A DNA stretch of 64,000 nt from Streptomyces atroolivaceus. GTDB lineage: Bacteria > Actinomycetota > Actinomycetes > Streptomycetales > Streptomycetaceae. Position numbers and translations under genes: made by a program. Location of the stretch: contig NZ_JNXG01000017.1 in NCBI RefSeq assembly GCF_000717025.1, positions 1 to 64,000 of the forward strand. Reading direction: 5' to 3'. Positions 1 to 64,000 of this stretch are shown piece by piece. The stretch's first letter is position 1, and each line of letters opens with the position of its first letter. The notes beneath the pieces were generated by a model. The model saw only the letters and a program-made list of their open reading frames with translations, made no database searches and was not told the origin of the DNA.

Positions 1-403
1 AGACTCTTTCGTGTCCGATTCCCGGCCGAAGCGGGTTCCTGCTCATTCGCTTTCCAGTTCTTCGCTTTCGCGTTTCCCTTTCCGGCGAGTCCGACTCTAG
101 CAGGCCTTTTCCCTTTCCTTTGACCGGGGTTCCGCGAGCATGCGGAAGCACAATCAGAGTTATGGTCTGGGCTTGGGAGTCGCTGCCGACCCCGGACTCG
201 AAGTCACGTTGGGGTCAGGCAGGGGTACGACAGTACAGGCCGCTGTGGGGCGAGGCAAATCGTTTCCGGTGCGTCCCCGGGTCGGCCAACCGGTAGCTCT
301 CGGGCGGAACCGGGACTTCATATGACTTACGCTGCTGATCAGTGCCGCCCTCCATCAGCCGTGGCGGTGACATACGGATCCCCACCCCCCTTGGAGGCCC
401 TCC
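1..403. other. Intergenic region upstream of crr
   Basis: No convincing gene lies here; the short open frames are not supported by any recognisable product. The stretch has several pyrimidine-rich tracts in its first 120 bases, lower in GC than its surroundings, and it must hold the crr-ptsI promoter. I could not identify a clear -35/-10 pair. The sequence TATGGTCTGGGC at 161-172 contains one half (TGGTCT) of a DasR-type box. Confidence 0.5.
161..176 (+). promoter_or_regulatory. Weak DasR-like half-site upstream of crr-ptsI
   Basis: TATGGTCTGGGCTTGG matches about 8 of the 12 central positions of the palindromic dre core TGGTCTAGACCA; the left half is intact and the right half is degenerate. 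DasR is known to control crr-ptsI in S. coelicolor, which is the only reason this weak match is listed. Confidence 0.25.
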
Positions 404-853
404 ATGACCACAGTGACGTCCCCCCTCGCCGGCCGCGCCATCGGGCTCACCGCGGTTCCCGACCCGGTGTTCTCCGGCGCGATGGTGGGTCCCGGTACTG
501 CCATCGACCCCGTGCGCGAGCCTTCGGAGGCCGTCTCTCCGGTGGACGGCATCGTCGTCTCCCTTCACCCGCACGCCTTCGTGGTCGTCGACGACCAGGG
601 CCACGGGGTACTGACGCACCTCGGGATCGACACCGTGCAGCTCAACGGCGAGGGATTCGAGCTCCTCGTGAACAAGGGAGACACAGTGACCCGTGGTCAG
701 GGCATCGTCCGGTGGGACCCCGCCGGTGTGGAGGCGGCCGGAAAGTCCGCGATCTGCCCGGTCGTGGCCCTTGAGGCCACTGCCGAGTCCCTCTCCGACG
801 TGCGCGAGGACGGCGACGTGAAGGTCGGCGAGACGCTGTTCGGATGGCAGTGA
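404..853 (+). CDS. crr: PTS glucose-type enzyme IIA component
   Basis: Soluble IIA protein of the phosphotransferase system. It accepts phosphate from HPr and passes it to membrane IIB/IIC permeases; in Streptomyces it serves GlcNAc uptake. The 149-residue protein has the usual single-domain length. The two active-site histidines are visible: H57 in PHAF and the phosphorylated H72 in THLGIDTV, equivalent to E. coli His75 and His90. A GGAGG ribosome site lies just upstream of the ATG. It is followed after 75 bases by ptsI on the same strand, the standard Streptomyces arrangement, so the two are probably co-transcribed. Product identity is certain. Confidence 0.97.
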   Translation: MTTVTSPLAGRAIGLTAVPDPVFSGAMVGPGTAIDPVREPSEAVSPVDGIVVSLHPHAFVVVDDQGHGVLTHLGIDTVQLNGEGFELLVNKGDTVTRGQGIVRWDPAGVEAAGKSAICPVVALEATAESLSDVREDGDVKVGETLFGWQ

Positions 854-928
854 CACCCTCGGCGCAGTAACGAGCCAGTTGGGATCCACCGCGGCGGCTC
901 AGCCGCCGCACAATCGGAGACGGGTGAA

Positions 929-2599
929 ATGGAGACAACGCTGCGAGGCGTCGGCGTGAGCCACGGTGTGGCCATCGGCGAGGTTCGGCACATGGGTACG
1001 GCGGTACTCGAGCCGCCGGCCAAACAGATTCCCGCGGAAGAGGCCGAGCGCGAGCAGGGGCGTGCCCGCCAGGCCGTGGAAGCTGTCGCGGCCGACCTCA
1101 TCGCGCGCGGCAACCTGGCGGGGGGCGAGGCACAGCACGTGCTCGAGGCCCAGGCCATGATGGCGCAGGACCCCGAGCTCATCGCCGATGTCGAACGCCG
1201 TATCGCAGTCGGCAGCACCGCTGAGCGCGGTGTCTACGACGCGTTCGCCGCGTACCGGGCTCTGCTGGCCAACGCCGGGGAGTACCTCGCGGGTCGCGTG
1301 GCCGACCTCGACGACGTGCGGAACCGGATCGTGGCGCGACTGCTGGGCGTTCCGATGCCGGGCGTGCCGGACAGCGATGAGCCGTATGTGCTGATCGCGC
1401 GTGACCTGGCTCCCGCGGACACCGCCCTGCTCGACCCCACGCTGGTGCTCGGCTTCGTCACGGAGGAGGGCGGGCCCACCAGCCACAGCGCCATCCTCGC
1501 GCGGGCGCTCGGAGTTCCGGCCGTCGTGGCTCTCCCCGGAGCGGGCGAGATCACCGAGGGCACGGTCGTGGCGGTGGACGGCAGTACCGGTGAGATCTTC
1601 GTCGAGCCGAGCCAGGAGAAGCGCGCCGAGATGGAGGCCGCCTCGGCGGCCCGCAAGGCGGCGCTGTCCGCGGTGACCGGTCCGGGGGCCACCTCCGACG
1701 GACACAAGGTGCCGCTGCTCGCCAATGTCGGCGGTCCCGGTGATGTGCCGGCTGCCGTGGAGGCCGGTGCCGAGGGCGTCGGACTGTTCCGCACGGAGTT
1801 CCTCTTCCTGGACGACAGCAAGCAGGCGCCGTCCGAGGAGAAGCAGATCGCGGCCTACCGCGCGGTGCTGGAGGCGTTCCCCGAGGGCCGTGTCGTCGTG
1901 CGGGTGCTGGACGCCGGTGCCGACAAGCCGCTGGACTTCCTGACACCGGCCGACGAGCCGAACCCCGCACTGGGTGTGCGTGGGCTGCGCAGTCTGCTGG
2001 ACCACCCCGATGTGCTGCGGACCCAGCTGACGGCACTGTCGAGGGCGGCCGAGGGGCTGCCTGTCTACCTCGAGGTCATGGCCCCGATGGTGGCCGACCG
2101 TGCTGACGCGAAGGCGTTCGCCGATGCCTGTCGTGAGGCGGGACTGCAGGCGAAGTTCGGGGCGATGGTCGAGATTCCGTCGGCCGCGCTCAGGGCTCGC
2201 TCGATCCTGCAGGAGGTGGAGTTCCTGTCGCTGGGCACCAACGACCTGGCGCAGTACACCTTCGCGGCCGACCGCCAGGTGGGGGCCGTCTCGCGGCTGC
2301 AGGATCCGTGGCAGCCCGCGCTGCTCGACCTGGTCGCGCTCTCGGCCGACGCCGCCAGGGCCGAGGGCAAGAGCTGCGGTGTCTGTGGTGAGGCCGCGTC
2401 GGACCCGCTGCTGGCGTGTGTGCTGACAGGCCTGGGTGTCACCTCGCTGTCGATGGGTGCGGCGTCCATTCCCTACGTCCGGGCGACGCTGGCGAAGCAC
2501 ACACTCGCGCAGTGCGAGCGTGCCGCCTCCGCCGCCCGTGCGGCGGACTCCGCCGACGAGGCACGGCTCGCGGCGCAGGCGGTGCTGTCGGGCGAGTGA
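929..2599 (+). CDS. ptsI: PTS enzyme I (phosphoenolpyruvate-protein phosphotransferase)
   Basis: Transfers phosphate from PEP to HPr, the first step of all PTS sugar uptake. The 556 residues contain the N-terminal HPr-interacting and phosphohistidine domains, with the active-site histidine at H186 in GGPTSHSA. The C-terminal PEP-binding barrel carries GLFRTEFLF, EFLSLGTNDL and the active cysteine C486 in VCGEAASD. Full length for the family. It is downstream of crr and separated by 75 bases; no ptsH is nearby, so HPr is encoded elsewhere, as is usual in this genus. A strong hairpin terminator follows the stop codon. Confidence 0.98.
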   Translation: METTLRGVGVSHGVAIGEVRHMGTAVLEPPAKQIPAEEAEREQGRARQAVEAVAADLIARGNLAGGEAQHVLEAQAMMAQDPELIADVERRIAVGSTAERGVYDAFAAYRALLANAGEYLAGRVADLDDVRNRIVARLLGVPMPGVPDSDEPYVLIARDLAPADTALLDPTLVLGFVTEEGGPTSHSAILARALGVPAVVALPGAGEITEGTVVAVDGSTGEIFVEPSQEKRAEMEAASAARKAALSAVTGPGATSDGHKVPLLANVGGPGDVPAAVEAGAEGVGLFRTEFLFLDDSKQAPSEEKQIAAYRAVLEAFPEGRVVVRVLDAGADKPLDFLTPADEPNPALGVRGLRSLLDHPDVLRTQLTALSRAAEGLPVYLEVMAPMVADRADAKAFADACREAGLQAKFGAMVEIPSAALRARSILQEVEFLSLGTNDLAQYTFAADRQVGAVSRLQDPWQPALLDLVALSADAARAEGKSCGVCGEAASDPLLACVLTGLGVTSLSMGAASIPYVRATLAKHTLAQCERAASAARAADSADEARLAAQAVLSGE

Positions 2600-2626
2600 C
2601 GCCGTCCGCCGGACGCAGTCGGATGT

Positions 2627-2662
2627 GAAGGGGTTCCCGCCGGTTCCGGCGGGGACCCCTTC
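2627..2662. terminator. Bidirectional hairpin terminator after ptsI
   Basis: Arms 2627-2643 and 2646-2662 form a 17-bp stem (GAAGGGGTTCCCGCCGG against its near-complement, one mismatch) with a minimal loop. It sits between the convergent ptsI and the gene ending at 2669, so it probably stops both transcripts. Confidence 0.8.
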
Positions 2663-2668
2663 GGTCTC

Positions 2669-3583
2669 TCAGTGGTGGGCCTCCGGTTCATCGGCACCGA
2701 GGTCGAATCCCGCGCAGTACTCGACGCCTGATTCCGGCGACACGGGTTCGCCCGTGTCGGCGTCGGTGCAGTAGGCGCTGAACACCTCGCCCGCCGTGAG
2801 CGGGAGCAGGCTGCCCCGGTGCAGGCGCCAGCCGTGCACCCGGTCCGGGGAGCCGGGCGCCGTGGTGCGCAGTACGACGCCTCCCTGGGTCTCGAGCGCG
2901 ACGCCCACGGCGAGCACCGTGGCGAACTCGGCTCCTTCCGACGACTCGATGCGGGCCGCGTCGTCCGTGTTCCGGACGGTGTGGAGGACGGCGAGGAGCT
3001 GCTCGCTCTCCGTGGGCACGCTGCAGACGACATGATGCGTTCCCGGTCCCGCGGTCTCCAGCAGACGCATCAGCAGGTGGGACGCCCGGTCGAAGGCGGA
3101 CCGGCCGACGTCCTGCCCGCAGTCCGCGCAGTCGCCGAGGCCGGCGAGGAGCATCGTCGCGTACTCCCATGTGGCGCGGCGGACGGCTCGTGAGACGAGC
3201 AGCGGGATCAGGGTGTCGATGGGCTGGCCGGTGTACGCCACGGTGGCGCCGGCTGAGGCGATCTCAGCGGTGTAGCGGCTGCGGCTCGTGTGCTCGTCCG
3301 GGTCGAGGCCGGACCCGGTGCAGAACTCCGCGTAGTCCTCCGGGTCGAAGAGGGCGACGGTGGTGTGTGTTCCCTGCGCGGCGAGCGTGCGCAGCAGGCC
3401 TTCGACCTGCCGCAGGTAGACGGAGTGGTCCTCGAAGGTGAAGCTCCGGTAGTGACGCATGGCCGCGAAGTCCTCGGGGTCGACCAGGAGGCCGACCGTA
3501 CTGGACACTTCGCGGCGCAGTGTGCGTCGCATGGATGTGGCGGAGCGTTGCCGGCTGCGCTTGGTCTGCCTGATGTGCGCCAT
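2669..3583 (-). CDS. Conserved hypothetical protein, 304 aa
   Basis: I do not recognise a domain. The predicted protein is soluble. It begins with a short basic stretch (MAHIRQTKRSRQRS), is acidic overall thereafter, and has no signal peptide or membrane segment. It contains a CADCG motif near residue 155 that is too small to call a zinc site on its own. The ATG at 3583 is preferred over the longer frame from 3616 because a GGGGGA ribosome site lies six bases upstream. It stands alone, convergent with ptsI and tail-to-head with the acetoacetyl-CoA synthetase gene. The coding bias is clean, so the gene is real; its function is unknown. Confidence 0.8.
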   Translation of the reverse strand: MAHIRQTKRSRQRSATSMRRTLRREVSSTVGLLVDPEDFAAMRHYRSFTFEDHSVYLRQVEGLLRTLAAQGTHTTVALFDPEDYAEFCTGSGLDPDEHTSRSRYTAEIASAGATVAYTGQPIDTLIPLLVSRAVRRATWEYATMLLAGLGDCADCGQDVGRSAFDRASHLLMRLLETAGPGTHHVVCSVPTESEQLLAVLHTVRNTDDAARIESSEGAEFATVLAVGVALETQGGVVLRTTAPGSPDRVHGWRLHRGSLLPLTAGEVFSAYCTDADTGEPVSPESGVEYCAGFDLGADEPEAHH

Positions 3584-3660
3584 GTGTCCCCCTGTGCGCT
3601 GTCGATCGATGCTCACTCAGCGTAATCAGGGGGACTGACAACGGCTTGGGGGCGGCCTGG

Positions 3661-5646
3661 TCAGAGGCGCCTGCGGGCGAGGTCCTCGTAGAAGCTGAGG
3701 AGTTCGAGGTTGTCGACGGAGCCGGGGTTGACCGCCCGGGGAAGGGCTGTGCCCTGGAGGAGCCGTTTGACCGGGACCTCGATGCGCTTGCCGGTGAGGG
3801 TGTGCGGGATGCCCGGGACCTCGATGACCTCGTCCGGTACGTGTCGGGGGGAGAGGTTCTCGCGGATGGTCCGTTTGATGCTGTCGCGGAGTTCGTCGTC
3901 GAGCGTGGCGCCCTCGGCGAGGTGGACGAACAGGGGCATCCAGTAGCCGCCGTCCGGCTCTTCCAGGCCGATGACCAGGGATTCACGGATCTCGGGGAGC
4001 CGCTCGACCGCCTCGTAGATGTCGGCGGAGCCCATCCGCACGCCCTGACGGTTGAGGGTGGAGTCGGACCGGCCGTGGATGACGACCGAGCCGCGGTCGG
4101 TGAGGGTGATCCAGTCGCCGTGGCGCCAGACTCCGGGGTACATGTCGAAGTAGCTGTCGTGGTAGCGGCTGCCGTCGGGGTCGTTCCAGAAGCGGACCGG
4201 CATGGACGGCATGGGCGCGGTCACGACGAGCTCGCCGACCTCGCCGATGAGCGGTTCGCCGGCGGGGTCCCATGACTGGAGATCGGTGCCGAGACAGGGG
4301 GCCTGGAGCTCTCCGATGTGGACCGGCAGGGTGGGGACCGCGCCCGCGAAGCAGCTGCAGACGTCCGTCCCGCCGCTGACGGAGGCGATCCACAGGTCGA
4401 CACCGGTGTCGGCGAACTCGTCGTGCAGCCAGCGGAAGCCGTCGGGCGGGAGCGGGGAGCCGGTGGTGGCGACGCACTGGACGCGGCTGAGGTCGTGGTC
4501 ACGGCCCGGGTGGACGCCCGCTTTCCGGCAGGCCATGACGTAGGCGGCCGACGTGCCGAAGAAGGTCGCGCCGGTCTGTTCGGCGACGCGCCACTGGGCT
4601 TGGACGTCCGGATATCCCGGACTGCCGTCGTACAGCACCAGGGTGGTGCCGGTGAGCAGGCCGGAGACGAGGAAGTTCCACATCATCCAGCCGGTGGAGG
4701 TGTACCAGAAGAAGCGGTCGTCGGGACCGAGGTCGCAGTGCAGCCCGATCTGCTTGAAGTGTTCGAGGAGGATTCCGCCCTGGGACTGGACGATCGCCTT
4801 CGGGAGTCCGGTCGTGCCGGAGGAGTACAGCACCCACAGCGGGTGTTCGAAGGGGACCTGTTCGAACTCCGGTTCGGTGTCGGAGGCGGTGAGCGCCGAC
4901 CATTCGAGGGCGCCTTCGGGCGCGTCCGTGCCGAGGAGCGGGATGTGGACGACCGCACGCAGGGTGGGGAGTTCGCGCCGGAGCTCGGCCACGGTGCCGG
5001 TGCGGTCGTGTTCCTTGCCGCCGTAGCGGTAGCCGTCGACGGTGAACAGGACGACGGGTTCGACCTGCTGGAAGCGGTCCAGAACGCTTCGGGCTCCGAA
5101 GTCGGGTGCGCAGGAGGTCCAGACCCCGCCGACCGCGGCGGTCGCGAGGAACGCGACGACGGCCTGGGGGATGTTGGGGAGGTAACCGCTGACCCGGTCG
5201 CCGGGCGTGACACCGAGGGCGCGGAGCTCGGCGGCCAGCGAGCCCGCCTGCCGCCGGAGTTCGGACCAGCTGAGGGCGACCTGGGTGTGGGTCTCGTCCA
5301 CGTACAGCAGGGCGGGGGCGTCCGCGCGGAGCGGGTCGTCGGCCGTACGCAGGGCGTGCTCGGCGTAGTTGAGGGTGGCGCCGGGGAACCACTGGGCGCC
5401 GGGCATGGTGCGGTCGCCGATCACGGCCTCGTACGGGGTGGAGAAGCGTACGTCGAACCACTCGGCGACGGCCTGCCAGAAGGTGTCGAGTTCGTCGACC
5501 GACCAGCGGTGCAGTGCCGCGTAGCCGCCGTCGGCCGGTGCTCCGTGGTGTCCGGCCGCCCATCGCTGGAAGCGGGTGACGGCCGCGGCCTCGACGCGGG
5601 CGGGATCGGGCTGCCAGAGGGGGGCTTCGCCGGCTGCAGAGGTCAT
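3661..5646 (-). CDS. Acetoacetate--CoA ligase (acetoacetyl-CoA synthetase)
   Basis: Activates acetoacetate to acetoacetyl-CoA with ATP in the cytosol, feeding ketone bodies into lipid or polyketide precursor supply. The 661-residue protein belongs to the ANL adenylating superfamily. It has the AMP-binding P-loop YSSGTTGLPKA near residues 267-280 and the family-typical STGWMMWNF stretch after it. The C-terminal hinge and lysine-bearing domain follow; the tail TLTGKRIEVPVKRLLQG is typical of AacS. The ATG at 5646 is chosen because AGGG lies eight bases upstream and the family N-terminus starts near there; the open frame runs on upstream without homology. It is divergent from the GH31 gene across 220 bases. 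Confidence 0.93.
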   Translation of the reverse strand: MTSAAGEAPLWQPDPARVEAAAVTRFQRWAAGHHGAPADGGYAALHRWSVDELDTFWQAVAEWFDVRFSTPYEAVIGDRTMPGAQWFPGATLNYAEHALRTADDPLRADAPALLYVDETHTQVALSWSELRRQAGSLAAELRALGVTPGDRVSGYLPNIPQAVVAFLATAAVGGVWTSCAPDFGARSVLDRFQQVEPVVLFTVDGYRYGGKEHDRTGTVAELRRELPTLRAVVHIPLLGTDAPEGALEWSALTASDTEPEFEQVPFEHPLWVLYSSGTTGLPKAIVQSQGGILLEHFKQIGLHCDLGPDDRFFWYTSTGWMMWNFLVSGLLTGTTLVLYDGSPGYPDVQAQWRVAEQTGATFFGTSAAYVMACRKAGVHPGRDHDLSRVQCVATTGSPLPPDGFRWLHDEFADTGVDLWIASVSGGTDVCSCFAGAVPTLPVHIGELQAPCLGTDLQSWDPAGEPLIGEVGELVVTAPMPSMPVRFWNDPDGSRYHDSYFDMYPGVWRHGDWITLTDRGSVVIHGRSDSTLNRQGVRMGSADIYEAVERLPEIRESLVIGLEEPDGGYWMPLFVHLAEGATLDDELRDSIKRTIRENLSPRHVPDEVIEVPGIPHTLTGKRIEVPVKRLLQGTALPRAVNPGSVDNLELLSFYEDLARRRL

Positions 5647-5866
5647 GGAGATTCCCTGGCCTTTCGGTGTACGCGAGGGTGTGCGTGCGTCCCGCGCACG
5701 GGCTGGGGTGTGCGCGTGCACGGCTTTGACGGACGATGCCATGTGATCGTCCCGCGCACCAGGGTCCCCCTGCCATGCTTGCGTGTCCCGCTGTGTGGCG
5801 CGGCCACAGGTGAACGGAAGCTGAACGGCCCACGTTTCCGTCGCGGCGAATGGCAGGGTGACCGTC

Positions 5867-8236
5867 ATGGATGGTCGTGACCTGGTGCGCTCGATGAAAA
5901 TGGCCGGTTCTGTGCAGGGGATGCGTACGGTGCGCTCGGCCTGGCGGCACAGGCGTGCGGATGCGCGGGCGCTGACGCCGCGCGGTGTGGAGCGGGCACG
6001 TGTGCCCGGCCTTCTGATCAGTGGGGAGCCCGGGCCGGGCGGTGGGGTCGTACGCTTCGCCCGCTCGCAGCTGCTGGTCAGGGTGGCGGTGGGCGGTGCG
6101 GTGTTCTGGTCATGGGACGGGGCGGGACCGCTGCCCTCGTACGCGTTGCCGGGGGACGGTCCGGAGCCCGACCCGCGGGCGCGTCTCGAACCGGACGCGA
6201 ACGGCCGCTGGAAGGTGGTGTCGGAGCGGCTGACGGTCGTCGTGTCACGGGACGGGGCGGTGGAGCTGCGTACGCCTGGTGGCGTGCTGCTGCGCCGGGA
6301 GCTGCCGCCGCGCTGGTGGGAACCCGTGGAGGGTGGCGAGGCGCGGTGGGTGCAGCGGTCCGAGCTCCCGGCCGACGCGCGCTTCTTCGGACTGGGCGGG
6401 CGGGCCGGCGGGCCCCGGCTGAGGGAGGGCACGTACGGGCTGTGGAACACCGATCCCGGCGGACGATTCGGCCCGGGGGACGATCCGCTGTACCTGACGA
6501 TGCCGGTGCAGGTGGTGGTCTCCGACGCGGGGACCCATCTGGCGTTCCACGACAACTCCTGGTCGGGCGCGGTGACTCTCCGGGAGGGTGAGGAGGGTGC
6601 CGGCTCGGGGCATGACCGGGCGGGCACCTGTGAGGTGCGGGTGGACGGCGGCCCGCTCCGCTGCTGGGTGGTCGCGGGTACCCCGGCCCGGGTGCTGCAG
6701 GGCTGGACGGCGCTGACGGGGTCGCCGGCGCTGCCGCCGTCGTGGGCGCTGGGTCCTCAGCACGCCCGGTGGGGGTTCGGCAGCGAGCAGGAGGTGCGGC
6801 GGATCGTCGCGGGGTACCGGGAGCGGAAGCTGCCGCTCTCGGCGCTGCACCTGGACATCGACCACTACGACGCGCATCAGGTGTTCACGGTCGACCGGGA
6901 GACGTTCCCCGGTCTTCCCCGGCTGGCCGAGGAACTGCGTGAGGACGGCGTCCGGCTGGTGTCGATCGTCGATCCGGCGGTGAGGGCGACGGCGGGCAAC
7001 GCGGTGTTCGACAGCGGTCTGGAGGTCGGTACGGAGGGCGCGTTCGTCCGGGATCCGCAGGGTGTGCCCGTGCGCGGTGAGGTGTGGCCGGGCGAGTGCG
7101 TCTATCCGGACTTCACCGATCCACTGGTGCGGGAGTGGTGGGGTGCGCTGTACGAGGAGCGGCTCGGCCAGGGATTCGCCGGGGTGTGGCACGACATGAA
7201 CGAGCCGGTGGCGTTCTCGGCCTTCGGTGACCCTTCGCTGCCCCGTTCGTCCCGGCACTCCCTGGAGGGCCGTGGCGGGGACCATCGGGAGGCGCACAAC
7301 GTGTACGCGCTGGCGATGGCGAGGGCCGGTTATGAGGGGCTTCGCCGGCTGCGCCCGGGCGAGCGGCCTTTCCTGTTCTCCCGTTCCGGGTGGGCGGGGA
7401 TGCAGCGGTACGGCGGCACCTGGTCCGGTGACGTGGCCACGGGGTGGCCGGGGCTGCGGGCCTCACTGGCCCTGGTGCTGGGGCTCGGACTCTGCGGGGT
7501 GCCCTACTCGGGGCCCGATGTCGGCGGGTTCGACGGGTCGCCGTCGCCCGAGCTCTATCTGCGCTGGTTCCAGCTGGGTTCGTACATGCCGTTGTTCCGC
7601 ACGCACGCGGCCATCGGCGCGGGCCGGCGGGAGCCGTGGGAGTTCGGGCCTCAGGTGCTCGGGCATGCGAGGCGGGTGCTGGAGGAGCGGGAACGGATGC
7701 GGCCGTACTTCGTGACGCTGGCGGAGCTGGCCCGGCTGACCGGCGCGCCCTATGTGCGGCCGGTGTGGTGGGGCGCGCCGGGTGACAGGGAGCTGCGGGA
7801 CTGCGAGGACGCGTTCCTGCTGGGTGACGCACTGCTGGTCGCGCCGGTGCTGGAGGAGGGGACGGACCGCAGGCCGGTGCGGCTGCCGCCCGGGCGCTGG
7901 TACGACACGGCGACCGGGCAGGCGCACGAAGGGCCGGGCCAGGCGGTGGTGGACGCACCGCTGTCACGGATTCCGGTGCTGGCGCGGGCCGGTGCGGTGA
8001 TCCCTGTGCGGGGCCCGGAGGGTGGCGTCGAACTGGAGGCGTGGGCTCCGGCCGCCGGGCGCACCGGGGGCGGGCTGGTCGTGGGGGACGTGGGCGACGG
8101 GTGGGCGCGGGCCGAGGTGGAGCGCTACACGTCGTGCGTGAGGTCCGGGCGTGTGGTCGTGGAGCGTGACGGTGAGGAGGGACTGGTGCCGTATCCGGTC
8201 CGGGTGCGGGGGCTGCCGGCCCCGTCTCAGCGGTAG
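5867..8236 (+). CDS. Glycoside hydrolase family 31 alpha-glucosidase-type protein
   Basis: Predicted to hydrolyse terminal alpha-linked glucose or xylose residues with retention. The 789-residue protein has an N-terminal beta-sandwich and a GH31 barrel. The nucleophile aspartate is in WHDMNEP near residue 443, and the acid/base region is in SRSGWAGMQRYGGTWSGD near residue 522. A C-terminal beta domain follows. There is no signal peptide, so it probably acts on imported or internal oligosaccharides. The ATG at 5867 has AGGG eight bases upstream; a GTG at 5858 is possible. Its last ten bases overlap the 3' end of the convergent NUDIX gene. Exact substrate cannot be read from sequence. Confidence 0.9.
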   Translation: MDGRDLVRSMKMAGSVQGMRTVRSAWRHRRADARALTPRGVERARVPGLLISGEPGPGGGVVRFARSQLLVRVAVGGAVFWSWDGAGPLPSYALPGDGPEPDPRARLEPDANGRWKVVSERLTVVVSRDGAVELRTPGGVLLRRELPPRWWEPVEGGEARWVQRSELPADARFFGLGGRAGGPRLREGTYGLWNTDPGGRFGPGDDPLYLTMPVQVVVSDAGTHLAFHDNSWSGAVTLREGEEGAGSGHDRAGTCEVRVDGGPLRCWVVAGTPARVLQGWTALTGSPALPPSWALGPQHARWGFGSEQEVRRIVAGYRERKLPLSALHLDIDHYDAHQVFTVDRETFPGLPRLAEELREDGVRLVSIVDPAVRATAGNAVFDSGLEVGTEGAFVRDPQGVPVRGEVWPGECVYPDFTDPLVREWWGALYEERLGQGFAGVWHDMNEPVAFSAFGDPSLPRSSRHSLEGRGGDHREAHNVYALAMARAGYEGLRRLRPGERPFLFSRSGWAGMQRYGGTWSGDVATGWPGLRASLALVLGLGLCGVPYSGPDVGGFDGSPSPELYLRWFQLGSYMPLFRTHAAIGAGRREPWEFGPQVLGHARRVLEERERMRPYFVTLAELARLTGAPYVRPVWWGAPGDRELRDCEDAFLLGDALLVAPVLEEGTDRRPVRLPPGRWYDTATGQAHEGPGQAVVDAPLSRIPVLARAGAVIPVRGPEGGVELEAWAPAAGRTGGGLVVGDVGDGWARAEVERYTSCVRSGRVVVERDGEEGLVPYPVRVRGLPAPSQR

Positions 8237-8724
8237 GCGCCGTCGAACCAGGACCGCACGGCCCGCGTGTGCAGAGGGAAGACGAGTTCGCCGGGGGTGC
8301 GCAGCACGTCGTATCCGGCTGTCTCGTCCGTCGGCGCGGAGGGCGGGAGTTCGCCGGCGGGGCGCGGCGGGAGCAGTCCGAAGAGCAGGAGGTGGCCGTC
8401 CGGGGAGCTCAGGGCGTCGGCGAGGCGTACGTCCGTCTCGTCGGCCCCGATGCCGGTCTCCTCGCGCAGTTCGCGTACGACGGCGTGGCGCCAGTCCTCG
8501 GTCCGGTCGATGTAGCCGCCGGGCAGCGCGATCCCGCCGGCGTGCGGAGGGATGCTGCGGGTGATGACGACGAGGCCGGTGCCGTGCGGTCCGGTGACGG
8601 GCAGCAGGGCGACGGCCACGGGCAGCGGGTTGCGGTAGGCGGTGTGACCGCAGGCCGTGCAGGTGCGGGGCCAGGCGTCGGTGGCGTACGAAGCCCCGCA
8701 GCTGCCGCAGTGGGTGTCCTTCAC
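8227..8724 (-). CDS. NUDIX hydrolase with N-terminal zinc ribbon
   Basis: Predicted pyrophosphohydrolase acting on nucleoside diphosphate derivatives. The N-terminal 30 residues carry two CxxC pairs (CGSCG and CTACG) forming a zinc ribbon. The Nudix box is perfect: G-x5-E-x7-REL-x-EE-x-GI in the stretch beginning GYIDRTEDW, around residues 73-95. The protein is about 165 aa. The start is uncertain: GTG at 8724 has no clear ribosome site, and GTG at 8745 would add seven residues and has a purine-rich AAGAGAAGA in front. It is divergent from the dipeptidase gene, about 60 bases away, and convergent with GH31. Confidence 0.88.
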   Translation of the reverse strand: MKDTHCGSCGASYATDAWPRTCTACGHTAYRNPLPVAVALLPVTGPHGTGLVVITRSIPPHAGGIALPGGYIDRTEDWRHAVVRELREETGIGADETDVRLADALSSPDGHLLLFGLLPPRPAGELPPSAPTDETAGYDVLRTPGELVFPLHTRAVRSWFDGAYR

Positions 8725-8784
8725 GGGCGGACTGTATCCGATCACTCTTCTCTTGTGGCCCCGAAGCTGATAGACGGTGTGCCC

Positions 8785-9591
8785 ATGACAGGAACTGCTC
8801 GCATTCTCCGCGCCCTTGCCGCCGCCGGCGCCGCTCTGCTGGCCGTGACCGCCGCCGCCCCGGTGGCGGTGGCCAGGCCCGAACCCAAGGCTCCGCCGGA
8901 GTTCGTCGACCTCCGCTCCGTAGATCCGACGATCATCACGGAGATGCGGTACACCACCGCGCACAACTTCATCGGAGAACCGGTGGACGGCTACCGGCAG
9001 TCCGTCTGCATCCTGACCCGGCCCGCCGCCCGCGCACTGCGCACGGCCCAGCGGAGCCTCCTGCGTCAGGGCTACTCGCTCAAGGTGTACGACTGCTACC
9101 GGCCACAGCGCGCTGTGGACCACTTCGTGCGCTGGGCCCAGGATCTCGACGACCAGGTCATGAAGGACGAGTTCTATCCGCTGGTCGACAAGGCCCGGCT
9201 GTTCGAGGACGGTTACATCGCCGAGAAGTCCGGTCACAGCCGGGGCAGCACGGTGGACCTCACCCTGGTGAAGCTGCCTGCGCTTCCGACCAGGCCCTAC
9301 GAGCCGGGCGAGGATCTGGCTCCGTGCTACGCGCCGAAGGACGAGCGCTTCCCCGACAACTCGGTGGACATGGGCACGGGTTACGACTGTTTCGACACCC
9401 TGTCCCACACGGACGACCCCCGGGTGGGGGGAGCACAGCGTGCCCACCGGCAGCTGCTCAAGCAGACGCTCGCCGGCCTCGGATTCTCGAATCTGGCGGA
9501 GGAGTGGTGGCACTTCACCTACAAGCCCGAGCTCTTCCCGGACACCTACTTCGACTTCCCGGTGGCGAGGCGCTCCGTCGCGGGGCACTGA
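8785..9591 (+). CDS. Exported D-alanyl-D-alanine dipeptidase, VanX type (peptidase M15D)
   Basis: Predicted zinc dipeptidase that cleaves D-Ala-D-Ala. The first ~30 residues are a signal peptide (basic MTGTAR, Ala/Leu core, AVA-RPE cleavage region), so the mature enzyme acts outside the membrane. This suggests peptidoglycan turnover or nutrient recovery rather than cytoplasmic vancomycin resistance. The zinc ligands are in SGHSRGSTVDL (SxHxxGxxxD) and EEWWHF, and the YDCYRPQRA segment is typical of VanX. At 268 residues it is of family length plus leader. No van regulators or ligases flank it. A terminator follows directly. Confidence 0.92.
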   Translation: MTGTARILRALAAAGAALLAVTAAAPVAVARPEPKAPPEFVDLRSVDPTIITEMRYTTAHNFIGEPVDGYRQSVCILTRPAARALRTAQRSLLRQGYSLKVYDCYRPQRAVDHFVRWAQDLDDQVMKDEFYPLVDKARLFEDGYIAEKSGHSRGSTVDLTLVKLPALPTRPYEPGEDLAPCYAPKDERFPDNSVDMGTGYDCFDTLSHTDDPRVGGAQRAHRQLLKQTLAGLGFSNLAEEWWHFTYKPELFPDTYFDFPVARRSVAGH

Positions 9592-9608
9592 CCGCCTGCC
9601 CGGGAGGA

Positions 9609-9653
9609 GAACGGGCGACCGGGACCACCCCCGTGGGCTCCGGCCGCCCGTTC
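9609..9653 (+). terminator. Hairpin terminator after the dipeptidase gene
   Basis: GAACGGGCG (9609-9617) pairs with CGCCCGTTC (9645-9653), extended inward by CCGG/CCGG, and is followed by TTATT. It lies 18 bases after the stop codon. Confidence 0.75.
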
Positions 9654-9712
9654 TTATTGTCGGACGCGGAACTGCCGTGTCCGGTTGCCGATCCAGCCAT
9701 TACGGTGCCTTT

Positions 9713-10060
9713 ATGTCACAGCAGACGTTCGAGTCGTATGAAGAGTTCTGGCCCTACTACGTCGCCATGCACTCCAGGGCGGCGACCCGATGGGTGCATC
9801 TGACCGGGACCCTGACCGGCCTCGCGATCACCGCGTACGGCCTCTCCCGGGGCCGCAAGCGCTACGCCCTGGCCCTGCCTCTGGTCGGGTACGGCGCCGC
9901 GTGGCCCGCGCACTTCCTCATCGAGAAGAACAACCCGGCGACGTTCGGGCATCCCGCGTGGTCGTTGCGCGGCGATGTGCAGATGATCCGGATGATGCTT
10001 GCCGGCCGGGACGGCGAACTGGCCGAGATCGCGGCCGAGTGGCTCGCCGGGAATCCGTGA
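9713..10060 (+). CDS. Mpo1-like (DUF962) small membrane protein
   Basis: 115-residue membrane protein related to yeast Mpo1/YGL010w, a family linked to fatty-acid alpha-oxidation dioxygenase activity. The recognisable signature is the block HFLIEKNNPATFGHP near residues 64-78, plus conserved histidines early in the protein (MHSRAATRWVH). Two hydrophobic segments lie at about 28-42 and 50-65. Full length for bacterial members. It stands alone, convergent with the conservon. Biochemical function in bacteria is not established, so only the family is certain. Confidence 0.88.
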   Translation: MSQQTFESYEEFWPYYVAMHSRAATRWVHLTGTLTGLAITAYGLSRGRKRYALALPLVGYGAAWPAHFLIEKNNPATFGHPAWSLRGDVQMIRMMLAGRDGELAEIAAEWLAGNP

Positions 10061-10140
10061 CCTGCGTGCGCGCGGAGGGTTGACGGCCCGTCACCCCGGG
10101 TGAAGACTCCTGTCACGCCCGCTGCCCCCCGCACCGTACG

Positions 10141-10178
10141 CGCGGTCCGTACCCCGGTCGGCGGGGGTACGGGCCGCG
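10141..10178. terminator. Bidirectional terminator between the Mpo1-like gene and the conservon
   Basis: Arms 10141-10155 and 10164-10178 form a 15-bp stem with one G-T wobble and an 8-base loop. It is placed between convergent genes, 14 bases beyond the end of cvnD. Confidence 0.75.
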
Positions 10179-10191
10179 TCACGTGCGGATG

Positions 10192-10797
10192 TCAGGTCCT
10201 GGCGGGTTCCCGGAGCCGGTCGGCACGCACCATGGCGTGCTCCACGACCGCGACGAGCACATCCCGTACGGACGCCAGGTCGCGCGCGTCGCAGAGGAGC
10301 ACCGGCACCTCGGGGTCGAGGTCGAGTGCCGCCCGGACCGTCTCGGTGGGGAACTGCTCCGCACCTTCGAAGAGGTTGACGGCGACCGTGAACGGGATCC
10401 CGCGGCGCTCGAAGTAGTCGACCGCCGCGAAGCAGTCCTCCAGCCGCCGGGTGTCCGCGAGGACCACCGCACCCAGGGCTCCCTGGGCCAGTTCGTCCCA
10501 GAGGAACCAGAAGCGGTCCTGTCCGGGGGTCCCGAAAAGATAGAGGACCAGGTCCTCACGCAGGGTGATCCGGCCGAAGTCCATGGCCACCGTGGTGGTG
10601 TTCTTGCTTTCGACCCCCGCCACGTCGTCGACGGGACGCCCCGCCTCGCTCAGTCTCTCCTCCGTACGCAGCGGTCTGATCTCGCTGACCGCGCCCACCA
10701 GGGTCGTCTTGCCCACGCCGAAGCCGCCCGCCACCAGGATCTTCAGAGTGACGGGCTCGACGTGCCGCTTTCTGCGGCTAGAGCGCCCGAAGGCCAT
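10192..10797 (-). CDS. cvnD: Conservon GTPase (CvnD-type ATP/GTP-binding protein)
   Basis: Small Ras-like GTPase, 201 aa, last gene of a four-gene conservon. The P-loop GGFGVGKTT is at about residues 25-33, followed by a switch region (TVAMDFGRI) and the GTPase motif FGTPGQDRF. In the one characterised family case (cvn9 of S. coelicolor) the four proteins form a membrane-associated, GPCR-like signalling assembly affecting development. The start ATG has GAGGTG upstream and overlaps the end of the DUF742 gene by 20 bases, implying translational coupling. No P450 genes follow, unlike some conservons. Confidence 0.93.
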   Translation of the reverse strand: MAFGRSSRRKRHVEPVTLKILVAGGFGVGKTTLVGAVSEIRPLRTEERLSEAGRPVDDVAGVESKNTTTVAMDFGRITLREDLVLYLFGTPGQDRFWFLWDELAQGALGAVVLADTRRLEDCFAAVDYFERRGIPFTVAVNLFEGAEQFPTETVRAALDLDPEVPVLLCDARDLASVRDVLVAVVEHAMVRADRLREPART

Positions 10798-11215
10798 TGA
10801 TCACCTCGCGGAGAAGGCTCTCGTCCGGCAGCTCGGCCGGCGGAACGGGACGGGTGACGTGCACCAGTTCGTCCTCGACGAGGTCACCGACCAGGACACG
10901 GACCACCCCGACGGGGAGGTCCAGCCCGGAGGCGAGTTCGGCGATCGACTGGGGCATGTCGCTGCACAGTTCGACGATCTCCACGTGTTCCGGGGAGAGC
11001 GTCTGGTCCCTGCCGGGATCGTCCGCCGCCGGTTCGGGGATGACGATCGCGATCAGGTCGAGGCGATGACGGGTCGCGCTGCTGGTACGCCCCCGGGTCA
11101 TCGCGTAGGGCCGGACCACCGGCCCCGCTTCGGCGTCGTACCAGCGCGAGGAGCCCGCTCCGGTGGGAGCGGATGGTGATCCGGACGCGGTGTCCCGGAA
11201 GGAGTCTGCGCTCAT
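10778..11215 (-). CDS. cvnC: Conservon DUF742 protein (CvnC-type)
   Basis: 145-residue cytosolic protein of the DUF742 family, which has a winged-helix-like fold. The N-terminal 30 residues are Ser/Ala/Gly-rich linker. The conserved core includes VRPYAMTRGRT, then LSPEHVEIVELC and SIAELASGLDLPVGVVRVLVGDL, and it ends in LLREVINGLRAL, the typical DUF742 tail. It has a strong ribosome site (GAGGTGAGGGG). It overlaps cvnD and starts nine bases after cvnB stops, so it is part of one operon. Confidence 0.92.
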   Translation of the reverse strand: MSADSFRDTASGSPSAPTGAGSSRWYDAEAGPVVRPYAMTRGRTSSATRHRLDLIAIVIPEPAADDPGRDQTLSPEHVEIVELCSDMPQSIAELASGLDLPVGVVRVLVGDLVEDELVHVTRPVPPAELPDESLLREVINGLRAL

Positions 11216-11224
11216 CCCCTCACC

Positions 11225-11668
11225 TCACCCTCCGGCGGGCAGACCGTCGGTACGGGGGGCGTTGGCCAGGTGCGCCCCCACGCGCTTGACCATCAGGGTC
11301 ATCTCGTACGCCACCTGTCCGACGTCCGAGTCGGAGTCGGCCAGGACGGCGAGACAGCTGCCGTCGCCGGCCGCCGTGACGAAGAGGAAGGCCTCGTCGA
11401 GCTCGACCACGGTCTGGCGGACCCGGCCGGCGTCGAAGTGGCGTCCCACGCCCTTGGCGAGGCTGTGGAACCCCGAGGCGACGGCCGCCAGGTGCTCGCT
11501 GTCCTCCCGGGTCAGGTCCTGGGACGTGCCGGTGGCGAGGCCGTCGCTGGACAGGACCAGCGCCTTGCGGATGCTCGCGACGCGCTCGACCAGTTCGTCG
11601 AGGAGCCAGTTGAGCTGGCCGGAGCCCTGGCGTGCGGCGTTGTGTGCTGCGGCGTTCGGTGCGGTCAT
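11225..11668 (-). CDS. cvnB: Conservon roadblock/LC7 protein (CvnB-type)
   Basis: 147-residue Roadblock/LC7-domain protein, the likely regulatory partner of the CvnD GTPase. Family features include LNWLLDELVERVASIRKALVLSSDGL near the start and the internal EAFLFVTAAGDGSCLAVL strand pair. Its ATG overlaps the stop codon of cvnA in an ATGA arrangement, indicating translational coupling with the sensor kinase. Confidence 0.94.
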   Translation of the reverse strand: MTAPNAAAHNAARQGSGQLNWLLDELVERVASIRKALVLSSDGLATGTSQDLTREDSEHLAAVASGFHSLAKGVGRHFDAGRVRQTVVELDEAFLFVTAAGDGSCLAVLADSDSDVGQVAYEMTLMVKRVGAHLANAPRTDGLPAGG

Positions 11669-14469
11669 CGACCGTCCCCTCCCGGAGTCGTTCCTGGTGC
11701 TGTCTCGCCGGGGCCGGCCGCGTCCTCGGCGTTCTGCCGACGGCCGCGTTGCCAGCCGCGTTGAAGCGAAGCCATGCGATTGCGTACTTCGTCCGCGTCA
11801 CGTTCGAGGTCGTCGTCCGTGTCCACGGGGGCGTGGCCGGAAGTCCGCCCTGCGGAGTCCTCCCGGAGCTGTGGGGCGAGGCTCGCCTGCCGGACCCTGC
11901 GAGGGAGGCCGCCCACCGTGTCCGGCGCGGACGGCCGGGGCGCGGGCCTGAGCCGCGTCGGGGCCCCGTCGGCCCGCCGCGTGCCCGGACCGGGCTCCGC
12001 GGTGACGGTTTCCGGTCCGGGGAACGAGGGGAAGCCCTCGGGTGCGCCGGGATGGGCGCGTCCCCCGTCGCCGATCCGGCGGCCCTGGTCGGTGACGAGC
12101 GTCGGCGGCTTGCGGCGCGGCAGCGGCACGGGGCCTGCGGGCCGCATCGGCCGGACGTCCGCGGAGCGGCCGTCCGACGCGTCGAAGGCCTGCTGGTGCT
12201 GTTCCCGGTCGGCCGCCCTGCGCAGGTCACGGGCCCGGAAGATGCCGCCGCGCTCGCTCTCGGTGTCCTCCAGATCGGATACGCCGTCGAGGACGGGCCC
12301 GAGAGCCGGATCGAGCTCCCGGTCGAGTGCCGGGTCGTCGGTGAACCCGAGCGGGCCCACCGGGCTTTCGAGCTCGACGGGACCGTCGAGCACCGACGGG
12401 TCGGTGAGGCCGGCGGGGACCGGGGAGAGCCCGGAGGGCCTGCCCGGAATGTCCTTGTCCGCGACTCCGTCCCTGCGGGCCTTGTCGCTGCCCGGCACGA
12501 GGCTGCCCGGCCGGCCGCCACCGATCGCCTTCTCCGCCCGGCGGTCGAGGCGGAAGCCTGTGCCGTGCGTGTCGGGAGCGTCGGTGAGCAGCTGCGCCGG
12601 GATGAAGACGACCGCGGTCGTCCCTCCGTACGGTGAGGTCTGCAGCGACACCCTGACGTTCTGCCGCTGGGCCAGCCGGCTGACGACGAAGAGGCCGAGC
12701 CGGTCGGTGTCGGAGAGCTCGAAGTCGGGTGTCTCGGCGAGCCGCAGGTTGGCGTCCAGAAGCACCTCCGGCGCCATGCCGAGCCCGCGGTCGTGGATCT
12801 CGAGGGTGAAGCCGTTGGCCACGCGCTCGCCGTGCACCTGGACGGCCGTGTGCGGGGGTGAGAACACCGTGGCGTTCTCCAGCAGTTCCGCGATCAGGTG
12901 GGTGAGGTCGGCCACGGCAGGGCCGCCCACGCCGATGCGGGGCAGGCGCCGGACCTCGATGCGCTCGTAGTCCTCCACCTCGGCGACCGCCGCGCGCACC
13001 ACGTCCATCAGCTGGATCGGCTTGCGCCACTGCCGGGACGGGGCGGCCCCGGAGAGGATCACCAGGCCTTCCGCGTGGCGGCGCATGCGGGTGGTGAGGT
13101 GGTCGAGGCGGAAGAGGTCGGCGAGCTCGTCACCGTTCTCGGTACGCCGCTCCATGGTGTCCAGGAGCGTCAGCTGACGGTGCAACAGCACCTGGTTGCG
13201 GCGTGCGAGGTTGACGAAGACCTCGGAGACGCCCCGGCGCATGTCGGCCTGCTTGACGGCGGCCTCGACGGCGGCCCGCTGCAGGGTGTTGAGGGCCTGC
13301 CCGACCTGGCCGATCTCGTCGCGCTCGTAACTGAGGTGGGGGGCTTCCGTCTCCACGTCCACCTGCTCCCCCGCGGCCAGCCGCCGCATCACGCTGGGCA
13401 GCCTCACCCCTGACACCTCATGGGCGTCCTTGCGCAGCCGGGACAGGTCACGGACGAGTTCGCGCCCCACGCGCACGGACACGAAGACCGACACGAGCAG
13501 GGCGACGAATCCCAGGACACCGGCGACACCGGCCTGGATCAGGACCCGGTAGCCGGCGGGTTCGGCGCGGTCCTGGAAGCGGTTGGACATCTCGGTGCCG
13601 TCGTTGGCCAGGTGGTCCAGGACCGGCGGGGCCGCCTCCTGCCAGCGCTCGGCGTCGACCGCACCCGGTTTCGTGACCGGGCCCGCGGCGATGAGCCTCT
13701 GTTCGGCCGTTCGCAGCGGCTCGGTGTCGGGGCTGCTCCAGTACTGCTCCATACGGCTGCGCTCGCCGGCCGGCAGGAGCTCGAGGTTGACCTCGTACAG
13801 GAGCTTGCGGCTGGCGGCGAGGTCGGAGACGACGCGGAGTTCGGGGGCACCGAGGCGTCCGGCGATGAGGCCCGACGCGATCAGGGCGTCCTCACGGGAG
13901 AGCATCTCGCGGGCCCGGGAGATGCCGACCAGGGCCCGGACCTGCTTGTCCATCGACACGTTCTCCATCGTGTGGAGACCGTTCAGGAAGCGGTAGGACG
14001 GGTCGACGAGACCGTTGTAGAAATCGAGGGCCCTGGTCCGGTCGATGGTGCGCTTCTCGACGGATCCGCGCAGCGCGTCCAGCCCGTCGATCTCGCTGAG
14101 GATCGAGTCGAGCTGGGCCTCCGCCTCGGGGCTCAGCTTGTCGCGGATGTCCTCGCTCTCCGCGCTCTGCCTGACCTCGGCCACGACACGGTCGGTCTGG
14201 GCACGCTGGCGGCGCAGCAGGGGCAGGGCGTCCGAGGCCCGGGGGTCGGCGAGGAAGACGAGTGTCTGGCGGCGTTCGCCCTGGACGGCGCGGATGGTGT
14301 CTTCCAGGGGGTGGCCGACCTGCTCCACGATGGCGCTCGCGCCCATCAGCTCGCCGGCCTCACGACCGGTGACGTAGGTGGCGAAGACCCAGAGTCCCGT
14401 GAGGGAGGCGAGCGGCACCAGGAGCAACGCCACGATCTTCCTGCGGATGGACTTCCCGCGAAAGCGCAT
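11665..14469 (-). CDS. cvnA: Conservon sensor histidine kinase-like membrane protein (CvnA-type)
   Basis: 934-residue membrane sensor. A basic start (MRFRGKSIRRK) leads into a first membrane helix at about 10-32, then a large extracellular nitrate-sensor-like region, and a second helix at about 325-350. A HAMP-like linker and a GHKL ATPase domain follow (ENATVFSPP N-box, DRGLGMAP G-box). The last ~290 residues are a low-complexity, Pro/Arg/Asp-rich tail with no fold visible. A GGGGGAGG ribosome site directly precedes the ATG at 14469, overriding longer frames. It is the first gene of the cvnABCD operon. Confidence 0.93.
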   Translation of the reverse strand: MRFRGKSIRRKIVALLLVPLASLTGLWVFATYVTGREAGELMGASAIVEQVGHPLEDTIRAVQGERRQTLVFLADPRASDALPLLRRQRAQTDRVVAEVRQSAESEDIRDKLSPEAEAQLDSILSEIDGLDALRGSVEKRTIDRTRALDFYNGLVDPSYRFLNGLHTMENVSMDKQVRALVGISRAREMLSREDALIASGLIAGRLGAPELRVVSDLAASRKLLYEVNLELLPAGERSRMEQYWSSPDTEPLRTAEQRLIAAGPVTKPGAVDAERWQEAAPPVLDHLANDGTEMSNRFQDRAEPAGYRVLIQAGVAGVLGFVALLVSVFVSVRVGRELVRDLSRLRKDAHEVSGVRLPSVMRRLAAGEQVDVETEAPHLSYERDEIGQVGQALNTLQRAAVEAAVKQADMRRGVSEVFVNLARRNQVLLHRQLTLLDTMERRTENGDELADLFRLDHLTTRMRRHAEGLVILSGAAPSRQWRKPIQLMDVVRAAVAEVEDYERIEVRRLPRIGVGGPAVADLTHLIAELLENATVFSPPHTAVQVHGERVANGFTLEIHDRGLGMAPEVLLDANLRLAETPDFELSDTDRLGLFVVSRLAQRQNVRVSLQTSPYGGTTAVVFIPAQLLTDAPDTHGTGFRLDRRAEKAIGGGRPGSLVPGSDKARRDGVADKDIPGRPSGLSPVPAGLTDPSVLDGPVELESPVGPLGFTDDPALDRELDPALGPVLDGVSDLEDTESERGGIFRARDLRRAADREQHQQAFDASDGRSADVRPMRPAGPVPLPRRKPPTLVTDQGRRIGDGGRAHPGAPEGFPSFPGPETVTAEPGPGTRRADGAPTRLRPAPRPSAPDTVGGLPRRVRQASLAPQLREDSAGRTSGHAPVDTDDDLERDADEVRNRMASLQRGWQRGRRQNAEDAAGPGETAPGTTPGGDGR

Positions 14470-14979
14470 GGCCTCCCCCAGCTCGGCCCCGCTCAGCGGG
14501 GGTGGTTGTGTCGGTGTCCCCGGTGGGTCCGGTCGCCCGGACCTCCTGGTTGTTCCGGTGTTCCTGCCGCGGCCCACCGAGCGTCGGCCGGAGTTCCGTC
14601 AACAAACGGCGCGAGCCTACTACTGACCTACCGGTAACTCGAAGACGTGTCCGGACGAATTCCGGCCGCACCGCCCCGAGTTGCTCACCAGTTGTCCCGG
14701 TATTCCCGGTGAAGAAATTCGCGAAAGCGACAGAGAACTGCTGGCCGGAGACGATGGATTCACACACGGCAGTTGGCTGGAATTCTTCGTTCCGTGACCT
14801 TTCGGGGCTGGTTGCTGCCCCCGGGCGGGAATCTTCACGACGTGGCGTTCGTCCACACGTACGGGGCAGAAGAACCCCACGGGGGTACGTGCGACAGGCG
14901 ACCGGCTCCGCCCGCGTAGAACGGGCGCGAGCCGGGCAGCCACCCTTGAGTCGGACAGTGGTGGGGAGTTGAAGGTCCT
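14470..14979. other. Divergent intergenic region between the conservon and a small membrane protein
   Basis: 510 bases without a credible gene. The middle (about 14,600-14,790) is noticeably lower in GC than the flanking genes, which fits promoters for both directions. I found no -35/-10 pair with good spacing and no strong inverted repeat. Confidence 0.6.
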
Positions 14980-15450
14980 TTGGACACGGACGAGCGCAGG
15001 AGCACGGCCGCACCGCCGGCGGGCACGAGTGCGGCAGGTGCGTCTGCGGCGGGTGCCCGGATCCCGCGGCAGCTGTGGGTCGAGGAACCCGCGATACGGC
15101 GGAGGATGCCGGACCCGGTGAGGACGGCCGCCGTGCGCGCCGTCCTCATCATGTCGCTGACGATCATCCAGGCCATGGTCGCCTTCCTCTGCACACTGGC
15201 CGGGTCCTGGCTCGCCTTCCCGATGGTGCTGAGCGGCGTGGCCGGCACGGTCGTGGCGACGTGGTCGGTGCTGGACGTCTGGGTGACCCGCCAGGTGTGG
15301 AACCAGCGCAACGGCGTGGTGTCCGTGCCCAGCAGCACGGCGCGCAGCATGCGACGGGAGCGCCGGGCCGGCAGGCGCGCCGCCCGTGCCCAGGCGCGCA
15401 GGGAAGCACGGATACGACGCCGGGGCGACGGCCGGCTCTCCCGGGCCTGA
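14980..15450 (+). CDS. Small membrane protein with basic tail
   Basis: 156-residue protein of unknown function. An Ala/Gly-rich cytoplasmic leader of about 45 residues is followed by two adjacent membrane segments at roughly 50-75 and 80-100. The C-terminus of about 35 residues is strongly basic (RRERRAGRRAARAQARREARIRRR), suggesting contact with nucleic acid or acidic lipids on the inner face. It starts at TTG with GAAGG four to five bases upstream. It stands alone, ending 22 bases before the convergent SMC-like gene. I do not recognise a named family. Confidence 0.72.
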   Translation: MDTDERRSTAAPPAGTSAAGASAAGARIPRQLWVEEPAIRRRMPDPVRTAAVRAVLIMSLTIIQAMVAFLCTLAGSWLAFPMVLSGVAGTVVATWSVLDVWVTRQVWNQRNGVVSVPSSTARSMRRERRAGRRAARAQARREARIRRRGDGRLSRA

Positions 15451-15471
15451 CGGCCGCGCTCCGGCTTCCCC

Positions 15472-18400
15472 CTACCGCTTCTCCGAGGCCTGCGCGGGCC
15501 CGGTGTGCGTACCCGTCGTCTCCGTGCGCATCTCCGGGACCGGCGCGCCGCCCACGGTGCCGGGCGCCTCGCCGGTCCGCTTGAACATGCGGGTCGCGGT
15601 GATCTCGCCGTGGACGGTCTCACCCTCCGGGTCCTGTTGGGGCAGACCCGGCCTGAGGTGCTCCTCCACGCTGATGTACTTCAGCCCCGCGCGCAGGTCC
15701 GCATCGTTGCGGAGGCGGATGACGAGCGGGAATTCGGCGAGCGCCGTGGTGTCGAAGAGCCCGGTCGTGTAGAGCAGCTGGACTCCCAGCGCGTCGGAGA
15801 CCGCGCGCTGAAGCTCCAGCAGATACGTGGCGTTCGCGCGTCCGATCGGGTTGTCGAGGAAGAGGGTGCCCGCGTGGCGGTGCCGGTCGCGGCCCCGGTC
15901 GTTGCTGCGCAGGGCCGCCATCGTGCAGTACAGCGCGATCGCGGCGGTCAGCAGCTGGCCTCCGGAGAAGACGTCGCCCATCTGTCCGACCGGCACACGC
16001 TCGGCACGCAGCACCGCGTCCGGCTTGAGGATCTCCACGGCGATGCCCTTGGGCTGCAGCGCCGCCTGAACACCTCGCAGCAGAAGGGACATGCCGTCCC
16101 TGCGCATGTCGGAGTTCTTCTTGAGGGCCGCGTGCGTGGCCTCGTCGATGACCTCGCCGAGCCGCTCGGTGAGCGTGGCCTGGTCGGGTTCCTCGAAGCG
16201 GATCCGGAGGAATTCCTGGCCGGACCACTCCCCCAGTCCTTCGGGCAGCTGCGAGAGCCGCTGCGCGGAGCGGAGCGTCGTGAGGGCAGACTCCACGAGC
16301 CCGCGGAGCCGGTCGACGATGGAGTCGCGGTTGCGCTCCAGCTGGGCGAGCTCGTCGGTGAGCACGCGCAGCCTCGGAGCGAAGGCCGCGGCCCACTTCT
16401 CGGCGTGGTCGGGCAGGGCGGCCGCCGGGAGTTCCCGGATCTGCTGCCGTGCCGGTGTGCGGACCTGTTCGTACCGGGTGGAGTTGGCGTGCCGCACGAG
16501 GACGTCGCTCGCCTCCCGCACGGAACTCTCCGCAGCCGACAGGTCGGTGGCGCAGCCGCGCAGTGAGCGGCGTGTCTCGGCGGCGGAATGCCGGGCCTCC
16601 TCCAGGGTGCCCTGGTACGGGTCGGAGGCTTCGGTCTCCTCGTCCGCGCCGTGGTCCCTGAGCAGGTCACGCAGGAGCGCGGCGGTCTCGTCGAACCCGC
16701 CCGCCGAGTCCTCCGCGGTCCGGTGGGCGCGCAGCAGCTCGGCGTGGGCGGCGCGCGCGGTGTCCAGCGCCGTGGTGGCGGAGGCCAGTTCGGCCGTCGC
16801 CGTGCGGAGCAGGGCCTGGGCCTGGTCGGCGTCGGCAGGAACCAGGTCGGCGGGGAGCTGGGTGTGGTGGGGCGCCTCGTCGGCGGGGGCGAGCCGTTCG
16901 GTCTCTCCGCGGAGCCGGCCGAGCTGTTCGCTGGCCGTGGACGCCCTCGTCTCCAGAAGCTGGACCAGGGACTCGGCGCGGGCGGCGGCCGCCTGCCGGG
17001 AGGGCCCGTCGGCGCCGTCGGTGCCTTCGAGGAGCAGCGCCGCGCGTGTACGGACCTTGTTGGTGAGGCGGTCGAGTTCGGCCAGGGCCGCGCTCTCGTC
17101 GCTCTCGGCACGCGCCTGCTCGGCCCGCAGGTCGGCTCCGACTCCCACCTTCTCGTACAGCTGTGAGGCCGCACGGTATGCCTCGCGCAGAGCGGGCAGG
17201 GAGGTCCGCGCGGCGGAGGCGTCGGGCTCCGGGAGCGTTTCCGGGGCACCCGCGATCTCGGCGCGTTCGGCGCGCAGGGCACGGGCGGTCCGGTGGGCGT
17301 CGTCCGCGGCGCGCTGGGCGGCACGGCGGTCCTCGTCGGCTGCACGTGCCCGCTCCAGACACGCCGTGGCGCGTGCCTCGGATTCGGCTGCCTCGTCGGT
17401 CAGTTCACGCAGCCGCGCCTGCCAGCCCGCCCGGTCACGGAGGCGGTGGGCGAGGCCGGCGAGCGCGTCGGCGGCGCGGCGGGCGCGCTGGGCCGCCTCC
17501 TGGCGCTCGTCCCGGACACGTGCGGCGTCGGCAGCGGCCTCGTCGGCCTCGGCGCGCACGGTACGGGCCTCGGCCAAGGCGGATTCCGCGGTTTCCGCGG
17601 CGGCGCGAGCGGTACCGGCGGCCTCGCCGAGCTCGGCCAGCATGCCGGGCGGGCAGTCGGCGCGCCACGAGCCGATACGGGCGGCGAGGGAGCGGTCGGC
17701 GGTGAGGCGGGCCGCGAGCGACCTGATGTCCTCGTCGCGTGCCGCGGCCCGCGCCCTGAGCGTCTGGCGCTCCTCGTCGGCGGCGTGTTCGTCGTGCATA
17801 GCGGGGTTGGGCGGGACGAGGAACACGTCGTCGGCACCGGCGCCGTCGGGCGCCGGTACGGGGGCGAGGAGAGCGGCCGTGGTGCCGACGGCGACGGCCG
17901 ACCGGGGCAGCAGTGCGGCGGCGGCCAGGACTTCACGGGCGCGGGTGTGCGCGTCGGGGTCGGTGATGACGACACCGTCGACGAGCTCGGGCCGTGCGGC
18001 CAGGACCGCCGCGTGGTCGGCGGGATCGACGGCCTGGGCGAGGTAGCGCCAGCCGGGCAGGGCCGGGATGCCGTGCTCACCGAGGTATTCGACGGTGGCG
18101 AGGACGTCGGGGCCCGGCGGCAGCAGTCCGCCGTCCCCGAGGGCTCCGAGGATGCGGGAGTCGTCGGCGGCGGCGGTGCGCAGGTCGAAGAGCCTGCGTT
18201 CGGCGGCGGCGACGCCCTGGTCGAGGAGCTCGCGCAGCTCGTCGGCGCTGTTGTCGAACTCCTCGGCGGTGAGGGACTGCGCCTCCCCTCCGGTGGGCTC
18301 GTCGTTGCCGTCCGTTCCCGCGTCCGCGCTGCGCGGACGCGGGACACCGATGCCGGAGGCCGTGGGGAGACCCAGCAGGTCGGCGAGACGGTGGTCGGCG

Positions 18401-20205
18401 GCGATCGACTCCGCGGCCCTGCGCTCGGCCTCGTAGGACTGTTCCGCTGCCTGTGCGCCGTCGGCGGCGCGGGCCGCGGCGAGCTCGCTGCGGCTCTCCG
18501 TCGCCGCGGCCTCCCGGGCCCGGTCGGCGGTTGCCCGGGCGGCCTCCCGCGCCGTGTCCCAGGCGGCTACCGCGGCCTGTTCCGCGTCGTTCGCGGCGAG
18601 GGCCGCGCGGGCCGGGTCGGCGTCCGGAGCTGTGTCGTCGAGCCAGCCCGCCCGGACGGCCTCGGCCGTCTCCTGCTCGACCTCGGCGAGACGCTGGCGC
18701 AGGTGGCCGGCCTCGCTGCGGGCGCGCTGGGCCTCGGTGGCAGCGGTGGTGGCGTCCCGGTGCGCCGTTTCCCCGGTGGCCTGCAGGGTCGCTGAGCGCT
18801 CCTCCTCCTCGTCGGCCACCTTCTCCCCCGCCTCGGCGGCGGTGTGCAGGGCGCGTACGAGATCGGCGGCGGCCGTGGCGCGCGCGGCCAGGGCGGGAGC
18901 CGCGTCGCGCTCGGCCTCCCGGATGGCGACGGCGACCCGGGCCGAGCGGTCGGCGGCCGCCCGGTGGCGCAGGACCGCTTCGGCGGCCTGCCAGGCGGCG
19001 TGGAGGGTGCGTGCCTCGCCGAGCTCACGGCGCTGGGCCGCGGCACTCCTCTCGGCAGCGGTCAGGGCGAGGGAGGCGTGCCGGTAGGCCAGCTCGGCCG
19101 CGATCAGGTCGCGGTGGCCCCGGGCGGCGTCGGCCTCGGTGACGGTGTGGGCGGCTGCGGTGACCAGCTGGGCGAGCTCGGCGGTGCGGCCGCGTTCCTC
19201 GGCGGCGCGGGCGGAGAGCCTGCGGGCGAGGGTGCGGGTGCGCCGCTCGGCACCGGCGTGGACGTCACGGCTGCGGGCCCGGTTGGCGGTGGCCTCGACG
19301 ATCCGGCCCAGCAGGTCGACGGAACCGGCGGTGAAGTCGCGTTCCGCGGTGAGCTCGGCTCGTCGGCCGAGCTTGTTCCCGAAGCCGCTGACGAGGTCGG
19401 CGAGGCCGTCCGTGTCACGGGTGTCGGTGACTGCCCGCAGGAGCAGGTCGGTGAAGTCGGAGTCCTTCTTGACCGCGAAGAGTCCGGCGGCCTCCCCCTC
19501 GTCGGCGTTCATCTCACGCTGGTAGCGGAAGAGTTCCGGGTCGAGCCCCAGGTCGCCGAGGTGTTCGTTCCAGCGGTCGTGGATCTCTTCCCAGTGCACG
19601 TCGAGGTGCGGGTAGAACTTGCCGGCGTCGGTGAGGGCGTCGCGGAAGCCCTTCATGGTGCGGCGCCTGCCGCGGGCACCGGAGGCGCCTTCGACGGGGC
19701 GGCCCACCGAGGTGGCCTCGGCGACGGGAAGGCTGTCGAGGCTGAGGCCGGGCCCCGGGCGGAAGGAGTACCAGGCCTCGGCGAACTTGCGGGGGTCGTT
19801 GGAGACCTGGCGGCCGCGCCATTCGCTGACCTTGCCGACGACGACGCACTCTCCGGTGAGCGTGTGCTGCCACTCCAGGGCGACGTGTCCGCAGTCGTCG
19901 GCGAGCAGGAACTTGCGCAGGACGCCGGAGCTGGCGCCGCCCAGGGTGTTGCGGTGCCCCGGCAGCATCACGGAGAAGATCAGCTTGAGCAGGACGGACT
20001 TGCCGCCGCCGTTCTCCAGGAACAGCACTCCCGCGGGTGCGGGGCGGCGCGGGGGGCCGACGGGCTCGTCCTCGAAGAACTCCGCCTGGGCCGGCGCGGG
20101 CCTGGGCACGGGCGCGCCGACGCCGCGCAGGTCGAGCACGGTGTCGGCGTAGCGCGCACCGGCGGGCCCGATGGAGTAGAGGCGGACCCGGGACAACTCG
20201 TACAT
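15472..20205 (-). CDS. Large SMC/MukB-like coiled-coil ATPase (MksB/JetC-like)
   Basis: 1,577-residue ATPase with split nucleotide-binding halves. The N-terminal head contains the Walker A motif FLENGGGKSVLL (K69). A central ~1,100 residues of Ala/Glu/Arg-rich helical coiled coil follow, interrupted by a hinge-like globular part around residues 700-830. The C-terminal head has the ABC signature FSGGQLLTA near 1416 and Walker B LFLDNP near 1446. This is the layout of SMC, MukB, MksB and JetC proteins. The residue after the Walker B aspartate is Asn, not the usual Glu. The ATG at 20205 is chosen because the conserved head begins there. It is the third gene of a three-gene operon; family placement beyond SMC-like is inference. 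Confidence 0.8.
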   Translation of the reverse strand: MYELSRVRLYSIGPAGARYADTVLDLRGVGAPVPRPAPAQAEFFEDEPVGPPRRPAPAGVLFLENGGGKSVLLKLIFSVMLPGHRNTLGGASSGVLRKFLLADDCGHVALEWQHTLTGECVVVGKVSEWRGRQVSNDPRKFAEAWYSFRPGPGLSLDSLPVAEATSVGRPVEGASGARGRRRTMKGFRDALTDAGKFYPHLDVHWEEIHDRWNEHLGDLGLDPELFRYQREMNADEGEAAGLFAVKKDSDFTDLLLRAVTDTRDTDGLADLVSGFGNKLGRRAELTAERDFTAGSVDLLGRIVEATANRARSRDVHAGAERRTRTLARRLSARAAEERGRTAELAQLVTAAAHTVTEADAARGHRDLIAAELAYRHASLALTAAERSAAAQRRELGEARTLHAAWQAAEAVLRHRAAADRSARVAVAIREAERDAAPALAARATAAADLVRALHTAAEAGEKVADEEEERSATLQATGETAHRDATTAATEAQRARSEAGHLRQRLAEVEQETAEAVRAGWLDDTAPDADPARAALAANDAEQAAVAAWDTAREAARATADRAREAAATESRSELAAARAADGAQAAEQSYEAERRAAESIAADHRLADLLGLPTASGIGVPRPRSADAGTDGNDEPTGGEAQSLTAEEFDNSADELRELLDQGVAAAERRLFDLRTAAADDSRILGALGDGGLLPPGPDVLATVEYLGEHGIPALPGWRYLAQAVDPADHAAVLAARPELVDGVVITDPDAHTRAREVLAAAALLPRSAVAVGTTAALLAPVPAPDGAGADDVFLVPPNPAMHDEHAADEERQTLRARAAARDEDIRSLAARLTADRSLAARIGSWRADCPPGMLAELGEAAGTARAAAETAESALAEARTVRAEADEAAADAARVRDERQEAAQRARRAADALAGLAHRLRDRAGWQARLRELTDEAAESEARATACLERARAADEDRRAAQRAADDAHRTARALRAERAEIAGAPETLPEPDASAARTSLPALREAYRAASQLYEKVGVGADLRAEQARAESDESAALAELDRLTNKVRTRAALLLEGTDGADGPSRQAAAARAESLVQLLETRASTASEQLGRLRGETERLAPADEAPHHTQLPADLVPADADQAQALLRTATAELASATTALDTARAAHAELLRAHRTAEDSAGGFDETAALLRDLLRDHGADEETEASDPYQGTLEEARHSAAETRRSLRGCATDLSAAESSVREASDVLVRHANSTRYEQVRTPARQQIRELPAAALPDHAEKWAAAFAPRLRVLTDELAQLERNRDSIVDRLRGLVESALTTLRSAQRLSQLPEGLGEWSGQEFLRIRFEEPDQATLTERLGEVIDEATHAALKKNSDMRRDGMSLLLRGVQAALQPKGIAVEILKPDAVLRAERVPVGQMGDVFSGGQLLTAAIALYCTMAALRSNDRGRDRHRHAGTLFLDNPIGRANATYLLELQRAVSDALGVQLLYTTGLFDTTALAEFPLVIRLRNDADLRAGLKYISVEEHLRPGLPQQDPEGETVHGEITATRMFKRTGEAPGTVGGAPVPEMRTETTGTHTGPAQASEKR

Positions 20206-20281
20206 GGCGGCGGACTCTCGTCGTTCAGGCGGCGGGGGGCGACTGGTGCGGCAGGGGGTGGGGGGCGGGGCGGGGCCGGGC

Positions 20282-21193
20282 TCAGGAGTGGAAGGGAAGT
20301 CCCGCGTCGGCGGCCAGCTCCAGGCCGTCGGTGTCGGGTGGGGGCAGCAGGGTCGCCGACCCGTCCGTGACCGGGACGACGCCCAGTTCCAGCAGCTCGG
20401 CCATGGCGGCGCTGCCGGCCATGTCGCGTACCTGGAGCTGGTAGCGGGCCGTGGTCCGGTAGGCGCCCCCCGAGTCGTCCCCGGTGCGCTGGAGGAAGCC
20501 CGAGTCCGTGAGGAAGGCGACCGCCTTGCCGATGATGCCGGTGGTGGAGCCGGCGAGCCTGCGGGCGTCCTTGGTGGCGCCGGTGGCACTGCGGCGGGCG
20601 TAGACGCGCCACCCCGACTCCAGACCGGGGGCGTCGGTGGCCGGGTCGGTGTTGTCACCCTGCTCCTCGGCGCGCTCCTCCAGTCGTCGGCAGGCCTGGC
20701 GCACGAAGGCGTCGACACCGTTGACCGTGATGCGGCCGATGTAGGAGTCGTCGGCCAGGTCTTCGGGCCGCGGGAAGGCCATGGCGGCGACGGCGAGGTG
20801 GGCGAGGCCGTGCAGGAAGCGGTCGGCCGAGTCGGAGGAGGCGCGCCTGGCGTAGTCGCCCATGCGGACGGTGAAGACCGAGTCCTCTCCGGCGGTCACC
20901 GCCATCCCGGCGCGGGTGGAGACCTCCAGGACGACGAGTCCGAGACCGGTGGCGACGGCGTCGGCGAGCCTGGCGAATGCGGGCTCCTCGCGGTAGCGCC
21001 GGAGCAGCTCGGTGTATTCGGCGTCCCGGGCGGGCATCAGTTTCGGCTGCAGCCCGAAGGAGACCAGGCGGGCCGCGTCGGCCGCGTCCGCGGGGGTGAG
21101 AGCGGCGGGAGCGGCCGGCCGGGCGGCGTCGGCCGCGTGCGTGAGGGACTGGTCGCCCCACGCATCGGTGTGCTCGGCGTGCTGCTCGCTCAA
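20282..21193 (-). CDS. MksE/JetB-like accessory protein of the SMC-like operon
   Basis: 303-residue soluble protein with no motif I can name. It is mainly helical, with a likely winged-helix part near residues 205-270 (an acquired-helix pattern followed by FLTDSGFLQRTGDDSGGAYRTTARYQL). Size, position and fold guess fit the small middle subunit (MksE/JetB) of MukBEF-like condensins. It starts at TTG, supported by GAGGAG eight bases upstream. It lies 67 bases after the 508-residue gene and 76 bases before the ATPase gene. Role inferred from gene order only. Confidence 0.7.
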   Translation of the reverse strand: MSEQHAEHTDAWGDQSLTHAADAARPAAPAALTPADAADAARLVSFGLQPKLMPARDAEYTELLRRYREEPAFARLADAVATGLGLVVLEVSTRAGMAVTAGEDSVFTVRMGDYARRASSDSADRFLHGLAHLAVAAMAFPRPEDLADDSYIGRITVNGVDAFVRQACRRLEERAEEQGDNTDPATDAPGLESGWRVYARRSATGATKDARRLAGSTTGIIGKAVAFLTDSGFLQRTGDDSGGAYRTTARYQLQVRDMAGSAAMAELLELGVVPVTDGSATLLPPPDTDGLELAADAGLPFHS

Positions 21194-21260
21194 CTCTGTG
21201 ACTCCTCGGTACGGGTGCCGCTCTCGGGCGGCAGGGGGCGGGTGGTCGGGCCGGGAACGC

Positions 21261-22787
21261 TCATGAGGCGTCCTTGCGGTCCGCGGCCATCCCCGCCGCG
21301 TCCAGCAGGGCCATGCCCACTATCAGGTCGGCTCCGCCGAACTCGTGGTCCTCGAGCGGGGTGCCGTCGTCGACGGCGAACAGCAGCCGCCGCTCGCCCT
21401 GGCGGTAGGCCGTGCCGACCGGCGGACTCGCCGCGTGCACGGCGAGCAGGGCGACCAGGTAGGGCAGCTCGGGGTCGCGCAGCCGGGCCTCGGCGAGAAG
21501 TCCTGAGAGCCGGCGCGGGGCGTCGTGCTCCAGGTCGAGCAGCTCCATGGCGTGTCCGAGCTGCTCCTCGCTGAACCGGCTGTCGTCCGGGGTGGCGATG
21601 AGGTCGGGCTCGGGCATCTCGGCGCCGAGGTGCTCCCGCTCCACCGGGGGCATGAGCAACAGGTCGACGAGGTCGCCGACCCGGACCGAGGTCGGCGTGC
21701 GCAGCCCTGTGCCGTGCGCGAAGAACGCGTCGGTGGCCCGGGTGGCCTGTTCGACGGGGAGCGGCAGCAGCGGTACGACGAGCTGTCCGTAGAGGTCGAG
21801 GCCTGCCCGCGCCGTGGGGGTGGCGAACGCCTGCCGGTCCTGTTCGGCCCGGAAGAGGGGCCCCGCCTCCAGAAGCCGGGACTGGAGCTGGGTGTGGCGG
21901 CGGATGCAGTCCTTGACGATGTCGACGAGTTCGGCGGCGCGGCGCTTGTTCTCGGGTTCCTCCGCCTCGTCCCTGGCCTTGCGGATGTTGGTGAGGATGG
22001 CGTTCTCGTGGCGGTAGCGGTCGGCGACGTGGTCGAGCGCCTCGGTGATCATGTCGGGTACGGCGTTGAGCCAGTCGACGGCACGGACGTTGCGCCGGGT
22101 CGCCTCGAGCGTCCTGCGGAGCGTCTCGGCGTACTGCACGGTGCGGTACCGGGCCTGTTCCGCGGCGAGCTGCGCGTCGGCGAGGCGGCCCCGGCTGATG
22201 AGGACCTCCAGCTTCACCTCGGCGGCGATCTGGGCGCTGGTGACATCCGTGTCCAGGGCGCCGACCAGGACGTTGACCGCCTCGTCGGTGGTGCGGAGGT
22301 AGACGATGCCGCCGTGGCCGGGGACCTCCTCGATGAGCTTGAAGTCGTAGTCCCTGCGGACGTAGACGCCGTCGGGTCCGAAGGTGCCGTACACGGCGCG
22401 GAAGCCGCGGTCCACGCTCCCGACGTTGATCAGGTTCTCCAGGACCCAGCGCGCCACCCGCTCGTGCTCGGTGACGGGCCGGCGCGGTGCCTGGGCGGCG
22501 ACCCGCGGGAGGAGCCTGGCCACTATCTGGTCGTGGTCGGCACCGGTGTCGAAGTCCATGTTGAGGGTGACCAGGTCGATCGCGGCGAGGGCGACTTCGG
22601 CCATCGCGTAGACCGTGTACTCGCCTGCGAGGTTGGCCTTGCGCACGTCGAGGTCGTGCAGCGGAGCGGTGCAGGCGAGCGCGCGCAGCCGACGCGAGAG
22701 CCCCTCATCGGCGGCGGGGCCCGGGGCGGGCCTCGGTCCCGCGCTGAGCTGGGGCGCAGCGGTCTGGGTGTCGGCAGGCGAAGTCAC
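21261..22787 (-). CDS. MksF/JetA-like subunit of the SMC-like operon
   Basis: About 508 residues, soluble, predominantly alpha-helical, with a long helical central region (about 200-330) rich in Arg/Glu. It matches no domain I can name with confidence. Its size and first place in the operon fit a kleisin-type subunit such as MksF/JetA. The start is uncertain. GTG at 22787 is preceded by TAATCT seven bases upstream, compatible with a leaderless transcript; a TTG at 22817 has no ribosome site. Together with the next two genes it forms a block conserved in order with MksFEB and JetABC operons. Confidence 0.72.
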   Translation of the reverse strand: MTSPADTQTAAPQLSAGPRPAPGPAADEGLSRRLRALACTAPLHDLDVRKANLAGEYTVYAMAEVALAAIDLVTLNMDFDTGADHDQIVARLLPRVAAQAPRRPVTEHERVARWVLENLINVGSVDRGFRAVYGTFGPDGVYVRRDYDFKLIEEVPGHGGIVYLRTTDEAVNVLVGALDTDVTSAQIAAEVKLEVLISRGRLADAQLAAEQARYRTVQYAETLRRTLEATRRNVRAVDWLNAVPDMITEALDHVADRYRHENAILTNIRKARDEAEEPENKRRAAELVDIVKDCIRRHTQLQSRLLEAGPLFRAEQDRQAFATPTARAGLDLYGQLVVPLLPLPVEQATRATDAFFAHGTGLRTPTSVRVGDLVDLLLMPPVEREHLGAEMPEPDLIATPDDSRFSEEQLGHAMELLDLEHDAPRRLSGLLAEARLRDPELPYLVALLAVHAASPPVGTAYRQGERRLLFAVDDGTPLEDHEFGGADLIVGMALLDAAGMAADRKDAS

Positions 22788-22844
22788 GCTGCACAGATTA
22801 GGTCCTCGCACCGACAACGGTCGAAACGGCGCAGAAGCGACCGG

Positions 22845-26459
<3,615 letters not shown>

Positions 26460-26584
26460 CCCTCCATTCTGGCGCGGCGGACGAACCCTCGCACGAACGG
26501 CGTACGGGGCATTCCGGGCTCACCTCGGTCGGTGACCGCTCGGCCGGGTGCCCAGCCGTCCGAGCCGCACCCCGCGGGCACCGA

Positions 26585-26601
26585 GGGCGGGACCCCCGCC
26601 C
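26585..26601 (-). terminator. Possible terminator after the glycosyltransferase gene
   Basis: GGGCGGG (26585-26591) and CCCGCCC (26595-26601) form a short, very GC-rich stem about 30 bases past the stop codon of the minus-strand gene. No U-tract follows. Confidence 0.35.
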
Positions 26602-26631
26602 GGCGGGCGGCCGGCGCACAGCCGTGCCCGT

Positions 26632-27762
26632 TCACGCCGCCACCGCCGTCCGGCCGCCCAGGACCTCGTCGTAGTGACCCAGGAGCTGGTCTCCGACGGC
26701 TTCCCAGGTGCGGCCCTCGACCGTCGCCCGCGCGGTCCGCCCGAAAGCCGCGGCCCGCGCCGGATCCGCGAGGAGTGCGGCGACCGCCGCCCGTACCGCC
26801 TCCGCGTCGTGGGGTGGCACCAGCAGCCCGGTGCTTCCGTGGGCGACCAGGTCGAGCGGCCCCCCGGCCGCCGGGGCGACGACCGGGACCCCGGAGGCCA
26901 TGGCCTCCTGCACGGTCTGACAGAAGGTCTCGTACGGCCCGGTGTGCACGAAGACGTCCAGGGACGCGAAGAGGCGGGCGAGTCCCTCCCCCGTGCGCCG
27001 GCCGAGGAAGACCGCGCCGGGAAGCGCCCGGCGCAGCGCTGCCTCGCTCGGTCCGTCGCCGACGACCACGACGCGCACCCCTGGCAGCGAGCAGGCACCG
27101 GCGAGGAGTTCGACGTGCTTCTCGGGGGCGAGCCGGCCCGCGTATCCGATGATCTTCTCCCCACCGGGGGCCAGGGCGCGGCGCAGGGCCTCGTCGCGCA
27201 GACCGGGGCGGAACCTGACGGTGTCGACCCCGCGCGGCCAGAGCCGCAACCGGGGCACACCGTGGTCGGTGAGGTCGCGCAGCGCGGCGGAGGAGGGGGC
27301 GAGGGTGAGGTCGGCGGCGCTGTGTACGGCACGCATCCGGCGCCAGGCGGCGTTCTCGCCCGCACCCAGGTACGTGCGGGCGTAGCCGGCCAGGTCGGTC
27401 TGGTAGACGGCCACTGCGGGCAGTCCCAGCCGGGCGGCGACCGCCATGCCCCGTACGCCGAGGACGAACGGGCCGGCCAGGTGGACGAGTTCGGCGCGAT
27501 GTCCGATGAGGGCGGCGGCGAGCCTCCGGCCGGGCAGGGCCACACGGACCTGCGGGTAGCCGGGCAGAGGAAGTGAGGGGACGCGCACCACCGGGCAGGG
27601 GTCGCCGGTGGACGAGGTGCCGGCGGAGGCGTTCGCCCCGGCCGGGGCGACGACGAGGGTCCGGTGGCCGCGGGCGGCGAGGTGCCGGGCGGTCTGCAGG
27701 GTGCAGTGGGCCACACCGTTGACGTCGGGAGGGAAGGATTCGGTGACGATGACGACACGCAT
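26632..27762 (-). CDS. Glycosyltransferase family 4/1, mannosyltransferase-like
   Basis: 376-residue GT-B fold enzyme that transfers a sugar from a nucleotide donor, probably GDP-mannose, to a lipid or glycan acceptor at the cytoplasmic face. The N-terminal domain begins MRVVIVTESFPPDVNGVA; the donor-binding domain has IGYAGRLAPEKHVELL. The family E-x7-E pattern is in YETFCQTVQEAMASG around residues 280-294. It resembles actinobacterial alpha-mannosyltransferases of the MgtA/PimB group; the exact acceptor cannot be told. No clear ribosome site precedes the ATG. Confidence 0.85.
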   Translation of the reverse strand: MRVVIVTESFPPDVNGVAHCTLQTARHLAARGHRTLVVAPAGANASAGTSSTGDPCPVVRVPSLPLPGYPQVRVALPGRRLAAALIGHRAELVHLAGPFVLGVRGMAVAARLGLPAVAVYQTDLAGYARTYLGAGENAAWRRMRAVHSAADLTLAPSSAALRDLTDHGVPRLRLWPRGVDTVRFRPGLRDEALRRALAPGGEKIIGYAGRLAPEKHVELLAGACSLPGVRVVVVGDGPSEAALRRALPGAVFLGRRTGEGLARLFASLDVFVHTGPYETFCQTVQEAMASGVPVVAPAAGGPLDLVAHGSTGLLVPPHDAEAVRAAVAALLADPARAAAFGRTARATVEGRTWEAVGDQLLGHYDEVLGGRTAVAA

Positions 27763-27803
27763 AGGGGTGTTGTCACCACGCCGGGCGTGCCCTGGCCGAC
27801 GTG

Positions 27804-27890
27804 GATCTGTCGGCCCGGGGAACGTCCCGTGAGCGTTTGCGCCGCAAGATCCGTCGGCCCGGGGAAACGCCCCATGGCCGTTTGCGCCGC
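27804..27890. repeat. Two imperfect tandem copies of a ~43-bp unit
   Basis: Copy A 27804-27845 and copy B 27848-27890 share the blocks GTCGGCCCGGGGAA and GTTTGCGCCGC and differ at roughly seven positions. They lie in the 177-base gap between the glycosyltransferase and HEAT-repeat genes. No open frame or hairpin explains them. Confidence 0.8.
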
Positions 27891-27939
27891 GCGCCCCCGA
27901 CGCGCGGCCTCGGGCTCCGTGGTCAGGCGGAGCGCCGGT

Positions 27940-29358
27940 TCAGACTGCGGGTGCGTCCGGTCCGATCCTGCTGCGCACCGCGGTCTGCACCTCGGCCTCT
28001 TCGGCCGGGTCGGCGGCGAGCCGCCGCAGTCGTTCGGCGACCCGGATGTCCCCGGTCTCCGCGTGGTGTGCGGCCAGTTCCCGGGTGGTCTCCTCGCAGT
28101 CCCAGAGGCACTCGACGGCGAAGCCGCTGGCGAAGGACGGGTCGGTGGCCGCCAGTGAACGGGCGGCCCGGCCGCGCAGGTGCGAGGAGGACGTCTCCCT
28201 GTACACATGGCGCAGTACCGGCGCGGCACAGGCGATGCCCAGGCGCCCGGCGCCGTCGACGAGGGTGCACAGGCGCGGGGTGTCGGGGCCCTCGCCCCTG
28301 ACCGCCTCGCGCAGCGCGGCAAGGACGAGCGGGGCGTCCTGTACGGAGCCACGGCAGGCGAGGACCCCCGCAGCAGAGGCCCCGAGGGCATCGGGCCGGT
28401 GGGCCCAGCCCCGGGCCCGGTCGACCGCCGCTTCTCCGCACATGCGCTCGAAGGCGGCCACGGCCGCATCGGCGACGGTGCGGGACGGGCCGGTCACGGC
28501 TTGCTCGATCAGGTCGAGCACGGCAGGATCCTGGGCCTCGGCCAGGTAGTGCAGGGCGGCGCAGCGGGCACCCTCGGAGCCGCTGCGGGCGGCCTCGATG
28601 ATCAGGGGGCGGTCCTCGGTCCCGGCGACGGCGGAGAGGCAGCGGGCCGCGGGGACGTGGAGGGCGCTGCCGCGTTCCAGTCCTTCCTGGGCCCAGTCGA
28701 AGACGGCCTGGACGCTCCAGCCGGGGCGAGGTCCGCCCGGCCTCATCTGCCGCTGCCACCGGTCGAACGATCCCTGTTCCGTCGCCGCCCTGACCCTGGC
28801 GCCGACCGCTTCGCGCGGGTCGTCGGCCCAGAGCCGCCAGGGGCGGGGCTCGAAGGCGTCCCGCACGGCGGCGGCCAGCTCGGCGGTTCCCTCCGCGGTG
28901 GCGGGGAAGCGGGCCAGCACCGCCCCGGCGAGGGAACGCAGCCCGGCGTCGTCGTCTCGCAGGGCCAGTTCGTCGAGTGCCCAGGCCCAGTTGGACCCGG
29001 TCGCGGCGTACCGGCGCAGGAGTACGAGGGCGTCGTCGCGCCCGTAGGAGGCGAGGTGCCCGAGCACGGCCAGCGCGAGACCCGTGCGTGAGTCGTCGGT
29101 CCGGAGGTGGTCCTCCGGATCCCACAGGTGCCGCTCGATCTCCTCGGTGCCACCGTCGAGATCCAGGTAGAGCCGCGCGTAGTAGAGGGAACGGTTCTCG
29201 ACCTGCCAGTCGTGACGGGGATCGCTCAGGACGCAGTGGTTGAGAGCCGCGAGGGCCTCGGGACGCGGGGCGGCGAGCGCGTGGAGCGTGCCGTCGCCAC
29301 GGCCCCTCTGCAGCAGGCCGAGCAGTGTGCCGCTCGGCGCTATGAACGGATCGAACAT
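27940..29358 (-). CDS. HEAT-repeat protein, 472 aa
   Basis: Soluble helical-repeat protein. Repeats are recognisable through most of the chain as paired helices with A-A-L cores, for example AARCLSAVAGTEDRPLIIEAA, GARCAALHYLAEAQDPAVLDL and RGRAARSLAATDPSFASGFAV. Such folds usually serve as protein-binding scaffolds. There is no signal peptide, membrane segment or catalytic motif. The ATG at 29358 has GAGG eight bases upstream. It stands alone; the partner is unknown. Confidence 0.85.
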   Translation of the reverse strand: MFDPFIAPSGTLLGLLQRGRGDGTLHALAAPRPEALAALNHCVLSDPRHDWQVENRSLYYARLYLDLDGGTEEIERHLWDPEDHLRTDDSRTGLALAVLGHLASYGRDDALVLLRRYAATGSNWAWALDELALRDDDAGLRSLAGAVLARFPATAEGTAELAAAVRDAFEPRPWRLWADDPREAVGARVRAATEQGSFDRWQRQMRPGGPRPGWSVQAVFDWAQEGLERGSALHVPAARCLSAVAGTEDRPLIIEAARSGSEGARCAALHYLAEAQDPAVLDLIEQAVTGPSRTVADAAVAAFERMCGEAAVDRARGWAHRPDALGASAAGVLACRGSVQDAPLVLAALREAVRGEGPDTPRLCTLVDGAGRLGIACAAPVLRHVYRETSSSHLRGRAARSLAATDPSFASGFAVECLWDCEETTRELAAHHAETGDIRVAERLRRLAADPAEEAEVQTAVRSRIGPDAPAV

Positions 29359-29600
29359 GGGGAAAGCCTCACATCAAGCTGTCGACGCAACCGGGACTGT
29401 GCTGTTCCATGTGCCGGGGTGACATCCCCTAGGCCGCGCAGCAACATGATCGGCCGACCGCCGTCTTCTGCCTGGTGCTCATCTTCCTCTGCCTCTCGTC
29501 GGTGGCCCGAAACGGACCCGCGACGTCATGATGACCCAGCCATTTCGCCGACGCGACCACATTTACGGCGCACCGGCCGGCCGGCGGCGCGGACGGCGTC

Positions 29601-29993
29601 TCAGCGCGCACCGAAGAGTTCCAGCAGGTCGTCCTTGCCGAACATGCGCGCGGTGTCCACGGCGGAAGGAGTTCCGGCGGCCGGATCGGCCCCTGCGGCG
29701 AGCAGTGCGTCGATCACCTCGCGCTCGCCCTTGAAGACAGCTCCGGCCAACGGGGTCTGCCCCCGGTCGTTGGCCCGGTCCGGGTCGGCCCCGCGGTCGG
29801 CGAGCGCGACGACGGCGGGGGCGTGCCCGTGGTACGCGGCGAGCATGAGCAGCGAATCGCCCCGGTCGTTGGTGAGGTTCGCGGGGACGCCCGCGTCGAC
29901 GTAGGCGGCGAGCGCGTCGCTCTCGCCCCGGCGGGCCAGGTCGAAGACCTTGGTCGCCAGCTCGACCACCTCGGGGTCGGGTGTTTCGCTCAT
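29601..29993 (-). CDS. Ankyrin-repeat protein, 130 aa
   Basis: Small cytosolic protein made almost wholly of ankyrin repeats, with the tell-tale GDSLLMLAAYHGHAPAVVAL, GQTPLAGAVFKGEREVIDAL and ADPDRAN turns. It probably acts as a binding module. The ATG at 29993 is preferred over the longer frame to 30125 because AAGGCGG lies eight bases upstream and the residues beyond have no repeat character. It is divergent from the smeA-sffA operon. Confidence 0.88.
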   Translation of the reverse strand: MSETPDPEVVELATKVFDLARRGESDALAAYVDAGVPANLTNDRGDSLLMLAAYHGHAPAVVALADRGADPDRANDRGQTPLAGAVFKGEREVIDALLAAGADPAAGTPSAVDTARMFGKDDLLELFGAR

Positions 29994-30315
29994 CGGAGGG
30001 GCCGCCTTCCATTGACCGCCGGCCGTTGCCGACCTGGTGGGGGGTACGGCCGGGGCCGTACGAGTGAATCGACAGGGTACTGCTCCGGGGCGGTCGTCAG
30101 CCTGCCCCTCGGAGCCGGAAGACACACCGCCGGGCCCACTTTCCGGCGGGGACCGGGCTCGCGCGGCTCACGGAGCTTCCGGGCGACCACTTTCCACCCA
30201 TCTGTTGAGTGAAATGGAAGGCTATTCACTCAGTTGCACCTTTTATCGTATTGGTACATCTTGTGATCCTGGAAGTACTCATGGTGACTGTCCCCATCAA
30301 CCAGGAGAACCGCTC
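29994..30315. other. Divergent regulatory region of smeA
   Basis: 322 bases without a gene. The last ~110 bases are clearly AT-richer than the window average and hold a perfect inverted repeat (listed separately) and probable promoter elements such as TTGCAC at 30234-30239 and TACATC at 30255-30260. Their 15-base spacing is short for a standard sigma-70 promoter. Confidence 0.55.
30206..30232. promoter_or_regulatory. Perfect 8-bp inverted repeat upstream of smeA-sffA
   Basis: TGAGTGAA (30206-30213) and TTCACTCA (30225-30232) are perfect complements separated by 11 bases, 84 bases before the smeA start. The arm spacing of about two helical turns suits a dimeric regulator. It does not match the WhiA or BldD consensus that I know. 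Confidence 0.55.
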
Positions 30316-30510
30316 ATGATCCTCTCCATCTCAGGCGTGGTACTGCTCGGCATCATCGTCTTCCTGTTCTTCAAGAAGGACGGGCTGAAGGCGTCCCACG
30401 CCCTCATCTGCGCTCTGTTCGGCTTCTACCTGGCCGGCACGGCCATCGCCCCGAGCATCACGGCCGGCGGCGCGAGCCTCGCCGGCATGCTGGGCGGGAT
30501 CAAGTTCTGA
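30316..30510 (+). CDS. smeA: Small sporulation membrane protein SmeA
   Basis: 64-residue protein with two membrane helices (about 1-20 and 27-46) joined by a short basic loop (KKDGLK), and a Gly-rich end. In S. coelicolor SmeA is produced in sporulating aerial hyphae and is needed to target the FtsK-like SffA to division septa. The identification rests on size, topology, immediate linkage to an FtsK-like gene and the surrounding MocR-YczE-GDPD-MFS-rbpA order. AGGAG lies eight bases before the ATG. The sffA start follows 37 bases after the stop, so they form an operon. Confidence 0.87.
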   Translation: MILSISGVVLLGIIVFLFFKKDGLKASHALICALFGFYLAGTAIAPSITAGGASLAGMLGGIKF

Positions 30511-30547
30511 CGCTCCGACACCGCTCCCACCTCTTCAGGAGACCGAC

Positions 30548-32173
30548 GTGGACCGGCGACCACTCCCCCGCATTCTGAGCAGCGGCAGCGCTTCGATCAC
30601 CCGCAGTCGCGAGATCGCACGCACGGCCGCCGACAACGCCACCGACGTCCTCCATCCGCTGATCACGGTCACCCGTGGCCTGCGGCTGCTGGCGGGAGCA
30701 GGTCGGCAGAGATGGGCCGCGACGCCCAGGGACCGGCGCGGACACGTGCTGTTCCTTGTCGCGGCATGCGTACTGGTGGTGGCGCTCATCCCCTACGGGC
30801 CGCTCCTGGCCCTCATCACGGTGATGGGCGCTGCCGCATGGCGGGGGCGCGCGCGGAACCCCGCGAAGACCGGCCCCGACGAGACGGAGACCGCACGGCT
30901 CCAGGCGCTGTACGAGGCGCTGGTGCCGCACTTCTCCGTGTCCGACGACCCCAGTCCGCTGTTCTCCCACGGCGGCGACTGGGAGAAGGCGTTCGGCACC
31001 TCGTTCGCCTTCGACGCCGACGGGCGTCCCACCCGGCTCCAGGTGAACTACCCGGCGTACTTCGACGACGGCGATCCCGCGTCACGCGCACGTGTCGAGC
31101 AGGTGCTCCACGCCAAGTCCGGCCGGAACCGTGAATACCACTTCTCCTGGGACGAGGAGAGCAACCACCTCCTCATGACGGTGCTCGCCGCGCTTCCCAC
31201 CACCATCGCCGCCCAGCGGTTCGTCACCGCGCCCGGCGAGACCGTGCTGGGGTTCACCGACGCCGACGCGGTCCCGCGCACCGTTCCGGTCCAGGACGGC
31301 GACGGGACGCGGGACGCCTCCCCGGTGATCTGGCGGACGGGCGCCCGCTCGGCGGAGCCCCATCTGCTGATCGCCGGCCACCCCGGCAGCGGCACCACGA
31401 CCCTGATGCGCTCACTCGCCCTGCAGGCCCTCCAGCACGGCGACATCCTGGTCGTGGAGGGCGGCGGCACCGGCGAGTACGGCTTCCTGACCGGCCGGGA
31501 CGGCGTACTGGCCGTCGAGTGCGGGCTGGGCGGCGCCCTGGCGACACTCGAATGGGCGGCGCACGAGACGGAGCGGCGGCTCATCGCCGCCAACCGGGCC
31601 CGCCAGGCCGGGCATCCCGAGCCCGAGGACATCAAGCGCCCCCTGTGGATCCTGCTGGACCGCCCGAGCGCGCTGGGACACCTGGCGGCCGCCGACGGCA
31701 GGCAGGATCCGCAGGAACTCCTCCAGGTGCCGCTGCGGCACGGTCGCGCCGCCGGGGTGACGGTCGTCGTCGCGGACCAGTTCGACAGCCTCGACGCCCT
31801 CACGGAGACCGTACGGACCCACACCAGGGCACGTGCCGTGCTGGGCCCCGCGGACCGCGACCAGGTCGAGGCGGTCCTGGGAGTCCAGCCGCACACCACT
31901 CCGGTCACCGAGGTCCCGCCGGGCCGCGGCTACGCCCGGCTGGGCAACGGGCCCGTCATGCGACTGCAGGTACCGTCCACCCCGGACCCGCACGACGACG
32001 CCACGAGCGAGGCGCAACGGCAGGCGGTACTCGGCCTGTTGCCCGGTGGCGGCCCGGCGGAGGAGCGAGCCGCACCGGAGGCGTCGCCGGAGGCCGCCCC
32101 GGAAACGGTCGACGAGCCCGTGCCGGAGCACCTGGACCGGCTGGTCAAGACACCGGCCGTCGCGGAGGGCTGA
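30548..32173 (+). CDS. sffA: SffA-type FtsK/SpoIIIE-like septal protein with altered Walker A
   Basis: 541-residue protein with two membrane helices near residues 66-98 and a cytosolic P-loop domain of FtsK/SpoIIIE type. In the model species SffA sits at sporulation septa with SmeA and helps chromosome handling. The P-loop reads GHPGSGTTT at about 277-285: the invariant lysine is replaced by threonine. The Walker B region is WILLDRP without a following Glu. Full ATPase activity is therefore doubtful. It starts at GTG with AGGAG seven bases upstream. The C-terminus is Pro/Glu-rich and disordered. Confidence 0.85.
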   Translation: MDRRPLPRILSSGSASITRSREIARTAADNATDVLHPLITVTRGLRLLAGAGRQRWAATPRDRRGHVLFLVAACVLVVALIPYGPLLALITVMGAAAWRGRARNPAKTGPDETETARLQALYEALVPHFSVSDDPSPLFSHGGDWEKAFGTSFAFDADGRPTRLQVNYPAYFDDGDPASRARVEQVLHAKSGRNREYHFSWDEESNHLLMTVLAALPTTIAAQRFVTAPGETVLGFTDADAVPRTVPVQDGDGTRDASPVIWRTGARSAEPHLLIAGHPGSGTTTLMRSLALQALQHGDILVVEGGGTGEYGFLTGRDGVLAVECGLGGALATLEWAAHETERRLIAANRARQAGHPEPEDIKRPLWILLDRPSALGHLAAADGRQDPQELLQVPLRHGRAAGVTVVVADQFDSLDALTETVRTHTRARAVLGPADRDQVEAVLGVQPHTTPVTEVPPGRGYARLGNGPVMRLQVPSTPDPHDDATSEAQRQAVLGLLPGGGPAEERAAPEASPEAAPETVDEPVPEHLDRLVKTPAVAEG

Positions 32174-32188
32174 GGCCCGGTCAGCTCG

Positions 32189-32282
32189 GGCCACGAAAGC
32201 CGGGCGCCTCAGGCCACGAAAGCCGGGCGCCTCAGGCCACGAAAGCCGGGCGCCTCAGGCCACGAAGGTCCGGGGCGCCTCG
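32189..32282. repeat. Tandem array of a 23-bp unit at the sffA/MocR junction
   Basis: Three identical 23-bp units occupy 32189-32211, 32212-32234 and 32235-32257. A fourth diverged copy at 32258-32282 is the end of the MocR coding sequence (its last residues TFVA). Each unit contains the MocR stop codon, so the array is an amplified copy of that gene's 3' end in the gap between convergent genes. Confidence 0.92.
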
Positions 32283-33754
32283 GCTCCCGCGCTCGCCCCG
32301 GAAGCGACGAGTGCGGCGGCAGCGGCCAGCCGCAGCGCCGCCTCGTCCGCCAGGGGGCCGCCCACGGTGAAGGGCAGCCGCACGTAGCCCTCGAAGGCCC
32401 CGTCGACCCCGAACCGGGGCCCCGACGGGACGCGGACGCCGACCCGCTCGCCGGCCACGGCCAGCCGGGAGCCGGAGAGCCCGCCGGTACGCACCCACAG
32501 CGTGAGACCGCCACGCGGCGCCTCGAACTCCCACTCCGGGAGCTCCCGGCGCAGCGCCCGCACCAGGTCGTCCCTGTTCTCGCGGGCCTGCTCACGCCGG
32601 ACCGCCACGGCCTGTTCCCAGCCGCCCGTCCCCATCAGCCAGTTGATGGCGAGCTGTTCCAGCACCGGCGTCCCCATGTCGGCGTACGCGCGTGCCGCGA
32701 CCAGGCTGCGGATGACGTCCGGCGCCGCCCTCACCCAGCCGATCCGCATGCCGGCCCAGAACGCCTTGCTCGCGGATCCCACGGTCAGGACGGTGCTGCC
32801 CGCCGGGTCGAACGCACAGACCTTGCGCGGCATCTCGACGTCCGCGTCGAGATGCAGCTCGGTCATGGTCTCGTCGACCACCAGGACGGTGCCCGCCGAC
32901 CGGGCGGCCTCGACCAGAGCACGACGCTGCTGCTCGTCGGCCAGGGCCCCGGTGGGGTTGTGGAAGTCGGCGACGACATAGGCGAGCCGGGGCGCGGCGT
33001 CCCGCAGCACCTGTCGCCAGCGGTTCATGTCCCAGCCGCCGAGGCCCTCCTCCATGGCCACGGGCACCAGCCTGGCGCCCGACTCCCGCATGAGCTGGAG
33101 GATGTTGGCGTAGCTCGGGGACTCCACCGCGATGCGCTCACCGCGCCCGGCGAAGAGATGGCAGATGGCGTCGATGGCGCCCATCGCCCCCGTGGTGACC
33201 ATGATCTGTTCGGGCATCGTGGGAATGCCGTGCCCGGTGTAGCGGTCCGCGATCATCTGCCGCAGCGCGGGAAGACCGGCCGGGTAGTCGCCGTGCGTGT
33301 GGGCGTACGGCGGCAGTTCCTCCAGCGCGCCCTGGACGGCCCGGGTCAGCCACGGCTCCGGGGCGGGCAGCGAGGCGCATCCCAGGTCGATCATCGAGCC
33401 GAGGGACTCCGGCGGCAGCGGTTCGAGGCCCCGGGCGGGCAACGGGTTGCCCGCCGGGACCGCGGTCCAGCTGCCGGCTCCGCGGCGCGACTCCAGGAAA
33501 CCCTCCGCGCGCAGCGCCTCGTACGCGGCGGTCACGGTGGTCCGGCTGAGGGACAGGGCCAACGCGAGCTCCCGCTCGGCGGGAAGCCGCGCGGCGACCG
33601 GTACCCGGCCTTCCAGGACGAGCAGCCGCACACCGTCGGCGAGCGCCCGGTAGGCGGGCGGCTTGCGCCCGCCGGGCGCCAGGGGGCGTTCCTGCTGGCC
33701 CTGGAGCTGGCGAGCGAGCTGTGCCGCACCCACGGTCGAAGTCCACTGCGCCAT
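32255..33754 (-). CDS. MocR-family regulator (GntR HTH fused to aminotransferase fold), YczR-like
   Basis: 499-residue PLP-dependent transcription factor. The N-terminal winged helix is at about 30-100 (LPAERELALALSLSRTTVTAAYEAL). The fold-type I aminotransferase domain binds pyridoxal phosphate through the lysine in SASKAFWAGMRIGW near residue 329. Such proteins sense PLP or amines and control an adjacent gene. It is divergent from a YczE-like membrane gene across a 101-base gap holding a perfect palindrome, the arrangement known for YczR/YczE pairs. The ATG at 33754 has AAGG about 14 bases upstream; the longer frame lacks homology. Confidence 0.9.
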   Translation of the reverse strand: MAQWTSTVGAAQLARQLQGQQERPLAPGGRKPPAYRALADGVRLLVLEGRVPVAARLPAERELALALSLSRTTVTAAYEALRAEGFLESRRGAGSWTAVPAGNPLPARGLEPLPPESLGSMIDLGCASLPAPEPWLTRAVQGALEELPPYAHTHGDYPAGLPALRQMIADRYTGHGIPTMPEQIMVTTGAMGAIDAICHLFAGRGERIAVESPSYANILQLMRESGARLVPVAMEEGLGGWDMNRWRQVLRDAAPRLAYVVADFHNPTGALADEQQRRALVEAARSAGTVLVVDETMTELHLDADVEMPRKVCAFDPAGSTVLTVGSASKAFWAGMRIGWVRAAPDVIRSLVAARAYADMGTPVLEQLAINWLMGTGGWEQAVAVRREQARENRDDLVRALRRELPEWEFEAPRGGLTLWVRTGGLSGSRLAVAGERVGVRVPSGPRFGVDGAFEGYVRLPFTVGGPLADEAALRLAAAAALVASGASAGAEAPRTFVA

Positions 33755-33777
33755 GTAAATCAGTCCACCTTCCTCGG

Positions 33778-33800
33778 ATTGGCCATAGTTGGTGGCCAAT
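33778..33800. promoter_or_regulatory. Palindromic operator between the MocR and YczE-like genes
   Basis: ATTGGCCA (33778-33785) and TGGCCAAT (33793-33800) are perfect inverted repeats with a 7-base spacer. It lies 24 bases before the MocR start and 56 bases before the YczE-like start. This is the most likely binding site for the MocR protein. Confidence 0.75.
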
Positions 33801-33855
33801 CCCCTGCCACAGAGTGACACGCGACAGTCCACCACCACCACACAGGGGGAACCAC

Positions 33856-34524
33856 TTGACCGAGACCACCGCCCGGAGCGGAACGCGGCTCACCCGGCGG
33901 CTGACGCATCTGTACACGGGACTGGCCCTGTACGGGGCGAGCTCTGCGCTCCTGGTCCGTGCCGGGCTCGGGCTCGAACCGTGGGGCGTGCTGCACCAGG
34001 GGCTCGCCGAGCGGACCGGGATCTCCATCGGGGTCGTCTCGATCATCGTCGGAGCGGTCGTCCTGCTCCTGTGGATCCCGATCAGGCAGCGCCCGGGGCT
34101 CGGCACGGTCTCCAACGTATTCGCCGTAGGTATCGCGATGGACGGCACGCTCGCCCTCGTACCGGACGTGCACGGCCTCGGCGCGCAGATCCCGGTGATG
34201 GCCGCGGGCATCGTGCTCAACGGCGCCGCAACCGGCCTGTACATCTCCGCACGCTTCGGACCGGGGCCACGTGACGGTCTGATGACGGGCCTGAACCGCC
34301 TCACGGGGCGCTCCATCAGGCTGGTGCGTACGGCGATCGAGGTGGCCGTGGTCGTGACCGGTTTCCTCCTCGGCGGTTCCCTCGGGGCCGGCACGGTCCT
34401 GTACGCCCTGGCCATCGGCCCGCTCGCCCAGTTCTTCCTGCGCTTCTTCGACCTTCCCGCGCCCGGCGCCCGCACCGTGGCCGTTGCCGGGCGGACACCG
34501 CGAGGGGCGATACTTCCGCGGTGA
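33856..34524 (+). CDS. YczE/YyaS/YitT-type integral membrane protein
   Basis: 222-residue protein with five or six membrane helices and little else (for example SIGVVSIIVGAVVLLLWIP, IPVMAAGIVLNGAATGLYI, AIEVAVVVTGFLLGG). The conserved acidic/Arg turn RFGPGPRDGLMTGL is typical of the family. Function is unknown; members next to MocR regulators are thought to be transporters or sensors. It starts at TTG, supported by AGGGGGA five bases upstream. Its stop overlaps the GTG of the GDPD gene, so the two are translationally coupled. Confidence 0.87.
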   Translation: MTETTARSGTRLTRRLTHLYTGLALYGASSALLVRAGLGLEPWGVLHQGLAERTGISIGVVSIIVGAVVLLLWIPIRQRPGLGTVSNVFAVGIAMDGTLALVPDVHGLGAQIPVMAAGIVLNGAATGLYISARFGPGPRDGLMTGLNRLTGRSIRLVRTAIEVAVVVTGFLLGGSLGAGTVLYALAIGPLAQFFLRFFDLPAPGARTVAVAGRTPRGAILPR

Positions 34525-35294
34525 CCGCAGCGACCTCGGGGCGCCACCCCTATCTGGACCACCCTTCGACGATTCCCTTCGCCCACCGCGGCGGAGCGGC
34601 GGACGGCATGGAGAACACCGCAGCGGCGTTCCGGCGTGCGGCGGGCGTCGGCTACCGCTACTTCGAGACCGATGTGCACGCCACGGCGGACGGCCGCCTG
34701 GTCGCCTTCCACGACCCGACCCTGGACCGGGTGACGGACTCCCGGGGGCGCATAGCGGGGCTGCCCTGGAGCGAGGTGAGCCGGGCGAGGGTGGCCGGCA
34801 GCGAGCCGCTGCCGCTCTTCGAGGAGCTGCTGGAGGAGTTCCCGGACGCCCGCTGGAACGTGGACATCAAGGCGGAGCCCGCCCTCGCCCCGCTCGTCGA
34901 CCTGATCCGCAGGACCGACGCCTGGGACCGCGTGTGCGTGGGGTCGTTCTCCGAGGGACGCGTGGCCAGGGCCCACCGCCTCGCGGGCCCGCGCCTGGCC
35001 ACCTCCTACGGGGTACGCGGCGTACTCGGCCTGCGGCTGCGCTCGTACGGCATCCCGGCGGCGCTCCGGGCGGGCGCGGTCTGCGCGCAGGTCCCGGAGA
35101 GCCAGAACGGCGTCCGGGTCGTCGACCGGAGCTTCGTCCGCACGGCACACGCGCGCGGCCTGCAGGTCCACGTCTGGACGGTCAACGAACCGGAGCGGAT
35201 GGCGGCGCTCCTGGACCTCGGGGTGGATGGCATCATGACCGATCACATCGAGACGCTGCGCACGGTACTGAGCGGGCGGGGGGCCTGGGCCTGA
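34521..35294 (+). CDS. Glycerophosphodiester phosphodiesterase (GDPD)
   Basis: Hydrolyses glycerophosphodiesters to glycerol-3-phosphate and an alcohol, allowing use of phospholipid headgroups. The 257-residue protein has no signal peptide and therefore should be cytosolic. Catalytic signatures are FAHRGGAADGMENT near residues 16-30, then ETDVHATADGRLVAFHDPTLDR near 50-72, with the metal-binding Glu/Asp and second catalytic histidine. The C-terminal VDGIMTDHI block is also typical. GTG start overlaps the preceding stop (GTGA). Confidence 0.94.
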   Translation: MTAATSGRHPYLDHPSTIPFAHRGGAADGMENTAAAFRRAAGVGYRYFETDVHATADGRLVAFHDPTLDRVTDSRGRIAGLPWSEVSRARVAGSEPLPLFEELLEEFPDARWNVDIKAEPALAPLVDLIRRTDAWDRVCVGSFSEGRVARAHRLAGPRLATSYGVRGVLGLRLRSYGIPAALRAGAVCAQVPESQNGVRVVDRSFVRTAHARGLQVHVWTVNEPERMAALLDLGVDGIMTDHIETLRTVLSGRGAWA

Positions 35295-35340
35295 CGCCCG
35301 GGACGGCCGCGCCGGCGCGGACAGAACGAGGGGACGCGGT

Positions 35341-36705
35341 GTGAGCACCGGTACCGCAGGGACCGCGGACCCGGCCGGGCAGCCGGCCGAGGCCGCCGAA
35401 CGCAGGCGCCAGCAACACGGCTGGTACTTCTACGACTTCGCCTGCTCGGTGTACTCCACCAGCGTCCTCACGGTCTTCCTGGGCCCCTATCTGACCTCGA
35501 TAGCCAAGGCCGCCGCCGACGCGGACGGGTTCGTGCATCCACTGGGGATACCCGTGCGGGCGGGCTCCCTCTTCGCGTACGCCGTATCGGTGTCCATCGT
35601 CGTGGCCGTGATCGTCATGCCGGTCGTCGGCGCGGCGGCGGACCGCACGGGACGCAAGAAGCCCCTGCTCGCGGCGGCCGCGTACACAGGTGCGACGGCC
35701 ACGGCCTGCATGTTCTTCCTGGAGGGCCACCGCTACCTGCTGGGGGCCTTCCTGCTGATCGTCGCGAACGCCTCGATCTCCGTGTCGATGGCCCTGTACA
35801 ACGCGTACCTGCCCCAGATCTCCACCCCGGAGGAACGCGACGCGGTCTCCTCGCGCGGCTGGGCCTTCGGGTACACCTCGGGCGCGTTCGTCCTCGTCCT
35901 GAACCTGGTCCTCTACACGGGCCACGACTCCTTCGGGCTGTCCGAGTCCGACGCGGTCCGCATCTGCATCGCCTCGGCCGGGGTGTGGTGGGGCGCCTTC
36001 GCCCTCGTACCGCTGCGGCGGCTGCGTGACAGCCGGGTGGCGCCCGGCGGCGACGGCGCGGTCGGTCCGGGCTGGCGGCAGCTGCTGGCGACACTGCGCG
36101 ACATGCGCCGTCACCCGCTGACGCTCTCCTTCCTGCTCGCCTATCTGGTCTACAACGACGGCATCCAGACGGTGATCTCCCAGGCCTCGCTGTACGGCTC
36201 CGAGGAGCTCGGCCTCGACCAGACGACCCTCATCACCGCGGTGCTGCTCGTACAGGTGCTCGCGGTGGCGGGGGCGCTGGGGATGGGGCGACTCGCCCGG
36301 CTGTACGGGGCGAAGCGCACGATTCTCGCCTCGCTGGCGGTCTGGACGCTGATCCTGGCCGCGGCGTACGTGCTGCCCGCCGGCGCGCCCGTGTTCTTCT
36401 ACACCCTGGCGGCCGCGATCGGCCTGGTGATGGGCGGCAGCCAGGCCCTCTCCCGGTCGCTGTTCTCCCACCTGATCCCGCGCGGGAAGGAGGCGGAGTA
36501 CTTCTCCGCCTACGAGATGAGCGACCGGGGACTCAGCTGGCTGGGGCCCCTGGTCTTCGGTCTCGGCTACCAGCTCACCGGCAGTTACCGGGACGCGATC
36601 CTGTCCCTGGTGCTCTTCTTCGCACTCGGCTCCGTGCTCCTGGCGAGGGTCCCCGTGCGTGCCGCGGTGGCCGCCGCGGGCAATCCCGTGCCGGACCGGA
36701 TTTAG
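35341..36705 (+). CDS. MFS permease of the UMF1 type
   Basis: 454-residue membrane transporter with 12 predicted helices. An early WYFYDFACSVYSTSVLTVFLGPYL stretch and the conserved PDRTGRKKP-like loop after helix 2 (AADRTGRKKPLLAA) identify the UMF1/Atg22-like branch. Substrate is unknown; the neighbouring GDPD gene suggests a metabolite from lipid turnover, but that is a guess. GTG start with AGGGGA about six to seven bases upstream, 46 bases after GDPD, so probably in the same operon. Confidence 0.88.
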   Translation: MSTGTAGTADPAGQPAEAAERRRQQHGWYFYDFACSVYSTSVLTVFLGPYLTSIAKAAADADGFVHPLGIPVRAGSLFAYAVSVSIVVAVIVMPVVGAAADRTGRKKPLLAAAAYTGATATACMFFLEGHRYLLGAFLLIVANASISVSMALYNAYLPQISTPEERDAVSSRGWAFGYTSGAFVLVLNLVLYTGHDSFGLSESDAVRICIASAGVWWGAFALVPLRRLRDSRVAPGGDGAVGPGWRQLLATLRDMRRHPLTLSFLLAYLVYNDGIQTVISQASLYGSEELGLDQTTLITAVLLVQVLAVAGALGMGRLARLYGAKRTILASLAVWTLILAAAYVLPAGAPVFFYTLAAAIGLVMGGSQALSRSLFSHLIPRGKEAEYFSAYEMSDRGLSWLGPLVFGLGYQLTGSYRDAILSLVLFFALGSVLLARVPVRAAVAAAGNPVPDRI

Positions 36706-36807
36706 ACGTTGAAGTGAAAGGCCGGTAGTGTACGCCTTTGGTCTGCCCGGCGGACCGTTACTGCGTGTGGAAGAAGGTGAACCGTTGGGTGACATCTTCC
36801 ACCAAAG

Positions 36808-36836
36808 GTGACAAACCGGGCACCGGTGGGTAGTAA
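36808..36836 (+). promoter_or_regulatory. Housekeeping-type promoter upstream of rbpA
   Basis: GTGACA (36808-36813), 17-base spacer, TAGTAA (36831-36836). Both hexamers match the sigma-70/HrdB consensus well. Predicted start near 36843, leaving a leader of about 125 bases to rbpA. Confidence 0.6.
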
Positions 36837-36881
36837 ACCCAGACCAAGCAGCGGCACGACGGGCGACGCATGACCGGCAAC

Positions 36882-36908
36882 GGGAATCTTTACCGCCGAC
36901 CGGACGTT
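36882..36908 (+). promoter_or_regulatory. Sigma-R type promoter of rbpA
   Basis: GGGAAT (36882-36887), exactly 18 bases, then GTT (36906-36908): a perfect match to the thiol-oxidative-stress sigma-R consensus (GGGAAT-N18-GTT). rbpA is an established sigma-R target in S. coelicolor. Expected transcription start is near 36914, about 55 bases before the rbpA ATG. Confidence 0.88.
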
Positions 36909-36969
36909 GACCGGATGACGACGACAGCGACACCTGTCCTGTGGGCGACAAGCCCGGGAGGCACGATTC

Positions 36970-37344
36970 ATGAGTGAGCGAGCTCTCCGCGGTACGCGAC
37001 TCGTGGTTACCAGCTACGAGACGGACCGCGGCATCGATCTGGCCCCGCGCCAGGCGGTGGAGTACGCATGCCCGAACGGACATCGATTTGAGATGCCGTT
37101 CTCGGTAGAGGCGGAAATTCCGGCGGAGTGGGAGTGCAAGGCGTGCGGCGCCACGGCACTCCTGGTGGACGGGGACGGCCCCGAGGAGAAGAAGGGCAAG
37201 CCTGCGCGTACGCACTGGGACATGCTCATGGAGCGGCGTACACGTGAGGAGCTCGAGGAGGTGCTGGCCGAGAGGCTGGCGGTTCTGCGCTCCGGTGCCA
37301 TGAACATCGCCGTGCACCCGCGGGACAGCAGGAAGTCTGCCTGA
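36970..37344 (+). CDS. rbpA: RNA polymerase-binding protein RbpA
   Basis: 124-residue actinobacterial factor that binds RNA polymerase and the principal sigma factor, stabilising the open complex. Zinc-type ligands are visible at C34, H38, C56 and C59 (CPNGHRF and CKACG). The basic linker (KKGKPARTHWDMLMERR) and the C-terminal sigma-interacting helix with ELEEVLAERLAVLR follow. GGGAGG lies eight bases before the ATG. It is preceded by a housekeeping-like and a sigma-R promoter. Its whole length is also open on the opposite strand in the fxsA frame. Confidence 0.98.
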   Translation: MSERALRGTRLVVTSYETDRGIDLAPRQAVEYACPNGHRFEMPFSVEAEIPAEWECKACGATALLVDGDGPEEKKGKPARTHWDMLMERRTREELEEVLAERLAVLRSGAMNIAVHPRDSRKSA

Positions 37345-37874
37345 CCGCGTATCACCGCACCGATCAAGAGCCGCGGGCCGCGACACAGAACACGGGCCTG
37401 CTGGAAGGCGTCCGAGAGGCCACCGGGCGTCGCCGCCCTCATCCGGCGGTCGAGGGAGCGTTCCGCGTGGCGTCCGAGCACCGAGCGGACAGGGGGCAGC
37501 AGGAGCAGGAGTCCCGCCGCGTCGGAGATCACGCCGGGGATCATCAGGAGCAGGCCGCCCAGCATCAGGAAGCCGTTGCCCTTGCTGCCGGCCGGGGTCG
37601 CGGCCGGGGTGGCGGGAGCGCCGGGCTGGCCCGGCATCTGCTGGAGGGTCTCGGTGAGGTTGCGGAAGGCCCTGCGCCCTGCCCGCTTGATCACCGCGGC
37701 ACCGAGCACCGCGCCGGCGACCAGGATCAGCAGCACGGTGAAGCTGTTCGCCGCACCGGCCACGACGGTCAGCAGCCAGATCTCCAGCACCAGCCAGGCG
37801 GCGACGCCCAGCGGCAGGACGGTACGGGCGCGTGAGCGCCTTGGACGGTTCGGAGGCGGTGTGCCGGTCGTCAT
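37014..37874 (-). CDS. fxsA: FxsA-family membrane protein with an abnormal C-terminal extension
   Basis: The first ~170 residues are a normal FxsA: cytosolic Pro/Arg leader, two membrane helices at about 18-62, a linker with FRNLTETLQQM, then LMLGGLLLMIPGVISDAAGLLLLLPPVR and SDAFQQAR. After about residue 172 the sequence no longer resembles FxsA. The frame continues 110 more codons, the reverse complement of rbpA, to a stop at 37014. The extension is Ser-rich and looks like an antisense by-product. The gene either lost its natural 3' end or carries a frameshift; in an alternative frame a TGA occurs near 37351. GGGGG almost abuts the start codon. The FxsA core is certain; the true end is not. 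Confidence 0.7.
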   Translation of the reverse strand: MTTGTPPPNRPRRSRARTVLPLGVAAWLVLEIWLLTVVAGAANSFTVLLILVAGAVLGAAVIKRAGRRAFRNLTETLQQMPGQPGAPATPAATPAGSKGNGFLMLGGLLLMIPGVISDAAGLLLLLPPVRSVLGRHAERSLDRRMRAATPGGLSDAFQQARVLCRGPRLLIGAVIRGQADFLLSRGCTAMFMAPERRTASLSASTSSSSSRVRRSMSMSQCVRAGLPFFSSGPSPSTRSAVAPHALHSHSAGISASTENGISNRCPFGHAYSTAWRGARSMPRSVS

Positions 37875-37945
37875 GCCCCCAGTGTGCCTGCACGGGCGTG
37901 CAAGCGGCGTAAGGGGGTGATCAAGGGGCTGCGGGACGGAACCGG

Positions 37946-38713
37946 TCAGGGGGCCTTGCGGCCCAGTACCTTGTTGGCCCGGCCGGTGATCCCCCAGCCC
38001 GTCACCCGCCAAAGGGCCTCGACGAGGATGTCACGGCTCATCTTGGAGTCGCCGATCTCGCGCTCCATGAAGGTGATCGGCACCTCGACGACGTGATAGC
38101 CCGCCTCGACCGCCCGCCGGGCGAGGTCGACCTGGAAGCAGTAGCCCTGCGAGGCAACCTCGTCGAGACCGAGACCGTCCAGGGTCCCGGTGCGGAAAGC
38201 CCGGTAACCGCCGGTGACGTCACGCACCGAGAGGCCCAGCAGCATCCGGGAGTAGAGGCTGCCGCCGCGCGAGATCATCTCGCGGTGCCTGGGCCAGTTG
38301 ACCACCCGGCCACCGGGCACCCAGCGCGAGCCGAGGACAAGATCGGCACCCTTCAGGGCGGTGAGGAGGCGGGGCAGTTCCTCGGGCTGGTGCGAGCCGT
38401 CCGCGTCCATCTCGACCAAAACGCCGTAGTCGTGCTCGGAACCCCAGCGGAAACCGGCCAGGTAGGCGGCGCCCAGCCCTTCCTTGCCCTTGCGGTGCAG
38501 GACGTGGACCTGACTGTCGCCGGCCGCGAGCTCGTCGGCGACCTTGCCGGTCCCGTCGGGGCTGTTGTCGTCGGCGACGAGGATGTCCGCCTCCGGAACG
38601 GCGGCGCGCACCCGGGCGACGATGAGTGCGACGTTCTCGGCCTCGTTGTAGGTCGGAATGATCACCAAGACTCTGCCGAGCGGGCCGAACTGCCTCTGAC
38701 CGCCGTCGTTCAC
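37946..38713 (-). CDS. ppm1: Polyprenol-phosphate mannose synthase
   Basis: Transfers mannose from GDP-mannose to polyprenyl phosphate at the inner membrane face, supplying protein O-mannosylation and glycolipid assembly. The 255-residue GT2 domain shows IPTYNEAENV near the start, ADDNSPDGTG, the metal-binding EMDADGSH near residue 100, and the acceptor region with RGGSLYSRMLLGLSVRDVTGGYRAFR. There is no membrane or apolipoprotein N-acyltransferase domain, matching Streptomyces Ppm1, which is separate from Lnt. GTG start with AAGGGG upstream. Downstream of fxsA's start but on the same strand. Confidence 0.93.
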   Translation of the reverse strand: MNDGGQRQFGPLGRVLVIIPTYNEAENVALIVARVRAAVPEADILVADDNSPDGTGKVADELAAGDSQVHVLHRKGKEGLGAAYLAGFRWGSEHDYGVLVEMDADGSHQPEELPRLLTALKGADLVLGSRWVPGGRVVNWPRHREMISRGGSLYSRMLLGLSVRDVTGGYRAFRTGTLDGLGLDEVASQGYCFQVDLARRAVEAGYHVVEVPITFMEREIGDSKMSRDILVEALWRVTGWGITGRANKVLGRKAP

Positions 38714-39247
38714 TACTGCCCCTTAAAGTCCGTACGCAGGTGCACACCATATCCAGCAGGCCGCGGGAGGGCTCCGACGCGGTCATGGGGCGGCGTACGC
38801 CGCGTGGACAGATGCATGGAACTGCGGACAGAAGGACAGCGCTGCGGATCGGGGCCCGGCGTCCTTCGGGCCGACCTGGGACCCGCTGGCTGCGGGTCGA
38901 CCGAGAGCCGTTGTCTACTGAACCTCCGGGCCCCACCCGGGTCGCACCTGCCGTCCGGACGAGACCTTCCCTCGCCCCCGAGGCGCGGGCGCTGAACCTG
39001 GCTGTCAGTGGTGGTGCGCCGGTGCGGCACACCGCCCCGTGACCCAGCGGCGTTCGACGACTGCGTGGAGGTCTGACCGGTCGGACGTCCAATGGTGGAC
39101 CCGGCCGAACCTACCGGCCCGTGGGCGCTTCCTGTCAACAGTCGTTCGACCTGCCACTTCTCTCCGAAACGCCTGGTCAGCGCCGAGGACACGCAGGTCG
39201 TCGCAGACCCCCCGCGCCTTCGATCGGCGGTACGAAATGTCCTGACG
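38714..39247. other. Intergenic region upstream of ppm1
   Basis: 534 bases with no supported gene; the open frames in it have no recognisable product and no ribosome sites. It must contain the ppm1 promoter, but no pair of hexamers with proper spacing stands out, and no strong hairpin separates it from the amidohydrolase gene. Confidence 0.5.
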
Positions 39248-40888
39248 TCACTCGTTCGGCCGTACGTAGACAGTTTGTCCGAAGACCACCGTGCGCAGAC
39301 AGACCGGAAGCTCCGCGCCCGGCGTGAGATCGGGCAGGCCGGGGGTGCCGGAACGGGGGTCGGTCGACCACCGCGCCACGCGGTCGTCGGGTGCCTGGAC
39401 CAGCAGTTCGCCGGTACGCCAGACGGCGTAGTCGGCCGGGGCTCCCGGAACGAGTACGCCCCCGTCGTCCCGCCCGACGGCCCGCCAGCCGCCCCGGGTG
39501 TGAGCGGTGAAGCCGGCGCGTACGGAGACACGGTGCGCGGGTGTGCGGTGATGGGCGGCCGCCCGCACGGTTCCCCAGGGGTCCAGCGGGGTGACCGGGC
39601 TGTCCGAGCCGAACGCGAGGGGCACACCGGCGCGCAGGAGGGCCGCGTACGGGTTGAGGGTCGCGGCGCGCTCGGCACCCAGGCGCCGGGCGTACATTCC
39701 GTCGGAGCCGCCCCAGGCCGCGTCGAAGGCCGGCTGGACGGAGGCGGTGAGGCCCAGTTCGGCGAAGGCTGCGATCGTCTCCGGGGTGAGCATCTCGGCG
39801 TGTTCGATCCGGTGCCTCGCGGCCCGTACCCGGGCGAGCCCGAGGTTCTCGGAGGCGGCCCGGACACCCGCCACCACGGCGGACACCGCGGCGTCGCCGA
39901 TGGCGTGGAAGCCCGCCTGGAGCCCCGCTTCGGTGCACGCCGTCACGTGTGCGGCGATCCGCGCGGTGTCGAGGCGGCCGGTGCCGGTGTGCGGAGCGTC
40001 GGCGTAGGGCTCGTGCAGAAGGGCGGTGTGCGATCCCAGGGAGCCGTCGACGAAGAGGTCACCGGCCGCGCCGACGGCACCGAGCTCACGGATCCGCCGG
40101 GCGCCCTTCGCGTCCTCGACGGGCTCCGCCCAGTAGCCGAAGACCCGGGGCCCCGGCTGCTCGGAGGCGAGTCGCAGCAGCCCGGTGAAGTCCTCCTCGT
40201 CCGAGATGTCCGGGCCCGCGCACTCGTGCACGGTGCCGATCCCGAGCGAGGCGGCGTGCGCCAGCGCGGCACCCTGCGCCCGCGCCCGCTGCCTCGGCGT
40301 GACGGCGGCGTGGGCGGCCGCCCGCACCGCGTGGTGCGCGTCGCCGGTGAGGGGGGCCTCGGGGTGGTAGCCGGGCATTGCGGTGACGCCCGGGACCAGG
40401 TCCAGGAGCGCCGTGGTCACTACGGCCGAGTGGACGTCCACCCGGGGGAGGTAGGCGGCCCTGCCGCCTGCCGCCTCGTCGAGCTCCCCGCGCGACGGTG
40501 GCCGCTGCTCGGGCCAGCGTGCCGCGTCCCAGCCGTGGCCGAGGATCACCCCGCCCCCCGCATGGCTGTTCGCGAACGCACGTACGAGCCCGAGGGCGTC
40601 GGCGAGCGTGCGCGCACCCGAGAGGTCCAGCCCCGTGAGTGCGAGTCCGGTCGATGTGGTGTGGACGTGGGAGTCGGTGAAAGCCGGGGTGACCAGGGCA
40701 CCTTCCAGGTCGATCACCTCGTCGACACCGCTCGCGAAGGCGTCGGCAGCCCCCTCCGAGCCCACCCAGGCGACATGGCCCCTTTCGACGACCATCGCGG
40801 TGGCGAACGGATCGGCGGGGCTGTGGACGTCTCCACCGCGCAGCAGCACGGTGCGGTGTTCGCTCTGGGGGGCGGTGCTCTCGGTCAT
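39248..40888 (-). CDS. Amidohydrolase family protein (YtcJ-like)
   Basis: 546-residue metal-dependent hydrolase of the amidohydrolase-3 branch, acting on an unknown amide or cyclic substrate in the cytosol. The metal-binding HxH is in FTDSHVHTT near residue 75. Further family blocks are FHAIGDAAV (ligand histidine), HRIEHAEML and the metal aspartate in FGSDSPVTPLDPW. Length is normal. The ATG at 40888 is selected because conserved beta-sandwich sequence starts there. It is followed at a distance by ppm1 and preceded by an Lrp-type regulator on the same strand, which may or may not control it. Confidence 0.9.
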   Translation of the reverse strand: MTESTAPQSEHRTVLLRGGDVHSPADPFATAMVVERGHVAWVGSEGAADAFASGVDEVIDLEGALVTPAFTDSHVHTTSTGLALTGLDLSGARTLADALGLVRAFANSHAGGGVILGHGWDAARWPEQRPPSRGELDEAAGGRAAYLPRVDVHSAVVTTALLDLVPGVTAMPGYHPEAPLTGDAHHAVRAAAHAAVTPRQRARAQGAALAHAASLGIGTVHECAGPDISDEEDFTGLLRLASEQPGPRVFGYWAEPVEDAKGARRIRELGAVGAAGDLFVDGSLGSHTALLHEPYADAPHTGTGRLDTARIAAHVTACTEAGLQAGFHAIGDAAVSAVVAGVRAASENLGLARVRAARHRIEHAEMLTPETIAAFAELGLTASVQPAFDAAWGGSDGMYARRLGAERAATLNPYAALLRAGVPLAFGSDSPVTPLDPWGTVRAAAHHRTPAHRVSVRAGFTAHTRGGWRAVGRDDGGVLVPGAPADYAVWRTGELLVQAPDDRVARWSTDPRSGTPGLPDLTPGAELPVCLRTVVFGQTVYVRPNE

Positions 40889-40955
40889 GGGACCAGTCTC
40901 GCGCCTGCCAGGACCGTTCCCTCCCGCACCCCCTCCGCAACGGACGGGAAGGGCC

Positions 40956-41396
40956 TCAGATGCGCGGCGGCCGTGCCTCGTAGGGCGTGGAGAGCACGAC
41001 GGTCGTACGGGTGGACACGCCGGCCAGCGTGCGGATCCGCGTGAGCAGGTGCTCGAGCTCCAGAGGGCTGGAGACACGCACCTTGAGGATGTAGTTCTCG
41101 TCGCCGGCGACGCTGTGACACGCCTCCAGCTCCGGCACTCCGGCGAGCCGTTCGGCGATGTCGTCGGGTGCGCTCGGGTCGAAGGGTTTCACCGAGATGA
41201 ACGCGGTGAGGGGCAGGCCGACGGCCTCGGGGTCGACGACCGCGGCGTAGCCCCGGATCACCCCGCGCTGCTCCAGCCGGCGGACACGCTGATGAACGGC
41301 CGAGGTGGACAGGCCGGTGGCCTTGCCCAGGTCGGTGTAGCTCATCCGCCCGTCCTTGACGAGCAACTCCACAATCTGACGGTCCAGCTCCTCCAT
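40956..41396 (-). CDS. Lrp/AsnC-family transcriptional regulator
   Basis: 146-residue regulator with an N-terminal helix-turn-helix (LDRQIVELLVKDGRMSYTDLGKATGLSTSAVHQRVRRLE) and a C-terminal RAM ligand-binding domain (AFISVKPF, VPELEACHSVAGDENYILKVRV). Such proteins form octamers and respond to amino acids. The ATG at 41396 starts at the HTH and has AGG nine bases upstream. It is divergent from the hypothetical gene at 41600, so it could regulate that gene, itself or the amidohydrolase. Confidence 0.94.
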   Translation of the reverse strand: MEELDRQIVELLVKDGRMSYTDLGKATGLSTSAVHQRVRRLEQRGVIRGYAAVVDPEAVGLPLTAFISVKPFDPSAPDDIAERLAGVPELEACHSVAGDENYILKVRVSSPLELEHLLTRIRTLAGVSTRTTVVLSTPYEARPPRI

Positions 41397-41599
41397 GCGG
41401 ATCAACCTATTGCCCAGGGTCCCTCCAGGCACAGTCGTGGGAGCCCCGGAAGGGCACGTTCGAGGGGCATGTGACGAATACCACAAGTTTACGGGTGGGT
41501 AGCCGACTGCCTCGCGGTTACCGCCGACTTCCGGCGGGAAGTGCTTGCTGTGGCCGGGGCCGTGGCGCCATGCCGGCCCACCCGAGGGGGGAAAGACCC

Positions 41600-42019
41600 A
41601 TGCAGAGCCTGAAGCTCACCGGACGTACCGAACCGGAAACCGACGAAGACGCGGCATACACCGGTTCCGACGAGGACGCCGTTCCCGACCCGTACGACAC
41701 GTTCGAGATGTACCGGGTGATCTGCCCGGACTGCGCCCAGCCGATCGCGCTCCTGGCGGACGAGGACGTCCTCCCCGAGCACGCGCTGTGCCCCACGCCG
41801 TGGAATCCGTTCGTCCTCACCGTCTGCCCCGGTACGAGCCGTGACGCCTCCCGCGCCCGCCCGGCCGACGCGTCGCCCGGGACCCAGGAGCAGGAGACCG
41901 CACTGCTGTTGACGCTTCCTCAGGGACTCGACTGGCGGATGCAGCCCTTCTCGCACGCCGGCGGTCCGGGTTCGCGCCCCCTGCGGTACGTCCCGCAGAC
42001 GCGGCGTCACGCCGCCTGA
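41600..42019 (+). CDS. Conserved hypothetical protein with CPDC motif, 139 aa
   Basis: I recognise no named family. The N-terminal 35 residues are acidic. The middle has ICPDCAQPIALLADEDVLPEHALCPTPWNPF followed by VCPG, four cysteines that could bind a metal. The end is basic. It is soluble with no signal peptide. A GGGGGGAAAG ribosome site precedes the ATG at 41600, which excludes the longer upstream frame. It is divergent from the Lrp regulator with a 203-base gap. Confidence 0.78.
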   Translation: MQSLKLTGRTEPETDEDAAYTGSDEDAVPDPYDTFEMYRVICPDCAQPIALLADEDVLPEHALCPTPWNPFVLTVCPGTSRDASRARPADASPGTQEQETALLLTLPQGLDWRMQPFSHAGGPGSRPLRYVPQTRRHAA

Positions 42020-42049
42020 CGTTCCCGCGCCCCGAGGCGCACCTCTGCA

Positions 42050-42080
42050 CGCACCACGACGGCCCGGCCGGCGTGGTGCG
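42050..42080. terminator. Hairpin terminator after the CPDC protein gene
   Basis: CGCACCACG (42050-42058) pairs perfectly with CGTGGTGCG (42072-42080), 13-base loop, about 30 bases past the stop codon. Confidence 0.6.
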
Positions 42081-42460
42081 GACAGTTCACCGGCCGGCCG
42101 GGACCGCGGCACCCGCAGGAACGGGCACGCGAATCGGCCGGACAGTGACCCGGGACCCCGTGGCGGCGTTGGCTCCGTATGACCACGCCGCATCCACCGG
42201 CCGGCCCAACTGGGCGGCCGGAACGCCGCGGCCCCGTACGCCGCCGCCCCGCCGCACCGACGTCCGGAGAATCGGTTCCTCAGCCCGGACCGCCGCTCCG
42301 TGAGCCCGCGCGGCAGCCCACACCGCACACCACCGACCCGCCCGCCCACCGGGCGGTGCTGCACCGTTGGGAGGGCACGGGCCGGGCGCTGCAGGGCCGC
42401 CACGACCAGGAGTGGAACCGGATCATGACGACACCGGTGTGCCGGACCGGCCCGTCCGGG
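42081..42460. other. Intergenic region between convergent genes
   Basis: 380 bases with no supported coding sequence, Pro/Arg/Ala-rich in every frame and lacking ribosome sites. I see no decayed gene or mobile element remnant in it. Confidence 0.5.
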
Positions 42461-43633
42461 TCAGCGTGTCTCGGGACCCGCGAGGTGACGGGCGATGACC
42501 ATGCGCTGGATCTGATTGGTGCCCTCGACGATCTGGAGCACCTTCGCCTCGCGCATCAGCCGCTCCACCGGGAAGTCGAGGGTGTAGCCGTAGCCCCCGA
42601 GCACCTGGACCGCGTCGGTCGTCACCTGCATGGCCGCGTCGGTGCAGAACAGTTTCGCCATCGCCGCCTGTCGCGAGAACGGCAGGCCCGCGTCGCGCAG
42701 CCGTGCCGCCTCCAGATAGAGCGCCCTGCCGGCCTCGATGCGGGTGGCCATGTCGGCGAGCATGAAACGCAGACCCTGGAAATCCGCGACCGGCCGTCCG
42801 AACTGACGCCGGTCGGTGGCGTACCTGACCGCCTCCTCCAGGGCCGCCTGCGCGACTCCGACGGCACAGGCGGCGATTCCCAGCCGCCCCGAGTCGAGCG
42901 CGGACAGGGCGATGGCGAAACCCTGGCCTTCGTCGCCGATGCGGCGGTCGCCGGAGATCCGTACGCCGTCGAAGTGCAGCTGGGCGGTGGGCGACCCCTT
43001 CATGCCCATCTTCTTCTCGGGCAGGGCCGCGCCGAGGCCCTCGGCGTCGCCGGGGACGAGGAAGGCGGTGATACCGCGGGGGCCGTCCTCCCCGGTGCGG
43101 GCCAGCACCGTGTAGAAGTCGGCGACGCCGCCATGCGTGATCCAGGCCTTGGTCCCGGTGAGGACCCAGTCCTCACCGTCCCGCACGGCCTTCGTGCGGA
43201 GCGAGGCGGCGTCGGAGCCCGAGGCCGGTTCGGAGAGGCAGTAGGCGCCGAGCAGGCCGCCTGCGAGCATCGCGGGGAGGTGGGCGGCCCGTTGCTCCTC
43301 GGTGCCGTATCCGGCGAGCGCGTGACAGGCCAGCGAGTGGACGCTCACACCGAGGCCGACGGTGAGCCGGGCGGCCGCGAGTTCCTCGAGGACCTGGAGG
43401 TAGACCTCGTACGGCTGGTCGCCGCCACCGTGCGCGGAGTCGTAGGGCAGTCCGAGCAGTCCGGATTCGGAGAGCAGGGTGAAGACCGGGCGCGGGAAGA
43501 AGCCCGCTTCTTCCTCCTCGGCCGCCCTGGGAGCGATCTCCTTCGACACGATGTCGCGTACGAGCTCGACGAGCTGCCGGGACTCCTCGGTGGGCAGACG
43601 GCGTTCCACCGGCTGCGGGGCACGGTCGGACAT
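42461..43633 (-). CDS. Acyl-CoA dehydrogenase
   Basis: FAD-dependent enzyme, 390 aa, catalysing alpha-beta desaturation of an acyl-CoA in fatty-acid or branched-amino-acid breakdown. Family signatures are CLSEPASGSDAAS near residue 135 and KAWITHGGVAD, then the C-terminal helices with QVLGGYGYTLDFPVERLMREAK. The catalytic glutamate lies in LQIVEGTNQIQ near 370. Full length; chain-length preference is unknown. GGGAGGAG precedes the ATG. It stands alone and is divergent from the chitinase gene. Confidence 0.94.
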   Translation of the reverse strand: MSDRAPQPVERRLPTEESRQLVELVRDIVSKEIAPRAAEEEEAGFFPRPVFTLLSESGLLGLPYDSAHGGGDQPYEVYLQVLEELAAARLTVGLGVSVHSLACHALAGYGTEEQRAAHLPAMLAGGLLGAYCLSEPASGSDAASLRTKAVRDGEDWVLTGTKAWITHGGVADFYTVLARTGEDGPRGITAFLVPGDAEGLGAALPEKKMGMKGSPTAQLHFDGVRISGDRRIGDEGQGFAIALSALDSGRLGIAACAVGVAQAALEEAVRYATDRRQFGRPVADFQGLRFMLADMATRIEAGRALYLEAARLRDAGLPFSRQAAMAKLFCTDAAMQVTTDAVQVLGGYGYTLDFPVERLMREAKVLQIVEGTNQIQRMVIARHLAGPETR

Positions 43634-43848
43634 GACGGCGCTCTCCTCCCTGTCGGGCGTGACGACGGTCGTGCGCTGGGTGTGCGCGGCGCCGCCGGGC
43701 GGTCCCGGGCGATGCCCGGAAATCTACGGCTCCCCAGCCGATCCTGCCTTCCCGGATCACGGGAGGCGCTGGCCAGCGGCTGTGGCGCGTTGAGTATGCC
43801 CGATCGGAGCCCATGCGTCACCGGGTAGCGGGAGCCTTGATCAGGGAA

Positions 43849-43886
43849 ATTGGTCCGAACCATTGACCCAACTGGTCTAGTCCTCC
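43849..43886 (+). promoter_or_regulatory. Pair of DasR-like (dre) boxes / chitinase 12-bp direct repeats
   Basis: Box 1, ATTGGTCCGAACCATT (43849-43864), and box 2, ACTGGTCTAGTCCTCC (43871-43886), match the dre consensus ACTGGTCTAGACCACT at 11 and 13 of 16 positions. Their cores TGGTCCGAACCA and TGGTCTAGTCCT are also the paired 12-bp repeats known from Streptomyces chitinase promoters. They are spaced 22 bases apart, two helical turns. Confidence 0.85.
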
Positions 43887-43892
43887 TACGGT
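43863..43892 (+). promoter_or_regulatory. Chitinase promoter
   Basis: TTGACC (43863-43868), 18-base spacer, TACGGT (43887-43892). Dre box 2 fills the spacer and box 1 overlaps the -35, so a bound repressor would block polymerase. Expected start near 43899. Confidence 0.75.
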
Positions 43893-43982
43893 CTCCCCCG
43901 ATGCCTCATCGCGTCCATGCCAATCACGGTTGGGCGGGGCAGGCACCCCCCACATCCAAGCCCTCCCCCACGAGGAGCCACA

Positions 43983-45248
43983 ATGACCGGACTTCACCGT
44001 CCTCGCGCCCGCTTCCGGGCGCTCGCCGCGACCCTCTGCACCGCCGCTCTGGGAGCCGCCCTCCTGGGCGTCGCCGGTACGTCGTCCGCGGGTGCGGCTC
44101 CCGCCGCCTCCGCACCGGCAGCCGACGGAGCCGCCCCCACCGCGGCCGGGGACAAGGTGGTCGGATACTTCACCAACTGGGGTGTCTACGACCGCGATTA
44201 CCACGTCAAGGACATCGAGACGTCGGGCTCGGCGGACAAGCTGACGCACATCAACTACGCCTTCGGGAACGTCCAGGGCGGCAAGTGCACCATCGGGGAC
44301 AGCTACGCCGACCACGAGAAGGCGTACACGGCCGACCAGTCGGTGGACGGCGTCGCGGACACCTGGGACCAGGAACTGCGGGGCAACTTCAACCAGTTGC
44401 GGAAGCTGAAGAAGCTGCACCCCGATCTGAAGGTCCTCTGGTCCTTCGGCGGCTGGAGCTGGTCCGGCGGCTTCGCCGAGGCCGCCAGGAATCCCGCCGC
44501 CTTCGCCGACTCCTGCTACGCCCTGGTCGAGGACCCGCGCTGGGCCGATGTCTTCGACGGGATCGACATCGACTGGGAGTACCCGAACGCCTGCGGCCTG
44601 ACCTGCGACACCAGCGGCCGTGACGCGTACGGCGACCTCCTGTCGGCGCTGCGGTCGAAGTTCGGCACCGGCAATCTGATCACCTCGGCGATGACGGCGG
44701 ACGGGTCCGACGGCGGCAAGATCGACGCGGTGGACTACGCGGGCGCGGCGCAGTACCTGGACTGGTACAACCCGATGACCTACGACTTCTTCGGCGCGTT
44801 CGCGGCGCAGGGGCCGACGGCCCCGCACTCACCGCTGACCTCCTACCCGGGCATCCCGACGGAGGGGTTCAACAGCGACGCGGCTGTCTCCAAGCTCAAG
44901 GGCCTGGGCATCCCCGCGGAGAAGCTGCTGCTGGGCATCGGCTTCTACGGCCGCGGCTGGACCGGCGTCACCCAGCCGGAACCGGGCGGCACGGCGACCG
45001 GGGCGGCCCCTGGGACGTACGAGGCGGGCATCGAGGACTACAAGGTCCTGAAGGACAGCTGCCCCGTGACGGGCACCGTGGCCGGCACGGCGTACGCCCA
45101 CTGCGGCAGCGACTGGTGGAGCTACGACACCCCGGCCACCATCGCCGCGAAGATGGACTACAAGGACCAGCAGGGCCTGGGCGGCACCTTCTTCTGGGAG
45201 CTGAGCGGCGACACGACGGACGGTGAGCTCATCAAGGCCATCCACTAG
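43983..45248 (+). CDS. Secreted chitinase, glycoside hydrolase family 18
   Basis: 421-residue endochitinase. The signal peptide covers about 1-40 (RPRARFR basic start, Ala-rich core, SAGAAP cleavage region). The GH18 catalytic domain follows with no carbohydrate-binding or FnIII domain, making this a compact single-domain enzyme. The catalytic motif DGIDIDWE places the acid at E199, with D195 and D197 supporting; SFGGWSWSGGF and the final FFWELSGDT are further family blocks. GAGGAG precedes the ATG. Controlled by a promoter overlaid with two DasR-like boxes, so induced by chitin degradation products. From synteny it may correspond to ChiD. Confidence 0.95.
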   Translation: MTGLHRPRARFRALAATLCTAALGAALLGVAGTSSAGAAPAASAPAADGAAPTAAGDKVVGYFTNWGVYDRDYHVKDIETSGSADKLTHINYAFGNVQGGKCTIGDSYADHEKAYTADQSVDGVADTWDQELRGNFNQLRKLKKLHPDLKVLWSFGGWSWSGGFAEAARNPAAFADSCYALVEDPRWADVFDGIDIDWEYPNACGLTCDTSGRDAYGDLLSALRSKFGTGNLITSAMTADGSDGGKIDAVDYAGAAQYLDWYNPMTYDFFGAFAAQGPTAPHSPLTSYPGIPTEGFNSDAAVSKLKGLGIPAEKLLLGIGFYGRGWTGVTQPEPGGTATGAAPGTYEAGIEDYKVLKDSCPVTGTVAGTAYAHCGSDWWSYDTPATIAAKMDYKDQQGLGGTFFWELSGDTTDGELIKAIH

Positions 45249-45282
45249 CCCTGGCGGGGTACACGCACCGCAGGGCGGGTCA

Positions 45283-45313
45283 GGGGTGGGGTGCCGGGCG
45301 GGCGCCCCACCCC
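45283..45313. terminator. Bidirectional terminator after the chitinase gene
   Basis: A 13-bp stem with one wobble pair (45283-45295 with 45301-45313) and a five-base loop lies between the chitinase stop and the stop of the small minus-strand gene. Confidence 0.75.
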
Positions 45314-45338
45314 ACCCGTCGTACGCGGTTGCCGCAGG

Positions 45339-45485
45339 TCACATGAGTCCCGCCTGGGTGACGAACATGGCGAGGACGACGACGAGCGTCCAGCCCAGAA
45401 CGTGTTCCAGGATCTTCGGGCCGTCCTCGGGTCCGCCGGTGCGGGCGCGGGAGTGGGTCCGGTTCTCGGCTGTGGTCGCGGTCAT
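45339..45485 (-). CDS. 48-residue single-span membrane protein
   Basis: Small gene found by reading the minus strand. It has a hydrophilic N-terminus (MTATTAENRTHSRART), then GPKILEHVLGW leading into a single membrane helix (TLVVVLAMFVTQAGLM) that ends at the C-terminus. The length and the HVLGWT entry into the helix look like a genuine tail-anchored mini-protein rather than chance. The ribosome site is weak (GAG ten bases upstream). It is convergent with the chitinase gene through a shared terminator. Function unknown. Confidence 0.6.
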   Translation of the reverse strand: MTATTAENRTHSRARTGGPEDGPKILEHVLGWTLVVVLAMFVTQAGLM

Positions 45486-45633
45486 GGCATCTCACTCGGT
45501 CGTTCGGCAGCGGGCGTCCCCCGTGACCCGACCACAGTGCCGGCGGAGGCGGGCCGCGCGGTAGAGATCCGGGTCACAGCGGCAGGCCGGCGGGGGACGT
45601 GGGCGAGGGCACGGATCCGCGCTCCCGCTGGGG

Positions 45634-46281
45634 ATGCGCGAGCAGAAGGGCGCAGGAGGGCGGGGCGGCTGTGTGCCATGCCACACCGCCGTGCAGGACG
45701 GGAAGCGGGTGCCGCATCGCGTGCGTCGGCGCTTCACGGGGCAACCGGCGCCGGTCATCCTGCCGATGTCCTGCCGCGGAGAGGGGCCCCCGCTTCGGGG
45801 CATGAACCCCGCGGTCCTCTTCGGCATGGCGTACGGATGCGCCGACAACGAGGACGACTACTTCCGGACCGGTTCCTTCGCACCGTGCCCCGGCCGGTAC
45901 AACCTCGTCGCCCCGGAGGAGTGGGGCGACAGGATCCGCGGCGCCCACCCCGGCTACGCCGGCGAGCGGCCGCGTGTGCAGATCCGGCACGGCGGCTCCG
46001 ACCAGCTGATCAACAAGAAGTCCCTGGAGAAGCAACGCGACGGCTGGACCGACGTGCTCGGCATCCCGCAGACCCCGTCGTCCACCTCGCGCCCCGCCGC
46101 CGGCGTCACGAAGCAGGTGTACGGCGACGGGCAGGTCGAGACGTATCTGATCGACGCGATGGGCCATGAGGCACCGGTCGATCCCGGCACCGGCATCGAC
46201 CGGTGCGGCACCGCGGGCCAGGGCCACGGCTCGCTCTGCGGTCCGTACTACGCCGCGCGGTTCTTCGGTCTGGGCGGCTGA
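45634..46281 (+). pseudogene. Decayed secreted esterase (CE1/PHB-depolymerase family) remnant
   Basis: The frame carries only the C-terminal half of an acetylxylan-esterase or PHB-depolymerase type serine hydrolase. Recognisable blocks are EEWGDRIRGAHPGYAGERPRVQI, the acid-residue strand HGGSDQLI, WTDVLGIPQTP, the histidine segment DAMGHEAPVDPG and the final YYAARFFGL. The N-terminal signal peptide and the GxSxG nucleophile elbow are absent. The sequence before MNPAVLFG is unrelated and basic. It lies beside a chitinase, a setting where a secreted polysaccharide esterase would make sense. It could be translated but should be inactive. Confidence 0.7.
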
Positions 46282-46680
46282 GACGCGTACGCCCGCCGCA
46301 CACGGCGGAGGCCGGCCGACGGTGCCGGAAGAGTCCCCCTCCCCCAGCCGGCCTCCCACCACCCGGCCCCACCGCCCCAGGGGACGAGCGGCCCATAGCT
46401 GCCCACCGGGCGCGGTGGGCACTCACCGTGGGCGGCGGTTCCCTGCCGGGGCCACGCAACTTCTACAGGCGAGTAGAAGCATAGAGTTGTCCCCGCGGGC
46501 CGGAGCGCGCTCCGGAGACGCCCGCCGGAGGGTCGGAGCCCACGCTCCCGAACCGGCCGCCCCCGGCGTTCGCCTCCCGTGGCAGACCGGTACGGGGTGG
46601 GCGGCTCGCCTGCCGCGCCGGTGTCCTCGGTGGCGGGGAACCCGGTCCCGGCCAGAATCGTTTTGTGCATGCACGTCTAG
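46282..46680. other. Intergenic region upstream of the first CNNM/CorC pair
   Basis: 399 bases without a supported gene. It contains one clean palindrome at 46460-46479 (listed separately) in a short AT-richer patch, otherwise nothing recognisable. Confidence 0.5.
46460..46479. promoter_or_regulatory. Perfect 7-bp palindrome, possible operator
   Basis: CTTCTAC (46460-46466) and GTAGAAG (46473-46479) with a six-base spacer. Half-sites containing CTAC/GTAG resemble targets of BlaI/MecI- or TetR-type dimers, but no such regulator gene is adjacent. Confidence 0.5.
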
Positions 46681-46791
46681 ATGAGGAGTCATCGCTTGTC
46701 CGCCAGATCGACGGACCCTGCGGGATGTGGTCCCCGGCCTTCCCGCCCCTCCCCTCCTGAACACGGCTCGCCGCGGGGTGGTGCCCGATGA
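46681..46791 (+). CDS. Short leader ORF overlapping the start of the CNNM/CorC gene
   Basis: An open frame of 36 codons from ATG 46681, or 31 codons from TTG 46696, is Pro/Arg/Ser-rich and has no homology I know. The TTG has a strong GAGGAG ribosome site eight bases upstream. Its stop codon overlaps the ATG of the 444-residue gene (ATGA), whose own ribosome site is weak. This geometry suggests a translationally coupled leader peptide. It could also be chance. Confidence 0.35.
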   Translation: MRSHRLSARSTDPAGCGPRPSRPSPPEHGSPRGGAR

Positions 46792-48122
46792 GCGCCGCGC
46801 AGGCATGGCTGGGGGTGCTGTCCGTGTTCGTGCTGACCGCGGGAACGGGCTACTTCGTCGCCCAGGAGTTCGCCTACGTCTCCGCCGACCGGCTCGCCCT
46901 CGCCCGGGAGGCCGAGGCCGGTGACAGGAAGGCCGCCCGCGCGCTGAAGGTGCTGGGACGGTTGTCGTTCATGCTGTCGGGCGCCCAGCTGGGCATCACC
47001 GTGACCGGCCTGGTCGTCGGCTTCATCGCCGAGCCCTCCGTATCCGCGCTGCTCAGGCCCGCCCTGTCCGGACTCGGCATTCCCGCCGGCGCCGTGAGCG
47101 GGATCTCCGTGGTGCTCGCCTTCGTGCTGGCCACCGTGGTGCAGATGGTGCTGGGCGAACTGGCCCCGAAGAACCTGGCCATCGCCGTCCCGGAAAGGCT
47201 GGCGAAGGCACTGTCCGGCTCCACCCTGGCGTATCTCAAGGTCGTCGGCCCCGTGGTGCGGATCTTCGACGGCGCGGCGAACGGACTGCTGCGGAAGACC
47301 GGCATCGAGCCGGTCGAGGAACTGCACCACGGTGCCACCCTGGAAGAGCTCGGCCACCTGATCGGGGAGTCCCACGAGCAGGGGCAGCTGCCGCGTGGCA
47401 CCGCAGCGCTGCTGGACCACGCCCTGGAGTTCTCCGAGCGCACCCTGCACGAGGTGATGGTGCCGCGTGCCGACGCGGTCTTCGTCCGCAAGGACGCCAC
47501 CGCCGCCGAGGCGATCGGTCTCATCGGCAAGCACGGCCACTCCAACTACCCGGTGCTGGGCGACCACCCGGACGACGTCGCGGGCGTGCTGGGCGTGCGG
47601 GACCTCATGGCACTGCCCGCCGGCCGGCTCACCGCCACCGCCGGCGCGGTGGCACGCGAGGCGCTGCTGCTGCCGGACACCCTGCCGCTGCCGGGCGCCG
47701 TGGAGCGGATGCGGGAGCGGGACGACGAATTCGCCGTGGTCCTGGACGAGCACGGCGGTGTGGCCGGTGTCGTCACCTACGAGGACATCGCCGAGGAGCT
47801 CGTGGGCGACATCGCGGACGAGTCGGACACGGTGACCGAAGTGGCCGTCGCGGACGGCGGCGGATGGCTCGTGGACGCCGGGCGCCGCCTGGACGAGGTG
47901 GCCGAGACCACCGGGATCGAACTGCCCTCCGAGGAGGACTACGACACCGTGGCCGGCCTGATCATCGACCGGCTCGGCCGCTTCCCGGCCATCGGCGACC
48001 ACCTCACAATCGGGCTGCCCGACGGCGCGGTCGCGGCGATCGACGTACGCGCACTCGACCGCCATGTGCCGGAGCGCGTCCGGATCGAGCGTCTGGCCGA
48101 GAAGCCGGAGGAGCAGGCATGA
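46788..48122 (+). CDS. CNNM/CorC (HlyC-family) membrane protein, long form
   Basis: 444-residue protein with a DUF21/CNNM membrane domain (about 1-190, including the VLGELAPKNLAIA signature), a pair of CBS domains (about 205-335, with FAVVLDEHGGVAGVVTYEDIAEELVGDI) and a C-terminal CorC/HlyC domain (about 350-430, DTVAGLIIDRLGRFP). Bacterial relatives bind adenine nucleotides in the CBS pair and are linked to Mg2+ or Co2+ export and resistance. Its stop overlaps the start of the next gene. The same long-short pair occurs again at 58.9-61.4 kb. Confidence 0.92.
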   Translation: MSAAQAWLGVLSVFVLTAGTGYFVAQEFAYVSADRLALAREAEAGDRKAARALKVLGRLSFMLSGAQLGITVTGLVVGFIAEPSVSALLRPALSGLGIPAGAVSGISVVLAFVLATVVQMVLGELAPKNLAIAVPERLAKALSGSTLAYLKVVGPVVRIFDGAANGLLRKTGIEPVEELHHGATLEELGHLIGESHEQGQLPRGTAALLDHALEFSERTLHEVMVPRADAVFVRKDATAAEAIGLIGKHGHSNYPVLGDHPDDVAGVLGVRDLMALPAGRLTATAGAVAREALLLPDTLPLPGAVERMRERDDEFAVVLDEHGGVAGVVTYEDIAEELVGDIADESDTVTEVAVADGGGWLVDAGRRLDEVAETTGIELPSEEDYDTVAGLIIDRLGRFPAIGDHLTIGLPDGAVAAIDVRALDRHVPERVRIERLAEKPEEQA

Positions 48123-49138
48123 GTTTCCCGATGGCGGTCTTCGTCACCGTACTGCTGCTGATCGGCAGCGGGTTCTTCGTCGCAGCCGAGTTCGCGCTGG
48201 TCGCCGCCAAACGGCACCGCATGGAGAAGGCCGTGGCCGAGGGGAGGCGCGGCGCCAAGGCGGCGCTGGCCGGCATGCGCGAGCTGTCTCTGATGCTGGC
48301 CGGCGCCCAGCTCGGCATCACGGTCTGCACGCTGGGTCTGGGGTCGGTGTCCAAGCCGGCGATCTCGCACGAGCTCGACCCGCTGCTGCACAAGCTGGGG
48401 CTTCCCAGCGCGCTCAGTTACGGTGTCGCGTTCGCCGTGGCGATGATCGTGGTGGTGTTCCTGCACATGGTGCTCGGCGAGATGGCGCCCAAATCCTGGG
48501 CCATCGCCCACCCCGAGCGTTCCGCGATGGTGCTCTCCCCGCCCTTCCGGAGTGTGGTGAAGACCGTGCGCCCGCTGATCTGGGTCCTCAACCGGGTGAG
48601 CAACGGCCTGGTGCGGCTGTGCCGGGTCGCCCCGCGCGACGAGCTGACCTCGGTGCACAACCGCGAGCAGCTCACCCACCTGGTGGAGGAGTCCGAGCGG
48701 CTCGGTCTGATCAGCGAGACCGACTCCGACCTGCTGACCCGCTCGCTGACCGAGCCGGAGACCCCGGTGCGCGACCTGCAGATCCCGGCCGCCGGCATCT
48801 CCGCCGTCGACGGTGACGCGGAAGCGGAGGAGATCCTCCGGCTGGCCACGGACACCGACCGCACCCGGCTGCTGGTCCGCCTGCACGGGAGTGCCCTCGG
48901 GTCGGTGCACGCGCGTGACGTCCTCGTCGCACGCGCCCAGGGCCGGACCACCCTCGCCCGTGAACTGGCCCGTCCCGTACCCGAACTGACCGGTGACGCC
49001 ACCGTGGCCGAGGCGATCGAACTGCTGCGCCGGCGCCGGGCCTCGATCGCCGTCGTCCGGGACGCCTCGGGGCAACTGACGGGGATGGTGAGCCTGGACG
49101 ACCTGCTGGCCCGTTTCCTGCAGCCGCAGAGGGCGTAG
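48119..49138 (+). CDS. CNNM/CorC-type membrane protein, short form
   Basis: 339-residue paralogue of its upstream neighbour. It has the CNNM membrane domain (LIGSGFFVAAEFALVAAKRHRM, MVLGEMAPKSWAIA) and two CBS domains. It ends at LDDLLARFLQPQRA without a CorC/HlyC C-terminal domain. Translationally coupled to the long form by an ATGA overlap and with GGAGGAG upstream, so the two probably form a heteromeric transporter. A 44-base perfect palindromic terminator follows. Confidence 0.92.
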   Translation: MSFPMAVFVTVLLLIGSGFFVAAEFALVAAKRHRMEKAVAEGRRGAKAALAGMRELSLMLAGAQLGITVCTLGLGSVSKPAISHELDPLLHKLGLPSALSYGVAFAVAMIVVVFLHMVLGEMAPKSWAIAHPERSAMVLSPPFRSVVKTVRPLIWVLNRVSNGLVRLCRVAPRDELTSVHNREQLTHLVEESERLGLISETDSDLLTRSLTEPETPVRDLQIPAAGISAVDGDAEAEEILRLATDTDRTRLLVRLHGSALGSVHARDVLVARAQGRTTLARELARPVPELTGDATVAEAIELLRRRRASIAVVRDASGQLTGMVSLDDLLARFLQPQRA

Positions 49139-49144
49139 CGGAGA

Positions 49145-49188
49145 ACAGGGGAGAGCGTCCCGGCAGCTGCCGGGACGCTCTCCCCTGT
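49145..49188. terminator. Perfect 44-base palindromic terminator
   Basis: Two 22-bp arms (starting ACAGGGGAGAGCG) are exact reverse complements with no spacer, seven bases past the stop codon and between convergent genes. It should work in both directions. Confidence 0.9.
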
Positions 49189-49307
49189 GCGCACCTGAGG
49201 CCGGGCGGGCCGACGGCTCCCCCTTCCCGGCGCTTCGGGACCGAACACCTCTCCGAGACCGGTCTCCACACCTGGCCGTCCCCGCCGGTACCGCGTACCG
49301 GTGGGTG

Positions 49308-49952
49308 TCAGTCGATGGCCCGCCGCGCCGGCCGGCGCAGCCAGCGCCCCATCCGACGTGGGGGCCGCACCACGACGCGGCCATGGGTCATCTTTCCGAC
49401 CAGCTCCACGCGCAGTGTGACCGGCGCACCAGGAACCGCGGCCTGACGGAACGTGACCTTGCTGTGCTCCAGCCGGAGGGCATCTGCGTCGACCACGATG
49501 CCCGGCTTGGTGATCAGCGTCAGGGTCTTGCCGCACATGTCCAGGTCGATCCGCAAGGTGTCCTGCGTGATCAGTGCCTGGGTGAAGTCGAGCGTCACCT
49601 CGCACCACTCCACCGCGAGTTCCAGCCTCCGGGGCACCACCCAGCGCTGCGCGCGTTCGACCGAGCTGAACTTCTGGTCGATGCGGAGTACGTCCTTGAC
49701 CTCGGTGACGGCCACACCGGCCGAGGGCGACACGGGCGGGAGGTCGACGGTGAGAGCGGTGAGCTCGCCCACGGTCCGCGCCGACAAGGCGGCCCCCACC
49801 CGCTCGTCCAGCTCGGCCGGGGTCAGGCGTCCGTCCCCTGCCGCGACACGCAGCACCTCCACCACGCGGTCCCGGTCGGCGTGGGAGGCCCGCAGCTCGG
49901 GAGTGGAGCCAGGGTTGGAGCGCTTGTCCGTGGGCGAGATGTCTCCCGGCAT
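49308..49952 (-). CDS. DUF1707 domain protein, 214 aa
   Basis: The N-terminal ~55 residues after a short leader carry the DUF1707 module (LRASHADRDRVVEVLRVAAGDGRLTPAELDERVGAALSARTVGEL), common in actinobacterial proteins and often fused to membrane or regulatory parts. The rest is a beta-rich domain (VVDADALRLEHSKVTFRQA) like those in cell-envelope stress proteins, followed by a basic tail. There is no membrane helix. The ATG at 49952 has AGGGGAAAC directly before it. It is convergent with the CNNM pair and divergent from the Lcp-like gene. Function unknown. Confidence 0.85.
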   Translation of the reverse strand: MPGDISPTDKRSNPGSTPELRASHADRDRVVEVLRVAAGDGRLTPAELDERVGAALSARTVGELTALTVDLPPVSPSAGVAVTEVKDVLRIDQKFSSVERAQRWVVPRRLELAVEWCEVTLDFTQALITQDTLRIDLDMCGKTLTLITKPGIVVDADALRLEHSKVTFRQAAVPGAPVTLRVELVGKMTHGRVVVRPPRRMGRWLRRPARRAID

Positions 49953-50126
49953 GTTTCCCCTGGTCCCGTCGATGGCCTTCACGTGCACCAGCCGACGGTG
50001 CGGCTGGAGGACCAACGCTATATCGCGACACGGCTCCCCGGCCAGGCTCGGGTCGGCGGCCGTCCGGGCCCGCACGGTCGGCAGGCCGCGGGATCAACTG
50101 TCCGGTAATGGCGTCGGTCATGACCA

Positions 50127-50155
50127 TTGCTGACGGTGGCACTCCTCGCTATGTT
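50127..50155 (+). promoter_or_regulatory. Promoter of the Lcp-like oxygenase gene
   Basis: TTGCTG (50127-50132), 17-base spacer, TATGTT (50150-50155), in an AT-rich patch. Predicted start near 50162, leaving a leader of about 100 bases. Confidence 0.65.
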
Positions 50156-50264
50156 AATTGAGAATCACACTGATCAGCAAGATCCGAAACGTCGTGGTAG
50201 CGCAACTGGCAAGCCAGAAGCGGCGCACAACGCCATCTGGTCGAGCAGGGAAGTGGGTAAGTTA

Positions 50265-51473
50265 ATGAACAATCCCAGCAGACGAAAAGTTCTGTCCCTC
50301 GGTGTCGCACTCGGCCTCGTGGGCGTGGCGGACCCCGCCAGGGCATGGGCGTGGGGGCCGGCGGGCTCGGTGGCGGGAGCCGGGACGGGCGTCGATCCGG
50401 AGTACGTCTGGGACAGCGCGACAGATCCCCTGATGGTGTCGCTGCTCGAGAACGGCCAGGTGCCGTCGGTCAACGCCGCGATGGCGAGGTGGGTGAACAA
50501 CGGTGACGCGCTGCCCGGCGGCCTTCCGGCCGAACTCACCGCGCATCTGAGGACGGTCAACAGGCTGCCCTCCTGGGCGAACCCCGCCAAGCTGGCCCGC
50601 GCCGCCGACTTCAACCGGCGCAAGGACACCTATCTGTTCATGCTGTACGGCCTCGGCAGCGGAATCATGAGCACCGTGATCCCGCGGGAGGCCAGGAGCG
50701 TCTACTGGTCCTTCGGCGGCGCCGACATGAAGGACCGCGCGGCCAAGACCTTCACGTTCGGCTACGACCTGTCCCAACTGGACGCCTTCAAGCCGACGGG
50801 GCAGTTCATCGTCACCGCCAACAAGACGCGACTCGTGCACGGAGCGGTGCGCCACCTGCTGCCGCAGTCGCCGCACTGGAAGGCGGGCGCCGACCAGGCC
50901 ATCCCGATCAGCGTCGCCGACATCCTGGTCACCTTCCACAGCCTCGGCACCTACGTGCACCGGAAGATGCTCGACTGGAGAATCCCCATGTCGGCCGCGG
51001 ACCAGGAGGCCTTCCTGCATTCCTGGCAGGTCGCGATCCACCTGCTCGGCGTGCCTGACGAGTACATTCCGCAGACCTGGGCGGCCGCGGAAGCCCAGTC
51101 GGCACAAGTGCTCACCCCGATCCTCGCCCCGACACCCGAGGGCCTCGACCTGGCCGAGGTGCTGCTCGGCCTGACCGCGGAGATCGATCTCGGTGTCACG
51201 CGCGGGTTCCTGAACGAGTTCGTGCGCTACGCCCTGAGCAACGAGGTCGGAGACTGGTTGAAGCTGCCACGCGACTACGCGGCAGCGGCCCTGGTCCGCA
51301 CCGCGTGGCCGGCCTTCATCCTGTTCCGCGAGGGGCTGTCGCCCGTCATGCCCGGCACCTTCTACATGTTCGACCAGTTCGTGCGTGCCCTGGCCATGCT
51401 GTTCCTCAACAAGGGCGCCTCCACGAGCACCACCCCCATCACGATCCCGACCGGGAACAGGCCGGCCGGCTGA
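50265..51473 (+). CDS. lcp: Latex-clearing-protein-like b-type haem oxygenase (DUF2236/MpaB family)
   Basis: 402-residue exported oxygenase related to Lcp of Streptomyces sp. K30, which cleaves polyisoprene (rubber) oxidatively. The N-terminus has a twin-arginine motif (SRRKVLSLG) and a signal region to about residue 29. Key Lcp residues align at a constant offset of six: E142, R158, K161, T162 and the haem ligand H192 correspond to E148, R164, K167, T168 and H198 of the K30 enzyme. Length fits the family. The gene has its own promoter and is convergent with a double TetR regulator. Rubber as substrate is inferred from these residues, not proven. Confidence 0.87.
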   Translation: MNNPSRRKVLSLGVALGLVGVADPARAWAWGPAGSVAGAGTGVDPEYVWDSATDPLMVSLLENGQVPSVNAAMARWVNNGDALPGGLPAELTAHLRTVNRLPSWANPAKLARAADFNRRKDTYLFMLYGLGSGIMSTVIPREARSVYWSFGGADMKDRAAKTFTFGYDLSQLDAFKPTGQFIVTANKTRLVHGAVRHLLPQSPHWKAGADQAIPISVADILVTFHSLGTYVHRKMLDWRIPMSAADQEAFLHSWQVAIHLLGVPDEYIPQTWAAAEAQSAQVLTPILAPTPEGLDLAEVLLGLTAEIDLGVTRGFLNEFVRYALSNEVGDWLKLPRDYAAAALVRTAWPAFILFREGLSPVMPGTFYMFDQFVRALAMLFLNKGASTSTTPITIPTGNRPAG

Positions 51474-51493
51474 GCGGCCGGTCCGCCCCACGA

Positions 51494-51534
51494 GGCGCCC
51501 GCCCCTCCGCAGCCACGCCGGGGGGGCGGGTGCC
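51494..51534. terminator. Bidirectional terminator between the Lcp-like and TetR genes
   Basis: GGCGCCCGCCCC (51494-51505) pairs with GGGGCGGGTGCC (51523-51534), one wobble, in the gap between convergent genes. Confidence 0.7.
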
Positions 51535-51593
51535 CCGTTGCCACGCGAGGCCCTGACGCAGCTCCCCGACGCGAGCCCGGCCCCGGTGACCGT

Positions 51594-52805
51594 TCAGAGA
51601 CCCAGCGCGCCCACGACCAGAGCGGTCACCGCGGTGCGGTGGTCGTGGCGGTCCTGCCACCGCAGCCCGCGTCCGGCCTCGACCGCCACGCCGAACCCCG
51701 CGTGCACCAGCACCCGGGCCTGACGCGGGTCCAGTTCCGGGCGGGCCAGCCGCAGCTGCTGCTCCCAGACGGCGATGTGTTCACGCTGCGCGAGGACCAA
51801 GGGCCGCCGCATGTCGGCCGGCAGGCCGGCGAGCTCGGCTTCGGCGACGCTGTTGAGCGCGGTGTACTCGAAGCTGTACGCCACGTACGTCGCCGCCAGC
51901 GCGATGATGGCGTCGCGCGGGCCGGGCACCCCGTGAAGACTCTGCTCCACCCCCTGGGCCAGAAGCCCCGCCGCCTGAAGGCACGCGGCCGCCAGGATGT
52001 CGACCTTGCCCTGGTAGTGGCGGTAGAGAGCCGACGGAGCCAGCCCCACCGCTTCCGCGATCTGTCCGTTCGTGACACTGGCGAACCCGTCCCGTGCGAA
52101 GAGCGGGATGGCGGCCGCGAGGATCTCCGCGCGTCGCGTACGGGGCACCGGCTGGGCGGGCAGCTCGACCGCGCGGGTGTTGCGTGCCGCCGCCGGGTCG
52201 GTCGCGGCCACGCGCAGAGCGGACGCCGACAGGAGTTCCTCGGCGCGGCGTTGAGCGATCGATGTGTGATGCATCGCGATGGACCCGATCGCACCGAGGG
52301 CTGCCGCGGCCCGCAGGCGCTCGTCCGGCAGTGGGTACTCGCGCTGCACCGCCTCGTCGACCCGCCCGACGACGTGCCCGAACTTGGCCCTGAGATGCCG
52401 GCGGTCCTCGCGGTTGAGGTACCGGGCCTCCCATCGGTACACACCGCCCGACGCGCGATGCGCGACGGTCACCCTGGTGACGGCGGTGAGCACCTCGGCC
52501 AAGGGTGCCCCGGTGGGCACCTCGCCGAGCGCGTCGACAAGCCGGTCCGCCATCAGGTCGGCGCACTCCGCGAACAGCGCGTACTTGTTCGGGAAGTGCC
52601 GGTACAGGGCCGCCGCGGTGATGCCCACACCCGCTGCGATCTTCTCCATGGACGCCGCGTGATAGCCACGCTCGCTGAAGACCCGGCCGGCCGCCTCGAC
52701 GATGAGCTGCTTGCGGTTGCGGGGCCGAACGGCCGCGGTCGGACCGGCGGTCACGGCCGAACGGGCGGATGCGGAGACGGGGCCATGCCGGTCAGTCAAC
52801 CACAC
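51594..52805 (-). CDS. Regulator with two complete TetR DNA-binding domains
   Basis: About 403 residues holding two TetR-type repressor units in one chain. The first helix-turn-helix is at roughly 33-80 (AAGRVFSERGYHAASMEKIAAGVGITAAALYRHFPNK), the second at about 228-275 (AAIPLFARDGFASVTNGQIAEAVGLAPSALYRHYQGK), each followed by a helical ligand-binding domain. The start is GTG 52805 or TTG 52799, neither with an ideal ribosome site. It is convergent with the Lcp-like gene and divergent from the endonuclease-fold gene. TetR regulators control lcp in other rubber degraders, so that is a possible target. Confidence 0.88.
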   Translation of the reverse strand: MWLTDRHGPVSASARSAVTAGPTAAVRPRNRKQLIVEAAGRVFSERGYHAASMEKIAAGVGITAAALYRHFPNKYALFAECADLMADRLVDALGEVPTGAPLAEVLTAVTRVTVAHRASGGVYRWEARYLNREDRRHLRAKFGHVVGRVDEAVQREYPLPDERLRAAAALGAIGSIAMHHTSIAQRRAEELLSASALRVAATDPAAARNTRAVELPAQPVPRTRRAEILAAAIPLFARDGFASVTNGQIAEAVGLAPSALYRHYQGKVDILAAACLQAAGLLAQGVEQSLHGVPGPRDAIIALAATYVAYSFEYTALNSVAEAELAGLPADMRRPLVLAQREHIAVWEQQLRLARPELDPRQARVLVHAGFGVAVEAGRGLRWQDRHDHRTAVTALVVGALGL

Positions 52806-53081
52806 CTCATCCAAGGGTCCCGGGCTCTCTCGACACGGACCGCACGGACGGCGAATCCCCGGATCACTCCCGGGCGGCCGGGGCCCGCCGCCGTCCGGCC
52901 GGCACCGGAGCCGAGGGGGCAGGACCTCCGAGGGCCGGGCTGCTCGGAGCCGCTTTCCGGACCTCTCCGCCGACGGTGAAGCCGGCCGCATCCGGAACCG
53001 TGCAGGCCCGTGCCGGCGTCCAGGTACCGGGAACCGGTGACCACGATCATCTCGCCGGGCACGACTCCGGAGTGGGGACGA

Positions 53082-54110
53082 ATGACGGGCACGGTTACTG
53101 ACGCCCCGCACGAGGCGGACCGGCGGCGGCCACCCGGCCGGCGCGGACGGGTGTGGGGGCTGCTGGGCTGCGGCATCACGCTTGCCGTGCCCGCCGCTCT
53201 GCTCCTGGTCCGGCTGACAGGACTCGACGCGGGAACGCCGCTCGCGGTGCCCATGGCGCTCTTTCCCGTCTCGACCGTTCTCGGTGCGCTGGTGCTGGGC
53301 GTGATGGCCGCCGTTCCCGCCCTGCGGTCCCGATGGGCCGTGGCCGCCGTCGCGGCTCTGGTGGTCGCCCACGTGACGCTGCTGGCACCGAGGTTCATGG
53401 CCGATCACCGGCGGGTGCCGGCGGAATCGGTGGAGCTGCGTGTCGCCACCGTCAACGCCGACGGCGGCGCCGCCGACGCCCGGGCGCTGGTGGAGTTGGT
53501 CCGCACCGAGCGGATCGACGTGCTGGCCGTGGAGCAGATACCGTCGGGTGGTGTGGACGCGCTCGACAAGGCGGGCCTGGGTGCGCTGATGCCGCACCAG
53601 GAGCTCCACCCCGAGTACGACTCGTCGGTCTACTCACGACACCCGCTGATCCACGCCGGCACGACACAGGTCGACACCGCCTGGCCCCAGACCACCGCCG
53701 AGGTCGCGGTCGGCGGGCACAGGGTGCGGTTCGTGGCCGTTCACACCTACTACCCCCTCGGGGACGCGAAGCGCTGGACACGGGACATGGCTGCCCTCAC
53801 CTCCCTGGCCCGCCGCAGTGGTCCGGACACCGTGTTCCTGGGCGACTTCAACGCTTCTGTCGACCACACCCCGATGCGGGAACTGCTCGCGGCCGGCCTC
53901 ACGGACACCCATGCGGAACTCGGCCGCGGATGGGCCCCCACATGGCCCGTCGGCCATGCTCTCGTCCCACCTCTGATCCAGCTGGACCACGTCCTGCACG
54001 GCTCCGGCCTGGTGGGTGTCTCCGTCGGTGAGCGCACCGTGCCCGGTACGGACCATCGGGCGGTCGTCGCGGTTCTGGCGCTGCCACCGGCGAAGGGCGG
54101 GGCCGGCTGA
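53082..54110 (+). CDS. Membrane-anchored endonuclease/exonuclease/phosphatase-fold protein
   Basis: 342-residue protein with three membrane helices near residues 25-45, 50-78 and 85-103, followed by an extracytoplasmic catalytic domain of the EEP superfamily. Visible active-site blocks are VATVNADGG, VDVLAVEQ-like IDVLAVEQIPS, FLGDFNAS, and TDHRAVVAVL at the end, containing the usual Glu, Asp-Asn and Asp-His. Related actinobacterial proteins are thought to hydrolyse phosphodiesters outside the cell. The ATG at 53082 follows GGGGACG. Confidence 0.86.
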   Translation: MTGTVTDAPHEADRRRPPGRRGRVWGLLGCGITLAVPAALLLVRLTGLDAGTPLAVPMALFPVSTVLGALVLGVMAAVPALRSRWAVAAVAALVVAHVTLLAPRFMADHRRVPAESVELRVATVNADGGAADARALVELVRTERIDVLAVEQIPSGGVDALDKAGLGALMPHQELHPEYDSSVYSRHPLIHAGTTQVDTAWPQTTAEVAVGGHRVRFVAVHTYYPLGDAKRWTRDMAALTSLARRSGPDTVFLGDFNASVDHTPMRELLAAGLTDTHAELGRGWAPTWPVGHALVPPLIQLDHVLHGSGLVGVSVGERTVPGTDHRAVVAVLALPPAKGGAG

Positions 54111-54384
54111 CCGGGGCCAGGTATGCGGGCGACGGGCATCAGGCGGCCGGATGTGGCGACGAGTCCCGCATGTACCGACCGGTGGGGAGGCGGTTGTCCG
54201 GACGCCCCGCGGCACGAACGGGTCCCCGTGACCGCGACGACGAGCGGCGTGTCCGTCCACGAAGGCTCTCGATGGCCAGGACACCGCTCGGTCGAGGTCA
54301 CGGCGGACCGCTGCTGTCACCTCGCCCACGAGGGCCGCGAACGATGCCGTCGGGCTGCCGAGGTGACCGTACCGCCCTGCCGGC

Positions 54385-55755
54385 TCAGGTCAGACCGAGC
54401 GAGCGCAGCACCCGCTGCTGACCTGCGGATACACCGGCCGGCCAGTAGACGTAGCAGACCCCGCCCGTACCGCTTCTGACCGCGCCGTTCGCGTCGTACC
54501 GCTTCGTGCGCAACCAGATGTTCTCCCACTCGCGCCGCTGGTATACGCGGCGCACCGCGTCGTTGGACGGCGATGCGGGATCATTGGCGATCACGTCGCC
54601 GTCGGCCGTGAAGCCGATGACGGTCATCAGGTGGCCCGCTGTCCCGTAACCGGCCCCCGTCAGCTCGCCCTTGAGGAACGACTGTGACGTGATGACCGGG
54701 ATTCCCGCGGCGGTGAGCTTCTCCAGATCGGTCAGCGAGCCGAGCCGGGTGACCACGGCGTTCATGTCCCTGTACGTCGCGGCGTAGGCCGCGTTGAAGG
54801 GCCAGTTGCCGCAGCCTTCGTACTGGTAGTCGAAGGTGTGGCGGGCCGCGTGGCAGACCTGCGGGTCGGCGAGGCCGGGCTTGACCCAGGCCAGGTCCTC
54901 GGGGGTGGGTTTCCGGCCCCAGTACTCGATGATCATCTGCGAGGAGGTGGGGCTGCACCAGGCCTCGCCCCCGTTGTCGTACTCCGGGTACTCCCCCACA
55001 TGGACGTTCTGCGAGTACCGGGGCACGGGCAGCTCCCGGGCGGCGCCGGGTGCGGTGGCCGGGACGGTGAAGCGGTCGGGGATGTCCGAGGCCATGGCGC
55101 CGACGCGGTGGACCGTCGGCGTGAGGCTGGTGCCGGGGGCGCGGTGGAGGGTGAGCCTCAGGCGGTAGGACACCAGCCGCAGCCCGCTCGCCACGTCGTC
55201 CAGCGAGAAGGTGTCGGTCCAGACCGTGCTCCTGCCGTCGGTCTGGTCGTCCACGGAGGTGCGGCGGATGTCCGTGTCACCGGCGGCCCAGCGGCCCATC
55301 ACGTACCAGGGGGTGTCCGTCCCGTCCGAGTACCGGCCGCGCATCTCGATCTGGATCCAGGTGCCCTGGGGGGTGTGGGCGTTCCAGGAGGCGATCACCT
55401 CGGTGGCGGGGACGGCCGAGCGGTGGACCGGTGAGGTCCAGGTGGCGTACTCCCAGGCCTTGGTCGTGCCGGTGTGCGGGTCGGTGTAGTCGGTGCTGCC
55501 GGCGGGAGCGGAGATCACGAGGCCCGGCCGGCGGCCGGCGACGGCCCGGGTACCGGCGGAGGACCCGCAGCGCCAGTCGGTGTACGTGGTCCAGAAACGG
55601 TTGTCCACGAGCGAGGCTGCCGCCGGGGATGAGGAGGTGCGGGAGGTGCGGGAGGGGGCGGCGCTCGCCGGGACGGCGGAGGCGGCGGCGCCTGCTCCGG
55701 CCGCTGCCGCGATCGCGGCGGTGAGCACGGTCCTGCGTGAAGTCGGTCTGGTCAT
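54385..55755 (-). CDS. Tat-exported C39-like cysteine peptidase
   Basis: 456-residue secreted protein. The N-terminus has a twin-arginine signal (TSRRTVLTAAIAAAAG) ending in ASAAP near residue 33. The middle is a beta-sandwich of unknown binding role. The C-terminal domain is C39-like peptidase fold: catalytic cysteine in GEAWCSPTSSQM near residue 268, histidine in GTAGHLMTVIGFT and aspartate in VIANDPASP. Unlike transporter-linked C39 domains it stands free and exported, so it probably works on extracellular peptides or cell-wall material. Substrate unknown. Confidence 0.88.
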   Translation of the reverse strand: MTRPTSRRTVLTAAIAAAAGAGAAASAVPASAAPSRTSRTSSSPAAASLVDNRFWTTYTDWRCGSSAGTRAVAGRRPGLVISAPAGSTDYTDPHTGTTKAWEYATWTSPVHRSAVPATEVIASWNAHTPQGTWIQIEMRGRYSDGTDTPWYVMGRWAAGDTDIRRTSVDDQTDGRSTVWTDTFSLDDVASGLRLVSYRLRLTLHRAPGTSLTPTVHRVGAMASDIPDRFTVPATAPGAARELPVPRYSQNVHVGEYPEYDNGGEAWCSPTSSQMIIEYWGRKPTPEDLAWVKPGLADPQVCHAARHTFDYQYEGCGNWPFNAAYAATYRDMNAVVTRLGSLTDLEKLTAAGIPVITSQSFLKGELTGAGYGTAGHLMTVIGFTADGDVIANDPASPSNDAVRRVYQRREWENIWLRTKRYDANGAVRSGTGGVCYVYWPAGVSAGQQRVLRSLGLT

Positions 55756-55941
55756 GGGCGAGACCCCCGGTCGTTGAGCGGATTGGGGCTGCGGGTGCCG
55801 ATCGGTGCGCCAACTATCCCGGGTCGGCGCCGGTTCCGGCCAGTGATTCGACCCGTGCCGCGGGAGCAATATTGGTCTGGCCCACTGGCGTGACCTGCGC
55901 AGCGCCGGAAGCGGGCCCGCGGGCTCTCGTAGGGTGGAGAG

Positions 55942-56556
55942 ATGAACGACCTGGCGGATCACGCGCGCGGGCTGCGCACCCTTCCCCCGTCCTGCGGGCC
56001 GGTGCGGCTGATCGCGGTCGACGGCCACGCGGGGTCCGGCAAGAGCACCTTCGCCGGCCACCTGGCCGCCGCGCTCGGCGACGCCCCCGTGCTGCATCTG
56101 GACGACCTGGCCACCCACGACGAGCTCTTCGGCTGGGCGGACAGACTCCGGGCCCAGGTCCTGGATCCGCTCTCACGTGGCGAGCCCGCGCTCTACACCC
56201 CGTACGACTGGACGGCCCGGCGTTCCGGGCCGCCGAGGACACTGGATCCCGCCCCCGTGATGCTGATCGAGGGGGTGGGTGCGGGCCGCTCGGCGGTGCG
56301 GCCGTTCCTCGCGGGACTGCTGTGGATCGAAGGCGACAGCGAGGCTTCCTGGGAGCGGGGCAGACACCGCGACGGCCCCGGCCTCTCGGATTTCTGGGAC
56401 GGCTGGACCGTCGCGGAGCAGCGGCATTTCGCCGACGATCCCTCGTATCCCTTCGCTGATGCCGTGATACGCCGGATGCCGATGGGGTACGAGTGGCTGG
56501 AAGGGCTTCATCCGACAGCGGTGGCGAGTCGAATCATCACGGACAGTGAAGCCTGA
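55942..56556 (+). CDS. Uridine kinase-like P-loop ATPase
   Basis: 204-residue cytosolic protein with a clean P-loop VDGHAGSGKST near residues 27-37 and the Asp pair LHLDDLATHD that coordinates Mg2+ in kinases of the nucleoside/phosphoribulokinase group. A DWTARR stretch resembles the lid or acceptor region. Length is slightly below that of true uridine kinases, and the acceptor is unknown. GGTGGAGAG immediately precedes the ATG. It stands alone upstream of a candidate small RNA. Confidence 0.87.
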   Translation: MNDLADHARGLRTLPPSCGPVRLIAVDGHAGSGKSTFAGHLAAALGDAPVLHLDDLATHDELFGWADRLRAQVLDPLSRGEPALYTPYDWTARRSGPPRTLDPAPVMLIEGVGAGRSAVRPFLAGLLWIEGDSEASWERGRHRDGPGLSDFWDGWTVAEQRHFADDPSYPFADAVIRRMPMGYEWLEGLHPTAVASRIITDSEA

Positions 56557-56608
56557 GCATCGCCATACCGGGCAGTAGGAAAAGGCCCCGGAGGTGCCCC
56601 AACTCGGC

Positions 56609-56638
56609 TTGACCGAGGGCCCGTACAGGTCTTACGTT
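56609..56638 (+). promoter_or_regulatory. Promoter of the candidate small RNA
   Basis: TTGACC (56609-56614), 18-base spacer, TACGTT (56633-56638). The hexamers are good matches to the housekeeping consensus and point into a region with no start codon before the hairpin at 56674. Confidence 0.55.
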
Positions 56639-56644
56639 CTCAAT

Positions 56645-56712
56645 GTGCGGCTTTCCGAAGCCCTCGAAGACGCGAAGCCCCCGGTCGTTCCCCCGTGACC
56701 GGGGGCTTCGTT
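56645..56712 (+). ncRNA. Candidate small RNA of about 65-70 nt
   Basis: A well-spaced promoter is followed about 35 bases on by a strong terminator, defining a short transcript. Predicted structure: a 5' hairpin GGCTT-TCCG-AAGCC (56649-56662) and the 3' terminator hairpin (56674-56709) with a C-rich ten-base loop. It lies between the kinase-like and EccA-like genes with no coding content. No Rfam family comes to mind. It could instead be an attenuator of the downstream gene. Confidence 0.42.
56674..56709 (+). terminator. Strong hairpin terminator upstream of the EccA-like gene
   Basis: GAAGCCCCCGGTC (56674-56686) and GACCGGGGGCTTC (56697-56709) are perfect 13-bp arms with a ten-base loop, followed by GTTCTG. 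Confidence 0.8.
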
Positions 56713-56786
56713 CTGCCCTCCCGCCCGCGCCCGGCCGGGTCGGTCGCTCACCCTGGGTCACCACCCCCGAAGCGCCGGTAACGCCC

Positions 56787-56816
56787 TTAACCGCTCACTC
56801 CCTGTACAGGTACGAT
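56787..56816 (+). promoter_or_regulatory. Promoter of the EccA-like ATPase gene
   Basis: TTAACC (56787-56792), 18-base spacer, TACGAT (56811-56816). It lies after the terminator hairpin; predicted start near 56823, about 100 bases before the ATG. Confidence 0.55.
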
Positions 56817-56924
56817 GCCTCTCGGGTGTGGTCAATTCCCGTCCCCAGCACGGTGATTAGGTGTGTCGCGCTGGGCATGCTGTGCGGGCGGGGCATTCTG
56901 GGGGCACGGTTTGTGGGGGACCTG

Positions 56925-58832
56925 ATGGACATCGGCACGCCGGGCACGCAGGCCCCGGCCGACCTTGCCTGGCTGCGCGGGGTGGACGCCTACACCATGG
57001 GCGCGTACCCGCAGGCCGAGGAGGAGTTCAGAGCCGCGGTGCGTTTGGATCCCGGCATGGCGGACGGCTGGCTGGGCCTGCACGCGCTGCGGATCGACAC
57101 CACCACGGCGCTGTTACGCATGTACCGCCATCGCGACCGATTCGGCGAGCAGCGCACCCGCCATCGCCGCACCCTCAACTCGTGGTACTGGCTCGGCTGG
57201 TGGGTGCAGCCCGTACTGGAGAGCCCGCGCGATCTACTCCTCGCGCACGCCTCGCACTGGCTGGACGGGCGCCATGTGCCGGAGCTGGACCGGGCGTTGG
57301 CGGGCCTGCCGCCGGTCGACACCGATCCCCAGGTGCGCTTCCTGCACGCCTGCCGCTCCTACCTGGTCAAGGACTGGGAGCAGCTCGTGCGCACCACGGA
57401 ACAGCTGATCGACGACCCGCTGCTCGGCATCGAGGCGGGCCTCTTCGGCGGCATGGCGCGGGTGCGCCTGGAGATGTACGGGCAGGCGGAGCCCCTCCTG
57501 TCCGCCGCGCTGATGCGCTGTCGCAGCGAACAGCCGCAGCGCAAGGAGCTGCGCTACTGGCTGGCGCGGGCCCACGAGGGCACCGGCCGCAGCGCGGCGG
57601 CACTGCCGCTGTACCGCGCGGTGCACCGGGTGGATTCGGCGTTCATGGACACCTCGGCCAGACTCGCGGCGATCTCCGAGGGGGACGGCTACGACGAGGC
57701 CGCCGACCTGGCCGCTTTCTCACTGGCCGGCATCGGTTCGGACGGCACGGGCGTGGAGACCCGGACGGACGGGGACACGGCGCTCGGCACCGACCTGGTG
57801 GACGGCCGTGAGCCCTGGCTGGGCGGCGACCCGCAGGCCCTGCCCGGGGCCGTGGTGCCACCGTCCGGGCCCGGTGGTGACGGGGCGCGGACGAAGCCCG
57901 GGGCGCCGAGGGCCACCGCCTTCCCGGCGGGACCGAGCGACCCGGTGATGCTGGAGGAGGCCTTGGCGGCACTCGAGCGCATGGTCGGACTCGAACCCGT
58001 GAAGCGCCAGGTCAAGGCCCTGTCCGCACAGCTGAACATGGCGCGTCTGCGTGCGGAGCAGGGGCTCCCGGTGCAGCCGCCGAAGCGCCACTTCGTCTTC
58101 TCCGGCCCGTCCGGGACGGGCAAGACCACGGTCGCCCGCATCCTGGGCAGGGTGTTCTACGCCCTCGGGCTGCTGGGCGGCGACCATCTGGTGGAGGCCC
58201 AACGGTCGGACCTGGTGGGCGAGTTCCTCGGTCAGACAGCGGTGAAGGCCAATGAGCTGATCGATTCGGCGCTCGGCGGGGTGCTGTTCGTGGACGAGGC
58301 GTACAGCCTCTCCAACTCCGGTTACAGCAAGGGCGACGCGTACGGCGACGAGGCCCTGCAGGTCCTTCTCAAGCGGGCCGAGGACAACAGGGACCATCTG
58401 GTCGTCATCCTCGCCGGTTATCCCGAGGGCATGGACCGGCTGCTCTCCACCAACCCGGGGCTCTCCTCGCGCTTCACCACGCGGGTCGACTTCCCGAGCT
58501 ACCGCCCTCTCGAACTCACCGCGATCGGCGGGGTGCTGGCCGCCGAGAACGGCGACGTGTGGGACGAGGAGTCCCTCGACGAGCTGCGCAGCATCAGTGG
58601 CCACGTGGTCGACCAGGGCTGGATCGACGAGCTGGGCAACGGCCGTTTCCTGCGCACCCTCTACGAGAAGAGCTGCGCCTACCGTGATCTGAGGCTGTCC
58701 GGCTACGCCGCCGCGCCGACCCGGGAGGATCTGGCCACCCTGCGGCTGCCGGATCTCATGCAGGCCTACGGCGAGGTGCTGTCGGGGCGGGGGCCGGTCG
58801 ACCGGGGGAAGCAGGAGCCCGGGGCCCTGTGA
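56925..58832 (+). CDS. CbxX/EccA-like AAA+ ATPase with TPR-like N-terminus
   Basis: 635-residue cytosolic AAA+ protein. The first ~330 residues form TPR-like helices (AYPQAEEEFRAAVRLDPGMADGWLGL), then an acidic/Gly linker. The AAA domain contains Walker A SGPSGTGKTT near 392, Walker B GVLFVDEAY near 450 and the arginine finger region SSRFTTRVDFP. The layout is that of EccA of ESX secretion systems and of CbxX/SpoVK proteins. No other type VII secretion genes are present in the window, so its partner is elsewhere or its role differs. The ATG at 56925 follows GGGGGA. Confidence 0.9.
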   Translation: MDIGTPGTQAPADLAWLRGVDAYTMGAYPQAEEEFRAAVRLDPGMADGWLGLHALRIDTTTALLRMYRHRDRFGEQRTRHRRTLNSWYWLGWWVQPVLESPRDLLLAHASHWLDGRHVPELDRALAGLPPVDTDPQVRFLHACRSYLVKDWEQLVRTTEQLIDDPLLGIEAGLFGGMARVRLEMYGQAEPLLSAALMRCRSEQPQRKELRYWLARAHEGTGRSAAALPLYRAVHRVDSAFMDTSARLAAISEGDGYDEAADLAAFSLAGIGSDGTGVETRTDGDTALGTDLVDGREPWLGGDPQALPGAVVPPSGPGGDGARTKPGAPRATAFPAGPSDPVMLEEALAALERMVGLEPVKRQVKALSAQLNMARLRAEQGLPVQPPKRHFVFSGPSGTGKTTVARILGRVFYALGLLGGDHLVEAQRSDLVGEFLGQTAVKANELIDSALGGVLFVDEAYSLSNSGYSKGDAYGDEALQVLLKRAEDNRDHLVVILAGYPEGMDRLLSTNPGLSSRFTTRVDFPSYRPLELTAIGGVLAAENGDVWDEESLDELRSISGHVVDQGWIDELGNGRFLRTLYEKSCAYRDLRLSGYAAAPTREDLATLRLPDLMQAYGEVLSGRGPVDRGKQEPGAL

Positions 58833-58892
58833 CGTCGCCGGCGGACGGCCCCGGCGGGGCCGCCCGGCGGCGCAGTGGATCCCCCCCGGTGG

Positions 58893-59978
58893 TCACCCCA
58901 GGGGAGCCATGGCCTTCGGCGCCTCCACCGTGCGGCGGGGCACCGTGACACGGTGGGCCGGGTCGCGGACCTCGCCCACGAGCTTCTCCAGGACGTCCTC
59001 CATGGCGACCAGGCCGAGCACCCTGCCCGACGCGTCGGCGACCTGCGCCAGATGCGTGGCAGCGCGGCGCATGACCGTCAGGGCGTCGTCCAGAGGGAGT
59101 TCGGCCCGTACGGTCGCCATCGGGCGCCAGATCTGCTGCGGGACCGCACGATCGCCGTCCTCCAGCTCCAGCACGTCCTTGACGTGCAGATAGCCCATGA
59201 ACGGGCCGCCTCCCTCCGCGCGGACGGGAAAGCGCGAGTAGCCGGTCCGTACCGTCAGCTCCTCCACCCGGCGAGGGGTGACGGAGGGGCCCACCGTCAC
59301 CAGGGACGCCCGGTCCAGCAGGACGTCGGTGACAGGCCTGCTGCCCAGTTCGAGGGCGTCCCCGAGACGCTCCTGCGCCTCGGGTTCCAGCAGGCCGGCC
59401 AGGCCCGCGTCCTCCACCAGACGGTTGAGCTGCTCACTGGTGAAGACGGCCTCGACCTCGTCCTTCGGCTCGACCTTGAAGAGCCGCAGCACGAGCCTCG
59501 CGCAGGCCCCGAGGGCGGAGGTGACCGGCCGGCAGAGCCGGGCGAAACCGACCAGTCCGGGGCTGAGCCACATCGCGGTCCTCTCGGGGGCCGCCATCGC
59601 CAGGTTCTTCGGGACCATCTCGCCGATGACGAGGTGGAGGAAGACCACGGAGACGAGCGCCACCGCGAAGCCGAGCGGGTGGACGAGCCCTTCGGGCACG
59701 TGCGCCGCGTGGAAGACCGGCTCCAGGAGGTGGGCGACCGTCGGTTCCGCGACCGCGCCGAGCGTGAGGGAGCAGATGGTGATGCCGAACTGGGCGGCGG
59801 CCATCATCTGTGGCAGGTTCTCGAGCCCGTGCAGGACCTGTCCGGCCCGGCTCGACCCGGCTGCCGCGAGAGGTTCGACCTGGCTGCGCCGTACGGAGAC
59901 GAGCGCGAACTCGGCTCCGACGAAGAAGCCGTTCGCCAGCACGAGGAGGCCGGCGAACACCAGCTGTACGAGGCTCAT
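58893..59978 (-). CDS. CNNM/CorC-type membrane protein, short form (second pair)
   Basis: 361-residue protein with a CNNM membrane domain (about 1-190, ANGFFVGAEFALVSVRRSQ, VIGEMVPKNLAMA) and two CBS domains (about 200-335, VLGLVAMEDVLEKLVGEV). It lacks the CorC/HlyC C-terminal domain, ending in a basic tail. It is the downstream, translationally coupled partner (ATGA overlap) of the long form next to it, mirroring the pair at 46.8-49.1 kb. Confidence 0.92.
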   Translation of the reverse strand: MSLVQLVFAGLLVLANGFFVGAEFALVSVRRSQVEPLAAAGSSRAGQVLHGLENLPQMMAAAQFGITICSLTLGAVAEPTVAHLLEPVFHAAHVPEGLVHPLGFAVALVSVVFLHLVIGEMVPKNLAMAAPERTAMWLSPGLVGFARLCRPVTSALGACARLVLRLFKVEPKDEVEAVFTSEQLNRLVEDAGLAGLLEPEAQERLGDALELGSRPVTDVLLDRASLVTVGPSVTPRRVEELTVRTGYSRFPVRAEGGGPFMGYLHVKDVLELEDGDRAVPQQIWRPMATVRAELPLDDALTVMRRAATHLAQVADASGRVLGLVAMEDVLEKLVGEVRDPAHRVTVPRRTVEAPKAMAPLG

Positions 59979-61351
59979 CGCACGGCCTCCAGCAGGTCCT
60001 GGGTGAGCCGCTCCGGCCGTGCCACCGAAGACGCCGACGGGTCCGTCAGACGGACGAAACGGACCTGCTCGGCCCGGTAGTGGCCGACCTGACGGACGGC
60101 GATCCGCCAGCCGGGCAGTTCGGCCCGGTCACCGGGTGCGGGGATGCGCCCCAGGAGGTCGGCGACCAGACCCGCCACGGTCTCGTAGGGCCCTTCGGGT
60201 ACGTCGAGGCCTATCCGCCGCAGGGTCAGTACCCGGGTGCTGCCCTCCACGTCCCAGCCGGCCCTTCCGTCGTCGGCGACGACGGGTGTCAGCTCGGGAC
60301 GGTCCGCGCCCTCCGCGTCGTGCTCGTCGCGGACCTCGCCCACGAGTTCCTCGACGATGTCCTCGAGGGTGACGACACCGGCGGTGCCGCCGTACTCGTC
60401 GACCACGACGGCTATCGGCTGCTCGCTGCGCAGCTGCTGGAGCAGCTGCTCGACGGGCAGGGTCTCCGGCACCAGGAGCGGCGCCACCGCGATCCGGCTC
60501 ACCGGGGTCCGCTGCCGGTCCTGGGAGGGGACGGCCAGGGCGTTCTTGAGGTGGACCATGCCGACCACCTCGTCGATGCGGTCCCGGTATACGGGAAAGC
60601 GGGACAGGCCGGTGGCCCGCGTGAGGTTGAGGACGTCCGCGGCCGTCGCCGACGCCTGAAGCGCGCTGACCTTCACCCGGGGGGTCATGACGTGCTGTGC
60701 GGTGAGACCCGCGAGGGAGAGGGTCCGCACGAAGAGGTCGGCGGTGTCCTGCTCCAGGGTGCCGGCCTCGGCGGAGTGCCGGGCCAGCGAGACCAGCTCG
60801 CCCGGCGTCCTGGCGGAGGCGAGTTCGTCCGTCGGTTCGACGCCCAGCAGCCTGACCAGCCGGTTGGCGACGGCGTTGAGGGCGGTGATCACCGGTCGCA
60901 GAAGGGTGGAGAAGAGGTGCTGGGGGCCGGCGACGAACCGGGCGACCTGGAGCGGCCGGGAGACCGCCCAGTTCTTCGGCACGAGCTCGCCGATCACCAT
61001 CTGGACGGCGGAGGCGAACAGCATGCCGATCACGACGCTCACCCCGGGAACGGCCCCGTGGGGCAGTCCGGTGGCGGTGAGCGGTCCGGCAAGCAGCTGG
61101 GCGAGTGCGGGTTCGGCGAGCATGCCGACGACCAGCGACGTGATGGTGATGCCGAGCTGGGTGCCGGAGAGCTGGAAGGAGAGCTCACGCAGGGCGGCGA
61201 CGACGGTGCGGGCCCGGCGGTCGCCTTCGGCGGCGGCGCGTTCGGCGTCCGGCCGTTCCACCGTGACGAGCCCGAATTCGGCTGCCACGAAGAACCCGTT
61301 GGCGAGGATGAGAAGGAATGCCGCGAGGAGCAGCAACAGGGGGGTGGTCAT
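59975..61351 (-). CDS. CNNM/CorC (HlyC-family) membrane protein, long form (second pair)
   Basis: 458-residue protein: CNNM membrane domain (about 1-190, VIGELVPKNWAVS), paired CBS domains (about 210-335, IAVVVDEYGGTAGVVTLEDIVEELVGEV) and C-terminal CorC/HlyC domain (about 350-430, ETVAGLVADLLGRIPAPGD). It is the first gene of the second long-short pair, with GGAGGCGG upstream of its ATG. Probable role in divalent-cation efflux or homeostasis, as for the family. Confidence 0.92.
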   Translation of the reverse strand: MTTPLLLLLAAFLLILANGFFVAAEFGLVTVERPDAERAAAEGDRRARTVVAALRELSFQLSGTQLGITITSLVVGMLAEPALAQLLAGPLTATGLPHGAVPGVSVVIGMLFASAVQMVIGELVPKNWAVSRPLQVARFVAGPQHLFSTLLRPVITALNAVANRLVRLLGVEPTDELASARTPGELVSLARHSAEAGTLEQDTADLFVRTLSLAGLTAQHVMTPRVKVSALQASATAADVLNLTRATGLSRFPVYRDRIDEVVGMVHLKNALAVPSQDRQRTPVSRIAVAPLLVPETLPVEQLLQQLRSEQPIAVVVDEYGGTAGVVTLEDIVEELVGEVRDEHDAEGADRPELTPVVADDGRAGWDVEGSTRVLTLRRIGLDVPEGPYETVAGLVADLLGRIPAPGDRAELPGWRIAVRQVGHYRAEQVRFVRLTDPSASSVARPERLTQDLLEAVR

Positions 61352-61539
61352 GCCGCCGCCTCCGGGGAGAGGGCGGCGCAGGTACTACCGGACGATCCGT
61401 CCATTGCTGGAGGGAGTCACTCCTTGGGTCGCAGGAATATGCCCCGCGGGCCTCGGAGGGCCCATGGCGCGGGGCGGGGCGCACCCGGTGCGCCACCGGT
61501 CCCAGAATAATCGGGATCGGGCCGGACGGGGCAGGGGGC

Positions 61540-62019
61540 TCAGCCGTTCTCCGTGGCGTCGTTCACTCCACTGCCGTGGAATTCGACGAGGGCGCGGAGC
61601 GTGCGGGCGTCGCGGATGGCCCGGCCTTTGGCGAGCCCGGGCTGGATGCCGAGTGCGGGCATGCTCGTTCCGTCGCTGAGGTCGAGGAAGACCCACGGGT
61701 CACCGGCGCGCAGGTTGACGCGGAGGATCTCCGCCCAGGCCAGTCGGCGGGTACGGGTGATGTTGACGACCGTCACGCCTGCCGCGTCGGCGGTGATGTG
61801 GGGCCTGCCGAGCAGGGCGAGGACACCGAAGAAGAGCAGGGCGACGAAGACGAAGCTGGTCCGCTCCCCCGGGCTGAGGTTCTCCAGTATCACCGCGACG
61901 GCGGAGATGACGACGAACGTCGCCGCCCCCACGGCCAGCAGGACCACTCGGGTGAGGGTGGGCCTGAAGGTGGCCGGGAGTGCGGGGAGTTCGGTCGGCC
62001 GGGGCTCGGGGGCGGACAT
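61540..62019 (-). CDS. Small membrane protein with bacterial PH domain
   Basis: 159-residue protein. After a Pro-rich 20-residue leader come two membrane helices (about 25-45 and 55-70), then a bacterial PH-like beta domain (GVTVVNITRTRRLAWAEILRVNL, DPWVFLDLSDGTSMPALGIQ). Such proteins are common next to hisG in Streptomyces; function unknown. AAGGACG lies about 13 bases upstream of the ATG. It follows hisG after 38 bases and is likely in the rib-his operon. Confidence 0.88.
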   Translation of the reverse strand: MSAPEPRPTELPALPATFRPTLTRVVLLAVGAATFVVISAVAVILENLSPGERTSFVFVALLFFGVLALLGRPHITADAAGVTVVNITRTRRLAWAEILRVNLRAGDPWVFLDLSDGTSMPALGIQPGLAKGRAIRDARTLRALVEFHGSGVNDATENG

Positions 62020-62057
62020 GGCGGCGCTGTCGTCCTTCGGAGTGCTGTGTGCGGCTG

Positions 62058-62906
62058 TCAGAGGCGGCAGGCGTGGATGGCCGTCGTGAGGATGGCGCGC
62101 GCGCCCAGTTCGTACAGGTCGTCCATGATCCGCTGGGCCTCCTTGGCCGCGACCATGGACCGGACGGCGACCCAGCCCTCGTGGTGCAGGGGGGAGATGG
62201 TCGGCGACTCCAGGCCCGGGGTGAGGGCGACCGCGCGCTCCAGGTGCTCGACGCGGCAGTCGTAGTCCATCATCACGTAGGAGCGGGCGACCAGGACGCC
62301 CTGCAGCCGGCGCAGGAACTGCTGCACCTTGGGGTCCTCGGTGTCGGCGCCCTTGCGACGGATCACGACGGCTTCCGACTTCATGATCGGCTCGCCGATG
62401 ACCTCCAGCCCGGCATTGCGCAGGCTGGTGCCGGTCTCGACGACATCGGCGATGACCTGGGCGACACCGAGTTCGATGGCCGTCTCGACCGCGCCGTCGA
62501 GGTGCACGACGGAGGCCTCGACGCCGGCGTCGGCGAGGTGGGCCGCCACGATGCCCTCGTAGGAGGTGGCGATCGTCATGCCGTCGAAGTCCTTGGGACC
62601 GGTGGCCGTGCCGGGCTTGGTGGCGTAGCGGAAGGTCGAGCGCGCGAAGCCGAGCTGGAGGATCTCCTCGGCCTCGGCCCCGGAGTCCTGCAGCAGGTCG
62701 CGCCCGGTGATGCCGATGTCCAGGCGGCCGGAGCTCACGTAGATCGCGATGTCCCGCGGACGCAGGTAGAAGAACTCGACCTCGTTCGTGGGGTCGACCA
62801 GGACGAGTTCCTTCGACTCCTTGCGCTGCTGGTAGCCGGCCTCATGGAGCATCGCCATCGCAGGCCCGGAGAGTGAACCCTTGTTGGGAACGGCGATGCG
62901 CAGCAT
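62058..62906 (-). CDS. hisG: ATP phosphoribosyltransferase, long form
   Basis: Catalyses the first, histidine-inhibited step of histidine synthesis: ATP plus PRPP to phosphoribosyl-ATP. The 282-residue protein is the long HisG type, with a periplasmic-binding-like catalytic part (MLRIAVPNKGSL at the start; DIGITGRDLL near 63; PRPP loop in EGIVAAHLADAG and ADVVETGTSLRNAGL) and the C-terminal ACT-like regulatory domain. It therefore needs no HisZ. It lies 53 bases downstream of hisE. Confidence 0.97.
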   Translation of the reverse strand: MLRIAVPNKGSLSGPAMAMLHEAGYQQRKESKELVLVDPTNEVEFFYLRPRDIAIYVSSGRLDIGITGRDLLQDSGAEAEEILQLGFARSTFRYATKPGTATGPKDFDGMTIATSYEGIVAAHLADAGVEASVVHLDGAVETAIELGVAQVIADVVETGTSLRNAGLEVIGEPIMKSEAVVIRRKGADTEDPKVQQFLRRLQGVLVARSYVMMDYDCRVEHLERAVALTPGLESPTISPLHHEGWVAVRSMVAAKEAQRIMDDLYELGARAILTTAIHACRL

Positions 62907-62959
62907 GAAGTCGGGTTTCCTTTGTGCGGAGGAGTGTTCGGGACGTGCGGGGGCGTGGC

Positions 62960-63232
62960 TCAGAGGTGCGCGTAGACGTCGTCGAGGGAGATCCCGCGGG
63001 CGACCATCATCACCTGGACGTGGTAGAGCAGTTGCGAGATCTCCTCGGCGGCGGCTTCCTTGCCCTCGTACTCGGCGGCCATCCAGACCTCGGCGGCCTC
63101 CTCGACGACCTTCTTGCCGATGGCATGCACACCCTTGTCGACCAGCTCGGCGGTGCGGGAGGTGGAGGGGTCGCCGTCGGCGGCCTTGCGCTGCAGCTCG
63201 GCGAAGAGCTCTTCGAAGGTTTTGTTGGCCAT
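62960..63232 (-). CDS. hisE: Phosphoribosyl-ATP pyrophosphatase
   Basis: Second step of histidine synthesis, hydrolysing phosphoribosyl-ATP to phosphoribosyl-AMP. The 90-residue all-helical protein of the MazG-like superfamily has the metal-binding glutamates in [37 protein letters not shown] lies eight bases before the ATG. It is followed by hisG and preceded by ribH on the same strand; HisI is encoded elsewhere. Confidence 0.97.
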
Positions 63233-63267
63233 GATGGTCCTTAGAATACGGGGTCCCGGAGCGCCGG

Positions 63268-63753
63268 TCAGCGCCAGGGTTCGCTGACGGTGCGCAGCGT
63301 GGCGGCGGTGGCCACGGCGGCGGTGACCGCTTCGTGCCCCTTGTCCTCGTTGGAGCCCTCGAGTCCGGCCCGGTCCAGAGCCTGTTCCTCGTTGTCACAG
63401 GTGAGCACACCGAAGCCGACGGGAACACCGGTGTCGACCGTGACCTGGGTCAGGCCGTTGGTCACGCCCTGGGACACGTATTCGAAGTGCGGGGTGCCAC
63501 CGCGGATGATCACCCCGAGGGCGACGATCGCGTCGTAGCCGCGACCGGCGAGCACCTTGGCGACCACCGGGAGCTCGAAGCTGCCGGGGACCCGCAGCAG
63601 GGTCGGTTCGTCGATGCCCAGGTCGCGCAGCGCGCGCAGGGCACCGTCGACGAGTCCGTCCATGACCTGCTCGTGCCACTGGGCGGCGATCACCGCCACC
63701 CGCAGGTCTCCGCAGTTGCGTACGGACAGTTCGGGTGCGCCCTTGCCGCTCAT
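63268..63753 (-). CDS. ribH: 6,7-dimethyl-8-ribityllumazine synthase
   Basis: Condenses dihydroxybutanone phosphate with a ribityl-aminopyrimidine, the penultimate riboflavin step. The 161-residue protein has the family blocks [50 protein letters not shown] and [17 protein letters not shown], including the catalytic histidine in TPHFEYV. AGGAG precedes the ATG. It lies 41 bases after ribBA and before hisE, so it belongs to one operon. Confidence 0.98.
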
Positions 63754-63794
63754 GTCTCTCCTGTGTGTTCGCGCGTTCGTGTGTGCGTCGGTGC

Positions 63795-64000
63795 TTACTG
63801 GTTGCCGCAGGCCGACGCCGAGGCGTCGAGCCAGGGCAGGTCGTGCCCCATCCGGTCCCGCTTGGTGCGCAGGTACCGCAGGTTGTGCTCACCCGCCTGT
63901 ACGGGCATGGGCTCACGCCCGGTGATCTCGAGCCCGTGCCGGACGAGCGCGGCGGTCTTGTCCGGGTTGTTGGTCATCAGACGCAGGGTGCGCACGCCGA
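63795..64000 (-). CDS. ribBA: 3' end of bifunctional RibBA / GTP cyclohydrolase II (cut by window edge)
   Basis: Only the last ~68 residues are inside the window; the start lies beyond 64000. The sequence [53 protein letters not shown] is the C-terminus of the GTP cyclohydrolase II (RibA) domain. It is the gene upstream of ribH. Whether a RibB domain precedes it cannot be seen; synteny suggests the bifunctional form. The stop is TAA, unusual in such GC-rich DNA. Confidence 0.9.

Follow-up and report, generated by a model that had tools for sequence, protein, structure and literature searches.

The three genes at 15472..22787 of the window, the whole 64,000-nucleotide stretch of Streptomyces atroolivaceus DNA analysed here, encode the JetA, JetB and JetC subunits of a Wadjet complex of type III, and in this form, without the nuclease subunit JetD, the complex is fixed in the family Streptomycetaceae. 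We consider it probable that the Streptomycetaceae JetABC is the motor part of a type III Wadjet system that lost JetD and became fixed in the chromosome, where it would most likely act, next to SMC-ScpAB, as an additional SMC motor. What is new is the family-wide distribution of the JetD-less JetABC; the JetA and JetC families were already known, and a literature search found no report of a JetD-less Wadjet lineage fixed in a whole family. If this reading is true, it provides a clear natural case of an SMC immune machine turned household across a whole family, while relatives that have the nuclease occur in the same genus, and the debated direction of evolution between the defence and the chromosome SMC complexes becomes directly testable. 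In the literature consulted, the folding of the Streptomyces chromosome is studied via SMC-ScpAB, ParB and HU-like proteins. If a further SMC motor is present in nearly every species, both the mildness of the growth phenotype in smc deletions and the domains that remain in the chromosome deserve to be reconsidered.

The jetABC operon and its products

A reading made from the DNA sequence only (the sequence-only reading) had described a JetABC/MksFEB-like SMC operon of three same-strand genes at this place, and this description is borne out: all three lie on the minus strand, in the order jetA-jetB-jetC. The jetA gene (21261..22787) encodes the putative kleisin subunit of 508 aa from a GTG start; a TTG located 10 codons 5' of the GTG is also a possible start. 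After a gap of 67 bp it is followed by jetB (20282..21193), which has a TTG start with GAGGAG upstream and encodes a KITE (tandem winged-helix) subunit of 303 aa, and after another 76 bp by jetC (15472..20205), which encodes from an ATG start an SMC-like coiled-coil ATPase of 1,577 aa (DUF3584).

The type of the complex is indicated by the PADLOC models. JetA matches the JetA3 model PDLC00567 over residues 24-505 with an E of 3.6e-185, and JetC matches the JetC3 model PDLC00588 with an E of 0 and 1404 bits; by these matches the two S. atroolivaceus proteins belong to type III Wadjet, and the option of a new family, also raised by the sequence-only reading, was wrong at the family level. None of the PADLOC JetB models matched the jetB product, which shares 52% identity with the JetB from a JetABCD set and whose predicted model has JetB and MukE as its best fold matches. 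The expected winged-helix fold was recovered for JetB, and the sequence-only reading is not refuted by the fold comparisons; for JetA the check came out only in part. The predicted JetA model, which is of low confidence (pLDDT 57), has MukF at ranks 1-9 in Foldseek (best E 6.2e-5), and a VIA search with the same model returned unrelated helical proteins, with MukF absent among the 50 matches listed.

The Pfam and NCBIfam libraries contain Muk/Mks models, but searches of both up to E 1 returned only chance-level matches under the family cut-offs and no Muk/Mks model among them, and on this ground membership in MksBEF or MukBEF by sequence was rejected. In the same searches JetC, for which a place among the RecN/SbcC-type ATPases had been considered, matched no RecN, SbcC or Rad50 model, nor any Pfam SMC model. 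The PDB sequence search gave nothing useful for JetA, JetB or JetC, and the PHROGs search gave no match.

The ATPase motifs attributed earlier to JetC are all present and are kept in an alignment that includes JetD-bearing relatives: the Walker A GGGKS (residues 66-70; 19996..20010, minus strand), identical in those relatives, the signature motif FSGGQ (residues 1413-1417; 15955..15969, minus strand) and the Walker B LFLDNP (residues 1448-1453; 15847..15864, minus strand). The Walker B motif of SMC proteins usually has a catalytic Glu where JetC has an Asn; the resulting DN in place of DE, seen as DNP, is common to the JetD-bearing relatives.

The missing JetD and the distribution of the operon

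The operon had been read as lacking its nuclease subunit, and the genome-wide search for a JetD homologue proposed at the time, run with the two models PF09983 and PDLC00594 (JetD3), confirmed this with 0 matches in the S. atroolivaceus genome, which is 99.9% complete. JetD was likewise found by tblastn in 0/39 further core loci. As a positive control, PF09983 found the JetD of C. glutamicum; PDLC00594 was silent in 14 named controls and gave strong, near-full-length matches in 14/199 Streptomyces genomes. These 14 strong JetD3 loci, one per genome, each adjoin a JetB and a JetC of their own, and the sets with a JetD occur sporadically as second copies or lie on plasmids. One or both models match in 31/199 Streptomyces genomes (the union of the two match tables, counted by hand, with the same 199 genomes taken for both), and neither matches in the other 168, S. 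atroolivaceus included. A complete Wadjet system with its JetD encoded elsewhere in the genome could be imagined for the 31 genomes with a match. However, defence through a JetD in trans appears unlikely because 168 of the 199 genomes match neither model, and the strong JetD3 loci come with partners of their own; in S. atroolivaceus, where both models found none, a JetD in trans was rejected. We regard this explanation as very improbable.

Candidates for a nuclease in place of JetD were also considered and set aside. A JetD-sized gene of 359 aa, convergent with jetC in Frankiaceae, has no PADLOC match, and its product looks like a membrane-anchored, Ala/Pro-rich protein. A calcineurin-like phosphoesterase gene follows jetC in a single locus and was not found in the other 69 of the 70 sequences searched.

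JetA is matched in 193/199 Streptomyces genomes; among the six without a match, three are less than 83% complete, two are in more than 1,000 contigs and one is 6% contaminated. One further genome has only a weak match (1.8e-64), and its JetA is probably of a different type. For the Streptomycetaceae, 120/121 genomes have a JetA match, one, G541, being of a different, JetD-bearing kind. The genes A, B and C follow each other in this order without JetD in all 39 core loci that were read (20/20 in Streptomyces and 19/19 in other Streptomycetaceae genera). On viral contigs, one locus has a 90%-identical JetA, with neither JetB nor JetC within the following 8 kb.

A JetD-less relative of jetABC is also found in Frankiaceae, where 16 loci were read and the absence of JetD was counted in the 10 that reach at least 4 kb past the JetC match. 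A common origin of the Streptomycetaceae and Frankiaceae JetD-less clades has values of 88/39 in the JetA tree and 59/20 in the concatenated tree; for the latter, 9 loci that were divergent or cut by the contig, 7 near-duplicates among the core loci and one near-duplicate with a JetD had been removed, and one locus was included without its JetC part. The loss of JetD in the two families may have been one event or two parallel ones.

Selection, neighbours and possible roles

The dN/dS values across jetA, jetB and jetC are 0.04-0.19 (27 comparisons, nine loci per gene). All three genes are under purifying selection and are therefore not chance ORFs, and these values also reject a pseudogene reading. 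One could take the missing JetD as a sign that the genes are the decaying leftovers of a defence system that was lost, but with such ratios in all three genes, intact motifs and presence across the family, this explanation is scarcely credible.

The positions conserved in the JetD-bearing relatives are retained in the JetD-less core at 93/98 in JetA and 35/36 in JetB, and in the Frankiaceae JetD-less group at 87/98 and 34/36, respectively. Among these positions, no loss of JetD-docking residues was found in the core; since almost all are kept, no eroded JetD-docking surface is seen, which would allow for a different partner. The retention of these columns is one point in favour of a defence complex with another effector, in which JetABC would recognise invading DNA (plasmids, circular or replicating phage DNA) and silence or trap it, or recruit a nuclease other than JetD. 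The relatives are JetABCD sets that lie on plasmids or occur sporadically, excerpts of one paper describe Wadjet as enriched in Actinobacteria (PMC10482375), and besides the phosphoesterase mentioned above, a gene at 30548-32173, 7.8 kb upstream, weakly matches the PADLOC family mad8 (E 8e-12). On the other hand, JetA is near-universal in the family while the JetD-bearing sets are patchy, the phosphoesterase was found in its one locus only, and the direct neighbours in the window (5-oxoprolinase, membrane protein and conservon) match no nuclease or defence family beyond a chance-level PtuA match of the small GTPase (E 0.03). A defence role of this kind seems to us rather unlikely.

These neighbours all lie outside the operon. 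The small membrane protein (14980..15450, plus strand) is convergent with jetC and has no Pfam match; it is matched in 32/39 core loci, each time on the other strand than jetC, within 0.7 kb of the jetC end in 25/32 and at 1-9 kb in 7/32. The 5-oxoprolinase/hydantoinase A+B gene (22845..26459, minus strand) ends 57 bp upstream of jetA and is directly upstream in 4/20 Streptomyces and 4/19 other Streptomycetaceae core loci (about 3 kb upstream read). This corrects the earlier picture of the two bounding genes: the former is on the plus strand, and the latter, on the same strand as the operon, is not a constant neighbour. Beyond the membrane protein lies a conservon (10192..14577, minus strand) with a CvnA-like NIT/HATPase_c kinase, Roadblock, DUF742 and a small GTPase, and its kinase gene is in the stretch read in 28/39 core loci, including 19/20 in Streptomyces. 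Its identification as cvn9/rar, beside SCO1631-1634, was dropped, as papers give SCO1631 as a helicase and SCO1632/SCO1633 as TatC/TatA.

Streptomycetaceae have linear replicons, and 17/20 core loci sit on a large contig at 7-23% of its length from one end. Such a position would suit a complex that manages plasmids or replicons and that, instead of killing the linear plasmids or the chromosome ends of its own cell, promotes them. However, Frankiaceae, whose chromosomes are generally circular, carry the JetD-less kind too, and the position may just reflect where the gene block lies; we find this role improbable.

Among the three options of the sequence-only reading, the best fit is a complex dedicated to organising the chromosome. 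A Wadjet complex of type III would have lost its JetD nuclease and then become fixed in the Streptomycetaceae chromosome, and without JetD it could not cut plasmids in the Wadjet manner. In the assembly, presumably a dimer of dimers, JetA would bridge two JetC proteins and JetB would bind to them. With ATP the complex would load on DNA and extrude it, probably as loops, and would so contribute to the organisation or segregation of the large chromosomes in multigenomic hyphae, in line with what has been proposed for the MksBEF of Pseudomonas. We infer a function in chromosome organisation, and a connection with sporulation or with the conservon next to the operon is conceivable. In S. venezuelae, according to excerpts of one study (PMC8410768), smc disruption did not significantly affect the growth rate or differentiation, and the loss of smc alone abolished arm alignment and enlarged the nucleoids. 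JetABC therefore does not replace SMC in S. venezuelae, and the mild growth phenotype suggests that there is room for a second organiser. A bolder proposal, which we offer tentatively, is a family-wide second condensin made from a tamed Wadjet, which would organise or segregate the chromosomes in sporulating hyphae with many genomes, perhaps their terminal domains, which barely depend on parB, and possibly under Ras-like conservon control. Many Frankiaceae would have such a condensin too, through the same loss or one in parallel.

Comparison with known SMC systems

Like JetABC, the Streptomyces SMC-ScpAB has an SMC motor, a kleisin and a winged-helix partner, and it is encoded elsewhere, as seen for ScpA in the S. 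atroolivaceus genome. The type III Wadjet set on the Rhodococcus pseudokoreensis plasmid NZ_CP070616.1 has a gene order identical to that of the S. atroolivaceus operon, a JetA that is 54% identical over 91% of the query, and the same JetA3/JetC3 models and GGGKS, FSGGQ and DNP motifs. The difference is at the end of the operon: in Rhodococcus JetD comes directly after JetC, whereas the Streptomycetaceae core operon is without it and most of the genomes have none.

The MksBEFG/EptABCD systems of Corynebacterium and Mycobacterium are also actinobacterial complexes of a kleisin, a KITE protein and a coiled-coil ATPase, and excerpts of the literature equate Ept with Wadjet (PMC8565338) and describe these systems as possessing the MksG/JetD nuclease and acting on plasmids (PMC10123090). 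C. glutamicum matches PF09983 while the S. atroolivaceus genome does not. The MksBEF of Pseudomonas aeruginosa, an SMC-like condensin, likewise has three subunits (kleisin, KITE and SMC) and no nuclease, and it serves here as the precedent for a nuclease-free SMC complex (PMC10586767). MksBEF contributes to chromosome organisation; JetABC differs in grouping with type III Wadjet. Because of this grouping, and since no Muk/Mks model matched, the nuclease was most likely lost independently in JetABC and in the Pseudomonas MksBEF.

A nuclease-free operon across the Streptomycetaceae

The operon of jetA (21261..22787), jetB (20282..21193) and jetC (15472..20205), on the minus strand of the window, belongs to a type III Wadjet-like lineage without JetD, here called the core. 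Of 199 Streptomyces genomes, 193 gave a JetA match (192 among the 194 of good quality; one of those counted, G121, matched weakly), and so did 120 of 121 Streptomycetaceae genomes, with all 17 genera represented by at least one. The match in G541 (1e-16), the sole sampled genome of its genus, traces to a set of another kind that carries JetD, which leaves 119 of the 121 genomes, and 16 of the 17 genera, with the core type. An order-level scan found JetA in two of the 14 genomes sampled from one sister family (44% and 31% identity) and 0/1 of another, and a class-level scan in 51 of 345 genomes and five of 126 genera, these being Streptomyces and four genera of a single family. That family is the Frankiaceae, as a named scan showed (Frankia and Parafrankia records, nine loci); a Frankiaceae JetA used as query matched 19 of 35 Frankiaceae genomes.

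We read 39 core loci, 20 from Streptomyces (20 kb each) and 19 from other Streptomycetaceae genera, with G541 left out. The three genes are present in the same order in every one, and JetD was found in none by tblastn with three JetD queries. Two loci are peculiar. In L147 (G543, Streptomycetaceae) the core jetA and jetB matched in broken stretches, perhaps through frameshifts or assembly errors. A contig filed as viral, L137 (IMGVR_UViG_2936099427_000006), starts with a core JetA, 90% identical, and neither JetB nor JetC was found within the next 8 kb; it may be a junction, a chimera or a genuine JetA-only piece.

JetD and the sets that carry it

The sequence-only reading held that the nuclease subunit is missing from the operon, and the genome-wide search did not find it elsewhere. 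In the assembly of the strain itself (GCF_000717025.1; 105 contigs, 8.2 Mb, completeness 99.92%), a profile search of the contigs gave no match to PF09983 (JetD_C), for which the C. glutamicum control was positive, and none to PDLC00594 (PADLOC JetD3), on which the 14 named controls were silent as well. The sensitivity of PDLC00594 is seen in its strong matches of near-complete length in 14 of 199 Streptomyces genomes. It is also the appropriate model here, since it matches the JetDs of three Streptomyces plasmids (E <= 1.2e-57) and, at E 5e-94, the one beside the nearest named relative with a JetD, which lies on a Rhodococcus plasmid. By the union of both models, tallied by hand, 31 of 199 Streptomyces genomes have any JetD-like match and 168 have none.

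At one JetD locus from each of the 14 strongly matching genomes, JetD is preceded by JetB and JetC in all 14 and also by JetA in 13; the fourteenth locus is truncated at the contig end. Because these sets have their own JetB and JetC, and their JetA, where the window JetA was its best-matching query, is at most 53% identical to it, JetABCD and JetABC coexist as separate lineages. Among the 16 JetD-less Frankiaceae loci, ten were long enough to exclude an adjacent JetD, and it was found near JetABC in none of the ten; three additional loci from these Frankiaceae genomes (L118, L125, L126) are JetD-bearing.

Gene neighbourhood and chromosomal position

A conservon (kinase, Roadblock, DUF742 and small GTPase genes; 10192-14577, minus strand) is a steady Streptomyces neighbour of the JetD-less operon, its kinase gene lying within the read stretch in 28 of 39 core loci and 19 of the 20 from Streptomyces. 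The small membrane-protein gene (14980..15450), on the strand opposite jetC, is found in 32 of 39, at most 0.7 kb from the jetC end in 25 of the 32; the 5-oxoprolinase gene (22845..26459) is not constant beside jetABC. No nuclease or defence gene was recognised among the scanned direct neighbours of jetABC in the window. A gene 7.8 kb upstream (30548-32173, plus strand) encodes a P-loop ATPase of 541 aa that weakly matches PADLOC mad8 (8e-12), HerA and TraD/EccC models, and a 472-aa protein (27940-29358, minus strand) has a sub-threshold HEAT-repeat match. In one Streptomycetaceae genome a calcineurin-like phosphoesterase gene (L155:10382-11146, plus strand) starts 23 bp past jetC; a search of 69 other sequences did not find it.

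On 17 of 20 large contigs jetABC lies 7-23% from the contig end, and on the other three deeper, at 32-50%; only two of the 20 core loci fall within the outer 10%. A survey of Actinobacteria (PMC10482375) reports that 42% of genomes carry Wadjet; in Streptomyces it places more than 43% of the Lamassu and Wadjet systems within the outer 10% of the chromosome at either end, and its Wadjet counts may include some JetD-less operons. Two JetABCD sets lie at extreme Streptomyces chromosome ends, L076 (G090:C1, ~15.7 kb) and L077 (G151:C1, ~66.6 kb, 8.04 Mb). In both genomes JetD matches occur at both ends, with equal scores in G151 and a shorter match at one end in G090, a pattern as in terminal inverted repeats.

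Constraint, ancestry and a proposed role

Against nine Streptomyces loci, the window genes gave Nei-Gojobori dN/dS values of 0.04-0.14 for jetA, 0.06-0.17 for jetB and 0.09-0.19 for jetC. The JetD-bearing relatives share 98 conserved columns in JetA (11 rows) and 36 in JetB (12 rows). The core retains 93 and 35 of these, and the Frankiaceae JetD-less group 87 and 34. Together the low dN/dS and the retained columns give no indication of decay. Nor is a worn-away JetD-docking surface apparent in the conserved JetA or JetB columns of either group, which argues against a simple "lost partner" story, unless these positions serve the motor itself. The Walker B of SMC ATPases usually has D-E; that of type III JetC (window 15847-15864, minus strand) reads LDNP, in JetD-bearing and JetD-less proteins alike (the window, L001, L068, L070, L072, L073 and L125). 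Two Frankiaceae JetCs, L113 and L114, carry a long low-complexity insert ahead of Walker A.

The core loci of Streptomyces and the JetD-less ones of Frankiaceae each form one clade, with support of 100/100 for both in the JetA tree, and of 92/100 and 100/100 respectively when JetB and the C-terminal head of JetC are added. Their union received 88/39 and 59/20, in trees where several JetD-bearing rows are long-branched and flagged unsafe by the tree tool. JetD-bearing sets surround both clades. Loss of JetD is the parsimonious direction, since JetD is present in the more distant relatives, and one loss or two would both be compatible.

With JetD gone, the JetABC motor would still be there: JetA presumably the kleisin, JetB the KITE subunit and JetC the ATPase. 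The genome also encodes ScpA, which makes JetABC a second SMC complex. Text searches of the open-licence PMC literature on Wadjet, MksB/condensin and SMC-like complexes found no description of the JetD-less Streptomyces complex; among complexes missing JetD, MksBEF alone surfaced. We lean towards a household DNA motor rather than defence, on the strength of the ScpA encoded elsewhere, the MksBEF precedent and the S. venezuelae smc phenotype; the main rival is a defence complex with a different effector. According to PMC8410768, disruption of smc in S. venezuelae had no significant effect on growth rate or differentiation and led to enlarged nucleoids and loss of arm alignment. With JetD, JetABC measures and then cuts circular DNA, according to PMC10586767; Pseudomonas MksBEF, treated in the same paper, is the best precedent for a JetABC that would work without the nuclease.
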